Assembly (NCBI GenBank): GCA_011742915.1
Contig: JAAQTN010000002.1
Location: 62,001 to 126,000, forward strand
DNA: 64,000 bases
Direction of reading: 5' to 3'
Origin: Billgrantia desiderata
Lineage (GTDB): Bacteria; Pseudomonadota; Gammaproteobacteria; Pseudomonadales; Halomonadaceae
The notes under the pieces: generated by a model
Told to the model about the DNA's origin: nothing
The model's input: only the letters and a program-made list of their open reading frames with translations
The model's database searches: none
Made by a program: the position numbers and the translations under genes
Part shown: positions 1-64,000 of the stretch, one piece after another
Layout of the letters: each line of letters opens with the position of its first letter
Numbering within the stretch: position 1 is the first letter of the stretch

Positions 1-1422
1 CAGGCTGGGCGGCATGGCATCACGGCCGCCCTCGTTATGGCCCAGCACCAGCGCCCGCAGGCGCACGCGGCCGTCGCTCGCCACCAGCCGCGAAGAGAGA
101 CGCGGCTGCAGGTCCAGCGCAGGCGGCATGTGCTGACTGGCCTCCTGGGAGATCACCAGTTCGCTGCCCTCGGCGGCGCTCATCAGCTCCAGCGAGCCCT
201 GAGTCACCTGCCCCAGCGGATCGACCAGCTGGCGCTCGGGCAGGTAGACCACGCGCCCGCTATTGAGGCCGGCGGCAAGCTCGATGCGCGGCGGCTCGTC
301 CTCGCCGCTCCAGTGCCGGCTCACCTCGTCGGGCAGCACACGACGGCAGTGTTCGTAGAGCGCCACCAGCTCGGCAAGCTGATGGGCCGGGCCATGGGTG
401 CCGAAACAGGCGAGCCCCAGCCCGCCGGTGGCCCCGGGCAGCCAGAAACCGCCCAGATGGTGGCACTGCTGCTGCTCCAACCAGCGCATGAGTTCGATCT
501 GCAGCGCCAGGCAGGCGCGCGTCTCGTCACGGGCGGAGAACTCCCCCTTCACCCGCAGCCGGATGGCCATCACCGACAGCTGTCGCTGTTCGATCTCGTC
601 TTCACGCAGCGGCGAGCTGCCGTGAGCCAGGGTGCGCGAGAAGGCTCCCTGGGGTGAGAGGCTCTTCAGGTCGGGCGTGCCGTCCGACCAGTAACGCGCC
701 AGTTGCAGAAAATTGGGTTCGGGCTGCTGACCGGAGAGCGCCAGCAGTTGCAGGTAGGCGTTGTACTGCTCATGGGCGGCGGCCAGTTGGCCCTGCTCGG
801 CAAGCTGGCGTACCAGCCGCTCATGGAAGGGGCCGTAGCCGGAGAAGCGGCTGACGAGGGTCTGCAGCAGGGTGTCGGGCACTTCGTCGTGGCGCTCGAG
901 CACGCCTTCGGCGAAGCGAATCACGCGCTGGCGCCACTCGTTGCGCAACTGCACCAACCAGCGTTGGAACTCGGTGCAGGCCGGCAGCTGCAGCTCCTCC
1001 ACCAGATCGCCGCGGTAGCGGCGCAGCAAGCATTGGAGCGTATCCACGTCCTGCTCGCCCTCCAGCAGTTGCTGTAGCTCATGCAGATCGAAACGCCAGC
1101 TGTCCGGCCGCCGGAAGGCGATGGTCTGGCGCGACACGACCAGCACGCGCTCCGCTTCCTCGCCCAGGGATTGCCGCAGGCAGTGGAGTGCGTGACGCAG
1201 GTTGGTACGACCGGATGAGAGCCCCTGGTCGGGCCACAGCAGTTCGGCCAGGCTGGCCCGGTTGACCGGCTGATGATGGAGCAGAAGATAGACCAGCAGC
1301 GCCTTGACCTTGTCGTAGCTGAACTGGGTCAGTACGTCATCACCCAGTGCCAGCGAGAACTGGCCGAACAACGCCAGGTGATCACACTCACTGTTCTGCA
1401 CGATATCTGAAGCGTCCTGCAT
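1..1422 (-). CDS. BTAD-type transcriptional regulator with cyclase-like domain (partial)
   Basis: The reading frame is open to the left window edge, so the C-terminus is missing; about 474 residues are visible. The first ~90 residues look like an OmpR/SARP-type winged helix (FGQFSLALGDD start, a run rich in LLHHQPVNRASLAELLWPD, then a GRTNLRHALHCLRQ helix). A BTAD-like helical repeat region follows to about residue 240. From about residue 245 the sequence resembles a class III nucleotidyl cyclase fold (EQRQLSVMAIRL strand, LACFG, ELAAGLNSGRVVYLP, DPLGQVTQGSLELMSAAEG), but I see no convincing metal-binding aspartates, so it is probably a degenerate sensory or regulatory domain. ATG at 1422 has an AGGG about 8 nt upstream; an in-frame ATG at 1437 is the alternative. 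It lies 30 bp downstream of miaE on the same strand. The target genes cannot be told from the sequence. Confidence 0.7.
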   Translation of the reverse strand, partial: MQDASDIVQNSECDHLALFGQFSLALGDDVLTQFSYDKVKALLVYLLLHHQPVNRASLAELLWPDQGLSSGRTNLRHALHCLRQSLGEEAERVLVVSRQTIAFRRPDSWRFDLHELQQLLEGEQDVDTLQCLLRRYRGDLVEELQLPACTEFQRWLVQLRNEWRQRVIRFAEGVLERHDEVPDTLLQTLVSRFSGYGPFHERLVRQLAEQGQLAAAHEQYNAYLQLLALSGQQPEPNFLQLARYWSDGTPDLKSLSPQGAFSRTLAHGSSPLREDEIEQRQLSVMAIRLRVKGEFSARDETRACLALQIELMRWLEQQQCHHLGGFWLPGATGGLGLACFGTHGPAHQLAELVALYEHCRRVLPDEVSRHWSGEDEPPRIELAAGLNSGRVVYLPERQLVDPLGQVTQGSLELMSAAEGSELVISQEASQHMPPALDLQPRLSSRLVASDGRVRLRALVLGHNEGGRDAMPPSL

Positions 1423-1452
1423 GACGGAACCCTGCATGGCAAAGTGGCGGCG

Positions 1453-2085
1453 TCAGGCCGGCACGCCACTATGGAAACGAAACGCCGTGTCCGGCGTGAC
1501 TATTAGTTGTGCTTCGCATTCGGCAAAGAAATCCACCCGCTTGTCAATGGGATCTTTCGCAAGATGCCGGGCCAGCATCAGATAATCCTCGAAATGCCGG
1601 CCCTCGGACTTGACCAGCGAGCGATAGAATCGGGCCAGCTCGGCGTCGAGATGGGGTATCAGCCTGGCGAAACGTTCGCAGCTTCGCGCCTCGATGAATG
1701 CCCCGATGATAAGGATATCGACAAGTCGCTCCGGTTCTTGAGGGCGAACGTGGCGACGCAGCCCTTCGGCGTAGCGTGAAGCGCTCAAATGTCGGTATTC
1801 GATGCCACGCGCTTCCATCAGCTTGACCACTTGCTCGAAGTGCAGCAGCTCCTCGCGGGCGAGTTGGGACATCTTGGTCAGCAAGAGAGGATGATCGACA
1901 TAGCGGTAGAGCAGGCTCATCGCCGTGGAAGCGGCCTTCTTCTCGCACTGGGCATGGTCGATGAGCAGCAGGTCGGGGTTCTTGAGCGCCCAGTCGACCC
2001 ACGCATCGGGCGTGGGGCAGGCGAGAAAGGCAAGCAGGCTCGGCGGCAGCTCGACGTCATGGGACGCTTCGAGGGTCTCGGACAT
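1453..2085 (-). CDS. miaE: tRNA-(ms2io6A)-hydroxylase MiaE
   Basis: Non-haem diiron monooxygenase that hydroxylates the isopentenyl group of ms2i6A at position 37 of UNN-reading tRNAs. The 210-residue length fits the family. Ferritin-like helices carry the expected carboxylate/histidine pattern: HAQCEKKAAS near residue 45, AREELLHFEQV near 77, a central FIEARSCERF and a late KSEGRHFEDY. The protein is cytoplasmic. Its start lies 3 bp after the stop of the DUF1289 gene, so the two are very probably co-transcribed. MiaE is scattered among gammaproteobacteria; identification rests on the diagnostic diiron segments. Confidence 0.93.
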   Translation of the reverse strand: MSETLEASHDVELPPSLLAFLACPTPDAWVDWALKNPDLLLIDHAQCEKKAASTAMSLLYRYVDHPLLLTKMSQLAREELLHFEQVVKLMEARGIEYRHLSASRYAEGLRRHVRPQEPERLVDILIIGAFIEARSCERFARLIPHLDAELARFYRSLVKSEGRHFEDYLMLARHLAKDPIDKRVDFFAECEAQLIVTPDTAFRFHSGVPA

Positions 2086-2088
2086 GTT

Positions 2089-2568
2089 TCAGGCTCGGTA
2101 TTCCAGGTCGTGCGAATCTGGGTCGGGAGTCGGCGCACGGTTTGCGGCCTCACGCTCGCCGGCGGCCTTGAGCAGGCGCTCGCCCAGGCGGGCATACAGC
2201 TCCGCCGCGCTGAGTTCGGCGCCCCCCTCCAGAGGCCTCAGGCCGTAGCGCGACAGATCGCGGATACGATCGCGGCCGACCCGCAACAGTTCCACCGCCC
2301 GCGATAGGGGCGGCTGCTCCGGGCGGAAGCGAATGCGGTAGCGGCGCAGCTGCGCTTCCAGCAGGGCCTCGTCCTCGATCTGCAGGAAGCACCCGGCCAC
2401 CCGCTCGCGCAGGGTATCCAGTTGCGCCATGCGCTGGCTGCGCTGCTCGGCCGTGAGGGCCATCCATTCGCCGATCTCGCTATCCGTTCGCTGACAGCCT
2501 CGACATATCGGGTCGCCCAGCGTCGTCGAGCAGAGCCCCACACAAGGCGAGGCGATACGCGCGCACAT
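2089..2568 (-). CDS. DUF1289 domain-containing protein
   Basis: A 159-residue protein opening with the DUF1289 cysteine signature: CVGLCSTTLGDPICRGCQRT at residues ~8-27, followed by the typical IGEWMALTAEQR helix. The four cysteines suggest a metal or Fe-S site, but no function is established for the family. The remaining ~110 residues are helical and charged and look lineage-specific. The start at 2568 is chosen over an upstream in-frame ATG because GGGAGA sits 8 nt before it and the cysteine motif begins right after. Pairing with miaE within an operon hints at a tRNA or Fe-related role; that is inference. Confidence 0.85.
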   Translation of the reverse strand: MCARIASPCVGLCSTTLGDPICRGCQRTDSEIGEWMALTAEQRSQRMAQLDTLRERVAGCFLQIEDEALLEAQLRRYRIRFRPEQPPLSRAVELLRVGRDRIRDLSRYGLRPLEGGAELSAAELYARLGERLLKAAGEREAANRAPTPDPDSHDLEYRA

Positions 2569-2683
2569 CACCGCTCTCCCATCGTTGAACGGCCCCATGG
2601 TAACGCGCCCCGTCGCGCGTGGCACGTTGTAGTTCGACAACATCGCGGCGACCAAAGTCTAGCGCCCGGCTCAGCGGGCCAAC

Positions 2684-2712
2684 TTAACATTGTCGACAGT
2701 TTCCCGTAGAAT
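2684..2712 (+). promoter_or_regulatory. sigma70-type promoter of acnB
   Basis: TTAACA at 2684-2689 and TAGAAT at 2707-2712 are separated by 17 bp, each one mismatch from consensus. The predicted transcript starts near 2719, giving a leader of about 100 nt before the acnB GTG. Confidence 0.7.
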
Positions 2713-2819
2713 CGCGGCACCCAGTGACTACGGTTGTTTCCCCGCCAAGGCAGGCATCTCGTCGAGGGTCATCGACGTATCGACCAGCCTTGGGCAACAC
2801 ACCAGATGAGGGCCCCAAC

Positions 2820-5423
2820 GTGCTTGAAGCCTATCGCCAACATGTCGAAGAACGCGCCGCCGAGGGCGTCCCGCCGAAGCCCCTGAATGCCGAACAGGCC
2901 GCTGCGCTGGTCGAGCTGCTGAAGAACCCGCCGGCTGGCGAAGAGGAGTTCGTCCTCGACCTGCTGACCAACCGCATTCCGCCGGGCGTCGACGAGGCCG
3001 CCTACGTCAAGGCCGGTTTCCTGACCGCCATCACCAAGGGCGAGGCGCAGTCTCCGCTGGTCGACAAGGTTCATGCCGTCAAGCTGCTGGGCACCATGCA
3101 GGGCGGCTACAACATCGCCACCCTGGTCGAGCTGCTGGACGATGCCGAGCTCGCCAAGGAGGCCGGCGAACAGCTCAAGCACACCCTGCTGATGTTCGAT
3201 GCCTTCCACGACGTGGAAGAGCGCGCCAAGGCCGGCAACGCGGTGGCCAAGGACGTCATGCAGTCCTGGGCCGAGGCCGAGTGGTTCCTGTCCAAGCCGG
3301 CACTGGCCGAGAAGATCACCCTCACCGTGTTCAAGGTGCCGGGCGAGACCAACACCGACGACCTCTCCCCCGCGCCGGACGCCTGGTCGCGCCCCGACAT
3401 TCCGCTGCATGCCAACGCCATGCTCAAGAACGAGCGCGAAGGCATCGTGCCTGAAGTGCCCGGCACCACCGGCCCGCTCAAGCAGATCGAAGAGGTCAAG
3501 GCCAAGGGCTATCCGGTCGCCTACGTGGGCGACGTGGTCGGCACCGGCTCCTCGCGCAAGTCGGCCACCAACTCCGTGCTGTGGTTCTTCGGCGACGACA
3601 TCCCCAACGTGCCCAACAAGCGCGCCGGCGGTTTCTGCTTCGGCGGCAAGATCGCCCCGATCTTCTTCAACACCATGGAAGACGCCGGTGCCCTGCCCGT
3701 CGAGATGGATGTCTCCAAGCTCGAGATGGGCGACGTGATCGACGTCTACCCCTATGAAGGCAAGGTGTGCAAGCACGGCACCGACGAGGTACTGACCACC
3801 TTCGAACTCAAGACCCAGGTGATCCTCGACGAGGTGCGCGCCGGCGGCCGTATCCCGCTGATCATCGGTCGTGGCCTGACCGGCAAGGCACGCGAGTCGC
3901 TGGGCCTGGCGCCTTCCGACGTGTTCCGTCTGCCCGAGCAGCCCAAGGACACCGGCAAGGGCTTCACCCTGGCCCAGAAGATGGTCGGCAAGGCCTGCGG
4001 CATGGCGGGCGTACGCCCGGGCATGTACTGCGAGCCGAAGATGACCACCGTGGGCTCCCAGGACACCACCGGCCCGATGACCCGCGACGAGCTCAAGGAC
4101 CTCGCCTGCCTCGGCTTCCAGGCCGATCTGGTGATGCAGTCGTTCTGCCACACCGCGGCCTACCCGAAGCCGGTCGACGTGGAAACCCACCACACCCTGC
4201 CCGACTTCATCATGAACCGCGGCGGCGTCTCGCTGCGTCCGGGCGACGGCATCATCCACAGCTGGCTGAACCGCATGCTGCTGCCCGACACCGTCGGCAC
4301 CGGCGGCGACTCCCACACGCGTTTCCCGCTGGGCATCTCGTTCCCGGCCGGCTCGGGCCTGGTCGCCTTCGCCGCCGCCACCGGCGTGATGCCGCTGGAC
4401 ATGCCGGAATCGGTGCTGGTGCGCTTCAAGGGCAAGCGTCAGCCTGGCGTCACCCTGCGTGACCTGGTCCACGCCATCCCCTACTACGCCATCAAGCAGG
4501 GGCTGCTGACCGTGGCCAAGGCGGGCAAGAAGAACGCCTTCTCCGGCCGCGTGCTGGAGATCGAAGGTCTCGAGGACCTTACCGTCGAGCAGGCCTTCGA
4601 GCTCTCCGACGCCTCCGCCGAGCGCAGCGCCGCCGGCTGTACCATCACCCTGGGTGAAGCGAGCGTCACCGAGTACCTGAAGTCGAACATCACCCTGCTC
4701 AAGTGGATGATCGCCAACGGCTATGGCGACAAGCGCACCATCGAGCGCCGCATCCTGGCCATGGAAGAGTGGCTGGCCAACCCCAGCCTGATGCGCGCCG
4801 ACAAGGATGCCGAGTACGCCGAGGTCATCGAGATCGACCTCGACGAGCTCAAGGAGCCGGTTCTCTGCGCGCCGAACGACCCCGACGATGCCCGCCTGCT
4901 CTCCGAAGTGGCCGGCGAGAAGATCGACGAGGTGTTCATCGGCTCGTGCATGACCAACATCGGCCACTTCCGCGCCGCGGGCAAGCTGCTCGAGAAGCAG
5001 CCGGCCGGCAGCCTGAAGACCCGCCTGTGGCTGGCGCCGCCGACCAAGATGGACCAGCACCAGCTCACCGAAGAGGGCTACTACGGCATCTACGGCCGTG
5101 CCGGTGCGCGCATGGAAATGCCGGGCTGCTCGCTGTGCATGGGCAACCAGGCGCGTGTCGCCGCCAAGAGCACCGTGGTCTCGACCTCTACCCGTAACTT
5201 CCCCAACCGTCTGGGCGACGGCGCCAACGTCTACCTGGCGTCGGCGGAACTGGCGGCGGTGGCCGCGGTGGAAGGTCGCCTGCCCAGCGTCGAAGAATAC
5301 CAGCGTTACATGGGAGAATTCGACGCCATGGCCGGCGAGATCTATCGTTACATGAACTTCCATGAGATCGAGGAGTATCAGAACGCCGCTTCCAACGTGA
5401 TTCCGGTCGCTCAGGAAGCCTGA
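2820..5423 (+). CDS. acnB: aconitate hydratase B
   Basis: Bifunctional aconitase and 2-methylisocitrate dehydratase of the TCA and methylcitrate cycles, cytoplasmic, with a [4Fe-4S] cluster. The 867-residue product matches the usual AcnB length (~865). The N-terminal HEAT-like domain is followed by the swivel domain ([19 protein letters not shown] near residue 175) and the catalytic core. The three cluster cysteines are visible in [10 protein letters not shown] (~710) and [11 protein letters not shown] (~770). The start is a GTG at 2820 with GAGG about 8 nt upstream; the frame is open further upstream, but the extra residues are not family-like. A near-consensus promoter precedes it and a strong terminator follows, so it is probably monocistronic. 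Confidence 0.97.
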
Positions 5424-5510
5424 TACCTTCGGGTTCTGATAGAATCAGGTTCGACTCCGATGCTCGCAACATCGATGGCATCTGAAAGCCGATGCCGGAG
5501 CCGATGAACG

Positions 5511-5538
5511 AAGCGCCCTCTCACGAGGGCGCTTTTTT
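5511..5538 (+). terminator. rho-independent terminator after acnB
   Basis: A perfect 10-bp stem, AAGCGCCCTC (5511-5520) with GAGGGCGCTT (5525-5534), loop TCAC, then a T-run to 5538. The 85 bp between acnB and this hairpin hold only a small CTGAT/ATCAG hairpin. Confidence 0.92.
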
Positions 5539-5577
5539 ATTTGCGTCGGTTCGCTACGTTTCTTTACCCGCACTGCC

Positions 5578-5606
5578 TTGAGCGACGCTATCGGCGTGTC
5601 TAATTT
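5578..5606 (+). promoter_or_regulatory. possible promoter of the outer-membrane barrel gene
   Basis: TTGAGC (5578-5583) and TAATTT (5601-5606) with a 17-bp spacer, in an otherwise unexplained AT-richer stretch between the acnB terminator and the next gene. The -10 box is weak. Confidence 0.35.
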
Positions 5607-5700
5607 TAATAGGTCTATGTGCGGATCTGTCGGCCAGGAAGTCGGCTCGCACATAAAGAACGAGGGATGGACACCAAAAGGGACATTCAAGGAGTAGAAC

Positions 5701-6312
5701 ATGTCGAACAGAACGCTCCTCTGCATATCATTGACGGCTGCGACGCTGGTCGTCGCCAACGGGACTCAGGCACAGACTTATCACGAGCCGCATCAGCAGT
5801 ATGCCTACCTGGGGCTGGGCACCGGTTTCAGCTCGCTGGAAAACGACCGCGACGAAGTCGACAATTTCATCGAAAGCGGTGGCCGCAACTTCAGCATCGA
5901 CGACGACGACAACGTGTGGAAGGTCTTCGCCGGCTATCAATTCAACCGTTACCTGGCGGTCGAGGCCTTCTATGCCGACCTGGGTCGCGTGCGCTTGCGC
6001 GGCACCGACGGTGCCAGCACCGACCTGGAATCCACGGCCTATGGTGCCAGTGTGGTGGGCCAGCTCCCCGTCACACACTGGTTCACTCCCTTCGCCAAGA
6101 TCGGCGCCGCCAGCTGGGAAACCGAGGTGCGCGGCAACCTGGGCGATGCCGAGCTGAACCTGCAGGACAACGACGGCTTCGATCCGGTCTATGGCCTGGG
6201 CGCCCAGTTCAACTTCAACCCCGTCCTGATCCGGGCCGAGTACGAACGCTACGACCTCGACAGCGACTACACCATCGATACCTTCACTGCCTCAGTGGGC
6301 TTTCGCTTCTAG
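5701..6312 (+). CDS. outer-membrane beta-barrel protein (OmpA-like / OmpW-like porin fold)
   Basis: A 203-residue protein with a Sec signal peptide (residues 1-25, hydrophobic core CISLTAATLVVANG, cleavage near TQA-QTYH). The mature part shows alternating beta-strand patterns of an eight-stranded barrel: YAYLGLGTGFSSLE, VWKVFAGYQFNRYLAVEAFY, SVVGQLPVTHWFTPFAKIGAASWE and a final TASVGFRF ending in Phe, the usual BamA recognition end. GGAG lies upstream of the ATG. It resembles the stand-alone barrel domain seen at the N-terminus of OmpA, without the peptidoglycan-binding domain. The ligand and role are unknown. Confidence 0.85.
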   Translation: MSNRTLLCISLTAATLVVANGTQAQTYHEPHQQYAYLGLGTGFSSLENDRDEVDNFIESGGRNFSIDDDDNVWKVFAGYQFNRYLAVEAFYADLGRVRLRGTDGASTDLESTAYGASVVGQLPVTHWFTPFAKIGAASWETEVRGNLGDAELNLQDNDGFDPVYGLGAQFNFNPVLIRAEYERYDLDSDYTIDTFTASVGFRF

Positions 6313-6441
6313 CCCGTCACGCCTCACGCCACCGACGCCGGGCACTACCGGCGTCGGCCGTCTTGCGACGAATCGATGAAGGCTGAGCAACGGGCGTTAT
6401 GGCATCATCCCGTGACACATCACTCAGGCAAGGAGCCCTCG

Positions 6442-6930
6442 ATGAGCGCCATCATCACGCCCGATATCTGCGATGCCCATCCGGAAGTCCAGGTACTCGA
6501 CCCCATCTTCGTCAGCTACGGTGGCCGCGAGGCCTTCTGCGGTCCGATTCGTACGGTCAAATGCTTCGAAGACAACTCGCTGGTCAAGCAGGCGGTGAGC
6601 GAACCCGGCGAAGGCGCCGTGCTGGTGGTCGACGCCGGTGGCTCGCATCGCTGCGCCATGCTGGGCGACATGCTGGCCGAACAGGCCGTGGACAACGGCT
6701 GGTCCGGTGTCGTGATGTACGGCTGCGTGCGCGATGTCGACGTGCTCGCCGAGACGGACCTGGGCGTGCATGCCCTGGGCGCCCATCCGCGCAAGAGCGA
6801 GAAGCGCGGCGAGGGCAGCCGCGACGTTGCTGTCACCTTTGCCGGCGTCACCCTGCGCCCCGGGCAGTGGCTGTACGCCGACAACAACGGCATCGTGGTC
6901 GCCGAGGAGCGGCTGCCGCTGGAGAGCTGA
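6442..6930 (+). CDS. rraA: ribonuclease E activity regulator RraA
   Basis: A 162-residue member of the RraA/HMG-aldolase-like fold. It follows the E. coli RraA pattern throughout: an [20 protein letters not shown] block near residue 25, [16 protein letters not shown] near 60, [14 protein letters not shown] near 90 and a closing [13 protein letters not shown]. RraA binds RNase E and dampens mRNA decay. Some family members are 4-hydroxy-4-methyl-2-oxoglutarate aldolases, which cannot be fully excluded from sequence. The start at 6442 is preceded by AAGGAG at ideal spacing, so the upstream in-frame ATG at 6376 is not used here. Confidence 0.9.
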
Positions 6931-7018
6931 GTCTCACGTCGTGGCACACGGGCTTGCCCTGCCGGCAACCTCGATGCCACGCTATGGGCATGAGTCTTGA
7001 GCGGGAGCAGGAGAGCGG

Positions 7019-8890
7019 ATGAAGTCACTCGGCGTGGATGTGCTGCGCAGCCTGCGAGAGCACCTGCGACCGCTGGTGGCGTATCATCTCTTCTTCACCC
7101 TGCTGGCCTCGAGCCTGCTGCTGCCGACGGTAGCATGGACGCTGACGGGCCTGCTCGGCCGCTTCGACCGACCGGTGATCACCAATGCCGGGCTGCTGGA
7201 TCTGTTGCTCAGCCCGGCCGGCATGCTGTGGCTGCTGGCGGCCATCGGCCTGACCTTCCTGATCCTCTACCTGCAGCAGGCCGGCATGATCCTGGTGGCG
7301 GTCAAGCGCCGCGACAATCACTTCCGGCTCGCTTTCATCGCGCTGTGGCAGACGCTACGCCGCCTGCCCACCCTCGCCGGCCTGGTGGTGCTGCAGGTCG
7401 GTGCTCACCTGCTGTTGCTGCTGCCCGTGGCCCTGCTGCTGGGCTGGCTCTACGACGTCATCATAGGGGGCCTCGATCCCTATTACGTGCTGCGCATGCG
7501 TCCTCCGGCCTACTGGACGTATCTCAGCGTGGCGGTTCCCCTGGGGAGCGGTTGGGCGGTGATCGCGGCATCGCTCTACGTGCGCTGGATACTCGCGCTG
7601 CCAGTCGCCGTACTCGAAGGCCTTTCGCCACTGGCGGCACTCAGGCGCAGCCGCGATCTGACCCGCGGCCATCGGGCCGAGGTGGCCTTCGTCGTCATAT
7701 CCGTCCTGCTCATCATCGTGGCCCTGCCCTTCGTCGCCACTACCCTCTTCGACCGGGTCTTCACCCCGATGCTGTGGTGGTTGCCCGAGCGCAACGCGGT
7801 GCTCATCCCCGCCATGCTGACCTACGTGACCGGCTACGTGCTGGTGACGCTGGCCATCACTTTTCTGGGTATCGCCGCCAATGCGCTGCTGTCGGCCTGC
7901 CTCTACCTGCGTCTCGCGCATCGTGAGCCGCGCCCCGCCCCGCCGCCGCCCGATGCCCATCCCGGACGCCTGGCCTGGGGCGTGGAAGCGGGCGTGCTGG
8001 TGTTCGCCCTGTTTCAAGCCTGGTGGATCGTCAACAGCTTCGAGCTGCGTGATGATGTCACCGTCATCGCCCATCGCGGCAGCTCGATGGCGGCCCCGGA
8101 AAACACCCTCGCCGCCATCGAACGCGCCGTAGAGGACCGCTCCCACTACGTGGAGATAGACGTGAGGCTCAGCGCCGACGGCGAGGTGGTGCTCTACCAC
8201 GATCGCAGCCTGCAGCGCCTCACCGGTGACCCGCGCAACGTGCGCGACCTCACCCTCGAAGAGCTGCGTCAGTTCGACGTCGGCAGTTGGTTCGGCGACG
8301 CCTTCGTCGGCGAACGCATCCCCACCCTGGACGAAGCCTTCGCCGCGGTACGCGGTCGCAGCGCCCTGATGATCGACATGAAGCCCGATCCGGGTTTGGA
8401 AGAAGCGCTGGTGGAAGCCGTGATCGACTCGTTGCACCGGGAGAACGAGGCCCGGCGTGAGTGTCTGGCCCGGGCCAGCGCGGCCGAAGCCGCCCGCTGC
8501 GGCACGCCGGATGCCGCGGAAGAGACACGCCTGGCGGTAATGTCCAGCGGCGTTCTGGAGATGGTCAAGGAGCGGGAGCCGGAGCTACGCGTGACGTTGC
8601 TGGCTCAATTGGTGATGCCGGGAACGCTGGACCGTCGCAGCTTCGATGCTCTGGGCCTGCGCCACAACAGGATCACACCCAACGAGATCCGCCTGGCGCG
8701 AGAACTCGGCTACGAAGTGCATGCCTGGACCGTCAACGACCGGGCCAGGATGTCGCAGATGATCGATCTCGGTGTCGACGCCATCATCACCGACTACCCG
8801 GATCGGCTCGTGGAGCTCGTGGACGACCGTCGCGAGCTCGGCGACGGCGCCATACTGCTGGTCAAGCTGCGCAACTGGCTGCGGCGCTGA
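7019..8890 (+). CDS. membrane-anchored glycerophosphodiester phosphodiesterase
   Basis: A 623-residue two-part protein. Residues 1-~340 form a multi-pass membrane domain of the GDPD-membrane type, with several hydrophobic segments (for example LFFTLLASSLLLPTVAW and AFVVISVLLIIVALPFVAT). Residues ~350-605 form a TIM-barrel GDPD domain with its signature residues: VIAHRGSSMAAPENT, the EIDVRLSADGEVVLYHD metal/catalytic block, and WTVND plus AIITDYPD at the end. It would hydrolyse glycerophosphodiesters to glycerol-3-phosphate and an alcohol at the inner membrane. GGAGA lies 4 nt before the ATG. Glycerol-3-phosphate from it could feed the GlpD encoded near 58 kb, which is inference. Confidence 0.9.
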   Translation: MKSLGVDVLRSLREHLRPLVAYHLFFTLLASSLLLPTVAWTLTGLLGRFDRPVITNAGLLDLLLSPAGMLWLLAAIGLTFLILYLQQAGMILVAVKRRDNHFRLAFIALWQTLRRLPTLAGLVVLQVGAHLLLLLPVALLLGWLYDVIIGGLDPYYVLRMRPPAYWTYLSVAVPLGSGWAVIAASLYVRWILALPVAVLEGLSPLAALRRSRDLTRGHRAEVAFVVISVLLIIVALPFVATTLFDRVFTPMLWWLPERNAVLIPAMLTYVTGYVLVTLAITFLGIAANALLSACLYLRLAHREPRPAPPPPDAHPGRLAWGVEAGVLVFALFQAWWIVNSFELRDDVTVIAHRGSSMAAPENTLAAIERAVEDRSHYVEIDVRLSADGEVVLYHDRSLQRLTGDPRNVRDLTLEELRQFDVGSWFGDAFVGERIPTLDEAFAAVRGRSALMIDMKPDPGLEEALVEAVIDSLHRENEARRECLARASAAEAARCGTPDAAEETRLAVMSSGVLEMVKEREPELRVTLLAQLVMPGTLDRRSFDALGLRHNRITPNEIRLARELGYEVHAWTVNDRARMSQMIDLGVDAIITDYPDRLVELVDDRRELGDGAILLVKLRNWLRR

Positions 8891-8933
8891 GGGCAGGCGC
8901 CCGCGGTGTACGGACGCCTGCTCCGTAGCGGCC

Positions 8934-10763
8934 TCAGTCGCCCATCACCACGCCTTCACGGCGCGGGTCGGCCCCGCCGAAGTAACCGTCTTCGGTACGC
9001 TGAATGGCCTGCAGGCCGCTGACCAGCTCGCGCTCGCTGGCCTCATGGCCAAGCTCGTTGAGCGCTTCGAGCACCTCGGCGGGGAAGCGGCCCTCTTCGA
9101 GGTAGGCCGGCCCACCGAGCGTGATGGCATGGGGCAGGTTGAGCGCCTCCTGGGCATCGAGCCCCCAGTCGAGCATGGCCACCAGCGCCTTGGCCGTGTA
9201 GTGAATGATGGCGGCACCGCCGGGCGAGCCCAGGCTCGCCACCAGCTCGTCGGTTTCGCGGTCGAACACCAGCGTGGGGCTCATGCTGGAGCGCGGCCGC
9301 TTGCCGGGCTCGACCCGGTTGGCGATGGGCGTGCCATCGGCCCCCAGCGGACGAAACGAGAAGTCGGTCAGTTCGTTGTTGAGCAGGTAGCCACCCGGCA
9401 GGCCGGTGCCGCCGTCCGCCAGAATGCGCGAGCCGAAGGCGGCCTCGATGGTGGTGGTCATGGCCAGGGCGTTGCCCTCTTCGTCGATGATGCTGATGTG
9501 GCTGGTGCCGTACTCCGGCTGAGTGAGCTGCATGGACCAGGCCATTTCCACCACGCCCGGGTTGCCGGCTTCGGCGCCGTCGGGGCCCACGCTGCGCTCG
9601 CCGATCAGCTCGGCACGTTCTGCCAGGTACTCCTCATCCAGCATGCTGTTCCAGTCGCCCCCGGGCGGGTTGACGAAATCCGGGTCGGCGATGAACTTGC
9701 CGCGGTCGGCGAAGGCCAGCCGCGAGGCCTCGAGGAAGCGATGCAGCCACTCGGTGCTGGGACGATCCTCCTCCATCGGCTCCTCGATGTCGGGCAGCTG
9801 CTCCATGACGCCCAGGATCTGCATGATGGTCAGGTGGCCGGACGAGGGCGGCGGGAAGCCGCACACCCGATAGGCCTGCCAATCGGTGCACAGCGGCTCG
9901 CGCTCCTTGGCCACGTAGGTGGCCATGTCCTCCAGGCTGATCGCACCGGGGCGGCCGGGGTGTCCCTGAACCCGCGACACCAGGTCTTCGGCAATCGGGC
10001 CGGTATGCAGCGCCTTGCTGCCCTCCTCGGCGATCTTGCGCAGGATTTCCGCCAGGGCGGGGTTCTGCAAGCGGTGCCCCTGAGGCAAGGGCTCGCCCTC
10101 TTCGGTGTAATAGAAAGCGCCGCCGAGAGCGTCGTCGCGCAGCCGCTCCTCCGCGGCCAGGCTGGTATGCAGTCGGGGGCTGACCTCGAAGCCCTCCTCG
10201 GCCAGGGTGATGGCCGGGGCGAGCAGCTCCGCCCAGGGCAGCTTGCCATGGCGTTCGTGAGCCATTTCGAGCATGCGCACGGTGCCCGGCACGCCGACCG
10301 ATAGCCCGCTGGCCGCCGCCTCCATGAACTCCAGCGGCTCACCTTCGCCATTCAGGAACAGCGATTCACTGGCCGCTCGCGGGGCCGTCTCGCGACCGTC
10401 GTAGGCTTTCACTTCGCTGCCGTCGTAGTGCATCAGGAAGGCGCCGCCGCCGATGCCGCTCGACTGCGGTTCCACCAGAGTCAGCACCATCTGCACGGCG
10501 ATGGCGGCATCCACTGCCGAGCCCCCTGCCCTGAGTACCTGATAGCCGGCATCGGTGGCTAGAGGATTGGCTGCCGCCACGGCAAAACGCTCGGTGGCCC
10601 AGCCGGGCTTCTCGCTGTAGCCGGACGCCGACTCCGGTGCGATGGCGGGTGCCTCGTACTGAAATGCCGTCTCGGCGGATGCCAGCAACGGCAGACCCAA
10701 CGCGCAGGATGAAACGACGCAGGCCAGCCAGCGTCGGGGGAAGAAGGCAGAGCGCATGTCCAT
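8934..10763 (-). CDS. ggt: gamma-glutamyltransferase (glutathione hydrolase)
   Basis: Periplasmic Ntn-hydrolase that cleaves the gamma-glutamyl bond of glutathione and related peptides; 609 residues. A signal peptide follows the start (RRWLACVVSSCALGLPLLASAE). Family blocks are visible: GGSAVDAAIAVQMVLTLVEP and SSGIGGGAFLMHYDG early, YDGRETAP, and the autocatalytic threonine in YGTSHISIIDEEGNA, where cleavage gives the small subunit. Late SMSPTLVF and LGSPGGAAI motifs complete the active site. The start at 10763 has GAGGGG at 7 nt; an in-frame ATG two codons later is equally close. The plus-strand sequence here also contains a long antisense frame, which I regard as a shadow. Confidence 0.95.
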   Translation of the reverse strand: MDMRSAFFPRRWLACVVSSCALGLPLLASAETAFQYEAPAIAPESASGYSEKPGWATERFAVAAANPLATDAGYQVLRAGGSAVDAAIAVQMVLTLVEPQSSGIGGGAFLMHYDGSEVKAYDGRETAPRAASESLFLNGEGEPLEFMEAAASGLSVGVPGTVRMLEMAHERHGKLPWAELLAPAITLAEEGFEVSPRLHTSLAAEERLRDDALGGAFYYTEEGEPLPQGHRLQNPALAEILRKIAEEGSKALHTGPIAEDLVSRVQGHPGRPGAISLEDMATYVAKEREPLCTDWQAYRVCGFPPPSSGHLTIMQILGVMEQLPDIEEPMEEDRPSTEWLHRFLEASRLAFADRGKFIADPDFVNPPGGDWNSMLDEEYLAERAELIGERSVGPDGAEAGNPGVVEMAWSMQLTQPEYGTSHISIIDEEGNALAMTTTIEAAFGSRILADGGTGLPGGYLLNNELTDFSFRPLGADGTPIANRVEPGKRPRSSMSPTLVFDRETDELVASLGSPGGAAIIHYTAKALVAMLDWGLDAQEALNLPHAITLGGPAYLEEGRFPAEVLEALNELGHEASERELVSGLQAIQRTEDGYFGGADPRREGVVMGD

Positions 10764-10810
10764 GAAAAAAGCCCCTCGGTAACTCCATGTAAGAGGAGTA
10801 AGCATAGGCG

Positions 10811-10844
10811 AAAAAAGACCCGATTGAGAGTGCTCAATCGGGTC
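10811..10844 (-). terminator. rho-independent terminator of ppsA
   Basis: A perfect 12-bp stem (10817-10828 with 10833-10844, loop of 4). Read on the minus strand it is followed by six T (10811-10816). It lies 26 bp past the ppsA stop and upstream of ggt. Confidence 0.93.
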
Positions 10845-10869
10845 AGTTTGTAACCTAATTTCGCTTTGC

Positions 10870-13242
<2,373 letters not shown>

Positions 13243-13501
13243 GTAACCCCCTTGAATCTTCGTTGCCAAGGCTTTCGCACCCGCTGTTCAGGCGAAAAGC
13301 GCAATGCTGCCCACCTTAAACGCAAGCGGCCATATTCGCCATTGGTCTAACATCGAAGTCACTGGAGGTTTTTTACAACAACGGCTCGATTTGACCGATT
13401 CCTGTAGTCAAGCCGCACTCTGGGCCGCGAAGCGGTACCTTGCCGCCACGCTCGGTAGCCCGGACAATGGAGCTCCCTACACAACGAATAGCGCCGACGA
13501 C

Positions 13502-14335
13502 ATGCCTCGCACCGCCTTCTTCATTTCCGACGGCACCGGCATCACCGCCGAGAGCCTGGGCCGCAGCCTGCTGGCACAGTTCGAGAACGTCGAGCTGCGC
13601 ATGCTGACCAAACCCTATATCGACTCCCTCGACAAGGCGCGCACCCTGGTCGACATCATCGAAGCCACGGCGGTACGCGACGGTGAGGAGCCGATCATCA
13701 TCGACACCATCGTCGACGAGTCGATTCGCGAGGTGATTCGCCGCGCTCCGGGCTTCAAGGTGGATATCTTCTCGACCTTCCTCAAACCGCTGGAACAAGA
13801 GCTCGGCACCCATTCGAGCTACACCGTGGGGCGCACCCACTCCATCGGCAAGGATGAGGTCTATATGGACCGCATCCACTCGGTTCACTTCGCCCTGGAC
13901 AACGACGACGGCGCCCGCACCCACCAGTACGACCAGGCCGACGTGATCCTGGTCGGCGTGTCGCGCTGCGGCAAGACACCGACCTCGCTCTACCTGGCAC
14001 TGCAGTTCGGCATTCGTGCCGCCAACTATCCCCTCACCGAGGACGACCAGGACGAGGACGGCAACCTCAAACTGCCTCCCGCCCTGGCCAAGCACCGCCA
14101 CAAGCTGTTCGGGCTGACCATCGACCCGCGCCGACTGGCTGCCATTCGTCATGAGCGACGGCCCAACAGCCGCTACAGCTCGCTGGACCAGTGCGTACAG
14201 GAAGTGGAGCAGGCGGAAGGGCTCTACCGCCAGATGCACATCCCCTTCATCGACACCACACGCTTCTCGGTGGAGGAGATTTCCACCCGCATGATCGCCG
14301 AGACGGGACTCACTCGGCGCTTCTCGCCGCGCTGA
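13502..14335 (+). CDS. ppsR: PEP synthase regulatory protein (bifunctional kinase/phosphotransferase)
   Basis: A 277-residue DUF299-family protein. It inactivates PpsA by ADP-dependent phosphorylation of the active-site threonine and reactivates it by Pi-dependent dephosphorylation. Visible motifs are [19 protein letters not shown] at the N-terminus, the P-loop-like [16 protein letters not shown] near residue 155, and a conserved C-terminal block with [10 protein letters not shown]. The start at 13502 gives the family length and begins with the conserved FFISDGTG run, though I see no good Shine-Dalgarno sequence. The divergent arrangement with its target enzyme ppsA, separated by 259 bp, supports the call. 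Confidence 0.95.
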
Positions 14336-14348
14336 GACCCGACGCACC

Positions 14349-15131
14349 ATGCGCAAGCTGTCTCTGGGGCTGCTGCTCCTGACGTTGCTGCTGATCGGTG
14401 GGCCACTCTACATGTGGCAGTTCGGTGGCATCGATACCCGCGGTGACTGGCGCAGCGCCGACCGCTCTCCCGTCGGGCTGGCCCCGGCGCCCAGCGAGTT
14501 GCGTGAGGCCGTGGTGCAGATCTACTCGGCCCGCGCCTTCAACTGGCGCGGCATCTTTGCCGTGCACGCCTGGGTGGCTACCAAGCCGGCGAACGCCGAC
14601 AGCTATACCCTGCACCAGGTGACCGGCTGGGGCCGCCCCGCCCTCACCTCGCGCGCCGGCACGCCCGACCGCGCCTGGTTCGGCAGCGCACCGACGCTGC
14701 ACGCCACCCTGTGTGGCAGCGAAGCCGAAAGCGCCATCGCGCGGATCGAGGCGCTGCTGCCCGAGTACCCCTATCGCGAGCACTATCGCGCCTGGCCGGG
14801 ACCCAACAGCAATACCTTCGTGGCCTGGCTGATTCGCGAAGTGCCGGAGCTGGATGTGGCGCTGCCCTCCAGCGCGATCGGCAAGGACTACCTGGGTGGG
14901 AGCGTACTGGCAGCCACCCCCAGCGGTACCGGCGTGCAACTGTCGCTGGCCGGCATGCTCGGCGCCGCGGCAGGGCTGAGAGAGGGGCTTGAACTCAACA
15001 TCGGCGGGCTGGTGCTCGGCATCGATCCGGCAGCGCTCGGCGTCAAGCTGCCCGGCGTCGGCACCCTGGGATTGCGAGACGGCGGCCGGTCGCGGGGAGA
15101 GTGTCCACCACTGCCGACCGTCGCCAGCTGA
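14349..15131 (+). CDS. DUF3750 domain-containing protein
   Basis: A 260-residue protein with one N-terminal membrane segment (LGLLLLTLLLIGGPLYMW, residues ~6-23) and then a periplasmic domain. I read it as DUF3750 from the VQIYSARAFNWRGIFAVHAWVA block near residue 55, the HYRAWPGPNSNTFVAWLIRE block near 145 and the conserved DYLGG segment. It starts 13 bp after the ppsR stop, so co-transcription is likely. The function is unknown; HAWVA followed later by PGPNSNTF resembles papain/NlpC-like surroundings, but I do not claim catalysis. Confidence 0.8.
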   Translation: MRKLSLGLLLLTLLLIGGPLYMWQFGGIDTRGDWRSADRSPVGLAPAPSELREAVVQIYSARAFNWRGIFAVHAWVATKPANADSYTLHQVTGWGRPALTSRAGTPDRAWFGSAPTLHATLCGSEAESAIARIEALLPEYPYREHYRAWPGPNSNTFVAWLIREVPELDVALPSSAIGKDYLGGSVLAATPSGTGVQLSLAGMLGAAAGLREGLELNIGGLVLGIDPAALGVKLPGVGTLGLRDGGRSRGECPPLPTVAS

Positions 15132-15140
15132 CTCAGCCGA

Positions 15141-16346
15141 TCAGCGCACGATGCCTTCGCGGCGCAAACGGGCGATGTCGTCCTCGGTCAGGCCCATCTC
15201 GGCGAGTATCGCGTCGCTGTCCTGGCCCAGCCGGGGCGGCGCCACCTCGCTTAGTGCGGGCTCGCTGTCGAAGCGCAGCGGACAGGCCACCTGGGGCACC
15301 TCGAGCTCGCCGCGCGCGAGGGTACGCTGCATGCCGCGGTGCTTCACCTGGGGATCGTCGAACACCTCACTGATGGTGTTGATGGGCCCGGCGGGGATGC
15401 CCCGCGCCTCCAGCTCGGCCAGCCATTCATCGCGACCACGAGTCAGGAAGATCGACTGGATCAACGGCACCAGCACCTCACGGTTGCCCACTCGGGCGGC
15501 ATTGGTGGCATAGGCCGGGTCCTGGGCCCACTCAGGATGGCCCAGCAGTTCGGCAAGACGCGAGAACTGGGCGTCGTTGCCCACGGTGAGCACCAGATGC
15601 CCGTCGGCACAGGCAAAGGCCTGATAAGGCACGATGTTGGGGTGGGCGTTGCCGTGACGCTCGGGCGAGACCCCACTGGCCAGGGCATTGAGCGCCTGGT
15701 TGGCGAGCGTGGCCACCTGCACGTCGAGCAGCGCCACGTCCACGTGCCGCCCCTGGCCGGTGCGCTCGCGCTCGTGCAGCGCGGAAAGCACGCCGATGGT
15801 GGCGTAGAGCCCGGTCATCACGTCGGTAATGGCCACGCCGGTCTTCATCGGCATGCCGTCCGGCTCGCCGCCGATGCTCATCAACCCGCCCATGGCCTGG
15901 ATCATGAAGTCGTAGCCGGCGCGGTGTGCATAGGGGCCATCCTGGCCGAAGCCGGTGATGGAGCAGCCGATCAGGCGTGAATTGAGCGCCTTGAGGCTGG
16001 CATAGTCGAGGCCGTACTTGGCCAGGCCGCCGACCTTGAAGTTCTCGAGCATGACGTCGGCGCCGGCGGCGAGCTGGCGGATCAACGCCTGGCCCCGCTC
16101 GCTCGCAACGTCCACCGCCAGCGACTGCTTGCCGCGGTTGGCGCACAGGAAATAGGCCGCCACGCGCTCGGCCTCGTCATCCTCGGCCAGCCACGGCGGC
16201 CCCCAGCCGCGGGTGTCGTCGCCGCGCTCGGGGTGCTCGATCTTGATCACCCGCGCCCCGAGATCGGCGAGCAGCTGACCGGCCCAGGGGCCGGCCAGTA
16301 CCCGCGACATGTCGAGCACCGTGATGCCTTCCAGCGGTCGACTCAT
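15141..16346 (-). CDS. CaiB/BaiF family CoA-transferase (probable succinate/glutarate-type)
   Basis: Class III CoA-transferase, 401 residues. The Rossmann-like start has LDMSRVLAGPWAGQLLADLGA and VIKIEHPERGDDTRGWGPP. AITDVMTGLYA near residue 165 holds the aspartate expected to form the acyl-aspartyl intermediate, and GYDFMIQAMGGLM is the usual preceding block. It lies 23 bp downstream of glutaryl-CoA dehydrogenase on the same strand. That is the arrangement known for succinyl-CoA:glutarate CoA-transferase, so activation of glutarate from lysine degradation is the likely role. The donor and acceptor are inferred from context only. The start at 16346 has AAGGGAG at 7 nt. Confidence 0.88.
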   Translation of the reverse strand: MSRPLEGITVLDMSRVLAGPWAGQLLADLGARVIKIEHPERGDDTRGWGPPWLAEDDEAERVAAYFLCANRGKQSLAVDVASERGQALIRQLAAGADVMLENFKVGGLAKYGLDYASLKALNSRLIGCSITGFGQDGPYAHRAGYDFMIQAMGGLMSIGGEPDGMPMKTGVAITDVMTGLYATIGVLSALHERERTGQGRHVDVALLDVQVATLANQALNALASGVSPERHGNAHPNIVPYQAFACADGHLVLTVGNDAQFSRLAELLGHPEWAQDPAYATNAARVGNREVLVPLIQSIFLTRGRDEWLAELEARGIPAGPINTISEVFDDPQVKHRGMQRTLARGELEVPQVACPLRFDSEPALSEVAPPRLGQDSDAILAEMGLTEDDIARLRREGIVR

Positions 16347-16369
16347 GCTTGCACTCCCTTGGCCCCAGC

Positions 16370-17551
<1,182 letters not shown>

Positions 17552-17573
17552 GGCGGCTCTCCTGAAGAAATAT

Positions 17574-17594
17574 CTACATTTTCATCGAATGTAG
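17574..17594. promoter_or_regulatory. candidate operator upstream of gcdH
   Basis: Perfect 7-bp inverted repeat CTACATT (17574-17580) / AATGTAG (17588-17594) with a 7-bp spacer, 22 bp upstream of the gcdH start. The size and T-N11-A-like character would suit a LysR-type or similar dimeric regulator; none is adjacent. Confidence 0.4.
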
Positions 17595-17638
17595 AGCAAA
17601 CCAGCCGGAAAGCCAAGTCCCTTTTCGGTCTTTTCCTC

Positions 17639-17781
17639 AGAGGGTGTTTACAAAAGTCACGAGGGAAGGCCAGACAAGGCGAAATAGACTGAAAAAACGG
17701 AGTTTACGAGCGGCTAAATGAGTATTTTGAAGTCGATTTCAACGCAGTATGGCCGAGCGCAGTAATTTGTAGACACCCTCT
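17639..17781 (-). repeat. dispersed structured repeat element, copy 1
   Basis: A 143-bp element with 16-bp terminal inverted repeats (17639-17654 and 17766-17781, one mismatch). Inside are nested stems: GAAATAGACT (17681-17690) with AGTCGATTTC (17731-17740), an A-run with ATTTT (17724-17728), and GTTTA with TAAAT around 17702-17719. It shares the blocks GGCCAGACAAGGC, CGGAGTTT, AAATGAG and TATGGCCGAGCGCAG with the copy at 35359-35474, while the stems differ and still pair. Its right end overlaps the TAA stop of the MATE gene. There is no transposase. Confidence 0.85.
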
Positions 17782-19193
17782 TACACTTTTGGTCGCACCG
17801 AGCCAGCGTCGTGCGCCGCCCCCGGCATGTCGTCGAGACGGCGGCGCAAGGTTGCCCAGGCCACCAGGCCCACCGCCACATTGGCCAGGAACAGCCCGAT
17901 GAAGATGCCCTCGACGCCGCCCAGCACGCCACCCAGCCACGCCAGCGGCACCGTCAGCAGGAACAGTCGAACCACCGAGAGACGCATGGCGCGGGCCGGT
18001 TCGTGCAGCGCATTGAACGACGACACCGCCAGGATCACGACGCCTTGGGCGCCCAGCCCCAGCGGCACCCACCACAGAAAGCTGCGCAGCACCTCGCTCA
18101 TCTCGCCGCCCGGGGTATAGCTGGCGACGAGCCAGGGAGCCAGCAGCTGCAGTAGCAGCCAGATACCGAACTGCCACACCAGCACGAAGACGAAGCAGCC
18201 GAAGATGGCCCGCCGTACGCGCTCGTGCTGCCCTGCCCCGGCGTTCTGGCTGACCAGCGGCGGCAGCGTCATCGACAGCGCCAGTACGCCGATCTGAGCG
18301 ATGGCCTCGATGCGCGTGCCCACGCCGTAGCCCGCTACCGCATGGTGGCCGTGGCCGGCGACGATGCGGGTCACCAGCGCCAGGGCCAACGGCGTGAACA
18401 CGCTGGTGATCGCCGCCGGCACGGCAATGCGGCCCAGCTCGCGCCACGACGCCAGCAGCCCGCTCGGTGTGAGATGGCGCAGGTCGAGGCACTCGCGCAG
18501 CTCGCGCTGCCAGTACAGCGCCGCGGTCATGGCGCTCCAGCTCAGCACCGTGGCCAAGGCCGCGCCCTGCACGCCGAGCGCCGGCAGCGGCCCCACGCCG
18601 AAGATCAGCAGCCAGTCGAGCAGGCCGTTGAGCAGTGCCGCCAGCGCCATCATGAGCCCGGGGATCAGGGTATTGCCCTGGGCCCGCAGCACGCTGTTGA
18701 GCACCCGCGGCACGATCAGCACCGCCGCGCCCAGGTACCAGATGCCCATGTAGTCATGGATGTGCGGCATGAGTGTGGCGTCTGCCCCCAGCAGCCGGAA
18801 CAGCGGCTCCAGCGTGGCCAGGCCGAGCAGGCTCAACACTACGCCGACCGCCAGCGCCAGCAGCGCGGCATCGGTGGCCCTGCGCCGCACCGTGTCGTGA
18901 TCGCCCCGTCCCAGCAGGCGCGCCACCACCGCCGAGGTACCGATGCCCAGACCGATGGCGAGGCTGATCACCGCGAACACCACCGGAAAGGTGAACGACA
19001 CCGCCGCCAGCGGCTCCGCTCCCAGCCGCGCGATGAACCAGGTGTCCACCAGGTTGAAGCTCATCATGGCAAGCATGCCGCCCACCACGGGCAGACACTT
19101 GCGCAGCAGGGTCAGGGCAATGGGACCTTCGAGCAGCTCACGGCGCATGGGGCGGCGTTCGCCGGAGCCGGAACGTGGGGAAGTGGATGTCAT
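17781..19193 (-). CDS. MATE family efflux transporter
   Basis: A 470-residue inner-membrane protein with about twelve hydrophobic segments in two similar halves, as in NorM/DinF-type multidrug and toxin extrusion carriers driven by Na+ or H+. Family features include FNLVDTWFIARLGAEPLAAVS in the first helix pair, a GTSAVVARLLGRGD loop, RVLNSVLRAQGNT, and GYGVGTRIEAIAQIGVLAL in the second half. The substrate is unknown. The ATG at 19193 is preferred over a GTG at 19220 that would lie inside a long hairpin. It follows the valine-degradation genes on the same strand but is separated from them by that hairpin. Confidence 0.92.
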   Translation of the reverse strand: MTSTSPRSGSGERRPMRRELLEGPIALTLLRKCLPVVGGMLAMMSFNLVDTWFIARLGAEPLAAVSFTFPVVFAVISLAIGLGIGTSAVVARLLGRGDHDTVRRRATDAALLALAVGVVLSLLGLATLEPLFRLLGADATLMPHIHDYMGIWYLGAAVLIVPRVLNSVLRAQGNTLIPGLMMALAALLNGLLDWLLIFGVGPLPALGVQGAALATVLSWSAMTAALYWQRELRECLDLRHLTPSGLLASWRELGRIAVPAAITSVFTPLALALVTRIVAGHGHHAVAGYGVGTRIEAIAQIGVLALSMTLPPLVSQNAGAGQHERVRRAIFGCFVFVLVWQFGIWLLLQLLAPWLVASYTPGGEMSEVLRSFLWWVPLGLGAQGVVILAVSSFNALHEPARAMRLSVVRLFLLTVPLAWLGGVLGGVEGIFIGLFLANVAVGLVAWATLRRRLDDMPGAAHDAGSVRPKV

Positions 19194-19209
19194 GAAGCCT
19201 CGGAAACCA

Positions 19210-19237
19210 GAAGCGGGCACAAGATTGTGCCCGCTTC
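19210..19237. terminator. hairpin between HIBADH and MATE genes (possible terminator)
   Basis: A near-perfect stem of up to 13 bp, GAAGCGGGCACAA (19210-19222) with TTGTGCCCGCTTC (19225-19237). On the minus strand it is followed only by TGGTTTCC, so the U-tract is poor; it may attenuate rather than fully terminate. Confidence 0.5.
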
Positions 19238-19270
19238 CAGGGTGAGTGCCAAAACGGATTCGACTCTATT

Positions 19271-19296
19271 CGCTAGCCCCTATCGCTAGCCCCTAT
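19271..19296. repeat. 13-bp perfect tandem duplication at a gene end
   Basis: CGCTAGCCCCTAT occurs twice back to back (19271-19283, 19284-19296). The TAG stop of the HIBADH gene lies in the second unit. Confidence 0.85.
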
Positions 19297-20189
19297 TCGC
19301 CCGCGCGGTAAAGCTTCTGGATACTGGAGAAGTCGAGGCCGCCGTTGCCCTGGGCCGCATGCAGCGCGAACAGGTTGCGCGCCTGGGAGCCCATCGGCAC
19401 CGTGGCCTTGCAGCCCAGTGCCAGCTCCCACGCCAGCCCGAGATCCTTGGCCATCAGGTCGGTGAGGAAGCCGCCCTGGTAGTCGCGCGAGGCGGCGGAG
19501 CCTTGCATCACCCCGGGCCATGGGTTGTAGACGTTGAGCGCCCAGTTGCCGCCGCTGCTCTGCTTCATGATCTCCGAGAGCACTGCCGGGTCGAGGCCGT
19601 TCTTGACCCCCAGCGCCAGCGCTTCGGCGGTGCCGCTCATGAGAATGCCGAGCAGCATGTTGTTGCAGATCTTGGCGACCTGACCGGCCCCCACCTCGCC
19701 GGCATGGAAGATGTTCTTGCCCATCGCTTCCAGCACCGGCCTGGCCTGCTCGAAGCCGGCCTCGCTGCCACCGACGATGAAGGTCAGAGTGCCGGCCTGG
19801 GCGCCGCCCACACCGCCGGAAACCGGCGCATCGAGGTAGGTCAGGCCACGCTGCTCGGCGCCCGCACCCACCGCGCGGGCGTCTTCCGGCGAGATGGTGG
19901 AGGCGTCGATGATCAGCGGCTTGCCCTCCAGGGCATCGAACAAGCCCGGGGAGTCGTCACGGCCGAGATAGAGACGACGCACGTGCTGGCCGGCCGGTAG
20001 CATGGAGATGACGACCTCGGCGCCGCTGGCCGCACTCTGTGCGCTGGCGCAGGCACGCGCCCCGGCGCTCTCCAGGTGCTTCATGGCGGCCTCGACGAGG
20101 TCGAAGACACTGACCTCATGGCCGGCCTTGACCAGGTTATGGGCCATCGGGGCACCCATGTTGCCCAGGCCGATGAAGGCGATTTTCAT
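19293..20189 (-). CDS. mmsB: 3-hydroxyisobutyrate dehydrogenase
   Basis: NAD-dependent oxidation of 3-hydroxyisobutyrate to methylmalonate semialdehyde in valine degradation; 298 residues. The N-terminal dinucleotide fold reads IAFIGLGNMGAPMAHNLVKAGH. The substrate-binding DAPVSGGVGGAQAGTLTFIVGG lies near residue 120, and the catalytic lysine lies in GQVAKICNNMLLGI near 170. GGAG precedes the start at 9 nt. It is the third gene of the isobutyryl-CoA dehydrogenase / hydrolase / dehydrogenase set, which matches consecutive steps of the pathway. Confidence 0.95.
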   Translation of the reverse strand: MKIAFIGLGNMGAPMAHNLVKAGHEVSVFDLVEAAMKHLESAGARACASAQSAASGAEVVISMLPAGQHVRRLYLGRDDSPGLFDALEGKPLIIDASTISPEDARAVGAGAEQRGLTYLDAPVSGGVGGAQAGTLTFIVGGSEAGFEQARPVLEAMGKNIFHAGEVGAGQVAKICNNMLLGILMSGTAEALALGVKNGLDPAVLSEIMKQSSGGNWALNVYNPWPGVMQGSAASRDYQGGFLTDLMAKDLGLAWELALGCKATVPMGSQARNLFALHAAQGNGGLDFSSIQKLYRAGE

Positions 20190-20248
20190 GCGAGCTGCTC
20201 CTGATTGTCGTTATGGCGTTATGTCATGGTCGGGAATGCGGATATCGT

Positions 20249-21403
20249 TCAGCGTACCCGCTCGCCGCAGTCGAGATCGCGCAGCGGATGCTCCTCCGCG
20301 CTCCACAGCGGCTCGAGCAGCGCCTGAAGGTCCGCTTCGGGCACGTCGTCGACGCTGGCGTGCTGCCACTTGGGATTCCTGTCCTTGTCGATCAACAGCG
20401 CGCGAACCCCCTCGGCGACGTCTCCACGACGACAGCACTGCACCGAGAGGTTCAGCTCGTCGCGGAAGGCGTCGGACAGGCTGGTATGCCTGTGGCGTTC
20501 CAGCATGCGCCACACCAGGTGAGCGCTCAGCGGGCTACCCGCTTCGAGGCGCTTGCGGTTGGCCGCCAGCCAGGCGTCGTCACGGGCGTCCGCGAGGATG
20601 CGACGCACGGCCGCTGGCGCATCGATCTGGGCCGTCAATGCCTGAACGTGATCGAGCAGTGGCCACACCTGAGCGGCAGGTGCCTGCCGGCGCGCCTCGA
20701 ACTCGTCGAGCACACCCTGCACGCCGGCCTGCAGGTCGCGCCGGCTGCGCGTGCCGTAGTCGGCCGCCCCCAGCGCCTCGAGCAATTCGCTACGCCGCTC
20801 CCGCGGCACGAAGTGATCGGCCAGGCCCAGGTCGAGCGCATCGCGGGCGTTGAGCTGAGCGCCGGTAAGGCCGAGATAGGCCCCCACGCCCGGCGGCATG
20901 CGGTTGAGAAACCAGCTTGCGCCGATGTCCGGGTAGAGGCCGATGGTGATCTCGGGCATGGCGATCAGCGTGGTCTCGGTCACCAGACGACGAGAAGCGC
21001 CGGCCATGAGACCCAGGCCGCCGCCCATGACGATGCCGTCGCCCCACACCAGGATCGGCTTGGGGTAGCGATGGATGCGGTAGTCGAGGCGATATTCCGT
21101 GGTGAAGTAGGTTTCGGCAAAGAGGCTGTCGCGGCCGGCACCGCGATTTTCCCCCTCTTCAGTCATCGAGCGGTACAGTGCCACCACGTCGCCACCGGCA
21201 CAGAACGCCTTCTCGCCGCTGCCCTCGAGCCATACCGCCACGATGCTGCGATCCACCGCCCAGGCCTGCAGCTTGGCATCCAGTTGGCGGGCCATATCCA
21301 GCGACAGGGCATTGAGCGACTTCGGTGCATTGAGGGTAGCGATGCCGACTCTTCCTCCATCCCGGGTCGGCAGTTCATCGAAGATGACCGCAAGGTCCGT
21401 CAT
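20249..21403 (-). CDS. 3-hydroxyisobutyryl-CoA hydrolase
   Basis: Crotonase-fold enzyme of 384 residues, longer than a plain enoyl-CoA hydratase and with the C-terminal extension of the HIBCH type. The oxyanion-hole region is AFCAGGDVVALYRSM near residue 68, and the active-site block GDGIVMGGGLGLMAGASRRLVTE is followed by MPEITIGLYPDIGASWFL, where the family acidic residues lie. It releases free 3-hydroxyisobutyrate for MmsB, encoded next. AAGGAG precedes the start. It sits 16 bp after the acyl-CoA dehydrogenase stop. Confidence 0.93.
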   Translation of the reverse strand: MTDLAVIFDELPTRDGGRVGIATLNAPKSLNALSLDMARQLDAKLQAWAVDRSIVAVWLEGSGEKAFCAGGDVVALYRSMTEEGENRGAGRDSLFAETYFTTEYRLDYRIHRYPKPILVWGDGIVMGGGLGLMAGASRRLVTETTLIAMPEITIGLYPDIGASWFLNRMPPGVGAYLGLTGAQLNARDALDLGLADHFVPRERRSELLEALGAADYGTRSRRDLQAGVQGVLDEFEARRQAPAAQVWPLLDHVQALTAQIDAPAAVRRILADARDDAWLAANRKRLEAGSPLSAHLVWRMLERHRHTSLSDAFRDELNLSVQCCRRGDVAEGVRALLIDKDRNPKWQHASVDDVPEADLQALLEPLWSAEEHPLRDLDCGERVR

Positions 21404-21419
21404 GCCTGCTTTCTCCTTG

Positions 21420-22589
21420 TCATTGCTGAAGCGCTTCGATCGTGCCGTCCGTCAGCAGACGACGGGCCACGATGACACGCATGATCTCGTTGGTACCCTC
21501 GAGGATCTGATGCACGCGGGTGTCGCGCACCATGCGCTCCAGGGGGAACTCTCTCAGGTAACCATATCCGCCATGCAGCTGCAGCGCTTCGTTGCAGACG
21601 TTGAAGCCCATGTCGGTGGCGAAGCGCTTGGCCATGGCGCAGTACGCGGTGGCCTCCGGATCGCCCTGATCGAGCCGCCAGGCGGCATGTCGCACCATCA
21701 ACCGGGCCGCCGTCAGCTCGGTGGCCATGTCGGCCAGCTTGAACTGCAGCGCCTGGAAGTGGGCCAGCTCGCGGCCGAACTGCTTGCGCTCCTGCAGGTA
21801 GTTGCGCGCCAGGGTCAAGGCGTGCTGCGCGGCCCCCAGCGAACAGCTGGCAATATTGAGCCGACCGCCGTCAAGCCCCTTCATGGCCAACTTGAAGCCC
21901 TGGCCTTCCTCGCCCAGCAGGTTGCCGACCGGCACACGCACGCCGTCGAAGCTGATCAGCCGGGTGGGCTGGCTCTTCCAGCCCATCTTCTCTTCGTTCT
22001 TGCCGTATTCGATACCCGCAGCGTCCGCCGGCACCAGAATCGCCGACACGCCACCGGCACCGCTATCGGGCGCGCCCGTGCGCGCCATGACCACCAGCAT
22101 GTCGTTGGCGCCGGCGCCGGAGATGAACATCTTGGAGCCGGAGATCACATACTCATCGCCCTCGCGCACGGCCTTGGTACGCAGGCTGGCGGCATCCGAC
22201 CCGGAACCCGGCTCGGTCAGGCAGTAGCAACCCAGGCACTCGCCGCTGATCAGGCGCTCGACCCAGGTTTCCCGAAGTTCGTCGCTGCCCCAACTGGCCA
22301 CCATCCAGGCCACCATGTTGTGAATGGTAAGATAGGCGGTGGTGGCGATGCAGCCCTGGGAGAGCTGCTCGAAGATCAGCGAGGCATCCAGGCGCGACAA
22401 ACCAAGCCCGCCGCGCTCTTCGGGGATGTAGATGCCGAGGAATCCCGCCTCGCCGGCCCGGCGTATGACGTCGACCGGAAAATGCGAGGTAGCGTCCCAT
22501 TCGGCGGCGTGGTCGGCCAGCTCTGCCTGCGAAAAATCGGCGGCGGCCTGGACCAGCGCCCTCTGATCGTCGGTTAGGGAGAATTCCAT
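21420..22589 (-). CDS. isobutyryl-CoA dehydrogenase (acyl-CoA dehydrogenase family)
   Basis: A 389-residue FAD enzyme. The ACAD fold is clear: YCLTEPGSGSDAASLRTKA near residue 125, MFISGAGAND near 155, a C-terminal QLHGGYGYLREFPLERMVRD and QILEGTNEIMRVIVAR. The catalytic glutamate is in the LEGTNEI block. TTAYLTIHNMVAWMV near residue 82 is characteristic of the ACAD8/isobutyryl branch. Together with the two downstream genes this forms a valine operon transcribed away from liuR. Activity on 2-methylbutyryl-CoA cannot be excluded. Confidence 0.9.
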   Translation of the reverse strand: MEFSLTDDQRALVQAAADFSQAELADHAAEWDATSHFPVDVIRRAGEAGFLGIYIPEERGGLGLSRLDASLIFEQLSQGCIATTAYLTIHNMVAWMVASWGSDELRETWVERLISGECLGCYCLTEPGSGSDAASLRTKAVREGDEYVISGSKMFISGAGANDMLVVMARTGAPDSGAGGVSAILVPADAAGIEYGKNEEKMGWKSQPTRLISFDGVRVPVGNLLGEEGQGFKLAMKGLDGGRLNIASCSLGAAQHALTLARNYLQERKQFGRELAHFQALQFKLADMATELTAARLMVRHAAWRLDQGDPEATAYCAMAKRFATDMGFNVCNEALQLHGGYGYLREFPLERMVRDTRVHQILEGTNEIMRVIVARRLLTDGTIEALQQ

Positions 22590-22672
22590 TGCGGTTCCTC
22601 AAGATATTTGGCGTAGCGCACTTCCAGCAACAGCTGGTTTGCACGGCCTTCAAGGCCGAGCTTATGCCAACC

Positions 22673-22692
22673 AACCTAGCACTTGCTAGGTT
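22673..22692. promoter_or_regulatory. 20-bp palindrome between valine operon and liuR
   Basis: AACCTAGC ACTT GCTAGGTT: perfect 8-bp arms with a 4-bp centre, followed by TT. It sits 84 bp upstream of the isobutyryl-CoA dehydrogenase start. The form suits a TetR-family operator; a hairpin terminator is less likely because no gene ends here. Confidence 0.5.
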
Positions 22693-22723
22693 TTATCGCA
22701 TACATCCCTTGGTCGACAACCAC

Positions 22724-22739
22724 TTTACGTTAACGTCAA
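22724..22739. promoter_or_regulatory. LiuR-type operator
   Basis: TTTACGTT/AACGTCAA is a 16-bp near-palindrome. It matches my recollection of the ACGTTAACGT-cored sites of MerR-family LiuR regulators of branched-chain amino acid degradation. It lies between liuR and the divergent valine operon, so it could control both. Confidence 0.65.
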
Positions 22740-22809
22740 CGTCGTCTAGTGTTGCGGTTATGTGGAGGGACACTGCAAGACGGCCCGCCCAACTCATAGG
22801 AAAACAACG

Positions 22810-23250
22810 ATGAACATATCCAAAGCGGAAGTCAGTTCCCCGGCCAACGGCAGCCTGACGCGACAGCGCCGCACCTACTCCATCGGCGAGCTGGCCCGGA
22901 TGTTCGAGGTGACGCCGCGCACCATCCGTTTCTATGAGCAGGAAGGGTTGCTGGCGCCGGAGCGTCGCGGCCAGACCCGTATCTACCACGAGAAGGACCG
23001 CGTTCGTCTCAAGCTCACCCTACGCGGCAAGCGCCTGGGCTTCTCGCTGGCCGAGATTCGTGAAGTCATCGAGATGTACGACGCCATGCCCGACGGCAAC
23101 GCCAGGCAGCTCAAGCGGCTGCTGGAGATCCTCGCCGACAAGCGCAGCAACATGGAGCGCCAGCTCGAGGACATCCGCCTGATGCAGCGTGAACTCGACG
23201 ACGTCGAGATGCGGGCCAGGGAAGTGCTGGAACGCCTCGACCAGAGCTAG
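22810..23250 (+). CDS. liuR: MerR family regulator of branched-chain amino acid degradation
   Basis: A 146-residue MerR protein. The winged helix-turn-helix YSIGELARMFEVTPRTIRFYEQEGLL spans residues ~21-46, the wing RIYHEKDRVRLKLTLRGKRLGFSL follows, and a C-terminal coiled-coil (LLEILADKRSNMERQLEDIRLMQRELDDVE) dimerises. It lacks the metal-binding cysteines of MerR/CueR and fits the LiuR branch. Context supports this: a divergent valine operon, a downstream acyl-CoA synthetase and a LiuR-like operator 70 bp upstream. The ATG at 22810 has AGGA at 8 nt. Confidence 0.85.
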   Translation: MNISKAEVSSPANGSLTRQRRTYSIGELARMFEVTPRTIRFYEQEGLLAPERRGQTRIYHEKDRVRLKLTLRGKRLGFSLAEIREVIEMYDAMPDGNARQLKRLLEILADKRSNMERQLEDIRLMQRELDDVEMRAREVLERLDQS

Positions 23251-23363
23251 CACGCCCGACTGCCCTCTTGCGCCCAAGCCACGTCGAATTCAGGGCGGGC
23301 TGACATGTCAGTACCCGCCCATCGTCAACCGACTCCAACTGCCACAACAAGACGGGTAACACG

Positions 23364-25067
23364 ATGACACGCCAAGCACTTCAACAACGCGCCTCGAACA
23401 GCTACGTCAGCGGCATCAGCGATACCCCGCTGAAAGGCGAGACCATTGGCGACTGCTTCGACGCAACGGTGGCACGCTTCCCCGACGGCGAGGCCCTGCT
23501 GAGCCTGCATCAGGGGCTGCGCTACACCTGGAAGGAGCTGCAGCAGGCGGTGAATCAGGCGGCACGAGCCATGCTCGCGCTGGGCGTGAAGAAAGGCGAC
23601 CGGGTCGGCATCTGGTCTCCCAACTGTGCCGAGTGGACCATCACCCAGTTCGCCACGGCCAAGATCGGCGCCATTCTGGTCAACATCAACCCCAGCTACC
23701 GTACCCATGAGCTCGAATACGCACTCAAGCAGTCCGGCACCTCGACGCTGATCCTGCAGGGCAAGTTCAAGACCTCCGACTACGTGGCCACGCTGGCAGA
23801 GCTGGCACCGGAGTTGCGCGAAGGTGCTCCGTCCACCTTCTCGGCCGCCAAGCTGCCCGAACTCAAACGCGTGGTGTGTCTCGACGCCGACCGCGCCCTG
23901 ACCGGCATGTTCAGCTGGCAGAGCATGCTGGCCCACGCCGACGAGGTCTCCGAGGAGCACCTGGCCGAGATCCAGGCCACGCTGCAGTTCGACGAGCCGA
24001 TCAACATCCAGTACACCTCGGGCACCACCGGCGCACCCAAGGGCGCCACCCTCTCCCACCACAACATCCTCAACAACGGCTTTTTCGTCGCTCGTACCAT
24101 GGACTTCTCCGAGAAGGACCGCCTGGTGATCCCGGTACCGCTCTATCACTGCTTCGGCATGGTGATGGGCAACCTGGGCTGTGTGACCCACGGCGCCACC
24201 ATGATCTATCCGGGCGATGGCTTCGACCCGGAGGCCACGCTCAAGGCGGTATCCGACGAGAAGGCCACGGCACTCTACGGCGTGCCGACCATGTTCATTG
24301 CCGAGCTGGAGCACCCCGACTTCGCCCAGTACGACCTCTCCACCCTGCGCACCGGCATCATGGCGGGCTCGATCTGCCCCATCGAGGTGATGCGCAAGGT
24401 CATCGACAAGATGCACATGGAAGACGTCACCATCTGCTACGGCATGACCGAAACCAGCCCGGTCAGCACCCAGACCAAGACCGACGCCCCGCTGGAGAAG
24501 CGCGTGACCACGGTGGGCACCATCCATCCCCACCTGGAGGTCAAGCTGGTCAGCCCCGAAACCGGCGCGGTGGTGCCGCGCGGCGAGACCGGAGAGCTGT
24601 GTACCCGCGGCTACAGCGTGATGCTGGGTTACTGGAACAACGAGGAGGCCACCGCCAAGTCCATCGACAGCGCCGGCTGGATGCACACCGGCGACCTGGC
24701 GACCATGGACGAGGAGGGCTACATCGCCATCGTCGGCCGCATCAAGGACATGATCATCCGCGGCGGCGAGAACATCTACCCGCGCGAGATCGAGGACTTC
24801 CTCTACACCCACCCGGCCATCTCCGACGTGCAGGTGATCGGCGTGCCCGACGAGAAGTACGGCGAGGAGGTGATGGCCTGGGTCAAGCTCGCGGAAGGCC
24901 AGAAGCTCAACGCCGACGAGCTCAAGGAGTTCTGCAAGGGCAAGATCGCCCACTACAAGATCCCGCGCTACGTGAAGTTCGTCGACGAGTTCCCGATGAC
25001 CGTCACCGGCAAGATCCAGAAGTTCAAGATGCGCGAGGAAGCCACCCACGAGCTGGGCCTGGCCTGA
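23364..25067 (+). CDS. AMP-binding acyl-CoA synthetase
   Basis: A 567-residue ANL-superfamily ligase that activates a carboxylic acid via an acyl-AMP. Signatures are [20 protein letters not shown] near residue 215 (phosphate loop), [13 protein letters not shown] near 360, [36 protein letters not shown] near 450, and the C-terminal catalytic lysine in [10 protein letters not shown]. Members adjacent to liuR usually act on medium-chain or branched fatty acids; the exact substrate is not readable. It lies 113 bp after liuR on the same strand and is followed by a strong hairpin. Confidence 0.93.
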
Positions 25068-25093
25068 TCCCTCGTCAATGTCGTGACGCTCAC

Positions 25094-25119
25094 AGCACCC
25101 CTGCCCCGGCAGGGGTGCT
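25094..25119 (+). terminator. hairpin terminator between convergent genes
   Basis: AGCACCCCTG (25094-25103) pairs with CAGGGGTGCT (25110-25119), with a CCCCGG loop region, then TGCGTTTA. It lies between the convergent acyl-CoA synthetase and LysR genes; the T-tract is interrupted. Confidence 0.7.
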
Positions 25120-25143
25120 TGCGTTTACGCCGACGATTCCAGC

Positions 25144-26031
25144 TCAGTCGATGCGCTCGCGTATCCAGTCGATGAAGGCGCGCACCTTGTAGAGCTCGGC
25201 CATGTGCTCTGGGTAGGCCATGTAATAGGCATCCCGGCTCTTCAGGCTGAACGACCAGGGCACCACCAGCTTGCCCTCGTCGATCTCCTCGTCGACCAGG
25301 AAGCGCGGCACCAGCGCCACGCCGCAGCCGGCCTGCGCCGCCCGCAGCGCCATGTAGAAGGTGTCGAAACGCGGCCCATGGTAGCTGTGCTCGGTGTACT
25401 GGCCCTGGGCATCGAACCAGTCGTGCCACGCCTCGGGCCGGGTGGCGCTCTGCAGCAGCACCAGCCGGGTCAGCGCCAGCGGCTCCTCCACCTTCATGCC
25501 TGCCAGCGCCTGGGGCGAGCAGACCGGCACCATCTCCTCCTCGAGCAACTTGATGCACTCGGCCTTGGGCCAGGCCCCGTGGCCGAAGAAGAACGCCACC
25601 TCCACCCGCTCCTGCTGCATGTCGAACGGCTCGACACGGTTGCTGATGTTGAGGTTGATGTTGGGATGGCGAAAGCGGAACCCGTTGAGCCGCGGGATCA
25701 GCCAGCGCGCGCCGAAGGTGGGCAGGGTAGCCACGTTGAGCACGTCCGCCTCTCCGCCGTAGGACTGCATGTAGCGCGTCGACATCTCCACCTGGGCGAG
25801 GATCTTGCGCGCCTCGCCGAGGTAGATCGCCCCCTCGGGGGTAAGGTGCAGGCGCCGACGGATGCGCCGGAACAACGGGTGTTCCAGGATCGACTCCAGC
25901 TGTGCGACCTGCTTACTCACGGCACTCTGGGTCAGGCTCAGCTCGTCCGCCGCGCGGGTGAAGCTCAGATGGCGGGCCGCCGCCTCGAAGCACTGCAGCC
26001 CGGCCAGGGAAGGAAGGTGCCGACGACTCAT
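25144..26031 (-). CDS. LysR family regulator (GcvA-like), divergent from amaB
   Basis: A 295-residue LTTR. The HTH is at residues ~8-65 (LAGLQCFEAAARHLSFTRAA, then LSLTQSAVSKQVAQLESILE), followed by an effector-binding domain of the GcvA/AmpR subgroup (FGARWLIPRLNGFRFRHPNI). It is divergent, with 121 bp between starts, from a semialdehyde dehydrogenase and FAD oxidase resembling the Pseudomonas pipecolate genes. It is the obvious candidate activator of that pair; the effector is unknown. Confidence 0.9.
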   Translation of the reverse strand: MSRRHLPSLAGLQCFEAAARHLSFTRAADELSLTQSAVSKQVAQLESILEHPLFRRIRRRLHLTPEGAIYLGEARKILAQVEMSTRYMQSYGGEADVLNVATLPTFGARWLIPRLNGFRFRHPNINLNISNRVEPFDMQQERVEVAFFFGHGAWPKAECIKLLEEEMVPVCSPQALAGMKVEEPLALTRLVLLQSATRPEAWHDWFDAQGQYTEHSYHGPRFDTFYMALRAAQAGCGVALVPRFLVDEEIDEGKLVVPWSFSLKSRDAYYMAYPEHMAELYKVRAFIDWIRERID

Positions 26032-26152
26032 TCAGCCCGCCTAGTATGAAATTAAGGAATGATGTGTGTCGTAATCGTCGCTTGTTGCCGCTCGACAGCT
26101 GTAGCAATACTGGGTGCCACGACATTCTCGCATGATAACGATAGGAGAAAGA

Positions 26153-27646
26153 ATGATCGACTCCCTGATGCAGCGCCTCGGCGTGGCGCTCGAGCAGTAC
26201 CGGAACGGCGATATCGCGGTCGTCACCCCCATCGACGGTAGCGAGATCGGTCGGGTTCGAACGGCCACCCCGGCGGAGGTCGACACGGCCATCGCCAACG
26301 CGCAACGCGCTTTCGAAGCCTGGCGCCAGGTACCCGCCCCGCGTCGCGGCGAACTGGTGCGCCTGTTCGGCGATCAGCTGCGCCGCCACAAGGAGGACCT
26401 GGGCGCACTGGTCACCTGGGAGTGCGGCAAGATCCTCCAGGAAGGGCTCGGTGAAGTGCAGGAGATGATCGACATCTGCGATCTCGCCGTTGGCCAGTCC
26501 CGTCAGCTCTATGGCCTGACCATCGCCTCCGAGCGTCCCGGGCACCACATGCGCGAGAGCTGGCACCCGCTCGGCCCGGTCGGATTGATCACTGCCTTCA
26601 ATTTTCCCGTCGCCCCCTGGGCCTGGAATGCGGCACTGGCCCTGGTGTGCGGCGACAGCCTGCTGTGGAAGCCCTCCGAGAAGACCCCTCTCACCGCCCT
26701 GGCCTGTCAGGCATTGCTCGAGCGCGCCATGGCCGAGTTCGGCGATGACGCGCCCCAGCACCTCAGCCAAGTGATCATCGGCGAGCGTGCCGCGGGCGAG
26801 CAGTTGACCGACGACCCCAGGGTTCCGCTGATCAGCGCCACCGGCAGCACGCGCATGGGCCGTGAAGTGGGACCGCGGGTGGCCGCTCGCTTCGGTCGCA
26901 GCATCCTCGAACTGGGCGGCAACAATGCCATGATCCTGACGCCCAGCGCCGACCTGGACATGGCCGTGCGCGCCATCCTCTTCTCGGCGGTGGGCACCGC
27001 CGGCCAGCGCTGCACCACGCTGCGCCGCCTGATCGTGCATCGCTCCATCCAGGCAGAGGTCGTCGCCCGGCTCAAGCAGAGCTATGCCGGCATCAGCATC
27101 GGCGACCCGCTTGCCGGCAACCTGATCGGCCCGCTGATCGACCGCCAGGCCTTCGACACCATGCAGACGGTGTTGACCCAGGCCCGCGAGCAGGGTGCCG
27201 AGGTATTCGGCGGCCAGCGCCAGCTCGCCGAACGCTATCCCGAGGGCTACTACGTGGCACCGGCCATCGTCGAGATCGCAGGTCAGAACGACCTGGTACG
27301 CCACGAAACCTTCGCGCCGATCCTCTACGTGATCGGCTACGAAACCCTCGACGAGGCCATCGCGCTCAACAACGACGTGCCCCAGGGCCTCTCCTCCTGC
27401 ATCTTCACCACCGACGTGCGCGAGGCGGAAACCTTCGTCTCAGCGGTGGGCAGCGACTGCGGTATCGCCAACGTCAACATCGGCCCCAGCGGCGCCGAGA
27501 TCGGCGGTGCCTTCGGCGGTGAGAAGGAGACCGGCGGCGGTCGCGAATCGGGCTCCGACGTATGGAAGAGCTACATGCGCCGCCAGACCAACACCGTCAA
27601 CTACTCCAGGGAGCTGCCGCTCGCCCAGGGCATCAAGTTCGACTGA
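26153..27646 (+). CDS. amaB: ALDH7-type aldehyde dehydrogenase (L-aminoadipate semialdehyde dehydrogenase)
   Basis: A 497-residue NAD-dependent dehydrogenase. Key residues: FNFPVAPWAWNAALALVCGD and WKPSEKTPLTA (cofactor site, ~150-180), LELGGNNAMI with the general-base Glu near 255, and GTAGQRCTTLRRL with the catalytic Cys near 290. ALDH7 members oxidise alpha-aminoadipate semialdehyde, the product of pipecolate oxidation, to aminoadipate. The next gene encodes a pipecolate-oxidase-like flavoprotein, which supports AmaB. AGGAG lies 6 nt before the ATG. Betaine-aldehyde or other aldehydes remain possible substrates. Confidence 0.88.
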   Translation: MIDSLMQRLGVALEQYRNGDIAVVTPIDGSEIGRVRTATPAEVDTAIANAQRAFEAWRQVPAPRRGELVRLFGDQLRRHKEDLGALVTWECGKILQEGLGEVQEMIDICDLAVGQSRQLYGLTIASERPGHHMRESWHPLGPVGLITAFNFPVAPWAWNAALALVCGDSLLWKPSEKTPLTALACQALLERAMAEFGDDAPQHLSQVIIGERAAGEQLTDDPRVPLISATGSTRMGREVGPRVAARFGRSILELGGNNAMILTPSADLDMAVRAILFSAVGTAGQRCTTLRRLIVHRSIQAEVVARLKQSYAGISIGDPLAGNLIGPLIDRQAFDTMQTVLTQAREQGAEVFGGQRQLAERYPEGYYVAPAIVEIAGQNDLVRHETFAPILYVIGYETLDEAIALNNDVPQGLSSCIFTTDVREAETFVSAVGSDCGIANVNIGPSGAEIGGAFGGEKETGGGRESGSDVWKSYMRRQTNTVNYSRELPLAQGIKFD

Positions 27647-27662
27647 TCGGCAGGGCACCCTC

Positions 27663-27690
27663 GGCCTCGGCGCAGCGGTTTGCCGAGGCC
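27663..27690 (+). other. hairpin between amaB-like and amaA-like genes
   Basis: Perfect 9-bp stem GGCCTCGGC (27663-27671) / GCCGAGGCC (27682-27690) with a 10-nt loop in the 73-bp intergenic region. It has no U-run beyond TT, so it is more likely an mRNA processing or stability element than a full terminator. Confidence 0.45.
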
Positions 27691-27719
27691 TTCCCCACCC
27701 TCCACGTACGGGAGGCACA

Positions 27720-29000
27720 ATGAAGGAACGCTGTCTCTGGCACGACACCTCTCCGGAGCCGCCCCTGGCGCTGACCACGCTGCAGGGCGAACACCGCACC
27801 GATGTGCTGGTGATCGGTGGTGGAATCACCGGTCTCAGCACTGCTCTGCACCTGGCCGAGGCTGGCGTCGACGTGACCCTGATCGAAGCGGGCGACGTTC
27901 CCAGCGGCGCGTCGGGACGCAACGTCGGGCTCGTCAATGCGGGGATGTGGATACCGCCGGATGATATCCGTGAGGTGCTGGGCGAGGAGATCGGCGAGCG
28001 CGCCAACACGATTCTCGGCGGTGCGCCTGCGGTCGTCTTCTCGCTGATCGAGCAGCATGGAATCGCCTGCCAGGCGACCCGTACCGGCACCCTGCACCTG
28101 GCACACAACGGTAGAGGCGAGCAGGAACTGGCGCGGCGAGCGGAGCAGCTGCAGCGACGCGGAGCGCCCGTGGAACTGCTCGAGGCAGCGGCCTGCCAGG
28201 AACACCTGGGCACCCGGCGCATCCACCGCGCCCTGCTCGACCACCGTGCCGGCACCCTGAACCCCAGCGCCTACACCCGCGGCCTGGCACGTGCCGCCAA
28301 GGCGGCCGGCGCACGCCTGCACACCCATAGCGCCGCCACCGGCGTCGCACGGGCGGGAGACGGCTGGCGGGTCACCACCGCTCACGGCAGCGTCCAGGCC
28401 CAGCGCCTGGTGCTTGCCACCAATGCCTACACCGAGGATCGCTGGAACGAGGTCCGCCGCCATTTCTTCGTCGGCCACTTCTACCAAGTCGCCTCCCGGC
28501 CGCTATCCAGCGAGGCTGCCGATGAAATCCTGCCGGGGCATCAGGGCGCCTGGGATACCCGCATGGTGCTGAGCAGCATCCGCCGCGATGCAGAAGGCCG
28601 GCTGATTCTCGGCAGCCTCGGCAAGGGAGAAGGCAAGCCCGCCGCCTTCCTGCGCTGCTGGGCCAACCGCATCCAGCGTCACTATTTTCCCCAGTTGGGC
28701 AGCGTCGAGTGGGAATGCAGTTGGACGGGACGCATCGGCTTCACGCCCGATCACACGCTGCGTCTCTTCGAACTCGCCCCGGGCGTGCTGGGCGTTTCGG
28801 GCTACAACGGTCGCGGCATCACCACCGGCACCGTAGTGGGCAAGGGATTTGCCCGATACCTGATCAGCGGCGAAGACGACGCCCTGCCCCTTCCGATTCG
28901 CACACCCCGGCCGATACGGGCCAGAGCGTTACGCAGCTCCGGCTACGAAAGCGGCTTCACGCTCTACCACACAGGACAATGCCTGAGAGTGCTGAGTTGA
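27720..29000 (+). CDS. amaA: FAD-dependent oxidoreductase, pipecolate-oxidase-like
   Basis: A 426-residue DAO-family flavoprotein. The FAD fingerprint VLVIGGGITGLSTALHLAEAGVDVTLIEAG lies at residues ~29-58, GASGRNVGLVNAGMW follows, and the C-terminal GVSGYNGRGITTGTVVGKGFA closes the FAD site. The N-terminal lead (CLWHDTSPEPPLALTTLQGE) is typical of GlcD/PuuB-like oxidases. Adjacency to an ALDH7 enzyme and a LysR regulator matches AmaA, which oxidises L-pipecolate to piperideine-6-carboxylate. A gamma-glutamylputrescine oxidase (PuuB) is the main alternative. The start at 27720 has GGGAGG at 5-6 nt. Confidence 0.78.
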   Translation: MKERCLWHDTSPEPPLALTTLQGEHRTDVLVIGGGITGLSTALHLAEAGVDVTLIEAGDVPSGASGRNVGLVNAGMWIPPDDIREVLGEEIGERANTILGGAPAVVFSLIEQHGIACQATRTGTLHLAHNGRGEQELARRAEQLQRRGAPVELLEAAACQEHLGTRRIHRALLDHRAGTLNPSAYTRGLARAAKAAGARLHTHSAATGVARAGDGWRVTTAHGSVQAQRLVLATNAYTEDRWNEVRRHFFVGHFYQVASRPLSSEAADEILPGHQGAWDTRMVLSSIRRDAEGRLILGSLGKGEGKPAAFLRCWANRIQRHYFPQLGSVEWECSWTGRIGFTPDHTLRLFELAPGVLGVSGYNGRGITTGTVVGKGFARYLISGEDDALPLPIRTPRPIRARALRSSGYESGFTLYHTGQCLRVLS

Positions 29001-29049
29001 GACGCTGACGGCTGGAAGCAGGAATGGGCCCGATCGCCCACGTTGGCGA

Positions 29050-29970
29050 TCATTCACCGATCATGCGCTGCAGCTCTTCGAGATAGGTCTCCAGCACCGG
29101 GTTGGGCGGAGCCCCCTTGCGGGTAATGGCGCTGTAGTGGGTGAGGTAGTGCCAGCGTTCCGGATTCAGCGCGCGCATCCGGCCGCCGGCCACCCAACGC
29201 TCGGCGTAGTGGGTCGGCAGGTAGCCGATATAACGGTCGGAGAGAATCAGAAAGGCGATACCCTCCCGGTCGGTTGCCGAGGCCGAAGCCCTGAGCGGTT
29301 CATGCAGCGCCTTGACTTCCGGCGTCTGGGCGTAGGCCGGCACCACCGCGTCGCACTCGCCGAGATGCTGCTCGGTCACCTCATCCACCTCGAACAGAGG
29401 ATGGCCCGAGGCGCAGTACAGCTGCGAGGTTTCTGCATAGAGCAAGAGGTAGTGCAAGCCGGGAAGAGTCTTCAGCGCCGGTATCACACCGGTATGCAGG
29501 CGACCGTCGAGCACCGCCAGCTCGATCTCGTTGGGCGGAATCATCCGAATGTTGATGCGCACTTCCGGCCCACGCTCCTTGAGTGCGCTCAGAGCGTTGG
29601 TGATATGCATCTGCGGCATGGTCACCAGATTGTCGGTAATACCGATGTTCAGCTCGCCCTTGAGCCAGGCATGCAGGCCGTTGACCCGGGTGCGGAACCC
29701 TTCCACGGCGGCCAGCAGTTGCAGGGTCGCCTGGTAGACTTCCGCGCCGTCGTCGGTCAGCGCGAAACCGCTGCGACCGCGCTGACACAGGCGTAGCCCG
29801 AGGCGCGTCTCGAGATCGTTCATTGCCATGCTGATGGCAGCACGGCTGATGTTCAGCTCCACCTCGGCAGCGGAGAAACCGCCGCACTCGACCACCTTGC
29901 GATAGATCTTCAGCAGGCGTAGATCGGCATCGCCGGGCTGGGCCGAAAGGGCTTCCTTACGGTGCGACAT
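29050..29970 (-). CDS. LysR family regulator divergent from the omega-transaminase
   Basis: A 306-residue LTTR. The HTH has LRLLKIYRKVVECGGFSAAEVELNISRAAISMAMNDLE at ~17-54, with SAAEVELN where SRAAERL is usual. The effector domain starts near GELNIGITDNLV. It faces a beta-alanine/omega-amino-acid transaminase gene across 171 bp that contains a 14-bp palindrome. It is presumably the regulator of that gene, since LTTRs commonly sit divergent from their target. Confidence 0.9.
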   Translation of the reverse strand: MSHRKEALSAQPGDADLRLLKIYRKVVECGGFSAAEVELNISRAAISMAMNDLETRLGLRLCQRGRSGFALTDDGAEVYQATLQLLAAVEGFRTRVNGLHAWLKGELNIGITDNLVTMPQMHITNALSALKERGPEVRINIRMIPPNEIELAVLDGRLHTGVIPALKTLPGLHYLLLYAETSQLYCASGHPLFEVDEVTEQHLGECDAVVPAYAQTPEVKALHEPLRASASATDREGIAFLILSDRYIGYLPTHYAERWVAGGRMRALNPERWHYLTHYSAITRKGAPPNPVLETYLEELQRMIGE

Positions 29971-30029
29971 GGCCTGATCCCTCGTTCAAGACTCTCGGCT
30001 ACGAGGATATGCCCGCTCATGCATAAAGT

Positions 30030-30043
30030 TAAGCCATGGCTTA
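30030..30043. promoter_or_regulatory. candidate LysR operator
   Basis: Perfect 14-bp palindrome TAAGCCATGGCTTA, located midway between the divergent LysR gene and the transaminase gene, in an AT-rich stretch. Confidence 0.45.
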
Positions 30044-30141
30044 CGTGAACTTAAAAATATCTGGATTTAACTTATCTTCATCTCGACCTAGCCTGCAACT
30101 GAAAGGCCGACGACCACGGCCATGCCAACAGAGGTGCTCAG

Positions 30142-31482
30142 ATGTCAGTTCATCAATCGCTGCACGGCGGCCTGAGCCAGGAGCAACTGGACGCCTACTG
30201 GATGCCCTATACCGGCAACCGCCAGTTCAAGCGCGATCCACGCATCATCGTGGGCGCCGAGGGCAGCTACTTCACCGACGCCGACGGCCGGCGCATTTTC
30301 GACGGCCTCTCGGGACTGTGGACCTGCGGTGCCGGCCACTGCCGCCCGGAGATCACCGAGGCCGTGACACGTCAGCTCCAGCAGCTGGACTATTCGCCGG
30401 CGTTCCAGTTCGGCCACCCCAAGGCCTTCGAGCTGGCCCACCGAATTCGCGGACTGATGCCCCAGGGGCTCGACCATGTGTTCTACACCGGCTCCGGCTC
30501 GGAGAGCGCCGATACCGCACTGAAGATCGCCCGCGCCTACTGGCGCAAGAAGGGCAAGCCGACCAAGACCAAGCTGATCGGCCGCGCCAAGGGCTATCAC
30601 GGGGTCAACTTCGGCGGTATCAGCCTGGGCGGCATCGGCGCCAACCGTGTGCTGTTCGGCCAGGGTATCGACGCCGACCACCTGCCCCATACCCTGCTCG
30701 CGGAGAATGCCTTCACCAAGGGCATGCCCGAGCGCGGCGCCGAGCGGGCCGAGGAGCTGCTGGAGCTGATCGCCTTGCACGACGCCTCCAATATCGCCGC
30801 GGTGATCGTCGAGCCGCTGGCCGGCTCGGCCGGGGTGATTCCGCCGCCCAAGGGCTACCTGCAGCGGCTGCGCGAGATCTGCGATCAGCACGACATCCTG
30901 CTGATCTTCGACGAGGTCATCACCGGCTTCGGCCGCATGGGTTCCATGACCGGCGCCGAGGAGTTCGGCGTGGTGCCGGATATCCTCAACGTGGCCAAGC
31001 AGTTGACCAATGGCGCGGTGCCCATGGGCGCGGTGATCGTGCAGGGCGAGATCTATCACACCTTCATGGAGCAGGGCGGCCCGGACTACATGCTCGAACT
31101 GCCCCACGGCTACACCTACTCCGGCCACCCGGTGGCCTGTGCCGCGGCGCTGGCCGCACTCGACGTGCTCGAGAACGACCGCCTGATCCAACGCGTGCGC
31201 GAGATGAGCCCGGTCTTCGAGGAGGCCCTGCATGGGCTCAAGGGTACCCGCTATATCAGCGACATCCGCAACTACGGCCTTGCCGGGGCGCTGCAGATCG
31301 AGCCCTATCCCGGCGAGCCGGCCCGCCGCCCCTTCGAGATCGCCATGAAGTGCTGGAACAAGGGCTTCTACGTGCGCTACGGCGGCGACACCATCCAGCT
31401 CGGCCTGCCCTTCATCGTCGAGCGCGACGAGATCGACCGCCTGGTCAACGCGCTGGGCGAGGCCATCGGCGAACTGGACTGA
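30142..31482 (+). CDS. omega-amino acid (beta-alanine):pyruvate aminotransferase
   Basis: Class III PLP-dependent aminotransferase, 446 residues. Hallmarks: [17 protein letters not shown] near the N-terminus (typical of the beta-alanine:pyruvate branch), [21 protein letters not shown] near 115, [15 protein letters not shown] near 255 (the Asp contacts the PLP pyridine N), and the Schiff-base lysine in [17 protein letters not shown] near 290. It makes malonate semialdehyde and alanine from beta-alanine and pyruvate; other omega-amines, including GABA or taurine, are possible. AGAGG precedes the ATG. It is flanked by a divergent LysR regulator and a downstream hairpin. Confidence 0.9.
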
Positions 31483-31508
31483 ACGCCGCGTTGAGCGAAA
31501 AGCAAAGC

Positions 31509-31539
31509 AACGAGCCAGGCGTTAACCGCCTGGCTCGTT
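31509..31539. terminator. bidirectional hairpin between transaminase and hpt
   Basis: Perfect 13-bp stem AACGAGCCAGGCG (31509-31521) / CGCCTGGCTCGTT (31527-31539) with loop TTAAC, between convergent genes. The minus-strand read-out is followed by a T-rich run, so it suits hpt best. Confidence 0.8.
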
Positions 31540-31590
31540 CAGTCGTAGCAACCCATTCCGTTAGTGCAAGGCTGCACGAATCGAGAGCTC

Positions 31591-32169
31591 TTAGAGACCT
31601 TTGGGCGCAAAGATCCCCGGCGCATTGCGCCAATAGCCCTTGTAATCCATGCCGAAGCCGAATACGTAGCGATCGACCACTTCGAGGCTGCAGTAGTCGG
31701 CCTTGAGGCCCGGCACTGCCTTGCGGTCGTGACGCTTGTCCACCAGTACGGCGGTGGAGATGCTCGCCGCGCCGGCCTCCTGGCAATAGTCGAGAATGGC
31801 GGCCAGGGTCGCGCCCTCGTCGAGGATGTCGTCGACGATCACCACATGGCGGCCGGCCATGGGGATCTCCGGCGACACTCTCCAGAACAGCTCGCCGCCG
31901 CGAATGCCGCCGCGGTAGCGGGTGGCATGCAGGTAGTCGACTTCCAGCGGGAAGCCAAGCCGGGTGAGCAGGTGCCCCGTGGTGATCAGGCCACCGTTCA
32001 TCACGCAGTAGAAGACCGGCAGCTTGTCGCCCAGATCGGCCGTGATCTGCTCGGCCATACGATCCAACGCGCGTTCGACCTCCTCATGGCTGATCAGACA
32101 GTCGGCGTTGTCCATGACGTCGCGCATGGTGGCCAGGGATTGATGAAAGTCGGCTTCGAGTTTGGGCAT
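31591..32169 (-). CDS. hpt: hypoxanthine-guanine phosphoribosyltransferase
   Basis: A 192-residue type I PRTase for purine salvage. The PRPP-binding loop is HVVIVDDILDEGATLAAIL near residue 105; the flexible loop region and YVFGFGMDYKGYWRNAPGIFA at the C-terminus are typical of the HPRT branch found in gammaproteobacteria lacking classical hpt spacing. It follows nagZ by 41 bp on the same strand, the last gene of the psrA-ldt-nagZ-hpt run. No strong SD is seen. The purine-PRTase identity is firm; hypoxanthine versus guanine preference is not readable. Confidence 0.88.
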   Translation of the reverse strand: MPKLEADFHQSLATMRDVMDNADCLISHEEVERALDRMAEQITADLGDKLPVFYCVMNGGLITTGHLLTRLGFPLEVDYLHATRYRGGIRGGELFWRVSPEIPMAGRHVVIVDDILDEGATLAAILDYCQEAGAASISTAVLVDKRHDRKAVPGLKADYCSLEVVDRYVFGFGMDYKGYWRNAPGIFAPKGL

Positions 32170-32210
32170 GTATGACTCGTTTCAACGCAGGTAAACGGGA
32201 AGAGAAGACG

Positions 32211-33224
32211 TTACAGCGAGGCCATGGCCTCGAGACGGGCATGCACCCGGCGCCAGCGACCCAGCGCTTCCAATGAATCGATGTCGGGACGTGCACGACC
32301 GTAGCGCAGCCGCGAGCCCAGCCGTACGCTGCGCCCCTGGCAGGCATCCAGCGCTTCGAGCGCGGCGGCGCGGTCGTTGCAGACCAGCACCATGTCGCAG
32401 CCGGCGTCCAGCGCAGCCAAGGCGCGCTCGCCAGGCGAACCGGCAAAACCGGCGCCTGCCATGCCGAGGTCGTCGGAGAAGATGGTGCCCTTGAAGCCCA
32501 GCGACTCGCGCAGCAGACCCAGCCAGCTCGCCGAAAAGCCCGCCGGCCGCGCATCGAAAGCGGAGTAGACGACGTGCGCCGGCATCACACCGTCGAGTCG
32601 CCCAGCCAGTTCGGCGAAGGGAATCAGATCGTGTTGACGCAGCTGTTCCAGCGGACGGTCGTCGACGGGCAGCTCCAGGTGGGAATCGGCCGCCACGCTG
32701 CCGTGGCCGGGAAAATGCTTGCCCACCGCTGCCATGCCGGCTTCGTGCAGGCCGCCAATGAAGGCCCCCGCCATGGCCGCCACGGCATGGGGGTCGGAAG
32801 AGAAGCTGCGATCGCCAATCACTGTGGAGATGCCGCTATCGACATCGAGTACCGGGGCGAAGCTGAGGTCGAGTCCGCAGGCGGCCATCTCCATGCCCAG
32901 CAGCCAGCCGGCATCGAGACACAGGCGCAGCGTCACCTCGGGGTTCGCCGCGTAGTCACGACCGATCTTGCCCATGGCGGGCAGACGCGTCACGCCGTCA
33001 CGCAGGCGCTGAACGCGCCCCCCTTCCTGATCGATGGCCAGTAGCAGTCCGGGGCGTACGCTGCGAATGGCATTGCACAGCTCGCGCACCTGTCGTGCAT
33101 GTTCGACGTTTCGCGCAAACAGAATGACACCACCGACCTCCTGGCGCATGAGTAGTTCGCGCTCTTCGCTACGCAGCTCGGTCCCTTCCAGGTCGAGCAT
33201 CACCGGACCTAGGGTCTGGGTCAT
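32211..33224 (-). CDS. nagZ: beta-N-acetylhexosaminidase NagZ
   Basis: Cytoplasmic GH3 glucosaminidase that removes GlcNAc from anhydro-muropeptides in cell-wall recycling; 337 residues. Signatures: LAIDQEGGRVQRLRDG near residue 62, SFAPVLDVD near 120, the His-containing VGKHFPGHGSVAADSH loop near 165 that acts as acid/base with its Asp/His dyad, and the nucleophile Asp in the FSDDLGMAGAG block near 245. AGGA precedes the ATG at 33224. The order psrA-(ldt)-nagZ next to lexA parallels Pseudomonas. Confidence 0.95.
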   Translation of the reverse strand: MTQTLGPVMLDLEGTELRSEERELLMRQEVGGVILFARNVEHARQVRELCNAIRSVRPGLLLAIDQEGGRVQRLRDGVTRLPAMGKIGRDYAANPEVTLRLCLDAGWLLGMEMAACGLDLSFAPVLDVDSGISTVIGDRSFSSDPHAVAAMAGAFIGGLHEAGMAAVGKHFPGHGSVAADSHLELPVDDRPLEQLRQHDLIPFAELAGRLDGVMPAHVVYSAFDARPAGFSASWLGLLRESLGFKGTIFSDDLGMAGAGFAGSPGERALAALDAGCDMVLVCNDRAAALEALDACQGRSVRLGSRLRYGRARPDIDSLEALGRWRRVHARLEAMASL

Positions 33225-33325
33225 GAGCGGAGTCCTTTGGCCATGAAAGGGAGCTGATTCTAGACGAAAGCCGTGCCTGGCGACAGCCACCCCCTAGCAC
33301 GATCCGGCGCAACTCGATCCGCGCT

Positions 33326-33844
33326 CTATTCGTGGAGCCAGACCGGCGTTCCCGGCGGCGCCAGCGCGAAGACCTCGAGCAGATCCGCATCGCGCATGCG
33401 GATGCAGCCGTGCGAACGCGGCACCCCCATCGGCTGATCGGGCGGCGTACCATGCAGGTAAATGTAGCGCCTTTGGGAGTCGACGGCGCCCCCGCGGTTG
33501 AACCCCCGCTCGAGCCCGCACAGCCAGAGGATTCGCGTCAGTATCCAATCGCGCTCCGGATGGGCCTCGGCCAGCGATTGACTGAACGTCTCACCGGTAT
33601 GACGTCGTCCGCGAAACACGCTACCGGGCGGCAAGCCGTCGCCGATGGCGGCCCGCACGTAATGCCAGCCGAGCGGCGTACGACCGCTGCCTTCACGTTG
33701 GCCGGTGCCGGCAAGTCCGGTGGAGACGGACCACTCTCCCTGCCGTTGCTCACCCTGCCAGTGCACGAGACACTGGCGGCCGATGTCGACCTCGAGCCAC
33801 GCCCCTTCACTGGGTGGCAACGCATCGAGCCTCGGCGTTCGCAT
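33326..33844 (-). CDS. L,D-transpeptidase family protein without a signal peptide
   Basis: A 172-residue YkuD-domain protein. The catalytic motif is HGTPPDQPMGVPRSHGCIRMRDADLLEVF, with His and Cys in the SHGCIRM core. Upstream are STGLAGTGQREGSGRTPLGWHYV and a QRRYIYLHG strand. YkuD enzymes form 3-3 crosslinks or attach lipoproteins in the periplasm, yet no hydrophobic signal is seen at this N-terminus or in the in-frame upstream extension. The start lies 1 nt after the psrA stop, so the two are translationally coupled. A cytoplasmic role in muropeptide recycling, such as L,D-carboxypeptidase activity, would fit the nagZ context but is inference. Confidence 0.88.
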   Translation of the reverse strand: MRTPRLDALPPSEGAWLEVDIGRQCLVHWQGEQRQGEWSVSTGLAGTGQREGSGRTPLGWHYVRAAIGDGLPPGSVFRGRRHTGETFSQSLAEAHPERDWILTRILWLCGLERGFNRGGAVDSQRRYIYLHGTPPDQPMGVPRSHGCIRMRDADLLEVFALAPPGTPVWLHE

Positions 33845-33845
33845 T

Positions 33846-34514
33846 TCAGCTCGCCTTGGCCGGCTGCACGGCGGGCGGCGGCGGCAGAGGCGCATTCATG
33901 GCAGCCACCACGACCGGACGCAGGCGGCGGATCAGGTCGCGTACCGACACGTGCTCGTGATAGTCCTTCTCGGCGATGTCTCGCAGTGCGTCGAGACCGG
34001 AGAGCGTGAAGATCACCGTACCCAGCACGAAGTGCAGGCGCCAGAAGCGTTCGGCATCCGGCAGTTCGGGCGTGGCGCGACGCACCAGGTCGGTGAAACG
34101 GGTGAAGACGCTGCCGTACTCCTCCTGGATGTACCGCCGCAGATGCCCCTGGGCCTGGCTGTAGGCCAACCCCAGCAGCTTCATGAATACCTTGAGGCTA
34201 TGTTTTTCCGCCGGCACCTCGAGTACGGTACGCGCCATGGTCTCGAGCAGCTCTTCCAACGGGATGACGCCCCCGGCATGTTGCGCCTCGAGTTCATCGA
34301 GGGCGTGATGGAAACGCACCGTGAAAGGATCGAGATAGCGGGAGAATACCGCCTGAATCAGCGCCTTCTTGGAGCCGAAGTGATAGTTCACCGCCGCCAG
34401 ATTGACGCGCGCCTTGCTGGTAATGGTGCGCAGTGAGGTCTCGGCAAAGCCGCGTTCGGCAAAAAGCACCTCGGCGGTATCGAGAATGCGCGTGACGGTA
34501 TCGGTCTGGGCCAT
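33846..34514 (-). CDS. psrA: TetR family fatty-acid-responsive regulator PsrA
   Basis: A 222-residue TetR-family protein. The HTH segment RILDTAEVLFAERGFAETSLRTITSKARVNLAAVNYHFGSKKALIQAVFSR is nearly identical in pattern to Pseudomonas PsrA, and the gene is divergent from lexA as it is there. PsrA senses long-chain fatty acids and controls beta-oxidation genes and, in Pseudomonas, rpoS. The C-terminus ends in a proline-rich tail (APLPPPPAVQPAKAS). The ATG at 34514 is preferred over an in-frame TTG at 34520. A GAAAC-N4-GTTTT sequence just upstream looks like an autoregulatory site. Confidence 0.9.
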   Translation of the reverse strand: MAQTDTVTRILDTAEVLFAERGFAETSLRTITSKARVNLAAVNYHFGSKKALIQAVFSRYLDPFTVRFHHALDELEAQHAGGVIPLEELLETMARTVLEVPAEKHSLKVFMKLLGLAYSQAQGHLRRYIQEEYGSVFTRFTDLVRRATPELPDAERFWRLHFVLGTVIFTLSGLDALRDIAEKDYHEHVSVRDLIRRLRPVVVAAMNAPLPPPPAVQPAKAS

Positions 34515-34529
34515 GATCAATTTCCGCTG

Positions 34530-34543
34530 GAAACGCCTGTTTT
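34530..34543. promoter_or_regulatory. PsrA-type operator upstream of psrA
   Basis: GAAAC GCCT GTTTT fits the GAAAC-N4-GTTTC form bound by PsrA in pseudomonads, with one deviation. It lies 16 bp upstream of the psrA start. A second GTTTTAAAC palindrome lies near 34603. Confidence 0.55.
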
Positions 34544-34666
34544 AAACATTACAAAAGTCTACGTCATTCGCTGCCTTCACACAACGTATAGCGTTGCCTC
34601 AGCGTTTTAAACGGCACCGTGAAATGCTGCCGGATGAACTTCACTTTTACTGGATAGACTTCCATG

Positions 34667-34682
34667 CTGTATACTTGCACAA
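34667..34682. promoter_or_regulatory. LexA box (SOS operator) of lexA
   Basis: CTGTATACTTGCACAA fits the gammaproteobacterial CTGT-N8-ACAG consensus with one mismatch, 28 bp upstream of the lexA ATG. It implies autorepression. Confidence 0.8.
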
Positions 34683-34710
34683 TAGAGCAAGACAGCCATC
34701 GGAGTTCGCC

Positions 34711-35358
34711 ATGAGCCGCCCTCTCACCTCGCGCCAGCAGAACGTGTACGACTTCATCGTCAAGACCATGCAAGAGCTCGGCTACCCTCCCACTCGGGCC
34801 GAGATCGCCCGGGCCCTGGGTTTCCGCTCACCGAATGCCGCCGAAGAGCACCTGCGTGCGCTGGAGCGCAAGGGCGTGATCCGGGTGATACGCGGCACTT
34901 CGCGCGGCATACGCCTGCCGGCTCAGGAGAACGATACCGCCGCCCTGGAGCCCAGCAGCGAGGGATTGCCGGTGATCGGTGAGGTCGCCGCCGGCAGCCC
35001 GATCCTCGCCGCCGAGCATATCGACCGCTACTGCCCGCTGCCGCCGGACTACTTCACGCCCCGCGCCGACTACCTGCTCAAGGTTCGCGGCCTGTCGATG
35101 AAGGATATCGGCATCCTCGAAGGCGACCTGCTGGCGGTCCATCGCACCGAGCGTGTGCGCGACGGCCAGATCGTGGTGGCACGCCTCGAAGACGAGGTGA
35201 CAGTCAAGCGCTTTCATCGCCAGGGGCACCGCGTCGTGCTGGAAGCGGAGAATCCCGAGTTCGCTCCCATCGAGGTCGACCTGCGCCATCAGGAACTCGA
35301 GATCGAGGGGATTGGGGTGGGGGTTATACGCGGCGGCAACGGCCAAGCTTTAGGGTAA
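34711..35358 (+). CDS. lexA: LexA repressor
   Basis: A 215-residue SOS repressor. The N-terminal winged helix is at residues 1-65 ([34 protein letters not shown]). Autocleavage occurs at the Ala-Gly bond in [10 protein letters not shown] near 97. The catalytic Ser is in [13 protein letters not shown] near 130 and the Lys in [11 protein letters not shown] near 167. RecA-stimulated self-cleavage derepresses SOS genes. GGAG lies 7 nt before the ATG, and a LexA box precedes it. DinB polymerase follows, with a structured repeat element between the two genes starting directly after this TAA stop. Confidence 0.97.
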
Positions 35359-35474
35359 GAGCTGGCTGCGCTCGGCCATACGGCGTTAAAAATTGGCTTA
35401 AAATGCTCATTTGCAAAAGCAAACTCCGCTTTTTCGCCAATTTTTGCCTTGTCTGGCCTTCGCTCGCTCAGCTC
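35359..35474 (+). repeat. dispersed structured repeat element, copy 2
   Basis: A 116-bp element homologous to 17639-17781 in opposite genomic orientation. Outer pair GAGCTG (35359-35364) / CAGCTC (35469-35474). A perfect 10-bp stem AAAAATTGGC (35388-35397) / GCCAATTTTT (35436-35445), an AAAA/TTTT pair, and an apical TTTGC (35410-35414) / GCAAA (35419-35423) with an AAAA loop. Conserved blocks shared with copy 1: CTGCGCTCGGCCATAC, GCGTT, CTCATTT, AAACTCCG, GCCTTGTCTGGCCTTC. It begins immediately after the lexA stop codon and ends 20 bp before dinB. Confidence 0.85.
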
Positions 35475-35494
35475 CGATGCCTTGGTGAAACACC

Positions 35495-36544
35495 ATGAGT
35501 CGCAAGATTCTGCATGCCGACTGCGACTGCTTCTATGCCGCAGTGGAGATGCGCGACAACCCGGCGCTGCGTGAGGTGCCGCTGGCCATCGGCGGCAGCG
35601 CCGAGGGTCGCGGGGTGATCGCCACCTGCAACTATCCGGCGCGGGCCTATGGCATCCGCTCTGCCATGCCGACTGCCAGGGCTCTGCGCCTGTGCCCCCA
35701 CCTGACCCTGCTCAAGGGTGACTTCGATCGCTACCGCGAAGCCTCGCAGCAGCTGCTGGCCATCTTCCACGAGCTGACTCCGCTGGTGGAACCGCTCTCG
35801 CTGGACGAGGCCTTCCTTGATGTTACCGACGTCACCCGCTTTTCTGGCAGCGCCACCTGGATGGCGCGCTGGTTGAAGGAGGAGTGCTTCAAACGCGTCG
35901 GGATCACCGTCTCGGTGGGCGCGGCCCCAGCGAAATTTCTGGCCAAGATCGCCAGCGACTGGGAGAAGCCGGACGGCCTCACCGTCATCGCTCCGGACCA
36001 GGTAGACGAGTTCCTGCGCCAGTTGCACGTGACCAAGCTGCATGGGGTCGGCCCGGCCACGGCCAAGCGTCTCGAGACGCTCGAGATCGTCACCTGCGAA
36101 GATCTGCAGCAGGTTCCGCTGGAACGCCTGCTGCAGGAGTTCGGCAAGTTCGGTCGCCGCCTGTTCGAACTGTCGCGGGGCATCGACGAGCGGCCGGTGC
36201 GTATCGAGCGCGAGCGCAAGTCGGTGAGCGTGGAGACCACCTTTGCCAGCGACCTGCCCGACCTGGCCCAGTGCTACGAACAGTTGATCCCGCTCTGCGA
36301 GCGACTGGAGGCGCGTCTGGCTCGCCACGGCCACCCGCCCGTGTCGGGCGCCTTCGTGAAGGTACGCTTCGACGACTTTTCGTTGACCACGCTGGACTCC
36401 CGCGGCGCTTCACCCAGCGCGGAGACCTTCGCCTCGCTGATGGAACAGGCCTGGGCCAGGCAACGGCGACCGGTGCGCCTGCTCGGCGTGGGAGTGAGGC
36501 TGGTATCGGACGATGCCAGGCGCCAGCTCAGCCTGCCCTTCTGA
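35495..36544 (+). CDS. dinB: DNA polymerase IV
   Basis: Y-family translesion polymerase, 349 residues. The palm motifs are HADCDCFYAAVEMRDNP at the N-terminus (first metal Asp) and PLSLDEAFLDVT near 100 (catalytic Asp-Glu). The thumb helix-hairpin-helix (LHGVGPATAKRLE) lies near 180, and the little-finger domain covers the last ~110 residues. The C-terminal QLSLPF is a beta-clamp-binding motif of the QLxLF type. No LexA box was seen directly upstream; it may be transcribed from lexA through the repeat element or from a promoter inside it. Confidence 0.96.
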   Translation: MSRKILHADCDCFYAAVEMRDNPALREVPLAIGGSAEGRGVIATCNYPARAYGIRSAMPTARALRLCPHLTLLKGDFDRYREASQQLLAIFHELTPLVEPLSLDEAFLDVTDVTRFSGSATWMARWLKEECFKRVGITVSVGAAPAKFLAKIASDWEKPDGLTVIAPDQVDEFLRQLHVTKLHGVGPATAKRLETLEIVTCEDLQQVPLERLLQEFGKFGRRLFELSRGIDERPVRIERERKSVSVETTFASDLPDLAQCYEQLIPLCERLEARLARHGHPPVSGAFVKVRFDDFSLTTLDSRGASPSAETFASLMEQAWARQRRPVRLLGVGVRLVSDDARRQLSLPF

Positions 36545-36576
36545 TCCCTCTTCGCATGCCACTCACTGCCGCCCGA

Positions 36577-37248
36577 TCACTTGGTATCGATATAGCGGTG
36601 GCTGTCGAAGGTAGCCACCCAATGGGGGTGATAGACCATCAGGATGCTGAGCAGCATGCCGGTGATGAAGGCTTCAGACGGCATCAGCAGTGGCAGGAAC
36701 AGTGCATATTCCCTGGCCAGGTACACGGCCTCGGGATCCACCGCCCCCAGCATGACCAGCCCCAGCCCAGCGAGCCCCGCTCCCAGCGCTGCCAGCGCCG
36801 CGCCGAAGAAGCCGCACACGAATACGAAGACGAACAAATTATCGGGCAGATAGCGGTCCACGATGCGCCATATCGACACCGTGATCACGACGGGGATCAC
36901 CCCGGTGATCAGCACGTTGACGCCCAGCAGGGGCCAGGCGACCTTGCCCAACAGCACCAGGGAGAGGTTGGCGATCAGATTGGTCATGAGAGCCAAAGGC
37001 GCCTTGAAGATCAGGGTCAGCAAAGCCGTGAGCATCAAGTGCAGACTCAGCCAGTCCACCGACTGCGCCCTGAGCTGCCACATCAGCACGACCGCCAGGC
37101 TGGCCGCCAGCCAGCGGTGCTGCAGGGCACGGTCGCTCAGCAGCGCCTGCCAGGAGTGGTGCACCACCGACAGCCCCAGCACCGACATGGATACCGCCCC
37201 GCAGGCGAGCAGTATCCATGTCGGCAGTATCAGTTCGGATATGGTCAT
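36577..37248 (-). CDS. CbiM-family energy-coupling factor transporter permease (orphan)
   Basis: A 223-residue membrane protein with about seven hydrophobic segments. The TNLIANLSLVLLGKVAWPLLGVNVLITGVIPVVITV core and the MPSEAFITGMLLSILMVYHP end match the CbiM-like ECF S/permease group. Canonical metal-binding CbiM proteins start with Met-His-Ile at the very N-terminus to bind Co or Ni; this one begins MTISELIL and lacks that. No CbiN, CbiQ or CbiO gene is nearby, so it may work as a solitary transporter or with distant energising subunits. It lies 19 bp downstream of purU on the same strand. The substrate is unknown. Confidence 0.75.
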   Translation of the reverse strand: MTISELILPTWILLACGAVSMSVLGLSVVHHSWQALLSDRALQHRWLAASLAVVLMWQLRAQSVDWLSLHLMLTALLTLIFKAPLALMTNLIANLSLVLLGKVAWPLLGVNVLITGVIPVVITVSIWRIVDRYLPDNLFVFVFVCGFFGAALAALGAGLAGLGLVMLGAVDPEAVYLAREYALFLPLLMPSEAFITGMLLSILMVYHPHWVATFDSHRYIDTK

Positions 37249-37267
37249 GCCGAACCCCCGTTCGGAT

Positions 37268-38122
37268 TCAGGCGAAGACGACCGTCTTGTTGCCGTGAAT
37301 CAGTACCCGATCTTCCAGATGCCAGCGCAGCCCGCGGGCCAATACCGCCTTCTCCACGTCGCGGCCGAAACGCACCAGGTCCTGCGGCGTATGGCAGTGA
37401 CTCACCCGGTGTATGTCCTGTTCGATGATCGGCCCGGCATCCAGTTCCTCGGTGACATAGTGGCAGGTGGCGCCGATCAGCTTCACCCCCCGTGAGTGGG
37501 CCTGATGATAGGGACGCGCGCCGGCAAAGGAGGGCAGGAAGCTGTGATGGATGTTGATCACCCGACCGGCATAGCGTTGGCAAAGCCGCGGCGGCAGTAT
37601 CTGCATGTAGCGGGCCAGCACCACGACGTCGGCTTTCAGAGCTTCGACCCGGCGCTCCACTTCGGCAAAGGCCGCGTCCTTGTCGTCGGCCTGCACCGGA
37701 ACGTGGAAATACGGCAACTCGTGCCACTCCACCAGGCCGCGCATGTCGTCGTGATTGGAGATGACACCGACGATATCGCCATCGAGCTCCCCCGCCGTCC
37801 AACGATAGAGTAGATCCACCAGACAGTGGGACTCTCGCGAGACCATGATCACCACCCTGGGGCGACGGCGAGTGTCGCGCAGGGCCCACTCCATGTCGAA
37901 CTCACGGGCGACCGGATCGAAGGCTTCGGTCAACTCGCTTGCGCTCATGCCGATGGAATCGGCGAGAATTTCGTAGCGCATGAAGAAACGTCCGGCCTCC
38001 AGATCGGAGTGCTGGCTCGCCTCGGTGATGGAGCCCCCATGGCCTGCAATGAACCCGGATACGCGGGCCACGATGCCGCGACGGTCGGGACAGGAGACGA
38101 CGAGTCGATAATAGTGAGACAT
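37268..38122 (-). CDS. purU: formyltetrahydrofolate deformylase
   Basis: Hydrolyses 10-formyl-THF to formate and THF, balancing one-carbon pools; 284 residues. An N-terminal ACT domain (LVVSCPDRRGIVARVSGFIAGHGGSI, residues 5-30) is followed by a formyltransferase-type domain. INIHHSFLPSFAGARPYHQA near 210 has the catalytic His, and GATCHYVTEELDAGPIIEQD near 235 has the catalytic Asp region. The ATG at 38122 gives the family length; the frame extends upstream without family similarity. It is divergent from the RNase J gene. Confidence 0.95.
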   Translation of the reverse strand: MSHYYRLVVSCPDRRGIVARVSGFIAGHGGSITEASQHSDLEAGRFFMRYEILADSIGMSASELTEAFDPVAREFDMEWALRDTRRRPRVVIMVSRESHCLVDLLYRWTAGELDGDIVGVISNHDDMRGLVEWHELPYFHVPVQADDKDAAFAEVERRVEALKADVVVLARYMQILPPRLCQRYAGRVINIHHSFLPSFAGARPYHQAHSRGVKLIGATCHYVTEELDAGPIIEQDIHRVSHCHTPQDLVRFGRDVEKAVLARGLRWHLEDRVLIHGNKTVVFA

Positions 38123-38217
38123 GAAAAACCCGCTGCAGAACGGAATCAGGAAGCCGGCATTGTAGCGAAATCGCCATATCACGACACGCCCAACCGCTGC
38201 CGCCCGCGGGCATCGCA

Positions 38218-38247
38218 TTGTGAAGGGTCGCGACGATCCCGTATAGT
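38218..38247 (+). promoter_or_regulatory. promoter of the RNase J gene
   Basis: TTGTGA (38218-38223), an 18-bp spacer and TATAGT (38242-38247), ending 32 bp upstream of the ATG. Confidence 0.55.
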
Positions 38248-38279
38248 GAAGACTCAATTGCCTGGTCCCTGTCTTGCCG

Positions 38280-39947
38280 ATGCCTTCTACCCGCGTCACC
38301 ATTCGCCCCCGCCGCCGCTGCCCGCTTCACTTCCTGCCACTGGGGGGCTGTGGTGAGATCGGCATGAACATGACGCTTTACGGGTACGAGGATGCATGGA
38401 TAGCGGTCGATTGCGGCATGATGATCCGTCAGGATCTGCCCGACTCACCGTTGCAGGTTCCCAGCCTGGAAACGCCCGAGGCCCTTGGCATTCGCCCTCA
38501 GGCGCTGCTCATCACCCACGGTCATGAAGACCACATCGGTGCCGTCGCCTGGCTGTGGCCCAAATGGCAATGCCCGATTCATGCCACCCCGTTGGCGGCC
38601 GGCCTGCTACGCACCAAATTCCATGAGCGCGGCCTGGCCATCGATGCCATTCAGGTAATCGAGCCGGGCGAGGCCCTGGAAAGCGGCCCATTCACCCTGC
38701 GCTATCTGCCCTTGACCCACTCGATACCGGAGAGCTGTGCGCTGCTGATCGTCGCCGGCGACTACCGGGTGCTGCATACCGGCGATTGGAAACTCGACCC
38801 CGAGCCGCTCATCGGCCCGCCAATCAAAGGAGCGACCTTTCGCGCCCTGGCGCCGCTCGACCTGCTGGTGGGCGACTCGACCAATGCCCCCATGCCGGGC
38901 CACTCGCGTAGCGAAGGCGAGGTCGCCAGAGCCCTGGAGCAGCGCCTGGCCCAGTGCACGGGACGGGTCGTGGTGACCTGCTTTGCCAGCAACCTGGCTC
39001 GCGTGCTGGCCGTGGCCAGAGCCGCCGAGCGCTGTGGGCGCCGGGTGAGTCTGATGGGTCGCGCCATGGAGCGCATGGTAGCCGTGGCCCGGGGGCTGGG
39101 TTATCTGGAAGACATGCCGGCGCTGGTTCCGGTCAGCGATCTGGGTTATCTGCCAGCCGAAGAGGTTCTGGTGATCGCCACCGGCAGCCAGGGAGAACCG
39201 CGAGCGGCATTGAGCCGCCTCGCCCACGGCCGGCACCACAGCTTCGAGCTGATGGCAGGCGACACCGTGCTGTTCTCGGCCAAGGCGATTCCCGGCAACG
39301 AGTATCAGATCGAGCGCCTCAAACACGCACTCAAACGTCTCGACGTGACGATCTGGGACGAATTCAACCATCCGGAACTGCACGCCTCCGGCCACCCGGC
39401 CCAAGACGAGCTGCGTACCTTCTACGGTTGGGTAAGGCCGCATCATCTGCTGCCGGTGCACGGCGAACGTCGTCACCAGCAGGCCCATCAGGAGCTGGCG
39501 CACTCGATGGGCATCCAGGCGCCCCTCTTGCCGGTCAATGGCGATCTGATCCGGCTGGATGCGGAGGGCTTGCACGTCGACTCCCGCCATCCGCAAAGCC
39601 CCTGCATCGTCAGCCAGAACGCCGTCGCTCCCCTGCCCGGTCTCGCCGCGGAACAGGGTTCCTCGCGCCACGGCATCCTCTATCTGGCGCTTTCCGTGGC
39701 CTACACGGGCACGGGCTGGACCCGCATTGGCAGGCTGATGATGGATGCCCACCGCGTCAGTGCCATGGACGAGGACAGTTTCACCGAATGGCTGGACGAA
39801 AGGCTGGAAGAGATCGATGTGTCGACGCTGGCCGAACTACGCTCAGCCCTGCAGCCGCAGATCACCTATTGGCTGGGCCAACATCTGCGTCAGTTACCCG
39901 ACATTCATCTCCAGCTCTTGGCCGTAGAGGCACCGGCCTTTCGCTGA
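38280..39947 (+). CDS. ribonuclease J (metallo-beta-lactamase/beta-CASP)
   Basis: A 555-residue MBL-fold nuclease. The metal site is LLITHGHEDHIGAVAWL near residue 75, with further His in PLTHSIPESCALLI near 140 and HTGDWKLD near 160. The beta-CASP segment has VVTCFASNLARV, IATGSQGEPRAAL and FSAKAIPGNE, and VRPHHLLPVHGE near 385 supplies the last metal-site histidine. The C-terminal domain is short. RNase J does 5'-3' exonucleolytic and endonucleolytic RNA decay in Firmicutes and many other bacteria, and is uncommon in gammaproteobacteria that rely on RNase E. The ATG at 38280 is chosen over a TTG two codons earlier. Confidence 0.88.
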   Translation: MPSTRVTIRPRRRCPLHFLPLGGCGEIGMNMTLYGYEDAWIAVDCGMMIRQDLPDSPLQVPSLETPEALGIRPQALLITHGHEDHIGAVAWLWPKWQCPIHATPLAAGLLRTKFHERGLAIDAIQVIEPGEALESGPFTLRYLPLTHSIPESCALLIVAGDYRVLHTGDWKLDPEPLIGPPIKGATFRALAPLDLLVGDSTNAPMPGHSRSEGEVARALEQRLAQCTGRVVVTCFASNLARVLAVARAAERCGRRVSLMGRAMERMVAVARGLGYLEDMPALVPVSDLGYLPAEEVLVIATGSQGEPRAALSRLAHGRHHSFELMAGDTVLFSAKAIPGNEYQIERLKHALKRLDVTIWDEFNHPELHASGHPAQDELRTFYGWVRPHHLLPVHGERRHQQAHQELAHSMGIQAPLLPVNGDLIRLDAEGLHVDSRHPQSPCIVSQNAVAPLPGLAAEQGSSRHGILYLALSVAYTGTGWTRIGRLMMDAHRVSAMDEDSFTEWLDERLEEIDVSTLAELRSALQPQITYWLGQHLRQLPDIHLQLLAVEAPAFR

Positions 39948-40003
39948 CGACTGGCATTGACCGCTGCATGATGCCGAAGAGATTGGCTTGAAGTATCGCG
40001 CAG

Positions 40004-40040
40004 CGGAAGGGAGCCAAGGCCCCCGCCTTGCCCCCTTCCG
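40004..40040. other. long hairpin in the convergent rnj / H-NS-like intergenic region
   Basis: CGGAAGGG (40004-40011) pairs with CCCTTCCG (40033-40040), with a CAAGGC/GCCTTG inner stem. It has no T-run on either side, so termination is uncertain. Confidence 0.5.
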
Positions 40041-40075
40041 AAGTACTGCAAGCAGACGATTCGTTCCCTGCCGGG

Positions 40076-40366
40076 TCACGAACCGCTGGCATTCTTGGGT
40101 GGCCGACCGCGCCGACGGCGTGGCTGTTCACCCACGAGATCTTCCACGGAGAGACCAGCATCGTTCATGGCCTCACGGATCTCAGCCAGTTTTCTTTCCT
40201 TGTCCGCTTCTTCCTGTTTGCGGAGCTTCTCTTCCTCATTTTTCTGTTCGATGACCTCGCCGATAACATCGGAGAGCTTGTGCAGCTGCTCCATGCTCAA
40301 CTGGCGAGCCGCGGCCCGAGCCACGTTCTTGTTACGGGCGATGCGCTCCAGGGTTTCGCTGGACAT
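40076..40366 (-). CDS. short H-NS-like protein with AT-hook-like tail
   Basis: A 96-residue protein. Residues 1-~75 resemble the H-NS oligomerisation domain in register: LERIARNKNVARAAARQLSMEQLHKL, a charged coiled-coil of Glu/Lys/Arg, and REAMNDAGLSVEDLV matching REMLIADGIDPNELL of E. coli H-NS. The usual C-terminal DNA-binding block (WTGQGRTP) is absent. Instead the protein ends RRRRGRPPKNASGS, an AT-hook-like RGRPPK. Downstream sequence in other frames shows no hidden H-NS C-terminus, so a frameshift is unlikely. GGAGGAGG precedes the ATG. It may be a compact nucleoid-associated silencer or an H-NS modulator. Confidence 0.82.
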   Translation of the reverse strand: MSSETLERIARNKNVARAAARQLSMEQLHKLSDVIGEVIEQKNEEEKLRKQEEADKERKLAEIREAMNDAGLSVEDLVGEQPRRRRGRPPKNASGS

Positions 40367-40519
40367 TGGCCTCCTCCATGCAAGAAAACGACGAGTCAGC
40401 CGTAAAGGCCCACTCGTCGAAAGTATATGCCGATTTGCCATTTTGGCAAGAAAAGGCCCAACCAACGATGCACGGAATAGCGTCAAAGAGTCCCGGCTTA
40501 TGTCGGCATCTTCCCTCTC

Positions 40520-41533
40520 TTATCCCCCCGTCATGTTCATGAAGCGAACGATCTGAACATCGCCATCGGTGGTGAAATGGTGGCGCTCGGGCTTGAGAGG
40601 AAGTGCCTTGACGATGGCATGCTTGAGGGCATCGAGATCCCCCGGGTGCTGGCGAAGTACGGCACGCAGATCGACAGAATGCTCGTTGCCAAGGCAGAGC
40701 AGAAGCCGCCCTTCCGCCGTCACACGAACCCGATTGCAGCTGGAGCAGAAGTTGTGGCTATGAGGGGAAATGAAGCCGATACGGCTGTCGCTGTCGCTCA
40801 TGCGGAAGTAACGCGAAGGGCCCAGCGTCGACTCGGTGGTCGGAATCAGCTCGTGACGCTGCTCTATCGCCGCCTTCACCTCATCACTGGAGCAAAAGGT
40901 CTCGGCCCGCGAATGGTCGGAGACGTCTCCGAGAGGCATCTCCTCGATGAAGCTCAAGTCGACTCGCTGGGCGCGGGCGAACTCGACGAGATCGAGCACT
41001 TCGTCGTCGTTGCGCCCCTTCAGAATCACGGCATTGAGCTTGATGCGCGTAAAGCCCGCTTCGCGCGCGGCGTGCAAGCCCTCCAGCACGCGAGACAAAT
41101 CGCCGGTACGGGTCAGCTTGCGAAAGCGCTCGGGATCCAGGGTATCGAGGCTGATGTTGAGCCTGCCCAGCCCCGCTTCACGCAGGCGGCGCGCATGTTT
41201 GACCAGCCCTGCCCCATTGGTGGTCATGGCCAGATCGCGCAGCCCAGGCAACGCACTCGTTGCCTCGATGAGCTGATCGATGCCGCGCCGCACCAGGGGT
41301 TCGCCGCCGGTCAGCCGAATCTTCTCGACCCCCATCTCGACGAATGCCCGCGCCACCAGACTCAACTCTTCCAGCGTCAATATCTGCGCCCGAGGAAGGA
41401 ACGTCATCTCCTCACTCATGCAGTAGACGCAGCGGAAATCGCAGCGATCCGTCACGGAGATTCGCACGTAGCGAACACGCCTGCCGAAGTCGTCGATCAA
41501 CTCGGCAGGCAATGTCTCAGGGGATTTCGTCAT
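40520..41533 (-). CDS. moaA: GTP 3',8-cyclase MoaA
   Basis: Radical-SAM enzyme making 3',8-cH2GTP, the first molybdopterin precursor; 337 residues. The SAM cluster motif is [15 protein letters not shown] near residue 25, [10 protein letters not shown] lies near 80, and the second C-terminal cluster appears in [21 protein letters not shown] near 265. The C-terminus ends MNMTGG with the conserved Gly-Gly needed by MoaC-coupled catalysis. It overlaps moaE by 17 bp and is the last gene of the moa/mob run. GGGAGAG precedes its start. Confidence 0.97.
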
Positions 41534-41984
41534 TCTCGCTCTCCCAGCGGCTGGCATCACGGTAATCCGACTCACGCTCGGCAACCCAGTAGTCACCCGT
41601 GATGCTGTGTTCCTTTTTCCAGAAAGGGGCTCGGGTCTTGAGATAGTCCATGATGAAGTCGCAGGCTTCGAAAGCGGCACGTCGATGTGCACTGGCGACC
41701 ACCACCAGTACGATAGGGTCTCCCGGCGTCAGTCGTCCAACCCGGTGGATGACCCGCACCCCCTGCAGCGGCCAGCGAGCTTCGGCCTGCGTCACGATCT
41801 CGCCCAGCGCCGCCTCGGTCATGCCTGGATAATGCTCGAGCGTCAGTGCCGTGACATCGGGCCGCTCGTTGAAGTCGCGCACCAGTCCGGTGAAGCTCAC
41901 CACGGCGCCGATGTCGGAGCGTCCTGCAAGCAGCTGCTGCTGTTCATCGCCCGCATCGAAAGGCGCGTCCTGAACCCGAATCAT
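41517..41984 (-). CDS. moaE: molybdopterin synthase catalytic subunit MoaE
   Basis: A 155-residue large subunit that transfers sulfur from MoaD thiocarboxylate to cPMP. Characteristic blocks are [14 protein letters not shown] near 27, [12 protein letters not shown] near 48, [48 protein letters not shown] near 75-125, and the catalytic lysines in FWKKE. It starts 4 bp downstream of the moaC-moaD fusion gene, fitting stoichiometric expression of MoaD and MoaE. Confidence 0.96.
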
Positions 41985-41988
41985 CGCC

Positions 41989-42798
41989 TCAGCCTCCCGT
42001 CACCGGCGGAAAGAACGCCACTTCATCGTCGTTGGTGATGGGAGTCGCGTCCAGCGCCATGACCTGATTGACCGCACACAGCACACGTCCTTCGCTGAGA
42101 CGGGCAAAGCGGGAGTCGCGCTTCACCAGCGCGCTCTTCAGGCCGCCAACGTCGGTACTCGGCAGGCTATCCAGCGGCAGGGTGACATCGCTGATGCCCA
42201 GTCGCTCACGCAGTTCGGCCAGGAATTTAACCCGCACACAGGGCGAGTCGATGTCGCAGCGGCTGCCCACCGAGACCTGCCCGGCTGCACCCTCGCCCGT
42301 TACGATGGGAGCCGTTGCCGGTGCCACCTGGCGGCGGTAGTCGCCCGACTTGCCGCCCTGTTTGGCATCCAGGTGGATGGCGCCGATCTCCATGTCCTTA
42401 TCGACCGCCTTGCACATGTCGTAGAGCGTCAGACAGGCCACCGAGACGGCCGTCAGCGCCTCCATTTCCACACCGGTGCGACCATTGAGCCGACAGGTGG
42501 CGACGACCTCGACGCGGCTGTTCTGCTCGTCCAGGTGAAAATCCACCGACACCTTGGAGAGCGGCAAGGCGTGGCAGAGCGGGATCAGCTCGTGGGTGCG
42601 CTTGGCCGCCTGAATGCCGGCGATACGCGCCGTGGCCAATACGTCCCCTTTGGGCAGCCCACCCTCGCTCAGCAGCGCCAGGGTCTCGGGCTTCATCTGG
42701 ATATGACCTGAAGCGGTCGCCTCACGGCGGCTTTCCGGTTTGTCGGCAACGTCGACCATATGGGCCTCGCCGCGCGTATTGAGATGGGTCAGACTCAT
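41989..42798 (-). CDS. moaC: MoaC-MoaD fusion protein
   Basis: A 269-residue single frame joining two normally separate proteins. Residues 1-~157 are MoaC (cyclic pyranopterin monophosphate synthase), with [15 protein letters not shown] near 65, [28 protein letters not shown] near 107-134, and the GGKSGDYRR end. After a ~28-residue linker, residues ~187-269 are Moa[16 protein letters not shown] start, beta-grasp pattern, and a C-terminal FFPPVTGG whose Gly-Gly is adenylated and thiocarboxylated. There is no stand-alone moaD in the cluster. A free C-terminal GG is preserved, so both activities may be intact. The ATG at 42798 has GAGG 9 nt upstream. Confidence 0.92.
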
Positions 42799-42843
42799 GG
42801 GTTGCAGCCTCGGGATCAATTGTCTGGTCAAGTTAAGCGGTCG

Positions 42844-43425
42844 TCAGCGAGCGATATCGCGAGGCACGCACTCGGCCGGCCAGCGTGCCGGCCAGGCCGC
42901 CACCCAGGCGGCAATGGCATTCAGGTCGTCGAGGTCGAGCCATTCGACCCCCGGCGGAACCTCCACTCGGGGCTGGCTCGCCACGGCCTTTATCCATGGG
43001 TCTTCGGCCACTCGCAGCGTCTTGCCGACGGCCTCGCGGTAGAGCTCGAGCTTCGGCAAGGGCCAGGCCTTGAAGCCTTCCACCAGCACCAGATCGGGCT
43101 GCTGGCTGCGCACGACGTCGATCAGCTGCGCAAGATCGGCCTCCCGATTGTCGGGCGTTTCCATCATCATGGCCCACCTGGCCCGTGACGCAACCAGCAT
43201 CGGGGCCGCGCCCGCCTGGCGCAGGCGATGGCTGTCCTTGCCCGGCTGGTCGACATCGAATTCATGATGCGCATGCTTGATCACGGCGGTACGCACGCCA
43301 AGCGCCGCGAGGCGCGGCAGCAACGCTTCCAGCAAAGTGGTCTTGCCGGTGCCGCTCCAGGCGGCGATACCCAGCAGCGGCAGTTCATCGTCGAAGCCAA
43401 GCGCGGCTGGCTGCGTTTGGGACAT
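42844..43425 (-). CDS. mobB: molybdopterin-guanine dinucleotide biosynthesis adaptor MobB
   Basis: A 193-residue P-loop protein that assists MobA. The Walker A is GIAAWSGTGKTTLLEALLP near residue 20. The VIKHAHHEFDVDQPGKDSHRLRQAGA block typical of MobB lies near 50, and VLVEGFKAWPLPKLELYR lies near 115. The start at 43425 has GGAGAG at about 10 nt; an in-frame TTG at 43434 overlaps the mobA stop. It is tightly coupled to mobA. Confidence 0.94.
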   Translation of the reverse strand: MSQTQPAALGFDDELPLLGIAAWSGTGKTTLLEALLPRLAALGVRTAVIKHAHHEFDVDQPGKDSHRLRQAGAAPMLVASRARWAMMMETPDNREADLAQLIDVVRSQQPDLVLVEGFKAWPLPKLELYREAVGKTLRVAEDPWIKAVASQPRVEVPPGVEWLDLDDLNAIAAWVAAWPARWPAECVPRDIAR

Positions 43426-43430
43426 CAGGG

Positions 43431-44054
43431 TCAACTCTCCTCGTTCGGGCGCATCTCCAGGCGCCGCTTGTCATCTTCGCTGTTCAGGTTGATGAAGGCG
43501 TCCGGACAGTCACTGAAATCGATGGCGGTCCAGGCGTGGCGCTCGACCCAGCGACCGACCTTGCGCTCTCCTGCCTGCAGAGCAGCGTGCAGGTCCTCGG
43601 CCAGCGAGCGCTCGAGCAGCATGACCACGGGGTGCAGCCGCTCGCCGTCATGGGCCACGGCGACTCGATGATCGCCGATCCCGGCGACCATTCTCGCCAC
43701 CAGATCGTCCGGCAGAGCCGGCGTGTCGCAGGGTACCACCAGCACCCAGGGCGTATCGGCAGCGAGCAGGCCGCTGTAGATACCCATCAGCGGCCCCTGG
43801 AAGCCCCCCTGGGCATCGGGCACCACCCGCCCGGCCAACTGGCGATAGTCGTCCAGGTGACGGTTGGCACTGATCTGCACTTCGGCCACCCTACCGGCGA
43901 ATCGCGCCTGCACGTGGCTTACCAGCGCGGCGCCGCGAAACGGCTCGAGCCCCTTGTCTCGCCCTCCCATCCGCCGACCCTCACCGCCGGCCAGGATCAG
44001 GCCTGTCACGTCGGTGAGCGGGTTGGGTATCGCGTTTTCTGATCGATCGGTCAT
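43431..44054 (-). CDS. mobA: molybdenum cofactor guanylyltransferase MobA
   Basis: Transfers GMP to molybdopterin to form MGD; 207 residues. The nucleotidyltransferase signature GLILAGGEGRRMGGRDKGLEPF lies near residue 18, with VPDAQGGFQGPLMGIYSGL near 75 and VVPCDTPALPDDLV near 105 (metal-binding Asp). It is the first gene of the mobA-mobB-moaCD-moaE-moaA run, so the cluster appears to serve MGD-containing enzymes such as DMSO-reductase-family proteins. Confidence 0.95.
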   Translation of the reverse strand: MTDRSENAIPNPLTDVTGLILAGGEGRRMGGRDKGLEPFRGAALVSHVQARFAGRVAEVQISANRHLDDYRQLAGRVVPDAQGGFQGPLMGIYSGLLAADTPWVLVVPCDTPALPDDLVARMVAGIGDHRVAVAHDGERLHPVVMLLERSLAEDLHAALQAGERKVGRWVERHAWTAIDFSDCPDAFINLNSEDDKRRLEMRPNEES

Positions 44055-44193
44055 ACCCCATCATGCCTCAGCCCGCGCGCCGCTTCCACGACGCTGAGCC
44101 AAACCCGGACAATGCAATGATCAAGGTCATCTTATCCAAGGCGCAGCTAACGGGTATCATGTGTCAAACAAATCGAACGTTCTGGACCTGACA

Positions 44194-44775
44194 ATGGAAG
44201 GATTTGATGTAGGGACACGTCTGCGCGAGTTGCGCAAGGCACGCAAGCTGTCCCAGCGTGAACTGGCCAAGCGAGCCGGTGTCACCAACAGCACCATCTC
44301 GCTGATCGAGCAGAACAGCGTCAGCCCGTCGGTGAGCTCGCTGAAGAAGATTCTCGATGCGCTGCCGGTGTCGATCAGCGCGTTCTTCGCCGGCGACGAA
44401 CCCTCCCCGCCGCGGGCCTTCTACCCCGCCGAGGATCTCACCGAGATCGGCGACGGCCATCTTTCATGGCGGCTGGTGGCGGCGCGTCGGCCGGATCGCA
44501 GCATGTCGATCATTCATGAGCGCTACCCGCCCGGAGCGGATACCGGTGCCGACATGCTCGAGCACGACGGCGAGGAGGGCGGCGTGGTGGTGGCCGGCGA
44601 GATAGAACTCACCGTAGCCGGCGAGGCTCGCCTGCTGCGCGCAGGCGATGCCTACTACTTCGACTCGCGCCTGCCCCACCGCTTCCGCAACGTCGGCGAG
44701 GAAGAGTGCGTGATCGTCAGCGCCAACTCCCCGCCGACCTTTTCCGAGGGCGGCAAGGAGCTGCACCATACCTGA
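44194..44775 (+). CDS. XRE-cupin transcriptional regulator (PuuR-like)
   Basis: A 193-residue two-domain regulator. The XRE helix-turn-helix has GTRLRELRKARKLSQRELAKRAGVTNSTISLIEQ at residues ~6-39. A C-terminal cupin has MLEHDGEEGGVVVAGEIELTVAGEARLLRAGDAYYFDSRLPHRFRNVG. This architecture is shared with PuuR and similar regulators of putrescine and amine use. The start at 44194 gives the family N-terminus; a GTG at 44161 is an alternative. It is convergent with uraA, 3 bp apart. The target is not evident; no polyamine genes lie beside it. Confidence 0.85.
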   Translation: MEGFDVGTRLRELRKARKLSQRELAKRAGVTNSTISLIEQNSVSPSVSSLKKILDALPVSISAFFAGDEPSPPRAFYPAEDLTEIGDGHLSWRLVAARRPDRSMSIIHERYPPGADTGADMLEHDGEEGGVVVAGEIELTVAGEARLLRAGDAYYFDSRLPHRFRNVGEEECVIVSANSPPTFSEGGKELHHT

Positions 44776-44778
44776 GGA

Positions 44779-46020
44779 TCACTCGTCGTCGGCGGTGGGC
44801 AACACCCAGTTGAGGACGATGCCCACCAGCGCGGCCAGGCTCACGCCCTGCAGGGTGAACTGACCGCCCCCGAACTGCATGCCGCCGATACCGAACACCA
44901 GAATCAACGACACCACCACCAGGTTGCGCGGCGCGGTAAGGGAATGCCCGGCGCGCACCAGGGTGTTCATGCCGACCACGGCAATGGAGCCGAACAGCAG
45001 GGTCATGATGCCGCCCATCACCGGGCCGGGGATGGTCTGCAGCAGTGCGCCCAGCTTGGCCACGAAAGCCAGACCGATGGCGATACAGGCAGCTACCACC
45101 ATGATCTTGGGGTTGAAGGCACGAGTCAGAGTCACCGCGCCGGTCACTTCGGAATAGGTGGTGTTGGGCGGACCGCCGAACAGCGCCGCGGTGGTGGTCG
45201 CCAGACCGTCACCCAGCAAGGTACGGTGCAGACCGGGTTTCTCCAGGTAGTTCTTGCGCGTGACCGAGCCGATGGCCACCATGTCGCCGATATGCTCCAC
45301 CGCAGGCGCAATGGCCACGGGAATCATGAACAGGATTGCCGCCCAGTGGAAGCTCGGCGCCGTGAACGACGGCATGGCCAGCCAGGCTGCTTCCCGCACC
45401 GGCGTGAAGTCGACCACCCCCATCAACAGAGCCATGACGTAGCCGGTGACGATACCGCCCATGATCGGCACCAGCCGCAGCAGGCCGCGGCCGAATACGG
45501 CCAGCACCAGGGTCACCAGCAGGCTCGCCATCGACAGCACGATGGCCGCCCCGTAGCCGATATGATCGCTGGTCTCGCCGGTGGCCATGCTGACTGCCAC
45601 CGGCGCCAGGGCCAGGCCGATCACCATGATCACCGGCCCCACTACCACCGGCGGCAGCAGGCGATGCAGCCAGGCCGTGCCCTTCAGGCGTACCGCCTGC
45701 GAAATCGCCACGTAGACCAGGCCCGCCGCCATCAGCCCGCCCATGGTGGCCGGCACGCCGAAATTGACCACCGAGCCCTGGATCGGGGCGATGAAGGCGA
45801 ACGATGATGCCAGGAAGACCGGCACGGTCACCTTGGTCACGCCGTGGAACACCAGGGTACCCACGCCGGCGGTGAACAGCGCCACACTGGGGTCGAGTCC
45901 GGTCAAGAGCGGCACCAGCACCAGCGCGCCGAAAGCGACGAAGAGCATCTGTGCCCCGGTCAGCAGCACCCTGGGCAGGGATTCGGCAGGCGCCTGCGCA
46001 GCCGCCACATGTTCGTTCAT
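44779..46020 (-). CDS. uraA: uracil permease (NCS2/UraA family)
   Basis: A 413-residue inner-membrane H+/uracil symporter. About fourteen hydrophobic segments carry UraA-type motifs: QMLFVAFGALVLVPLLTGLDP near the N-terminus, the substrate loop with VEHIGDMVAIGSVTRKNYLEKPGLHRTLLGDGLATTTAALFGGPPNTTYSE near 235-290 (the key Glu follows AP in PAVEHIGD), and GPVMGGIMTLLFGSIAVVGMNTLV near 335. It lies directly downstream of upp, so uptake and phosphoribosylation of uracil are genetically paired. AAGGAA precedes the ATG. Confidence 0.95.
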   Translation of the reverse strand: MNEHVAAAQAPAESLPRVLLTGAQMLFVAFGALVLVPLLTGLDPSVALFTAGVGTLVFHGVTKVTVPVFLASSFAFIAPIQGSVVNFGVPATMGGLMAAGLVYVAISQAVRLKGTAWLHRLLPPVVVGPVIMVIGLALAPVAVSMATGETSDHIGYGAAIVLSMASLLVTLVLAVFGRGLLRLVPIMGGIVTGYVMALLMGVVDFTPVREAAWLAMPSFTAPSFHWAAILFMIPVAIAPAVEHIGDMVAIGSVTRKNYLEKPGLHRTLLGDGLATTTAALFGGPPNTTYSEVTGAVTLTRAFNPKIMVVAACIAIGLAFVAKLGALLQTIPGPVMGGIMTLLFGSIAVVGMNTLVRAGHSLTAPRNLVVVSLILVFGIGGMQFGGGQFTLQGVSLAALVGIVLNWVLPTADDE

Positions 46021-46072
46021 GGGGTGTTTTCCTTCTTTTGTCGTGTCGTTGAGTCGAAGGCGTCCTGCCCAG

Positions 46073-46103
46073 AAAAACGCCCCTGGATCGGGATCTCAGG
46101 GGC
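46073..46103 (-). terminator. terminator/attenuator between upp and uraA
   Basis: Stem GCCCCTG (46079-46085) / CAGGGGC (46097-46103) with a GATC/GATC inner pair. On the minus strand it is followed by G and five T (46073-46077). It lies 61 bp past upp and 53 bp before uraA, so it would limit read-through into uraA. Confidence 0.8.
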
Positions 46104-46164
46104 AGCATCTTGCGTTTTTTTGCCGATGAACCTCGACGAGCGCAGGCAGGTTGATGGCAAAAAA

Positions 46165-46794
46165 TTATCGGGTGCCGAAGATCTTGTCCCCTGCGTCGCC
46201 GAGACCCGGCACGATATAGCCGTTCTCGTCGAGATGATCATCCACCGCAGCGGTGTAGATCTCTATGTCGGGATAGGCGTCCTGCACCCGTTTGATCCCT
46301 TCGGGAGCCGCCACCAGCACGATGACCTTCATCTGCTGGCAGCCGCGGTCCCTCAGCATGTCCAGCGTTGCCACCATGGTGCCGCCGGTCGCCAGCATAG
46401 GGTCGATGACGATAGCCATGCGCTCGTCGAGGTCATTGGCAAACTTGGCGAAGTACGGTACCGGCTCCAGCGTCTCTTCATCGCGATACAGCCCCACCAC
46501 GCTGATCCGGGCGCTGGGGATCAGGTCGGTCACGCCATCCAGCATTCCCAGCCCGGCCCGCAGAATCGGTACGATGGTCACCTTCTTGCCCTTCAGCAGC
46601 TTCACCGGAATCGGCTTGCCGCTCCAGCCGTCGATGTCCTGCTCTTCCAGCTCGAGATCCTGGGTCGCCTCATAGGTCAGCAGCTTGGCCAGCTCGCCGG
46701 CCAGCTCGCGAAAGCTCTTGGTGCTGATGCCGGCTTCGCGCATCAGACCGAGCTTGTGCTGGACCAGCGGATGTTGGATGGCGTGGACGCTCAT
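46165..46794 (-). CDS. upp: uracil phosphoribosyltransferase
   Basis: A 209-residue UPRTase converting uracil and PRPP to UMP. Visible sites: [14 protein letters not shown] near residue 75, [20 protein letters not shown] near 95, the PRPP loop [21 protein letters not shown] near 128, and the uracil-binding end [17 protein letters not shown]. The length equals E. coli Upp. AAGGGG precedes the ATG at 46794. It is transcribed with uraA downstream. Confidence 0.97.
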
Positions 46795-46883
46795 GACGGA
46801 CCCCTTGGCGTGGTGTGGAAGTGGCGACCTTCGTCGCATGGACGAGTCGCGCGCATTTTACTCTCATCCTGCCGAGAGTTTAA

Positions 46884-46918
46884 GGCAGAGCCTGCCGGCC
46901 GGCTTTCAGGGCTCTGCC
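46884..46918 (-). terminator. hairpin overlapping the ung stop
   Basis: GGCAGAGCC (46884-46892) pairs with GGCTCTGCC (46910-46918), with a GCCGGC-rich inner segment. Minus-strand read-out is followed by TTAAAC. The ung stop codon lies inside the hairpin. Confidence 0.5.
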
Positions 46919-47589
46919 GGCAGCTGCCAATCGATCGGTTCGCGGCCGTTCGCTTGCAGGAAGGCGTTGGCACGGGAAAAGTGCCGATTGCCGAAGAACC
47001 CCCGGTGCGCCGAGAGCGGCGACGGATGCGGCGACTCCAGCACCAGATGCCGCGAGGTGTCGACCAGCGCCTTCTTCTGCCGGGCATGGCTACCCCACAG
47101 CAGGAACACCGAGGGTTCGGCGTGGGCGTTGACCGTCTCGATGGCGCGATCGGTGAAGTGCTCCCAGCCCCTGCCCCGATGCGAGCCGGCGTTGCCCTGC
47201 TCCACCGTCAGCGAGGTGTTGAGCAGCAGCACGCCCTGTCGCGCCCAGTGCTCGAGGTTGCCGTGGTCCACCGGCTGGAAGCCGACATCGGCGACCAGCT
47301 CCTTGTAGATGTTGACCAGCGAGGGCGGCGCCGGAACCCCCGGGCGAACCGAGAAACACAAGCCATGCGCCTGATTGGGTCCGTGGTACGGGTCCTGCCC
47401 CAGGATCACCACCTTGACCCGCTCCAGCGGCGTCAGCTCGAAGGCGCGGAACCAGTTCGAGGAGTGCGGGTAGATCACCTTCCTGGCGGCCTTCTCCGCC
47501 GCCAGGAAGTCACGCAGCGTCTGCATGTAGGGAGCCTGGAACTCGCCTCCCAGCCAGCGCTCCCAACTCTCGGGTAATGGACAGCTCAT
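46906..47589 (-). CDS. ung: uracil-DNA glycosylase
   Basis: Removes uracil from DNA; family 1 UDG of 227 residues. The water-activating motif [22 protein letters not shown] lies near residue 60, [17 protein letters not shown] near 120, and the leucine/histidine loop [13 protein letters not shown] near 185. Cytoplasmic, acting on the nucleoid. It lies 21 bp downstream of gpt within the minus-strand salvage run. Confidence 0.97.
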
Positions 47590-47610
47590 GTTCGCTCGAC
47601 TCTATGTCGC

Positions 47611-48090
47611 CTAACGCTTGACCTGGTCGACCAACGGCTCGACGTAGGCCACCCCCATGTCCCAAGGAAACTGAATCCAGCAGTCCTGGGCCACTTCGGT
47701 CAGATACTGATCCACCAGCGGGCGCCCTTCGGGCTTGGCATAGACGGTGACGAAGTGCGCCTTGGGCAGCATCTCGCGTACCTTGCGTGCCGTCTTGCCG
47801 GTATCGACCAGATCGTCGACCAGCAGCCAGCCGTCGCCGTCATGATCGACGCCCTTCATGACGTCCAGGCCACCCTGCTCCATGTGCTCGTAGCTGCTGA
47901 TGCAGACCGTATCGATCAGCCGCACGTTGAGCTCACGGGCAATCAGCGCCGCCGGAATCAACCCGCCACGGGTGATCGCCACGATACCCTTGAAGTCGCG
48001 CTCGACCAGACGATGACACAGCTCGCGCACGTCACGGTGGAGTTGGTCCCAGGAGACGGTGAAGTGCTGGTGATAGCGGGCATTGCTCAT
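47611..48090 (-). CDS. gpt: xanthine-guanine phosphoribosyltransferase
   Basis: A 159-residue PRTase following E. coli Gpt closely: [20 protein letters not shown] near residue 36, [10 protein letters not shown], the PRPP motif [43 protein letters not shown] near 88-130, and [13 protein letters not shown] at the end. The ATG at 48090 lies 4 bp after the apt stop and gives the family N-terminus; an in-frame ATG at 48102 inside apt is less likely. It salvages xanthine, guanine and hypoxanthine. Confidence 0.93.
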
Positions 48091-48094
48091 GGCG

Positions 48095-48640
48095 TCACTC
48101 ATCCTCATTGAAGGAGCAGACCGCAAAGACGCCGAAGCCTGCCTCACGGATCCTTGCCGACCCGCCGATCTCGGGCAGATCGATGATGGTGGCGGTTTCC
48201 ACCACCTGTCCGCCCGAACGGGTGATGAGCTTGGCGGCCGCCAGCATGGTGCCGCCGGTGGCGATCAAGTCGTCCATGATCAGGATCCGATCCCCCTGAC
48301 GGAATGCATCGGAGTGCAGCTCCACCTCGGCCTGACCGTACTCCAGCGTGTAGGTCTCGCTGATGGTGCGGAACGGCAGCTTGCCCTTCTTGCGTACCGG
48401 CACGAAGCTGCAGCCGAGCTCATAGGCGACGGGCGCCCCGATGATGAAGCCGCGTGCGTCGATGGCCGCGATGGCATCCAGCTCCATCTCCTGGTAGCGA
48501 TGCACGAAGCTGTCGATCAGCTTGCGAAAGGCGGAGCTGTTCTGCAGCAGCGGTGTGATATCGCGGAAGTTGACCCCCTGCTGCGGCCAGTCGGGGACGG
48601 TTCGGATCACGGACTTGATGTAGTCGCCGTAAATGCTCAT
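48095..48640 (-). CDS. apt: adenine phosphoribosyltransferase
   Basis: A 181-residue enzyme making AMP from adenine and PRPP. Motifs: [13 protein letters not shown] near 22, [22 protein letters not shown] near 55, [11 protein letters not shown] near 78, and the PRPP loop [22 protein letters not shown] near 120. It sits between an NCS2 purine permease gene and gpt, giving uptake plus salvage in one transcriptional direction. Confidence 0.97.
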
Positions 48641-48662
48641 CGCGGGTCTCGGTGAGGAAATG

Positions 48663-49964
48663 TCAGTCTAGGAACAGGAACTTCAATACGAACAGGATCG
48701 CCAGCACGACCACCGCCGGATTGAGGTCGCGGAAGCGGCCGGAAAGGGTCTTGATAGCAGCGTAGCTGATGAAGCCCAGCGCGATGCCTTCGGCGATGGA
48801 GAAGGTCAGCGGCATGGCCAGTGCGGCGATCAGTACCGGCGCGGCGTCGGTCGGGTCGTCCCAGTTGGCATGGGCCAGGCTGCCGGCCATCAGCACCGCC
48901 ACATAGAGCAGCGCGCCGGCGGTGGCATAAGCCGGGATGGAACCCGCCAGCGGTGCGAAGAACAGGCTGATCAGGAACAGCCCGGCCACGACGACCGCCG
49001 TCAGGCCGGTGCGCCCACCTGCGGCGATACCGGCGGTGGACTCGATGTAGCTGGTCGTGGTCGAGGTACCCAGCACCGCACCGGCCATGGAGGCGCTACT
49101 GTCGGAGATCATGGCACGATTCAGGCGCGGCAGTTTGCCGTCCTTGTCGAGCAGACCGCCCTTGTGCGCCACGCCCACCAGGGTGCCGGAGGTGTCGAAC
49201 AGATCGACGAACAGGAAGGCGAAGATGACGCTGAGCATGGCCACGTCGAGGGCGCCCATGAGATCCATGGCCATGAAGGTCGGCGCAATGGAGGGCGGCA
49301 TCGACATCAGGCCGCCGTATTGGTTGTGGCCCAGGATCATGGCCAGCACCGTCACCCCGAGAATACCGATCATCACGGCGCCGGTGATCTTCAGATAGGC
49401 CATAGCGGTAATGGCGAAGAAGCCCAGCAGCGCGTAGATGGCAGCCGGTTGGGAAAGATCGCCGAGCGCCACGTAGGTGGCCGGATTGGACACTACGATG
49501 CCGGCATTTTTCAGTGCGATCATGGCCAGGAACAGGCCGATACCCGCGGCAATACCGAGGCGCAGGGAGAGCGGAATGGAATGTATGATCCACTCACGTA
49601 CCTTGAAGATGCTGAGCAGCAGGAAACAGAAGCCGGACAGGAACACTGCTCCCAGCGCCGCTTCCCAGCTGTAGCCCATGCCCAGCACCACGCCGTAGGT
49701 GAAGAAGGCGTTGAGCCCCATGCCCGGCGCCTGGGCGATGGGATAGTTGGCCCACAGCCCCATGACCAGACAGCCGACGGCGGCCGCCAGACAGGTGGCG
49801 ACGAACACCGCGCCATAGTCCATGCCGGTTTCGGAAAGAATGCTGGGGTTGACGAAGATGATGTAGGCCATGGTCAGGAAGGTGGTGACCCCGGCAATGA
49901 CCTCTGTCTTCACGCTGGTGTTGTGTTCCGTCAGCTTGAAGTGTCTATCGAGCATGTTCTTCAT
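48663..49964 (-). CDS. NCS2 family purine permease (AzgA-like)
   Basis: A 433-residue inner-membrane transporter of the adenine/guanine/hypoxanthine branch. Diagnostic parts: [15 protein letters not shown] in TM1, [17 protein letters not shown] near 90, [21 protein letters not shown] near 255, and [24 protein letters not shown] near 310, where the family substrate residues lie. The N-terminus [25 protein letters not shown] is typical. The ATG at 49964 has AGGA at 8 nt; other in-frame ATGs lie at 49973 and 49955. The apt and gpt genes downstream support purine import. Adenine versus guanine/hypoxanthine preference is unresolved. Confidence 0.92.
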
Positions 49965-50166
49965 TTTTGGCATTCCTGCGCACGAGTGCTTGTTAGCAAC
50001 CAGGGGGCGAGAAAAGCCGCACATGGTACCCAAAGCCCCCTTTAGATGCGAGGCCGAGATTGCTTACCTTGTGCGGCACGATTCGCTCTGTATAAGCAAA
50101 CTCTGCGCCATTCGCCAGCACGGCTACCAACGCAATCTTGACGAAACGGTCATTTGAATGGAGTTC

Positions 50167-50796
50167 TCACACCCCGCGGGCGGCCAATACCCTTTCCACG
50201 GTTTCCACGATGGCCTGGGTCTGAGGGTCGATCTCGATGTTGACCCTATCGCCCGGCACGCGGTCGACCAGAATGGTGCGCTCCAGGGTCTCGGGAATCA
50301 GGTCGACGCAGAAGCGCGGCCCGTGAGCAGCCGTGGCGGGCCTCGTGGCACCGATCGTCAGGCTGATGCCATCGACGCCGATGTAACCCTTGTCGAACAG
50401 GAAGCGGCCCAGCGCATGGGGCACTTCGAACCACAGCCGCCGATTGTTCGGCGCCTGATCCAGCTCCACCAGCTCGGCCATGGCCATGACATGACCGGAC
50501 ATGGCGTGACCGCCGATCTCGTCGCCGAAGCGCGCCGCCCGCTCGATATTGACGCGATCGCCCTCGCCCAGCGCACCAAGGTTGGTCACGCGCAGCGTCT
50601 CGCGCATCAGATCGAAGCTGACCCGGTCGCCGTCGATGGCCGTCACCGTCAGACAGACACCGTTGTGGGCCACCGAAGCGCCGAGCTCCAGCCCCTCGCG
50701 CAGAGGTTGCGGCAAGCTCACGACATGAGTGCGGAATGCCTCGGCTTCCTTGATGGCGACGATCTCGGCCGTGCCTTGGACGATGCCTGTGAACAT
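50167..50796 (-). CDS. ribE: riboflavin synthase (alpha chain)
   Basis: Dismutates two 6,7-dimethyl-8-ribityllumazine molecules to riboflavin; 209 residues with the expected two lumazine-binding repeats. The first starts MFTGIVQGTAEI and has GASVAHNGVCLTVTAI near 45; the second has GHAMSGHVMAMAELVEL near 100 and GYIGVDGISLTIG near 140. AGGAG precedes the ATG at 50796, and the frame upstream is not family-like. No FMN riboswitch is visible in its leader. Confidence 0.96.
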   Translation of the reverse strand: MFTGIVQGTAEIVAIKEAEAFRTHVVSLPQPLREGLELGASVAHNGVCLTVTAIDGDRVSFDLMRETLRVTNLGALGEGDRVNIERAARFGDEIGGHAMSGHVMAMAELVELDQAPNNRRLWFEVPHALGRFLFDKGYIGVDGISLTIGATRPATAAHGPRFCVDLIPETLERTILVDRVPGDRVNIEIDPQTQAIVETVERVLAARGV

Positions 50797-51009
50797 GGCG
50801 TCTCCTGCGCGCTCCCGCTCAAGGGAGGATGAAGTGGGTGGGGCTCGCAGTGTAAGAATTCGCGCCACGAACGTCCATCCGTCAACGGGCGCTACCCCAA
50901 GAGCGTGACATTCACCAGGGCAAGGCAACAGGAATCCACGTATCGAGGTCATTTTTTAGTGAATTTCACCACGCGTTCGCCTGGCGAACCGAAGCATCTT
51001 TCGCTTCGG

Positions 51010-51038
51010 TTGACATGTTACGTCTTTAGTCTTACCAT
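51010..51038 (+). promoter_or_regulatory. promoter of the metNIQ leader
   Basis: A consensus TTGACA (51010-51015), a 17-bp spacer and TACCAT (51033-51038). The predicted start near 51045 lies just ahead of the aptamer. The remaining ~200 bp between this and ribE hold no other recognisable element. Confidence 0.72.
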
Positions 51039-51053
51039 TCCGCCTCACATTTC

Positions 51054-51135
51054 AGGCGCCGATTTGTACCCGGCTTGCGGGCGCCCACGATGCAGACGGC
51101 TTCCGCCTGCATCGTGAAGTGCAGCTAAAAGGGTG
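51054..51135 (+). ncRNA. SAM-II-like riboswitch upstream of metNIQ
   Basis: P1 is GGCGCC (51055-51060) with GGCGCC (51080-51085). The loop begins GATTTG as in SAM-II. Pseudoknot helices: TTGCG (51075-51079) with TGCAG (51120-51124), and ACCC (51068-51071) with GGGT (51131-51134), around the signature GCTAAAAGGG (51124-51133). A 9-bp hairpin, ACGATGCAG (51087-51095) / CTGCATCGT (51107-51115), is inserted in the connecting loop. The order and motifs follow the published SAM-II aptamer. Context fits: the methionine ABC transporter metNIQ and a terminator directly downstream. Confidence 0.82.
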
Positions 51136-51149
51136 TGTCCAGCGTTGAT

Positions 51150-51176
51150 GGCCACCCGCCAGGGTGGCCTTTTTTT
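51150..51176 (+). terminator. regulated terminator of the metNIQ leader
   Basis: GGCCACCC (51150-51157) pairs with GGGTGGCC (51162-51169), loop GCCA, then seven T. CACCC in its left arm can alternatively pair with GGGTG (51131-51135) of the aptamer, giving an antiterminator when SAM is absent. Confidence 0.88.
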
Positions 51177-51239
51177 CGTTCGGTTATACCCTGGCCCACG
51201 CTGCGCCCGCCCCACCGGCACGGCCTCTCAGGAAGCCAG

Positions 51240-52311
<1,072 letters not shown>

Positions 52312-52331
<20 letters not shown>

Positions 52332-52965
52332 TCTGATCCTCCAGGCGACCCTGGATACGCTCTACATGGTTGCGGTATCGGGCATCATCTCGGCGCTGCT
52401 CGGCGTGCCGCTAGGCGTGCTGCTCTACGTCACCCGCCCACGCCAGATCCTGGCCCGCCCGGTGCTCAACCAGGTGCTGGGCATGGTGACCAACATCGGC
52501 CGCTCGATCCCCTTCATCATCCTGATGGTGGCGATCATCCCCTTCACGCGGATGATCGTGGGCACCTCGATCGGCACCAATGCCGCCATCGTGCCGCTGA
52601 CCATCGCCGCCATCCCTTTCGTCGCCCGGCTGGTGGAAGGTGCGCTCAACGAGATCCCGCCCGGCCTGGTGGAAGCCGCCCAGTCGATGGGCGCCACGCC
52701 GCATCAGGTGATCACCAAGGTGCTGCTGCCGGAGGCTCGCGGCGGCATCATCACCGGACTGACGATCACCGTCGTCACCCTGGTGAGCTACTCGGCCATG
52801 GCCGGCGCCGTGGGCGGCGGCGGCCTGGGCGACCTGGGCATTCGTTATGGCTACAACCGCTTCAACCCCACCGTCATGCTGATCACCGTGGCCATTCTGG
52901 TGGTCATGGTGCAGGGCTTCCAGAGCCTCGGGGATTATCTGGTACGCAAATCGGATCGCAAGTGA
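52312..52965 (+). CDS. metI: methionine ABC transporter permease MetI
   Basis: A 217-residue inner-membrane permease with five predicted TM segments. The coupling EAA-like motif is GLVEAAQSMGATPHQVITKVLLPEARGGIITG near residue 122, and SAMAGAVGGGGLGDLGIRYGYNRF near 165 is typical of MetI. The ATG at 52312 is inside metN (20-bp overlap) with GGAGGT 8 nt upstream, so translational coupling is likely. Confidence 0.96.
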
Positions 52966-52990
52966 CGCCACACCCAAGGAGAATGACCCC

Positions 52991-53806
52991 ATGCAAGTGA
53001 CTCTGACCCGACTGTTCGGCGCCGCCACCCTGGCCAGCGCCATCCTGGTTGCCGGCTGCGGCAACGACGACGGCGCGACCGAAACGCGCTCGATCAAGGT
53101 AGGCACCATGTCCGGCCCCGAGTCGGAGGTGATGGAAGTGGCCGTCCAGATCGCCCGCGAGCGCTACGACCTCGAAGTCGAGATCATCGAGTTCACCGAC
53201 TACGTCTCGCCCAACGCCGCACTGGCCGACGGCAGCCTGGATGCCAACGCCTTCCAGCACGAGCCCTACCTGCGCAGCATGATCGAAGACCGTGGCTACG
53301 ACCTGGCCGTTGCCGGCTACACCTTCGTGTATCCGATCGGCGCCTACTCCGAGCGCCACGACAGCATCGAAGAGCTGCCCGAGCGTGCCATCGTCGCCCT
53401 GCCCAACGACCCCACCAACGGCGGCCGCGCGATGATCCTGATGCACAACGCCGGCCTGATCGAACTCGATGACCCCGAGAACCTCGAGGCCACCCCGATC
53501 AACGTGGTCGAGAATCCGCTCGGCCTGCGCTTCCGCGAGATCGAGGCCGCTCAGCTGCCGCGCGTGCTGACCGACGTGGACCTCGCCTTCATCAACAACA
53601 CCTTCGCTCAGCCCGCCGGACTGCGCCTGGACGATGCGCTGATTCAGGAGGGCGCCGAGTCGCCCTACGTCAACCTGATCGCGGTGCGTGCCGGCGACGA
53701 GGAGCGTGAAGAGATCCAGCAGCTGGTTTCCGCCTACCAGAGCGAAGAGGTGGCCGCCAAGGCTGCGGAGCTGTTCGACGGTGGCGCCGTGCCCGGCTGG
53801 CAGTGA
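52991..53806 (+). CDS. metQ: methionine-binding lipoprotein MetQ
   Basis: A 271-residue lipoprotein. The signal peptide ends in lipobox LVAGC with Cys23, then NDDGATE. The mature domain is NlpA/MetQ-type: IKVGTMSGPESEVMEVAVQIA, VEIIEFTDYVSPNAALADGSLDANAFQHEPYL near 70-100, and IALPNDPTNGGRAM-like sequence near 140. It delivers L- or D-methionine to MetNI. It starts 25 bp after metI with AAGGAG upstream. Confidence 0.96.
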   Translation: MQVTLTRLFGAATLASAILVAGCGNDDGATETRSIKVGTMSGPESEVMEVAVQIARERYDLEVEIIEFTDYVSPNAALADGSLDANAFQHEPYLRSMIEDRGYDLAVAGYTFVYPIGAYSERHDSIEELPERAIVALPNDPTNGGRAMILMHNAGLIELDDPENLEATPINVVENPLGLRFREIEAAQLPRVLTDVDLAFINNTFAQPAGLRLDDALIQEGAESPYVNLIAVRAGDEEREEIQQLVSAYQSEEVAAKAAELFDGGAVPGWQ

Positions 53807-53834
53807 TGCCGCGCTGCGCGTCTGACGCATGACA

Positions 53835-53861
53835 ACGGGCCGACGCCATGCGTCGGCCCGT
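53835..53861. terminator. hairpin after metQ (convergent region)
   Basis: Perfect 12-bp stem ACGGGCCGACGC (53835-53846) / GCGTCGGCCCGT (53850-53861) with loop CAT, 28 bp past metQ and 20 bp from the opposing gene. The U-tract is weak. Confidence 0.65.
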
Positions 53862-53881
53862 TCGCTTGGCAGGTACCGGAC

Positions 53882-54181
53882 TCAGCCCATCTTGCGTTCG
53901 ACCTTGTCGATCCGCTCCTCGAGGCTCTGATCCTTGTCGGTAGCCGTAGCGATGCGAATCGCGCTGTCCACCCGCGGCGCACCGCGTTCGTGCAGCACGT
54001 CGTGGCAGCGCTGGATCACGCGCATCACCTCTTCCCAGGAACCCTCGATATTGGTCCCGTGGGCGTGCAGGCGATACTTGAGCCCAGCCGCCTCTATCAC
54101 CTCTTCGCAGGCGGCGATATGAGACGACAGCGAGGCTCCCGCCCCGATCGGCGTCACGTTGACATCGGCAACTACATGCAT
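53882..54181 (-). CDS. MTH1187 family thiamine-binding protein
   Basis: A 99-residue ferredoxin-like-fold protein of the DUF77/YqgV group. Motifs: VVADVNVTPIGAGASLSSHIAACEEVIEAAGLKYRLHAHGTNIEGSWEEVMRVIQRCHDVLHERGAPRV through residue ~70, then SAIRIATATDKDQSLEERIDKVERKMG. Members bind thiamine or related ligands as tetramers. GGAGG precedes the ATG at 54181. Its own promoter would overlap the leader of the divergent fRMsr gene. Ligand identity is inferred from the family. Confidence 0.88.
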   Translation of the reverse strand: MHVVADVNVTPIGAGASLSSHIAACEEVIEAAGLKYRLHAHGTNIEGSWEEVMRVIQRCHDVLHERGAPRVDSAIRIATATDKDQSLEERIDKVERKMG

Positions 54182-54299
54182 ACTCAATCCTCCTGATCGA
54201 CCTACGGATATCCTTACTACCCGAAAGCTAGTGTCGACCAGACCATTCTTCAAACCCCAGCCCGAATACCAGTGGGCACTAGAGAGGACCGGAGATTCC

Positions 54300-54806
54300 A
54301 TGGCATCGAACATGCCCGACTACACGCTGCTGGCCCGCCAGCTCGAGGCCCTGCTGGACGCCCGCGACTGGCTGACCAACAGCGCCCAGACCTGCGCCTT
54401 CATCATGCAGCAGGTGCCGGACCTCAACTGGGTCGGTTTCTACCTGCAGCGCCAGCCCGAGCTGCTCACACTCGGCCCCTTCCAGGGCAAGCCGGCCTGC
54501 AACCCCATCCCCTTCAGCAAGGGCGTGTGCGGCGCCGCCGCCAGGAGCCGTGAGACCCAGCGTATCGACGACGTGCATGCCATCGCCGATCACATCGCCT
54601 GCGATGCGGCGTCGAACGCGGAGCTGGTGGTACCGATTTTGTGCGGCGATACACTGTGGGGGGTGCTGGACCTCGACAGCCCACGATGCGGGCGCTTCAG
54701 CCCAGCCGACCAAGAGGGTCTGGAAGCCCTGGTCGAGGTATTCGTCAGACGCAGCGAGCTGCCCGACTTCTCACTCGCCTGGCAAGGAAAACCGTCGGCC
54801 TGGTGA
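54300..54806 (+). CDS. msrC: free methionine-(R)-sulfoxide reductase (GAF domain)
   Basis: A 168-residue GAF-domain enzyme reducing free Met-R-SO. All three catalytic/recycling cysteines of the family are present: GKPACNPIPFSKGVCGAAARS near residues 60-79 and ADHIACDAASNAELVVPI near 100. NWVGFYL and GVLDLDSP are standard family strands. GGAG lies 7 nt before the ATG at 54300. Location two genes from metNIQ links it to methionine handling, though it is probably a separate transcript. Confidence 0.93.
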   Translation: MASNMPDYTLLARQLEALLDARDWLTNSAQTCAFIMQQVPDLNWVGFYLQRQPELLTLGPFQGKPACNPIPFSKGVCGAAARSRETQRIDDVHAIADHIACDAASNAELVVPILCGDTLWGVLDLDSPRCGRFSPADQEGLEALVEVFVRRSELPDFSLAWQGKPSAW

Positions 54807-54832
54807 AGAGAAGCTGCAAGCGCCGGAAAGCA

Positions 54833-54864
54833 AAACGCCCCCTGGCAGATGCCAGGGGGCGTTT
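54833..54864. terminator. bidirectional terminator between msrC and tRNA-Val
   Basis: Perfect 15-bp stem AAACGCCCCCTGGCA (54833-54847) / TGCCAGGGGGCGTTT (54850-54864). The minus-strand side continues TTTTGCTTT, so it can end both msrC and the tRNA transcript. Confidence 0.85.
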
Positions 54865-54872
54865 CGGAATGC

Positions 54873-54949
54873 TGGTAGGACCAAGCGGATTTGAACCGCT
54901 GACCTCCACGATGTCAACGTGGCGCTCTAACCAACTGAGCTATGGTCCT
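54873..54949 (-). tRNA. tRNA-Val (anticodon GAC), copy 1
   Basis: 77 nt including encoded CCA. Acceptor stem AGGACCA/TGGTCCT, D-arm TAGCTCAGTTGGTTAGAGC, anticodon stem CCACG/CGTGG with loop TTGACAT, T-arm AGCGG-TTCAAAT-CCGCT, discriminator A. It differs from copy 2 by one compensated pair in the T-stem. Confidence 0.97.
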
Positions 54950-54989
54950 GAAACTATGTGAAACCGTGTCGAAAAAGCCGACAGAAAGC

Positions 54990-55066
54990 TGGTAGGACCA
55001 GGCGGATTTGAACCGCCGACCTCCACGATGTCAACGTGGCGCTCTAACCAACTGAGCTATGGTCCT
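54990..55066 (-). tRNA. tRNA-Val (anticodon GAC), copy 2
   Basis: 77 nt including CCA. Identical to the neighbouring copy except for a G-C in place of A-T at the outer T-stem pair (GGCGG/CCGCC). It is the promoter-proximal gene of the two-gene transcript; the spacer of 40 bp holds no other gene. Confidence 0.97.
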
Positions 55067-55141
55067 GTGTTCGGCTTTCTCGTCTTTCGTTCTTTCTCGT
55101 TTACCCGTTACCCGCCAATTCAGCTGCGGCAACGGATGCAT

Positions 55142-55169
55142 ATCTTACCGATATCGCTGGATTTTGCAA
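55142..55169 (-). promoter_or_regulatory. possible promoter of the tRNA-Val operon
   Basis: On the minus strand TTGCAA (55164-55169), a 16-bp spacer and TAAGAT (55142-55147), about 70 nt upstream of the first tRNA and just past the glpK stop. Confidence 0.45.
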
Positions 55170-55177
55170 GCCTCGCA

Positions 55178-56659
55178 CTAGCTTTTTACCCGCTCCACCG
55201 CCTCGAGCCAGCCGCGATAGAGTCGCTCCCTTTCGGTTTCCGGCATGCTGGGCATGAAGCTGCGCTCGCAGCGCCACAGCTCGGCGATCTCTTCCAGGTC
55301 GCGGTACCAACCGAAGCGCAGCCCGGCCATGTAGGCGGCTCCCAACGCGGTCGTTTCGAGCACCGTCGGCCGGTCGACCTGCACCCCCAGCATGTCGGCG
55401 AGGAACTGAACCAGCCAGGAGTTGGCCACCATGCCGCCGTCGACACGCAGCGTACCCGGTGGCACGCCCATGTCGTCGCTCATGCAGGCCTGCAAATCGC
55501 GGGTCTGATAGCAGACCGCCTGCAGGCCGGCAGCGACGATTTCGGCAATCCCGGTGTCGCGCGTCAGGCCGAAGATCGCCCCTCTCGCCTTGGGGTCCCA
55601 GTGGGGCGCTCCCAGCCCGGTGAAGGCCGGCACCAGATAGACGCTGTGTCCGGCGCGGGTCTGCTTGGCCAGCGCCTCCGTCTCGGCGGCATCCTTGAAC
55701 AGCTTCAAGCCGTCGCGCAGCCACTGCACCGCAGCACCGGCGACGAAGATGCTGCCCTCCATGGCATAGGTGGTCTTGCCGTTCAGGCGATAGGCTACGG
55801 TAGAGAGCAGGCGGTTGCGCGATCTGGCCGGCCTGTCGCCGGTGTTGACGATCATGAAGCAACCGGTGCCGTAGGTGCTCTTGCCCATGCCGGGCTCGAA
55901 ACACGCCTGGCCGACCAGGGCCGCCTGCTGGTCGCCCACCACCCCGCCAATGGGCAACTCCGCCCCCAGCCAGCGGGCCTCGACGGTGCCGAAGTCGGCG
56001 CTGCTGTCGCGCACTTCGGGAAGCAAGCCAGACGGGATCTCGAATAGCTCGAGCAGCTCGTCGTCCCACTGCTGGGCATTGATGTCGAACAGCATGGTGC
56101 GCGAGGCGTTGGTGGCATCCGTGGCGTGAACCCGCCCCCCGGTGAGGCGCCACAGCAGGAAGGTGTCCACCGTGCCGAAGGCCAGCTCGCCGCGTTCGGC
56201 ACGCTCACGCGCCCCTTCCACGTTGTCCAGCAGCCAGGCCAGCTTGGTTGCCGAGAAGTAGGGATCGATCAGCAGCCCCGTGTGCGATTGCACCAGCTCG
56301 GCATGCCCTCTTTCCTGCAGCTCGCGACAGAAGTCGGCGGTGCGTCGATCCTGCCAGACGATGGCATTGTAAAGCGGCTTGCCAGTCGCGCGATCCCACA
56401 GCAGCGTGGTTTCGCGCTGATTGGTGATGCCGACCCCGGCGATCTCGTCGAGTGCGACACCCGATGTCTCGACCGCCTCGCGACAGGTCGAAAGCACCGT
56501 GTCCCAGATGTCTTCGGGGTCGTGCTCGACCCAGCCATCGTGGGGGAAGTGCTGGGGGAATTCACGCTGCGCAACACGAATCACATGGCCGTCACGGTCG
56601 AAGAGAATGGCGCGCGAACTGGTGGTGCCCTGATCGATGGCAAGGAGATAGTCGGCCAT
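55178..56659 (-). CDS. glpK: glycerol kinase
   Basis: A 493-residue FGGY kinase forming glycerol-3-phosphate. N-terminal [17 protein letters not shown] (phosphate loop), [31 protein letters not shown] near 75-105 with glycerol-contact residues, [28 protein letters not shown] near 245-270, and [23 protein letters not shown] near 335. The C-terminal [18 protein letters not shown] block is as in E. coli. GAGTCATCC-type spacing with AGGA precedes the ATG. It is divergent from glpR; two GlpR-like half-sites lie upstream. Confidence 0.97.
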
Positions 56660-56676
56660 GAGTCATCCTGTCATTG

Positions 56677-56717
56677 TATGTTCGTTTATGATCACCAAGA
56701 GTACCCGAGTATGTTCG
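56677..56717. promoter_or_regulatory. GlpR-like half-sites upstream of glpK
   Basis: TATGTTCG occurs at 56677-56684 and again at 56710-56717, 33 bp apart (three helical turns). It matches the left arm of the fuller palindrome in front of glpD. Confidence 0.6.
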
Positions 56718-56808
56718 CAATGCTTTACGACTTTCGTATAAATACCCCTTGAATACCTGCGCAAGCGTACCGAATCGCTTACACTCGCGTGATCGATAGG
56801 GAGCCGTC

Positions 56809-57567
56809 ATGAACCAGCAACAGCGACAAGATGCCATCGTTGAACTGGTACGCCGCCAGGGCTACGCCAGTATCGAACAGCTGACCGAACATTTTTCGGT
56901 TACGCCACAAACCATACGCCGCGACCTCAACTCCCTGGCGGAAGAGGGCATGATCCGGCGCGTGCACGGCGGCGCCGGGCTCGAATCGAGCACCGTCAAC
57001 ACCGCCTACAGCACGCGCAAGAATCTCAACCTAGAGGCCAAGCGACGCATCGCCGCCCTCGTGGCCAGCCATATTCCCGATCACGCCTCGCTGTTCATCA
57101 ACATCGGCACCAGCAACGAGGTCGTCGCCGAGGCACTGCTCGATCATCAAGGGCTCGAGGTGATCACCAACAACCTCAACGTGGCGGCCATCCTCCAGCA
57201 CAAGGAGGACTTCAACGTCATCATCGCCGGCGGCCAGGTACGCTCACGGGATGGCGGCATCATCGGCGAGGCAACCATCGATTTCATCAATCAGTTCAAG
57301 GTGGACTTCGGCATCATCGGCATCAGCGGTATCGACGAGGATGGCTCCCTGCTCGAGTTCGATTACCAGGAAGCTCGCGTGGCCCAGGCCATCATCCGCA
57401 ACTCCCGCCAGGTCTACCTGACCGCGGACCATTCGAAGTTCCATCGCAACCCCGTCGTGAGACAGGGCAACATCGCCCAGCTGGATGCGCTGTTCACCGA
57501 CCGCCAGCCCCCCGAGCGCATCGTTCACCTGATGCAGGTCAACGACGTCGCCCTGCATATCGCCTGA
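56809..57567 (+). CDS. glpR: glycerol-3-phosphate regulon repressor GlpR
   Basis: A 252-residue DeoR-family repressor. The HTH is QRQDAIVELVRRQGYASIEQLTEHFSVTPQTIRRDLNSLAEEGMIRRVHGGAG at residues ~4-56. The sugar-phosphate-sensing domain has FINIGTSNEVVAEALLDHQGLEVITNNLNVAAIL and DFGIIGISGIDEDGSLLEFDYQEARVAQAII. It represses glp genes unless glycerol-3-phosphate binds. It sits between its probable targets glpK (divergent) and glpD (same strand) and is followed by a terminator. Confidence 0.96.
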   Translation: MNQQQRQDAIVELVRRQGYASIEQLTEHFSVTPQTIRRDLNSLAEEGMIRRVHGGAGLESSTVNTAYSTRKNLNLEAKRRIAALVASHIPDHASLFINIGTSNEVVAEALLDHQGLEVITNNLNVAAILQHKEDFNVIIAGGQVRSRDGGIIGEATIDFINQFKVDFGIIGISGIDEDGSLLEFDYQEARVAQAIIRNSRQVYLTADHSKFHRNPVVRQGNIAQLDALFTDRQPPERIVHLMQVNDVALHIA

Positions 57568-57601
57568 CTTCCTCTTTCGACCGCCCTCTTGCGACTTGCA
57601 C

Positions 57602-57629
57602 CGCGCCGACCGAAACGTCGGCGCGTTTT
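57602..57629 (+). terminator. terminator after glpR
   Basis: CGCGCCGAC (57602-57610) / GTCGGCGCG (57617-57625), loop CGAAAC, then TTTT. Confidence 0.85.
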
Positions 57630-57656
57630 CCTTCAGGCCTTGATGTTCGATTTCGA

Positions 57657-57686
57657 TTGATCTATGTTCGTTTTCAAACATACACT
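57657..57686 (+). promoter_or_regulatory. glpD promoter with embedded GlpR operator
   Basis: TTGATC (57657-57662) and TACACT (57681-57686) are 18 bp apart. The imperfect palindrome TATGTTCG...CAAACATA (57663-57682) fills the spacer, so GlpR binding would occlude RNA polymerase. Confidence 0.75.
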
Positions 57687-57734
57687 GTTTGAAAGCCAGC
57701 TCATTGCTGACGCGAGATCGGAGCCTTTCAGTCC

Positions 57735-59237
57735 ATGGCGCACACGTCGCACCACCTACTCGACCTCTTCATCATCGGCGGCGGCATCAACGGCACCGGT
57801 ATTGCCAACGATGCTGCCGGGCGCGGGCTGTCGGTCAGCCTGTGCGAACAGGGGGATCTGGCCGGCGCCACATCCTCGGCCAGCAGCAAATTGATCCATG
57901 GTGGATTGCGCTATCTCGAACACCATGAATTCCGCCTCGTGGGAGAAGCGTTGCGCGAGCGCGAAGTGCTGCTGCGCAAGGCGCCGCACATCATCTGGCC
58001 GCTGCGTTTCATTCTCCCGCACCGCTCTCACCTGCGCCCCGCCTGGATGATTCGGGCCGGCCTGTTCCTCTACGACCACCTGGGCAAGCGCAAGATGCTA
58101 CCCGGTTCACGCAGCGTTCGTTTCGCTGCGGATTCGCCCCTGCAAGAAGGCATCAAGCGCGGATTCGAATATTCCGATTGTTGGGTCGACGATGCTCGCC
58201 TGGTGGTGCTCAACGCGCTACAGGCACGCGAAGGTGGCGCGGAGATTCTGGTGCGCACCCGCTGCATCGGGGCGAAGGAGGAGAACGGCATCTGGCGCAT
58301 CGAGCTGGAGGACGTCCGCAGCGGCGAGCGCTTCGAGCGCCAGGCGCGCACCCTGGTCAACGCGGCCGGGCCATGGGTCGAGCGGGTGGTTCGCGAACAG
58401 GCGGCACGCAGTTCCCGTTACAGCATTCGCATGATTCAGGGCAGCCACCTGATCGTGCCGCGACTGAACGGCGACGACCGCGCCTACATCCTGCAGAACA
58501 GCGACCGGCGCATCGTGTTCGTTCTTCCCTACGAGGACGACTTCAGCCTGATCGGCACCACCGACCGCCGCTATCAGGGCGACCCGGCCCAAGCCGCCAT
58601 CAGCGAAGAAGAGATCGATTACCTGCTTGGCGTCGTCAATGCCCACTTCCGCCGTCAGCTCCAGCGCAGCGACGTCATCTCGAGCTTCTCCGGCGTACGC
58701 CCCCTGTGCGACGACGAATCGGCCGAGCCTTCGGCCATGACCCGGGATTACACCTTGGCGTTCGATGATCAGGGCGCCCCGCTGCTCTCCGTATTCGGCG
58801 GCAAGATCACCACCTATCGAAAACTGGCGGAAGCTGCCTTGAAACAACTCAAGCCTGTCCTGCCAGCCATGGGGCCAAGCTGGACCGCAGAGGCCGCCCT
58901 GCCCGGCGGCGAGATCGGCAATCAGGAAAATTTCATGGCGCGGCTGCTGCACGACTACCCCTGGCTCGGGGAGGCGCGGGCACGACGTTTCGCGCGGAGT
59001 TACGGCAGCCTGTGCCTGCGCTTCCTCGCAGGCACTCAATGTGCAGAGGACCTGGGCGAGTATTTCGGCGCCGGCCTCACCGCCGCCGAAGCCGATTACC
59101 TGGTCGACCATGAATGGGCGACCACCGTCGAGGACATCCTGTGGCGGCGCACCAAGCTGGGCCTGCGGCTGACGCCACGTCAGGTGGAACGACTCCAGGC
59201 CCACGTGGAAGCCCATCGCCAGGCCCTGGCCGCCTGA
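57735..59237 (+). CDS. glpD: aerobic glycerol-3-phosphate dehydrogenase
   Basis: A 500-residue membrane-associated flavoenzyme oxidising glycerol-3-phosphate to DHAP and passing electrons to quinone. The FAD fingerprint LFIIGGGINGTGIANDAAGRGLSVSLCEQGDLAGATSSASSKLIHGGLRYLE covers residues ~12-62. ADSPLQEGIKRGFEYSDCWVDDARLVVLNA lies near 135, IGTTDRRYQGDPAQA near 275, and the C-terminal helical domain ends with VEDILWRRTKLGLRLT. It is controlled by GlpR through the embedded operator. It is convergent with fumC, 6 bp apart. Confidence 0.97.
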   Translation: MAHTSHHLLDLFIIGGGINGTGIANDAAGRGLSVSLCEQGDLAGATSSASSKLIHGGLRYLEHHEFRLVGEALREREVLLRKAPHIIWPLRFILPHRSHLRPAWMIRAGLFLYDHLGKRKMLPGSRSVRFAADSPLQEGIKRGFEYSDCWVDDARLVVLNALQAREGGAEILVRTRCIGAKEENGIWRIELEDVRSGERFERQARTLVNAAGPWVERVVREQAARSSRYSIRMIQGSHLIVPRLNGDDRAYILQNSDRRIVFVLPYEDDFSLIGTTDRRYQGDPAQAAISEEEIDYLLGVVNAHFRRQLQRSDVISSFSGVRPLCDDESAEPSAMTRDYTLAFDDQGAPLLSVFGGKITTYRKLAEAALKQLKPVLPAMGPSWTAEAALPGGEIGNQENFMARLLHDYPWLGEARARRFARSYGSLCLRFLAGTQCAEDLGEYFGAGLTAAEADYLVDHEWATTVEDILWRRTKLGLRLTPRQVERLQAHVEAHRQALAA

Positions 59238-59243
59238 GCCGCG

Positions 59244-60623
<1,380 letters not shown>

Positions 60624-60730
60624 GTCACTCCCTCGCTAGACGATCGCTCCCTTCACCATGGTGCCGGGAATCGAGGCTTGCAAGCCATTCAGACCGTGAG
60701 AGGCACCAGATAGCGCTGCCAATGAGCGGA

Positions 60731-60744
60731 TTGACAACTGTCAG
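60731..60744. promoter_or_regulatory. FNR-box-like palindrome upstream of the ferritin-like gene
   Basis: TTGAC AACT GTCAG resembles TTGAT-N4-ATCAA with changed outer bases. A GTTATC-N12-GATAAC inverted repeat follows within 20 bp (60764-60787). These are the only structured signals I see in the 269-bp fumC/ferritin-like intergenic region. Confidence 0.35.
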
Positions 60745-60892
60745 GTTTCTTTCCTATTCGCTCGTTATCGGACGCCAACATGATAACTGTCGTTGCGACG
60801 CCAAAAGGCCTTTCCCTAAGATCGCTTAGCCCACCACTCAGGGCACCTAAAAAAGCCTCGATCACAACAGCACAATCTGGAAGAACCGACTC

Positions 60893-61384
60893 ATGGACAT
60901 GACCCATACCTTGCTCTTGTTGCCGCACGAACAGCTCACTCTCGCTTACGAGCACGAAGCCGCCGAACTTCAGCGCTACCGCCGCCTGACGCTGCGGTTT
61001 CTGCCCAAGGCCCCGCAGGCGAGCAGACTGCTGGCGACACTGGGCCTGCAGTGCGAGAAGCGCCTTGGCCAGTTGCACCAGGTAGCCGTCTGCCTGGAAC
61101 TCGAAGCCTGCATCATCAGAGCGCCAGGCAACGTTGCGCCCTTTCCGATCGCGGAACCTCACTTCTTCATCGTCGACGAGGTCATGGGTGAGCAGGTCAT
61201 TGAGCATGCCATCCGCGCAGCCATGGAGTCGAAGCACTTCTTCGAGTGGATGCTGAATACCAATGCCACACCGGAACTCCATCGGCCACTGATCAATTTC
61301 GTCAGCGAGAAGGAGGGCGAGTGCAGGGTCCTGCTTGAGTTCTGGGAGCAGCACAGGGCGCCTGCGGTGGCTCAGCGAGCCTGA
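60893..61384 (+). CDS. ferritin-like hypothetical protein
   Basis: A 163-residue, mainly helical protein of unknown function. It could fold as a four-helix bundle with ferritin-like spacing: EHEAAELQRYRRLTLRF in helix 1, LGLQCEKRLGQL in helix 2, HAIRAAMESKHFFEWML in helix 3 and FVSEKEGECRVLLEFWEQH in helix 4, each offering Glu or His for a possible diiron site. No signal peptide is seen. It is convergent with an FNR-like regulator (11 bp apart) and preceded by an FNR-box-like palindrome, so a role in iron or oxygen handling is conceivable. This is inference from helix pattern, not recognised homology. Confidence 0.65.
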   Translation: MDMTHTLLLLPHEQLTLAYEHEAAELQRYRRLTLRFLPKAPQASRLLATLGLQCEKRLGQLHQVAVCLELEACIIRAPGNVAPFPIAEPHFFIVDEVMGEQVIEHAIRAAMESKHFFEWMLNTNATPELHRPLINFVSEKEGECRVLLEFWEQHRAPAVAQRA

Positions 61385-61395
61385 CCCTCGACCCG

Positions 61396-62151
61396 TCACG
61401 GTCTCTTCTGCCGCCTGCCGGTGGAAGAGGCCAAGCGCTCGAGTCGCGCAAGATCAAGCAGCTGGTACTCACGCCCATTGACACGCAGCAGCCGTTGCGA
61501 CTGATAGGTGGCAAGCGTCCTGCCGACCGTCTCCTGGGTCAGCCCCAGATAACTGCCGATATCGTTGCGCGATACGGGCAAGCGAAAGTGGGTAGGGGAA
61601 TAACCACGGCGATGAAAGCAGCCCGATACGACCAACAGAAAGCAGGCCAGGCGCGCCTCGGCGGTACGGCTCAACAGTTGGTGCAGGATGATCCGCTCCT
61701 CATGTCTTGCACGACTGACGGTGCACTGCAGCTGCCTCCGCAGTCTTGGCAGCCTTTGCGTCAGCGCTTCGAATCGCGCGAAAGGCAGCCTGCACACCGT
61801 GGCGGTTTCAAGCGCACTGACGGTGGCTGGATAGCGTGCCAGGCCGATGGCATCGCAGCCGATGAGGTCACCGGGCAACCAAAAGGCCGTCAGCAGGGTC
61901 TCGGTTTCATTGACCGCCGTTTCCTGCTTGAGGCATCCGGTGCATACGGCATAGAGACTATCGAACGGCGCCTCTTGCTCGTAGAGAATGGCTCGTTTCT
62001 CCAACCTGAGGGGCGAAGGCACGATCTCGTCAAGCAACGCTGCTTCTTCGAAAGCCAGACCCTGAGAGCTGCACAGCGCGTTCAAACAACACCACAGGCT
62101 ACCGGAAGCGCCCTTGAATCCGCCATGCCCGTCCTTGCAATGTCTCGTCAT
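61396..62151 (-). CDS. FNR/Anr-like Crp-family regulator with altered cysteine spacing
   Basis: A 251-residue Crp/Fnr protein. The sensor beta-roll has AILYEQEAPFDSLYAVCTGCLKQE and WLPGDLIGCDAIG. Cys120, in ALETATVCRLPF, corresponds to FNR Cys122. The HTH reads VSRNDIGSYLGLTQETVGRTLATYQ, keeping the Glu and Arg that read TTGAT but with Gly where FNR has Ser. N-terminal cysteines are at 5, 21, 22 and 27; Cys21-X5-Cys27 fits FNR Cys23/Cys29, but the Cys20 position is Ser18. AGGAGG precedes the ATG at 62151. It may be an oxygen-responsive Fe-S regulator with an unusual ligand set. Confidence 0.87.
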   Translation of the reverse strand: MTRHCKDGHGGFKGASGSLWCCLNALCSSQGLAFEEAALLDEIVPSPLRLEKRAILYEQEAPFDSLYAVCTGCLKQETAVNETETLLTAFWLPGDLIGCDAIGLARYPATVSALETATVCRLPFARFEALTQRLPRLRRQLQCTVSRARHEERIILHQLLSRTAEARLACFLLVVSGCFHRRGYSPTHFRLPVSRNDIGSYLGLTQETVGRTLATYQSQRLLRVNGREYQLLDLARLERLASSTGRRQKRP

Positions 62152-62380
62152 GCAGTGACCCTCCTGTCCATGAGTCACATTGCTCAGTATAGAAGCGAGC
62201 CGATATCCCATAGTTTGAGTTGCCTCATTCCCAAACTCGGGGAAAGTGGTAACCCACCCCACGTTGTCATGACGAAAACCATGCTGCACGAAAAATTACA
62301 GCCGCCTAGTGTTAATGCTGCATCGCACAGGATCGGTGTACCTCTCGGTACAGGGAGGGCATCTTCAAGGGAGCAGAACC

Positions 62381-63385
62381 ATGCAACAGAAGACCCCCTG
62401 GTTGACGTCAGACATACTCAACCGTCTCAATGCCAATACCTGCCTGCTACTGGTGCGCAGCCTGTGGGAGTACTGTCCGGAACACATGTTCATCGTGCGC
62501 GTCGAAGGCCCGGGCGAGTTCGTGATCGAGGCCATGAACTCCACCCGCCAGGCTCTGAGCGCAGAGAACAGCGCCGTCATCGGCAAGCGTATCGAACAGT
62601 CGCTCCCCCCACCGCTGTGTCATGGCGTACTGGCCAATCTATGTCGTTGCGTAGAGTCCGGGGCACCGGTCCGGTATGAGGAGAATGACGACTATCTCGA
62701 CCGGGATGGCATTTATCAGCACGTTCATCGGCAGACGCTGCTGGTTCCCATTACCAATACCGAGGGCATGGTGACCCATCTGTTCGGGATATCCCGCGAT
62801 CTGGCGTTCCCGCCCGAGCATCACGTGTTCTCCCCTGCGGTCACGGGCGAGTTGGAGCGCCGCGTCTGCGAGCGCACGGCCGAGCTGGTCGCGGCCAATG
62901 AAAAATTGGCCTACCTGGCCACTCACGATCATCTGACCGGCACCTACAACCGGCGCTATCTGATGGAGCTGGCCGAGCAGGAGCTGAGACGCGCCACCCG
63001 ATACGAGCTGCCGCTTTGCCTGCTGATGCTCGATATCGACCATTTCAAGACGCTCAACGACGCACGCGGCCATTTGGTGGGCGACGAGGCGCTGCGCTGC
63101 GTGGCACGTACGATCCTGGCTACCGTGCGCGAGTGCGACCTGGTGGGTCGATACGGCGGAGACGAGTTCCTGATCCTGATGCCGGAGACCACGGCCAGTG
63201 GCGCCCAGGAGTTGGCCGAACGTCTGCGCAACACCCTCACCCAGACGAGCCGCCTCACGCTGAGCATCGGGATCGCCAGCCTGGCGCCAGGCGACGACGT
63301 CGTGATCGATCTGATCGATCGTGCCGACACGCTGCTGCTTCAGGCCAAGCGTAACGGGCGCAATCGCATCGAGTGCGCTGCCTGA
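62381..63385 (+). CDS. PAS-like sensor diguanylate cyclase
   Basis: A 334-residue soluble protein. An N-terminal PAS-like domain (CPEHMFIVRVEGPGEFVIEAMNSTRQAL near residue 32, LVPITNTEGMVTHLFGISRDL near 125) leads through a coiled-coil linker (VCERTAELVAANEKLAYLA) to a GGDEF domain. The active site is RYGGDEFLIL, and an inhibitory RxxD site (RECD) lies exactly five residues before it, so product inhibition by c-di-GMP is expected. It synthesises c-di-GMP from GTP. The ATG at 62381 has GGAG at 8 nt. It is divergent from the FNR-like gene. Confidence 0.92.
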   Translation: MQQKTPWLTSDILNRLNANTCLLLVRSLWEYCPEHMFIVRVEGPGEFVIEAMNSTRQALSAENSAVIGKRIEQSLPPPLCHGVLANLCRCVESGAPVRYEENDDYLDRDGIYQHVHRQTLLVPITNTEGMVTHLFGISRDLAFPPEHHVFSPAVTGELERRVCERTAELVAANEKLAYLATHDHLTGTYNRRYLMELAEQELRRATRYELPLCLLMLDIDHFKTLNDARGHLVGDEALRCVARTILATVRECDLVGRYGGDEFLILMPETTASGAQELAERLRNTLTQTSRLTLSIGIASLAPGDDVVIDLIDRADTLLLQAKRNGRNRIECAA

Positions 63386-63408
63386 CCGCCAGTATCAAGT
63401 GTGTAAGG

Positions 63409-63440
63409 ACCAGGTACATATTGGTACCAGGCACATATTG
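63409..63440. repeat. direct repeat ahead of the phasin gene
   Basis: ACCAGGTACATATTG (63409-63423) and ACCAGGCACATATTG (63426-63440), 14 of 15 identical with a 17-bp period. The second unit overlaps the start of the long inverted repeat. Confidence 0.75.
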
Positions 63441-63478
63441 CAATGCAGCAAGCAGTTTTGCTATGCTGCATTGCAATA
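63436..63478. promoter_or_regulatory. long inverted repeat upstream of phasin (candidate PhaR-type operator)
   Basis: TATTGCAATGCAGCA (63436-63450) pairs perfectly with TGCTGCATTGCAATA (63464-63478), with an inner AGCA/TGCT pair. TGC/GCA-rich palindromes of this sort are bound by PhaR repressors of PHA granule genes. It ends 50 bp before the phasin ATG. Confidence 0.6.
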
Positions 63479-63528
63479 GAGCGGACATCCGTTCGAAATT
63501 ACACAACACATCCGGAGATACCTTACTC

Positions 63529-63900
63529 ATGATGAAGTCATTCAGCTTCGACACCAAACCCTTCGAAGCCATGCTGCTTGGCCCGGCGCGTGCCTATGCC
63601 GCTCTGAGCATCGACTATTCCGAAAAGCTGGTCGGCGCCCAGCTCGAGGCCGTCAAGGCCTATACCGACACCAGCCTGGCGCAAGCCCGCAAGCTGCTCG
63701 AAGTCCGCGATGCCGACGGTCTGCGTAGCTACCTCGAAGATCAGCAGCAGTTTGCCAAGAACGTGACCGAGCGTCTCAAGGGCGATGCCGAGAAGGCCGT
63801 CTCCCTGCACCAGGACTTCTTCCAGCAGAGCCAGAAGCTTGCTGAAAGCAGCCTGCAGGAAGTCCAAAAGGCCTCCTCGAGCCAGACCGCCAAGGCCTGA
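63529..63900 (+). CDS. phasin family protein
   Basis: A 123-residue, wholly helical amphipathic protein. The Phasin_2-type pattern is visible: FSFDTKPFEAMLLGPARAYAALSIDYSEKLVGAQLEAVKAYTDTSLAQARKLLEVRDADGLRSYLEDQQ, followed by a heptad-rich segment (VTERLKGDAEKAVSLHQDFFQQSQKLAE) and a Ser/Ala/Gln tail. Phasins coat polyhydroxyalkanoate granules, which halomonads store in quantity. The start is at 63529 (a second ATG follows at once), with GGAG about 13 nt upstream. It is flanked by a large inverted repeat and a strong terminator. Confidence 0.9.
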   Translation: MMKSFSFDTKPFEAMLLGPARAYAALSIDYSEKLVGAQLEAVKAYTDTSLAQARKLLEVRDADGLRSYLEDQQQFAKNVTERLKGDAEKAVSLHQDFFQQSQKLAESSLQEVQKASSSQTAKA

Positions 63901-63950
63901 AGCTCTCTGCACGGTTCCGTTGCATAGGTCTAGCACACGGCACTGATACG

Positions 63951-63987
63951 AGACCCGCCGAACCTCGTTCGGCGGGTCTTCGTTTTT
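63951..63987 (+). terminator. terminator after the phasin gene
   Basis: 13-bp stem AGACCCGCCGAAC (63951-63963) / GTTCGGCGGGTCT (63967-63979), loop CTC, followed by TTCGTTTTT. Confidence 0.9.
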
Positions 63988-64000
63988 CTCTCCAGTTTCA

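Follow-up and report, generated by a model that had tools for sequence, protein, structure and literature searches.

Two hairpins of Billgrantia desiderata as probable members of a structure-defined superfamily of small mobile elements that includes ERIC

Two intergenic elements in a 64,000-nucleotide stretch of the Billgrantia desiderata genome (the window, meaning the whole stretch of DNA that was analysed) share short unpaired blocks and differ in their stems. It is likely that they belong to a superfamily of small non-autonomous mobile elements, defined by structure and including the enterobacterial ERIC repeats, in which the outer stem provides the transposase ends and the core is kept for its fold. 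The stems of copies from many genomes covary, models built on them find relatives across the order and the phylum, and the ends of type A, the commonest Halomonadaceae subtype, are those of IS5-type insertion sequences (ISs).

The two hairpins of the window

Each of the two copies is one long hairpin, of 143 bp in copy 1 and 116 bp in copy 2, compared with ~146 bp for type A. Their parts are listed below, with bit scores from the model R1 described in the next section.

17639..17781, + strand: element copy 1, type C ends AGAGGGTGTTTACAAA; R1 120.8 bits
17639..17654, + strand: outer stem / terminal repeat of copy 1, 5' arm, from arm comparison
17766..17781, + strand: outer stem / terminal repeat of copy 1, 3' arm, from arm comparison; followed by TA
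17668..17680, + strand: conserved block GGCCAGACAAGGC of copy 1
17681..17690, + strand: middle stem 5' arm GAAATAGACT of copy 1, from the fold
17698..17705, + strand: conserved block CGGAGTTT of copy 1, and start of the apical stem
17716..17722, + strand: conserved block AAATGAG of copy 1
17731..17740, + strand: middle stem 3' arm AGTCGATTTC of copy 1, from the fold
17748..17762, + strand: conserved block TATGGCCGAGCGCAG of copy 1
35359..35474, - strand: element copy 2; R1 130.5 bits
35446..35458, - strand: conserved block GGCCAGACAAGGC of copy 2
35430..35445, - strand: inner stems of copy 2, 5' arms; partner 35388-35403
35388..35403, - strand: inner stems of copy 2, 3' arms; partner 35430-35445
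35366..35380, - strand: conserved block TATGGCCGAGCGCAG of copy 2

Copy 1 has an acyl-CoA dehydrogenase gene on one side and a MatE-family gene (17781-19220, - strand) on the other. The TA right after its 3' arm is part of the stop codon of the latter gene, and CTC precedes its left end. The stop codon of lexA (35356-35358) directly adjoins the first base of copy 2, and a Y-family polymerase gene (35495-36544; "dinB" hereafter) follows the element; TTA stands next to the right end of copy 2 and not the left. Both copies are antisense to both of their flanking genes. The window also carries two tandem tRNA-Val (gac) genes on the - strand (54873-55066).

Compared with dinucleotide shuffles, both copies folded stably, with minimum free energies of -48.1 (+) and -40.6 (-) kcal/mol for copy 1 (z -4.56 and -4.49) and of -47.9 (+) and -55.2 (-) kcal/mol for copy 2 (z -4.61 and -5.71). 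The 16-nt outer arms of copy 1 are 94% complementary and the 16-nt middle arms of copy 2 are 88% complementary. Exact occurrences of GGCCAGACAAGGC and TATGGCCGAGCGCAG in the window are confined to the two elements, one of each per element; when up to three mismatches were allowed they had 31 and 5 matches in the window, against shuffle means of 31.6 and 4.6. The preliminary description had reported unpaired blocks common to both elements and stems that differ between them, and both observations were confirmed. It had also proposed a comparison with Rfam. At the gathering threshold the window returned two tRNAs alone and no family over either element, and four loci of the same genome searched at E<=10 returned six matches, none covering the element; neither search thus matched the elements to a curated RNA family.

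Distribution of the family and covariation of its stems

A three-block pattern scan of species genomes yielded at least 117 loci. The matches numbered at least 122, of which 112 were extracted, 8 were without the end motif used and 2 lay too near a contig end. Among the matches listed, all but five loci belong to Halomonadaceae genera according to record titles; the five are from Pseudomonas aestuarii, P. mendocina, Pokkaliibacter, a gammaproteobacterium without further assignment (MFB021) and a Desulfobacteraceae metagenome bin. Alignment A2 comprises 47 copies, namely 52 non-redundant elements of the 112 minus 5 with inserts. A2 was made with MAFFT alone, the structure used was predicted from A2 itself, and R1 was built from it. 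R1 found 45 matches at E<=0.1 in the genome of the window (the own genome), including subtypes of very different sequence (47 matches within 43 loci), with 2 of the 45 inside a called gene and 1 at a locus edge. Within the order, R1 detected members in 27 of 56 genomes, the own genome being one of them. A second model, R2, was built without enterobacterial sequence on 76 loci holding 82 copies, which were of the Halomonadaceae type or otherwise from the same order, and detected the family in at least 76 of 249 genomes of the phylum, own genome included; the R2 genome counts are floors because 13 candidates were scored per genome.

Several arrangements were seen among these copies. Three elements of two subtypes lie within ~1.8 kb of the own genome (L186:897-2668), and two further own-genome subtypes (L174-L177, L184-L186, L188) have the same loop motifs with GC-rich stems and other ends. 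In four copies other hairpin sequence stands in place of the 5' half or breaks into it, of one kind in L170 and L171 and of another in L163:1296-1422 and L189. Five copies (L102, L107, L119, L126, L141) carry an insert past the TTTGA motif and ahead of the middle stem's 3' arm, and its position hardly varies among them. Short relatives in one genus of the class (L253, L256-L259, L265-L268, L274-L277) have a tightly conserved apex (GGAG-stem-TGAGCA).

The preliminary description had taken the stem differences of the two copies as compensatory and had proposed to collect copies genome-wide and examine their covariation. Copies were collected and aligned, and compensation turned out to be general: in A2, 97.2% of cells were paired and both sides had changed in 17 of 29 pairs, with a covariation of 0.318 against 0.133±0.007 in shuffles and at most 0.070 with slid partners. 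Among 31 matches from other genomes of the order (A4), 95.2% of cells were paired, 26 of 29 pairs were doubly changed and still paired, and covariation reached 0.644 (0.189±0.013 shuffled; slides at most 0.113), although A4 was fitted to R1 and is thus biased towards the structure. The outer stem lies outside the A2 structure and was analysed by swapping arms in the 28 of 47 A2 elements that miss the strict type A expression. Own partners averaged -19.8 kcal/mol, as against -9.6±0.64 with swapped arms (500 swaps, lowest -11.8).

On the described strand, G-U cells outnumbered A-C cells by 30:10 (A2), 31:22 (A3), 33:7 (A4) and 50:25 (A5, which used 76 chosen loci), and the internal loops read GA/GA. 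The G-U excess is a weak sign that the described strand may be the folding one; it is weak because the cells are non-independent, the A3 ratio is 31:22 and the model to which A3-A5 were fitted permits G-U pairs.

We then compared the two sites of the window between genomes; for each site 60 genomes matched, 30 of them with loci, and all 30 were read. Between lexA and dinB the element occupies the same place in 10 of 30 loci of the genus, own genome included, and four further loci (L342, L343, L344, L356) hold apparent remnants after internal deletion. Directly after lexA in genome G397 (L361), at the element's place, lies ~1 kb of sequence that starts with the type A IS end GGCTTTGTCCGAAAAGTCGG. 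In genome G381 the lexA-dinB flanks are 93-94% identical to those of the own genome (G000), whereas its copy 2 shares only 23 of 44 inner-stem bases, as compared with 35 of 41 unpaired bases; 20 of its 22 inner pairs form, and 9 pairs are changed on both sides with pairing kept. G401 and G425 have nearly the same allele as G381, and G429 and G403, with less similar flanks (88-89% identical), have nearly that of the own genome. Therefore, one allele takes the place of another at this site, their loops being similar and their stems for the most part different. It is possible that this happened by exchange between species or by a second insertion, and the G000 and G381 alleles are unlikely to have diverged gradually in place. 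In the ten one-site copies (A6), double changes were found in 12 of 29 pairs and the score was 0.317 against 0.158±0.017 in shuffles; the measure of further pair types showed no excess over shuffles in A6 (497 of 500 reach it). At the copy 1 site the element is complete in the own genome only and truncated after the left arm in G381; none was seen in the other 28 of the 30 loci read, and G390 has another copy ~1 kb from the site.

Covariation, including that between the two lexA-dinB alleles, speaks for probable selection on the fold in addition to the ends. The earlier proposal of selection on structure is thus supported by compensatory changes in copies from many genomes.

Outer arms, insertion sites and orientation

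The ends GGCTTTGTCTGAAAAGTC, or close variants of it, were read in eight ISs 912-913 bp long that come from six Halomonadaceae genomes, and seven of the eight ISs have TA on both sides. The reading frames of two such ISs were assigned to DUF4096 (orfA, 9.5e-30) and DDE_Tnp_1 (orfB, 3.3e-18). Ends of this kind were found in 16 of 30 DUF4096-gene loci from 61 genomes, two of them with CGCTYTGTCTGAAAAAT ends; the TA flanks in this search are not independent evidence because it rewarded them. The 18 bases of GGCTTTGTCTGAAAAGTC occur exactly in the left arm of 10 of the 112 extracted elements, and 11 elements have one of the two forms of the CGCTYTGTCTGAAAAAT ends, without any mismatch, in their right arm (3 have one form and 8 the other). 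In 76 of 112 elements an arm is within one substitution of the IS end consensus, with 0 in the reversed-sequence control, and TA is present on both sides of 47 of the 73 elements in which both type A ends were recognised. Among the end types compared, ends in common with an autonomous IS were found for type A.

Inside the ISs of 20 loci the hairpin core gave no model match, the single match lying outside the IS, and the idea that the element is an internal deletion of the IS is unsupported, as the core is absent there. No match to the DUF4096 transposase was found in the own genome, though type A copies are present. No IS with the type C ends of copy 1 was found among 34 matches in 81 genomes (30 loci fetched, four without locus); 23 of these 30 loci hold full elements (R1), and by eye seven others (L364, L367, L371, L378, L379, L382, L390, of which L367 is the same place as L379) look like arms with the core deleted or truncated. 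Likewise, no IS with ACAGGCYGTTGAAAAA ends was found: three matches in six genomes carried no model match and by eye look like remnants of element arms. A comparison of L395 and L400 with L151 gave no clean empty site with target duplication, the flanks being too diverged. In L371, L379, L390 and L394 we also noted short palindromes in which the outer arms remain and the core is gone, a form that deletion of the hairpin between its arms would leave.

In the own genome the right end lies at the stop codon of an opposite-strand ORF (>=100 codons) in 39 of 45 copies, versus 8% of random placements drawn in the same loci (L190 and one partial match were left out of the 45). By orientation, these copies comprise 27 with the right end only, 3 left only, 12 both and 3 neither (binomial p 8e-6). 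Order-wide, with an 80-codon limit, the corresponding counts for 25 of the 31 matches were 15, 3, 1 and 6 (p 0.0075). The Halomonadaceae scan set (104 of the 112 extracted elements, the other 8 being own copies) gave left only 32, right only 23, both 15 and neither 34. Combined counts are used throughout because the split into type A and other relies on a strict expression and "other" retains type A relatives. Among ERIC loci, the right end is at an opposite-strand stop in the annotated L191, L193 and L408, the left end is at a same-strand stop in the annotated L410 and L411 (same gene context) and L414, L409 has both kinds of stop and L413 neither; L412 and L415 carry no annotation. Closeness to stop codons is general, and may reflect TA targets within stop codons. 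The orientation bias is not general across sets, and a universal orientation rule was dropped, as the Halomonadaceae scan set is unbiased and the annotated ERIC loci are mixed.

Relation to ERIC, alternative explanations and known systems

On E. coli ERIC loci, R1 scored 10.1-11.6 bits, not clear of background (an adjacent non-ERIC match had 10.5). R2 scored 17.5 bits on E. coli ERIC, in register over the whole element; with filters off in 50 kb of E. coli K-12, the ybhI-ybhJ ERIC was the best of 27 matches at 17.5 bits, followed by one at 10.9. R2 also found L272 with 33.5 bits (E 2.7e-6 for that genome), which by BLAST matches repeats in Salmonella, Escherichia and Klebsiella records. We treat ERIC and these elements as one superfamily because R2 finds both E. 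coli ERIC and L272. The preliminary description had recognised no named family and had held that a match to a described repeat family would count against its reading. As the elements group with the described ERIC repeats by model score, the first statement does not hold as worded and the name is refined; the structural signal remains. Its phrase "not just a decaying transposon" is likewise unsupported as framed, since the family also looks mobile by its IS5-type ends, TA flanks and dispersal.

The mechanism that we favour would be as follows. One strand folds into a long hairpin. Its outer stem varies, its unpaired blocks (GAGCGA, ACAAGGC, GA/GA, GGAG/TGAG, AACGC and GAGCGCAG) are conserved, and its inner stems are free in sequence as long as pairing is kept. 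Outer stems would serve as transposase ends and differ between subtypes. Because the type A outer stem is the terminal inverted repeat of IS5-type ISs, with TA flanks, we infer that type A is mobilised in trans by that transposase, and copies 1 and 2, which have other end types, would have arrived likewise with other transposases. Stop codons contain TA, and insertion points cluster there. The core, which is not part of the IS, would be kept by selection on the folded strand and most likely acts as RNA on neighbouring transcripts, by analogy with ERIC in Yersinia. In a bolder form that we regard as possible yet rather doubtful, ERIC and its Pseudomonadota relatives would be one lineage of structured parasites in which the folded strand is needed for spread and the outer stem is re-tuned or exchanged to suit the host's IS5-type transposase.

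The same hairpins could instead be a family of cis-acting RNAs at gene 3' ends (a stabiliser, processing site or insulator) that does not move, is vertically inherited and looks mobile because it is common. Copy 2 at one place after lexA in 10 of 30 loci, with remnants in four more, and the 39 of 45 own copies with right ends at opposite-strand stops (8% at random) agree with such a family. It is nonetheless unlikely given the many unrelated sites at which type A copies resemble one another, are flanked by TA and have ends that match the IS, the copy 1 site, complete in one genome, truncated in G381 and without an element seen in 28 loci, and the lack of orientation bias in the scan set (32 left only, 23 right only of 104). 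We consider a structured single-stranded DNA substrate of the REP/IS605 or attC kind, with a mobility protein that recognises the folded strand and outer arms that are secondary, to be slightly less probable again. Fixed unpaired blocks with free stems would suit it, as would the G-U excess on the described strand and the GA/GA loops, whereas the strand sign is weak for the reasons given above and the ISs that type A matches in its ends are of the DDE type, which acts on double-stranded DNA.

Convergence of hairpin repeats on an ERIC-like form, with no common ancestry, stays a live rival because the E. coli ERIC score is modest and R1 is non-separating, and ERIC stems have no clear sequence in common with these elements; 17.5 bits with R2 and 10-12 with R1 agree with it. 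The order of the motifs and the register of the match over the element (CAAG, GGAG-CUUAC-loop-GUAAG-UGA, AACGCAG), together with the 33.5 bits of L272, make it the least probable of these explanations. If the superfamily reading is correct, it extends well beyond the enterobacteria and contains a subtype with real IS ends. We know of no account of what moves ERIC, a strain-typing tool for decades, and this question becomes testable. The two lexA-dinB alleles, whose loops are the same although most of the stem sequence differs, point to selection on the fold and not on the ends alone.

The motif strings of the elements had no occurrence in the PMC literature searched, and no description of the family was found among the titles and abstract openings listed for literature on Halomonas or Halomonadaceae repeats, on ERIC in Halomonas, Pseudomonas or Gammaproteobacteria, on ERIC-like MITEs and on the origin of ERIC. 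A 2011 paper, known by its title, reportedly treats ERIC among Gammaproteobacteria genomes. Four further R2 matches (L249, L262, L263, L271), found in two genomes of one genus with L272 in one of them, may resemble YPAL / RU-2 of Yersinia. PMC2267715 describes the pseudomonad stem-loop families Pae and Ppu as intergenic and predicted to fold. The present elements are like them in both respects, and some of their relatives could already be listed there under Pae/Ppu names. Like MITEs of IS5-type ISs, type A elements have IS ends and TA flanks; unlike them, they have an interior that did not arise by deletion within the IS and that folds in a conserved, covarying way of its own.

The closest known system is ERIC (also IRU or RU-1), likewise a short intergenic imperfect palindrome (ERIC ~127 bp) with MITE-like features, which a review places in Enterobacteriaceae and Vibrionaceae (PMC10969869). 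According to PMC2229807, ERIC has terminal repeats, a target duplication and 5'TA3' at its termini, and in Yersinia it destabilises upstream transcripts in an orientation-dependent manner. The terminal TA compares with TA on both sides in 47 of 73 type A elements with TA on the right side only in copy 1, and with TTA on the right side only in copy 2. The same loop motifs occur in the same order in ERIC, which R2 finds, with a modest score in E. coli. In contrast, the stems and outer arms differ from those of ERIC, many subtypes coexist in one genome, and the range of the present elements is an order and a phylum.
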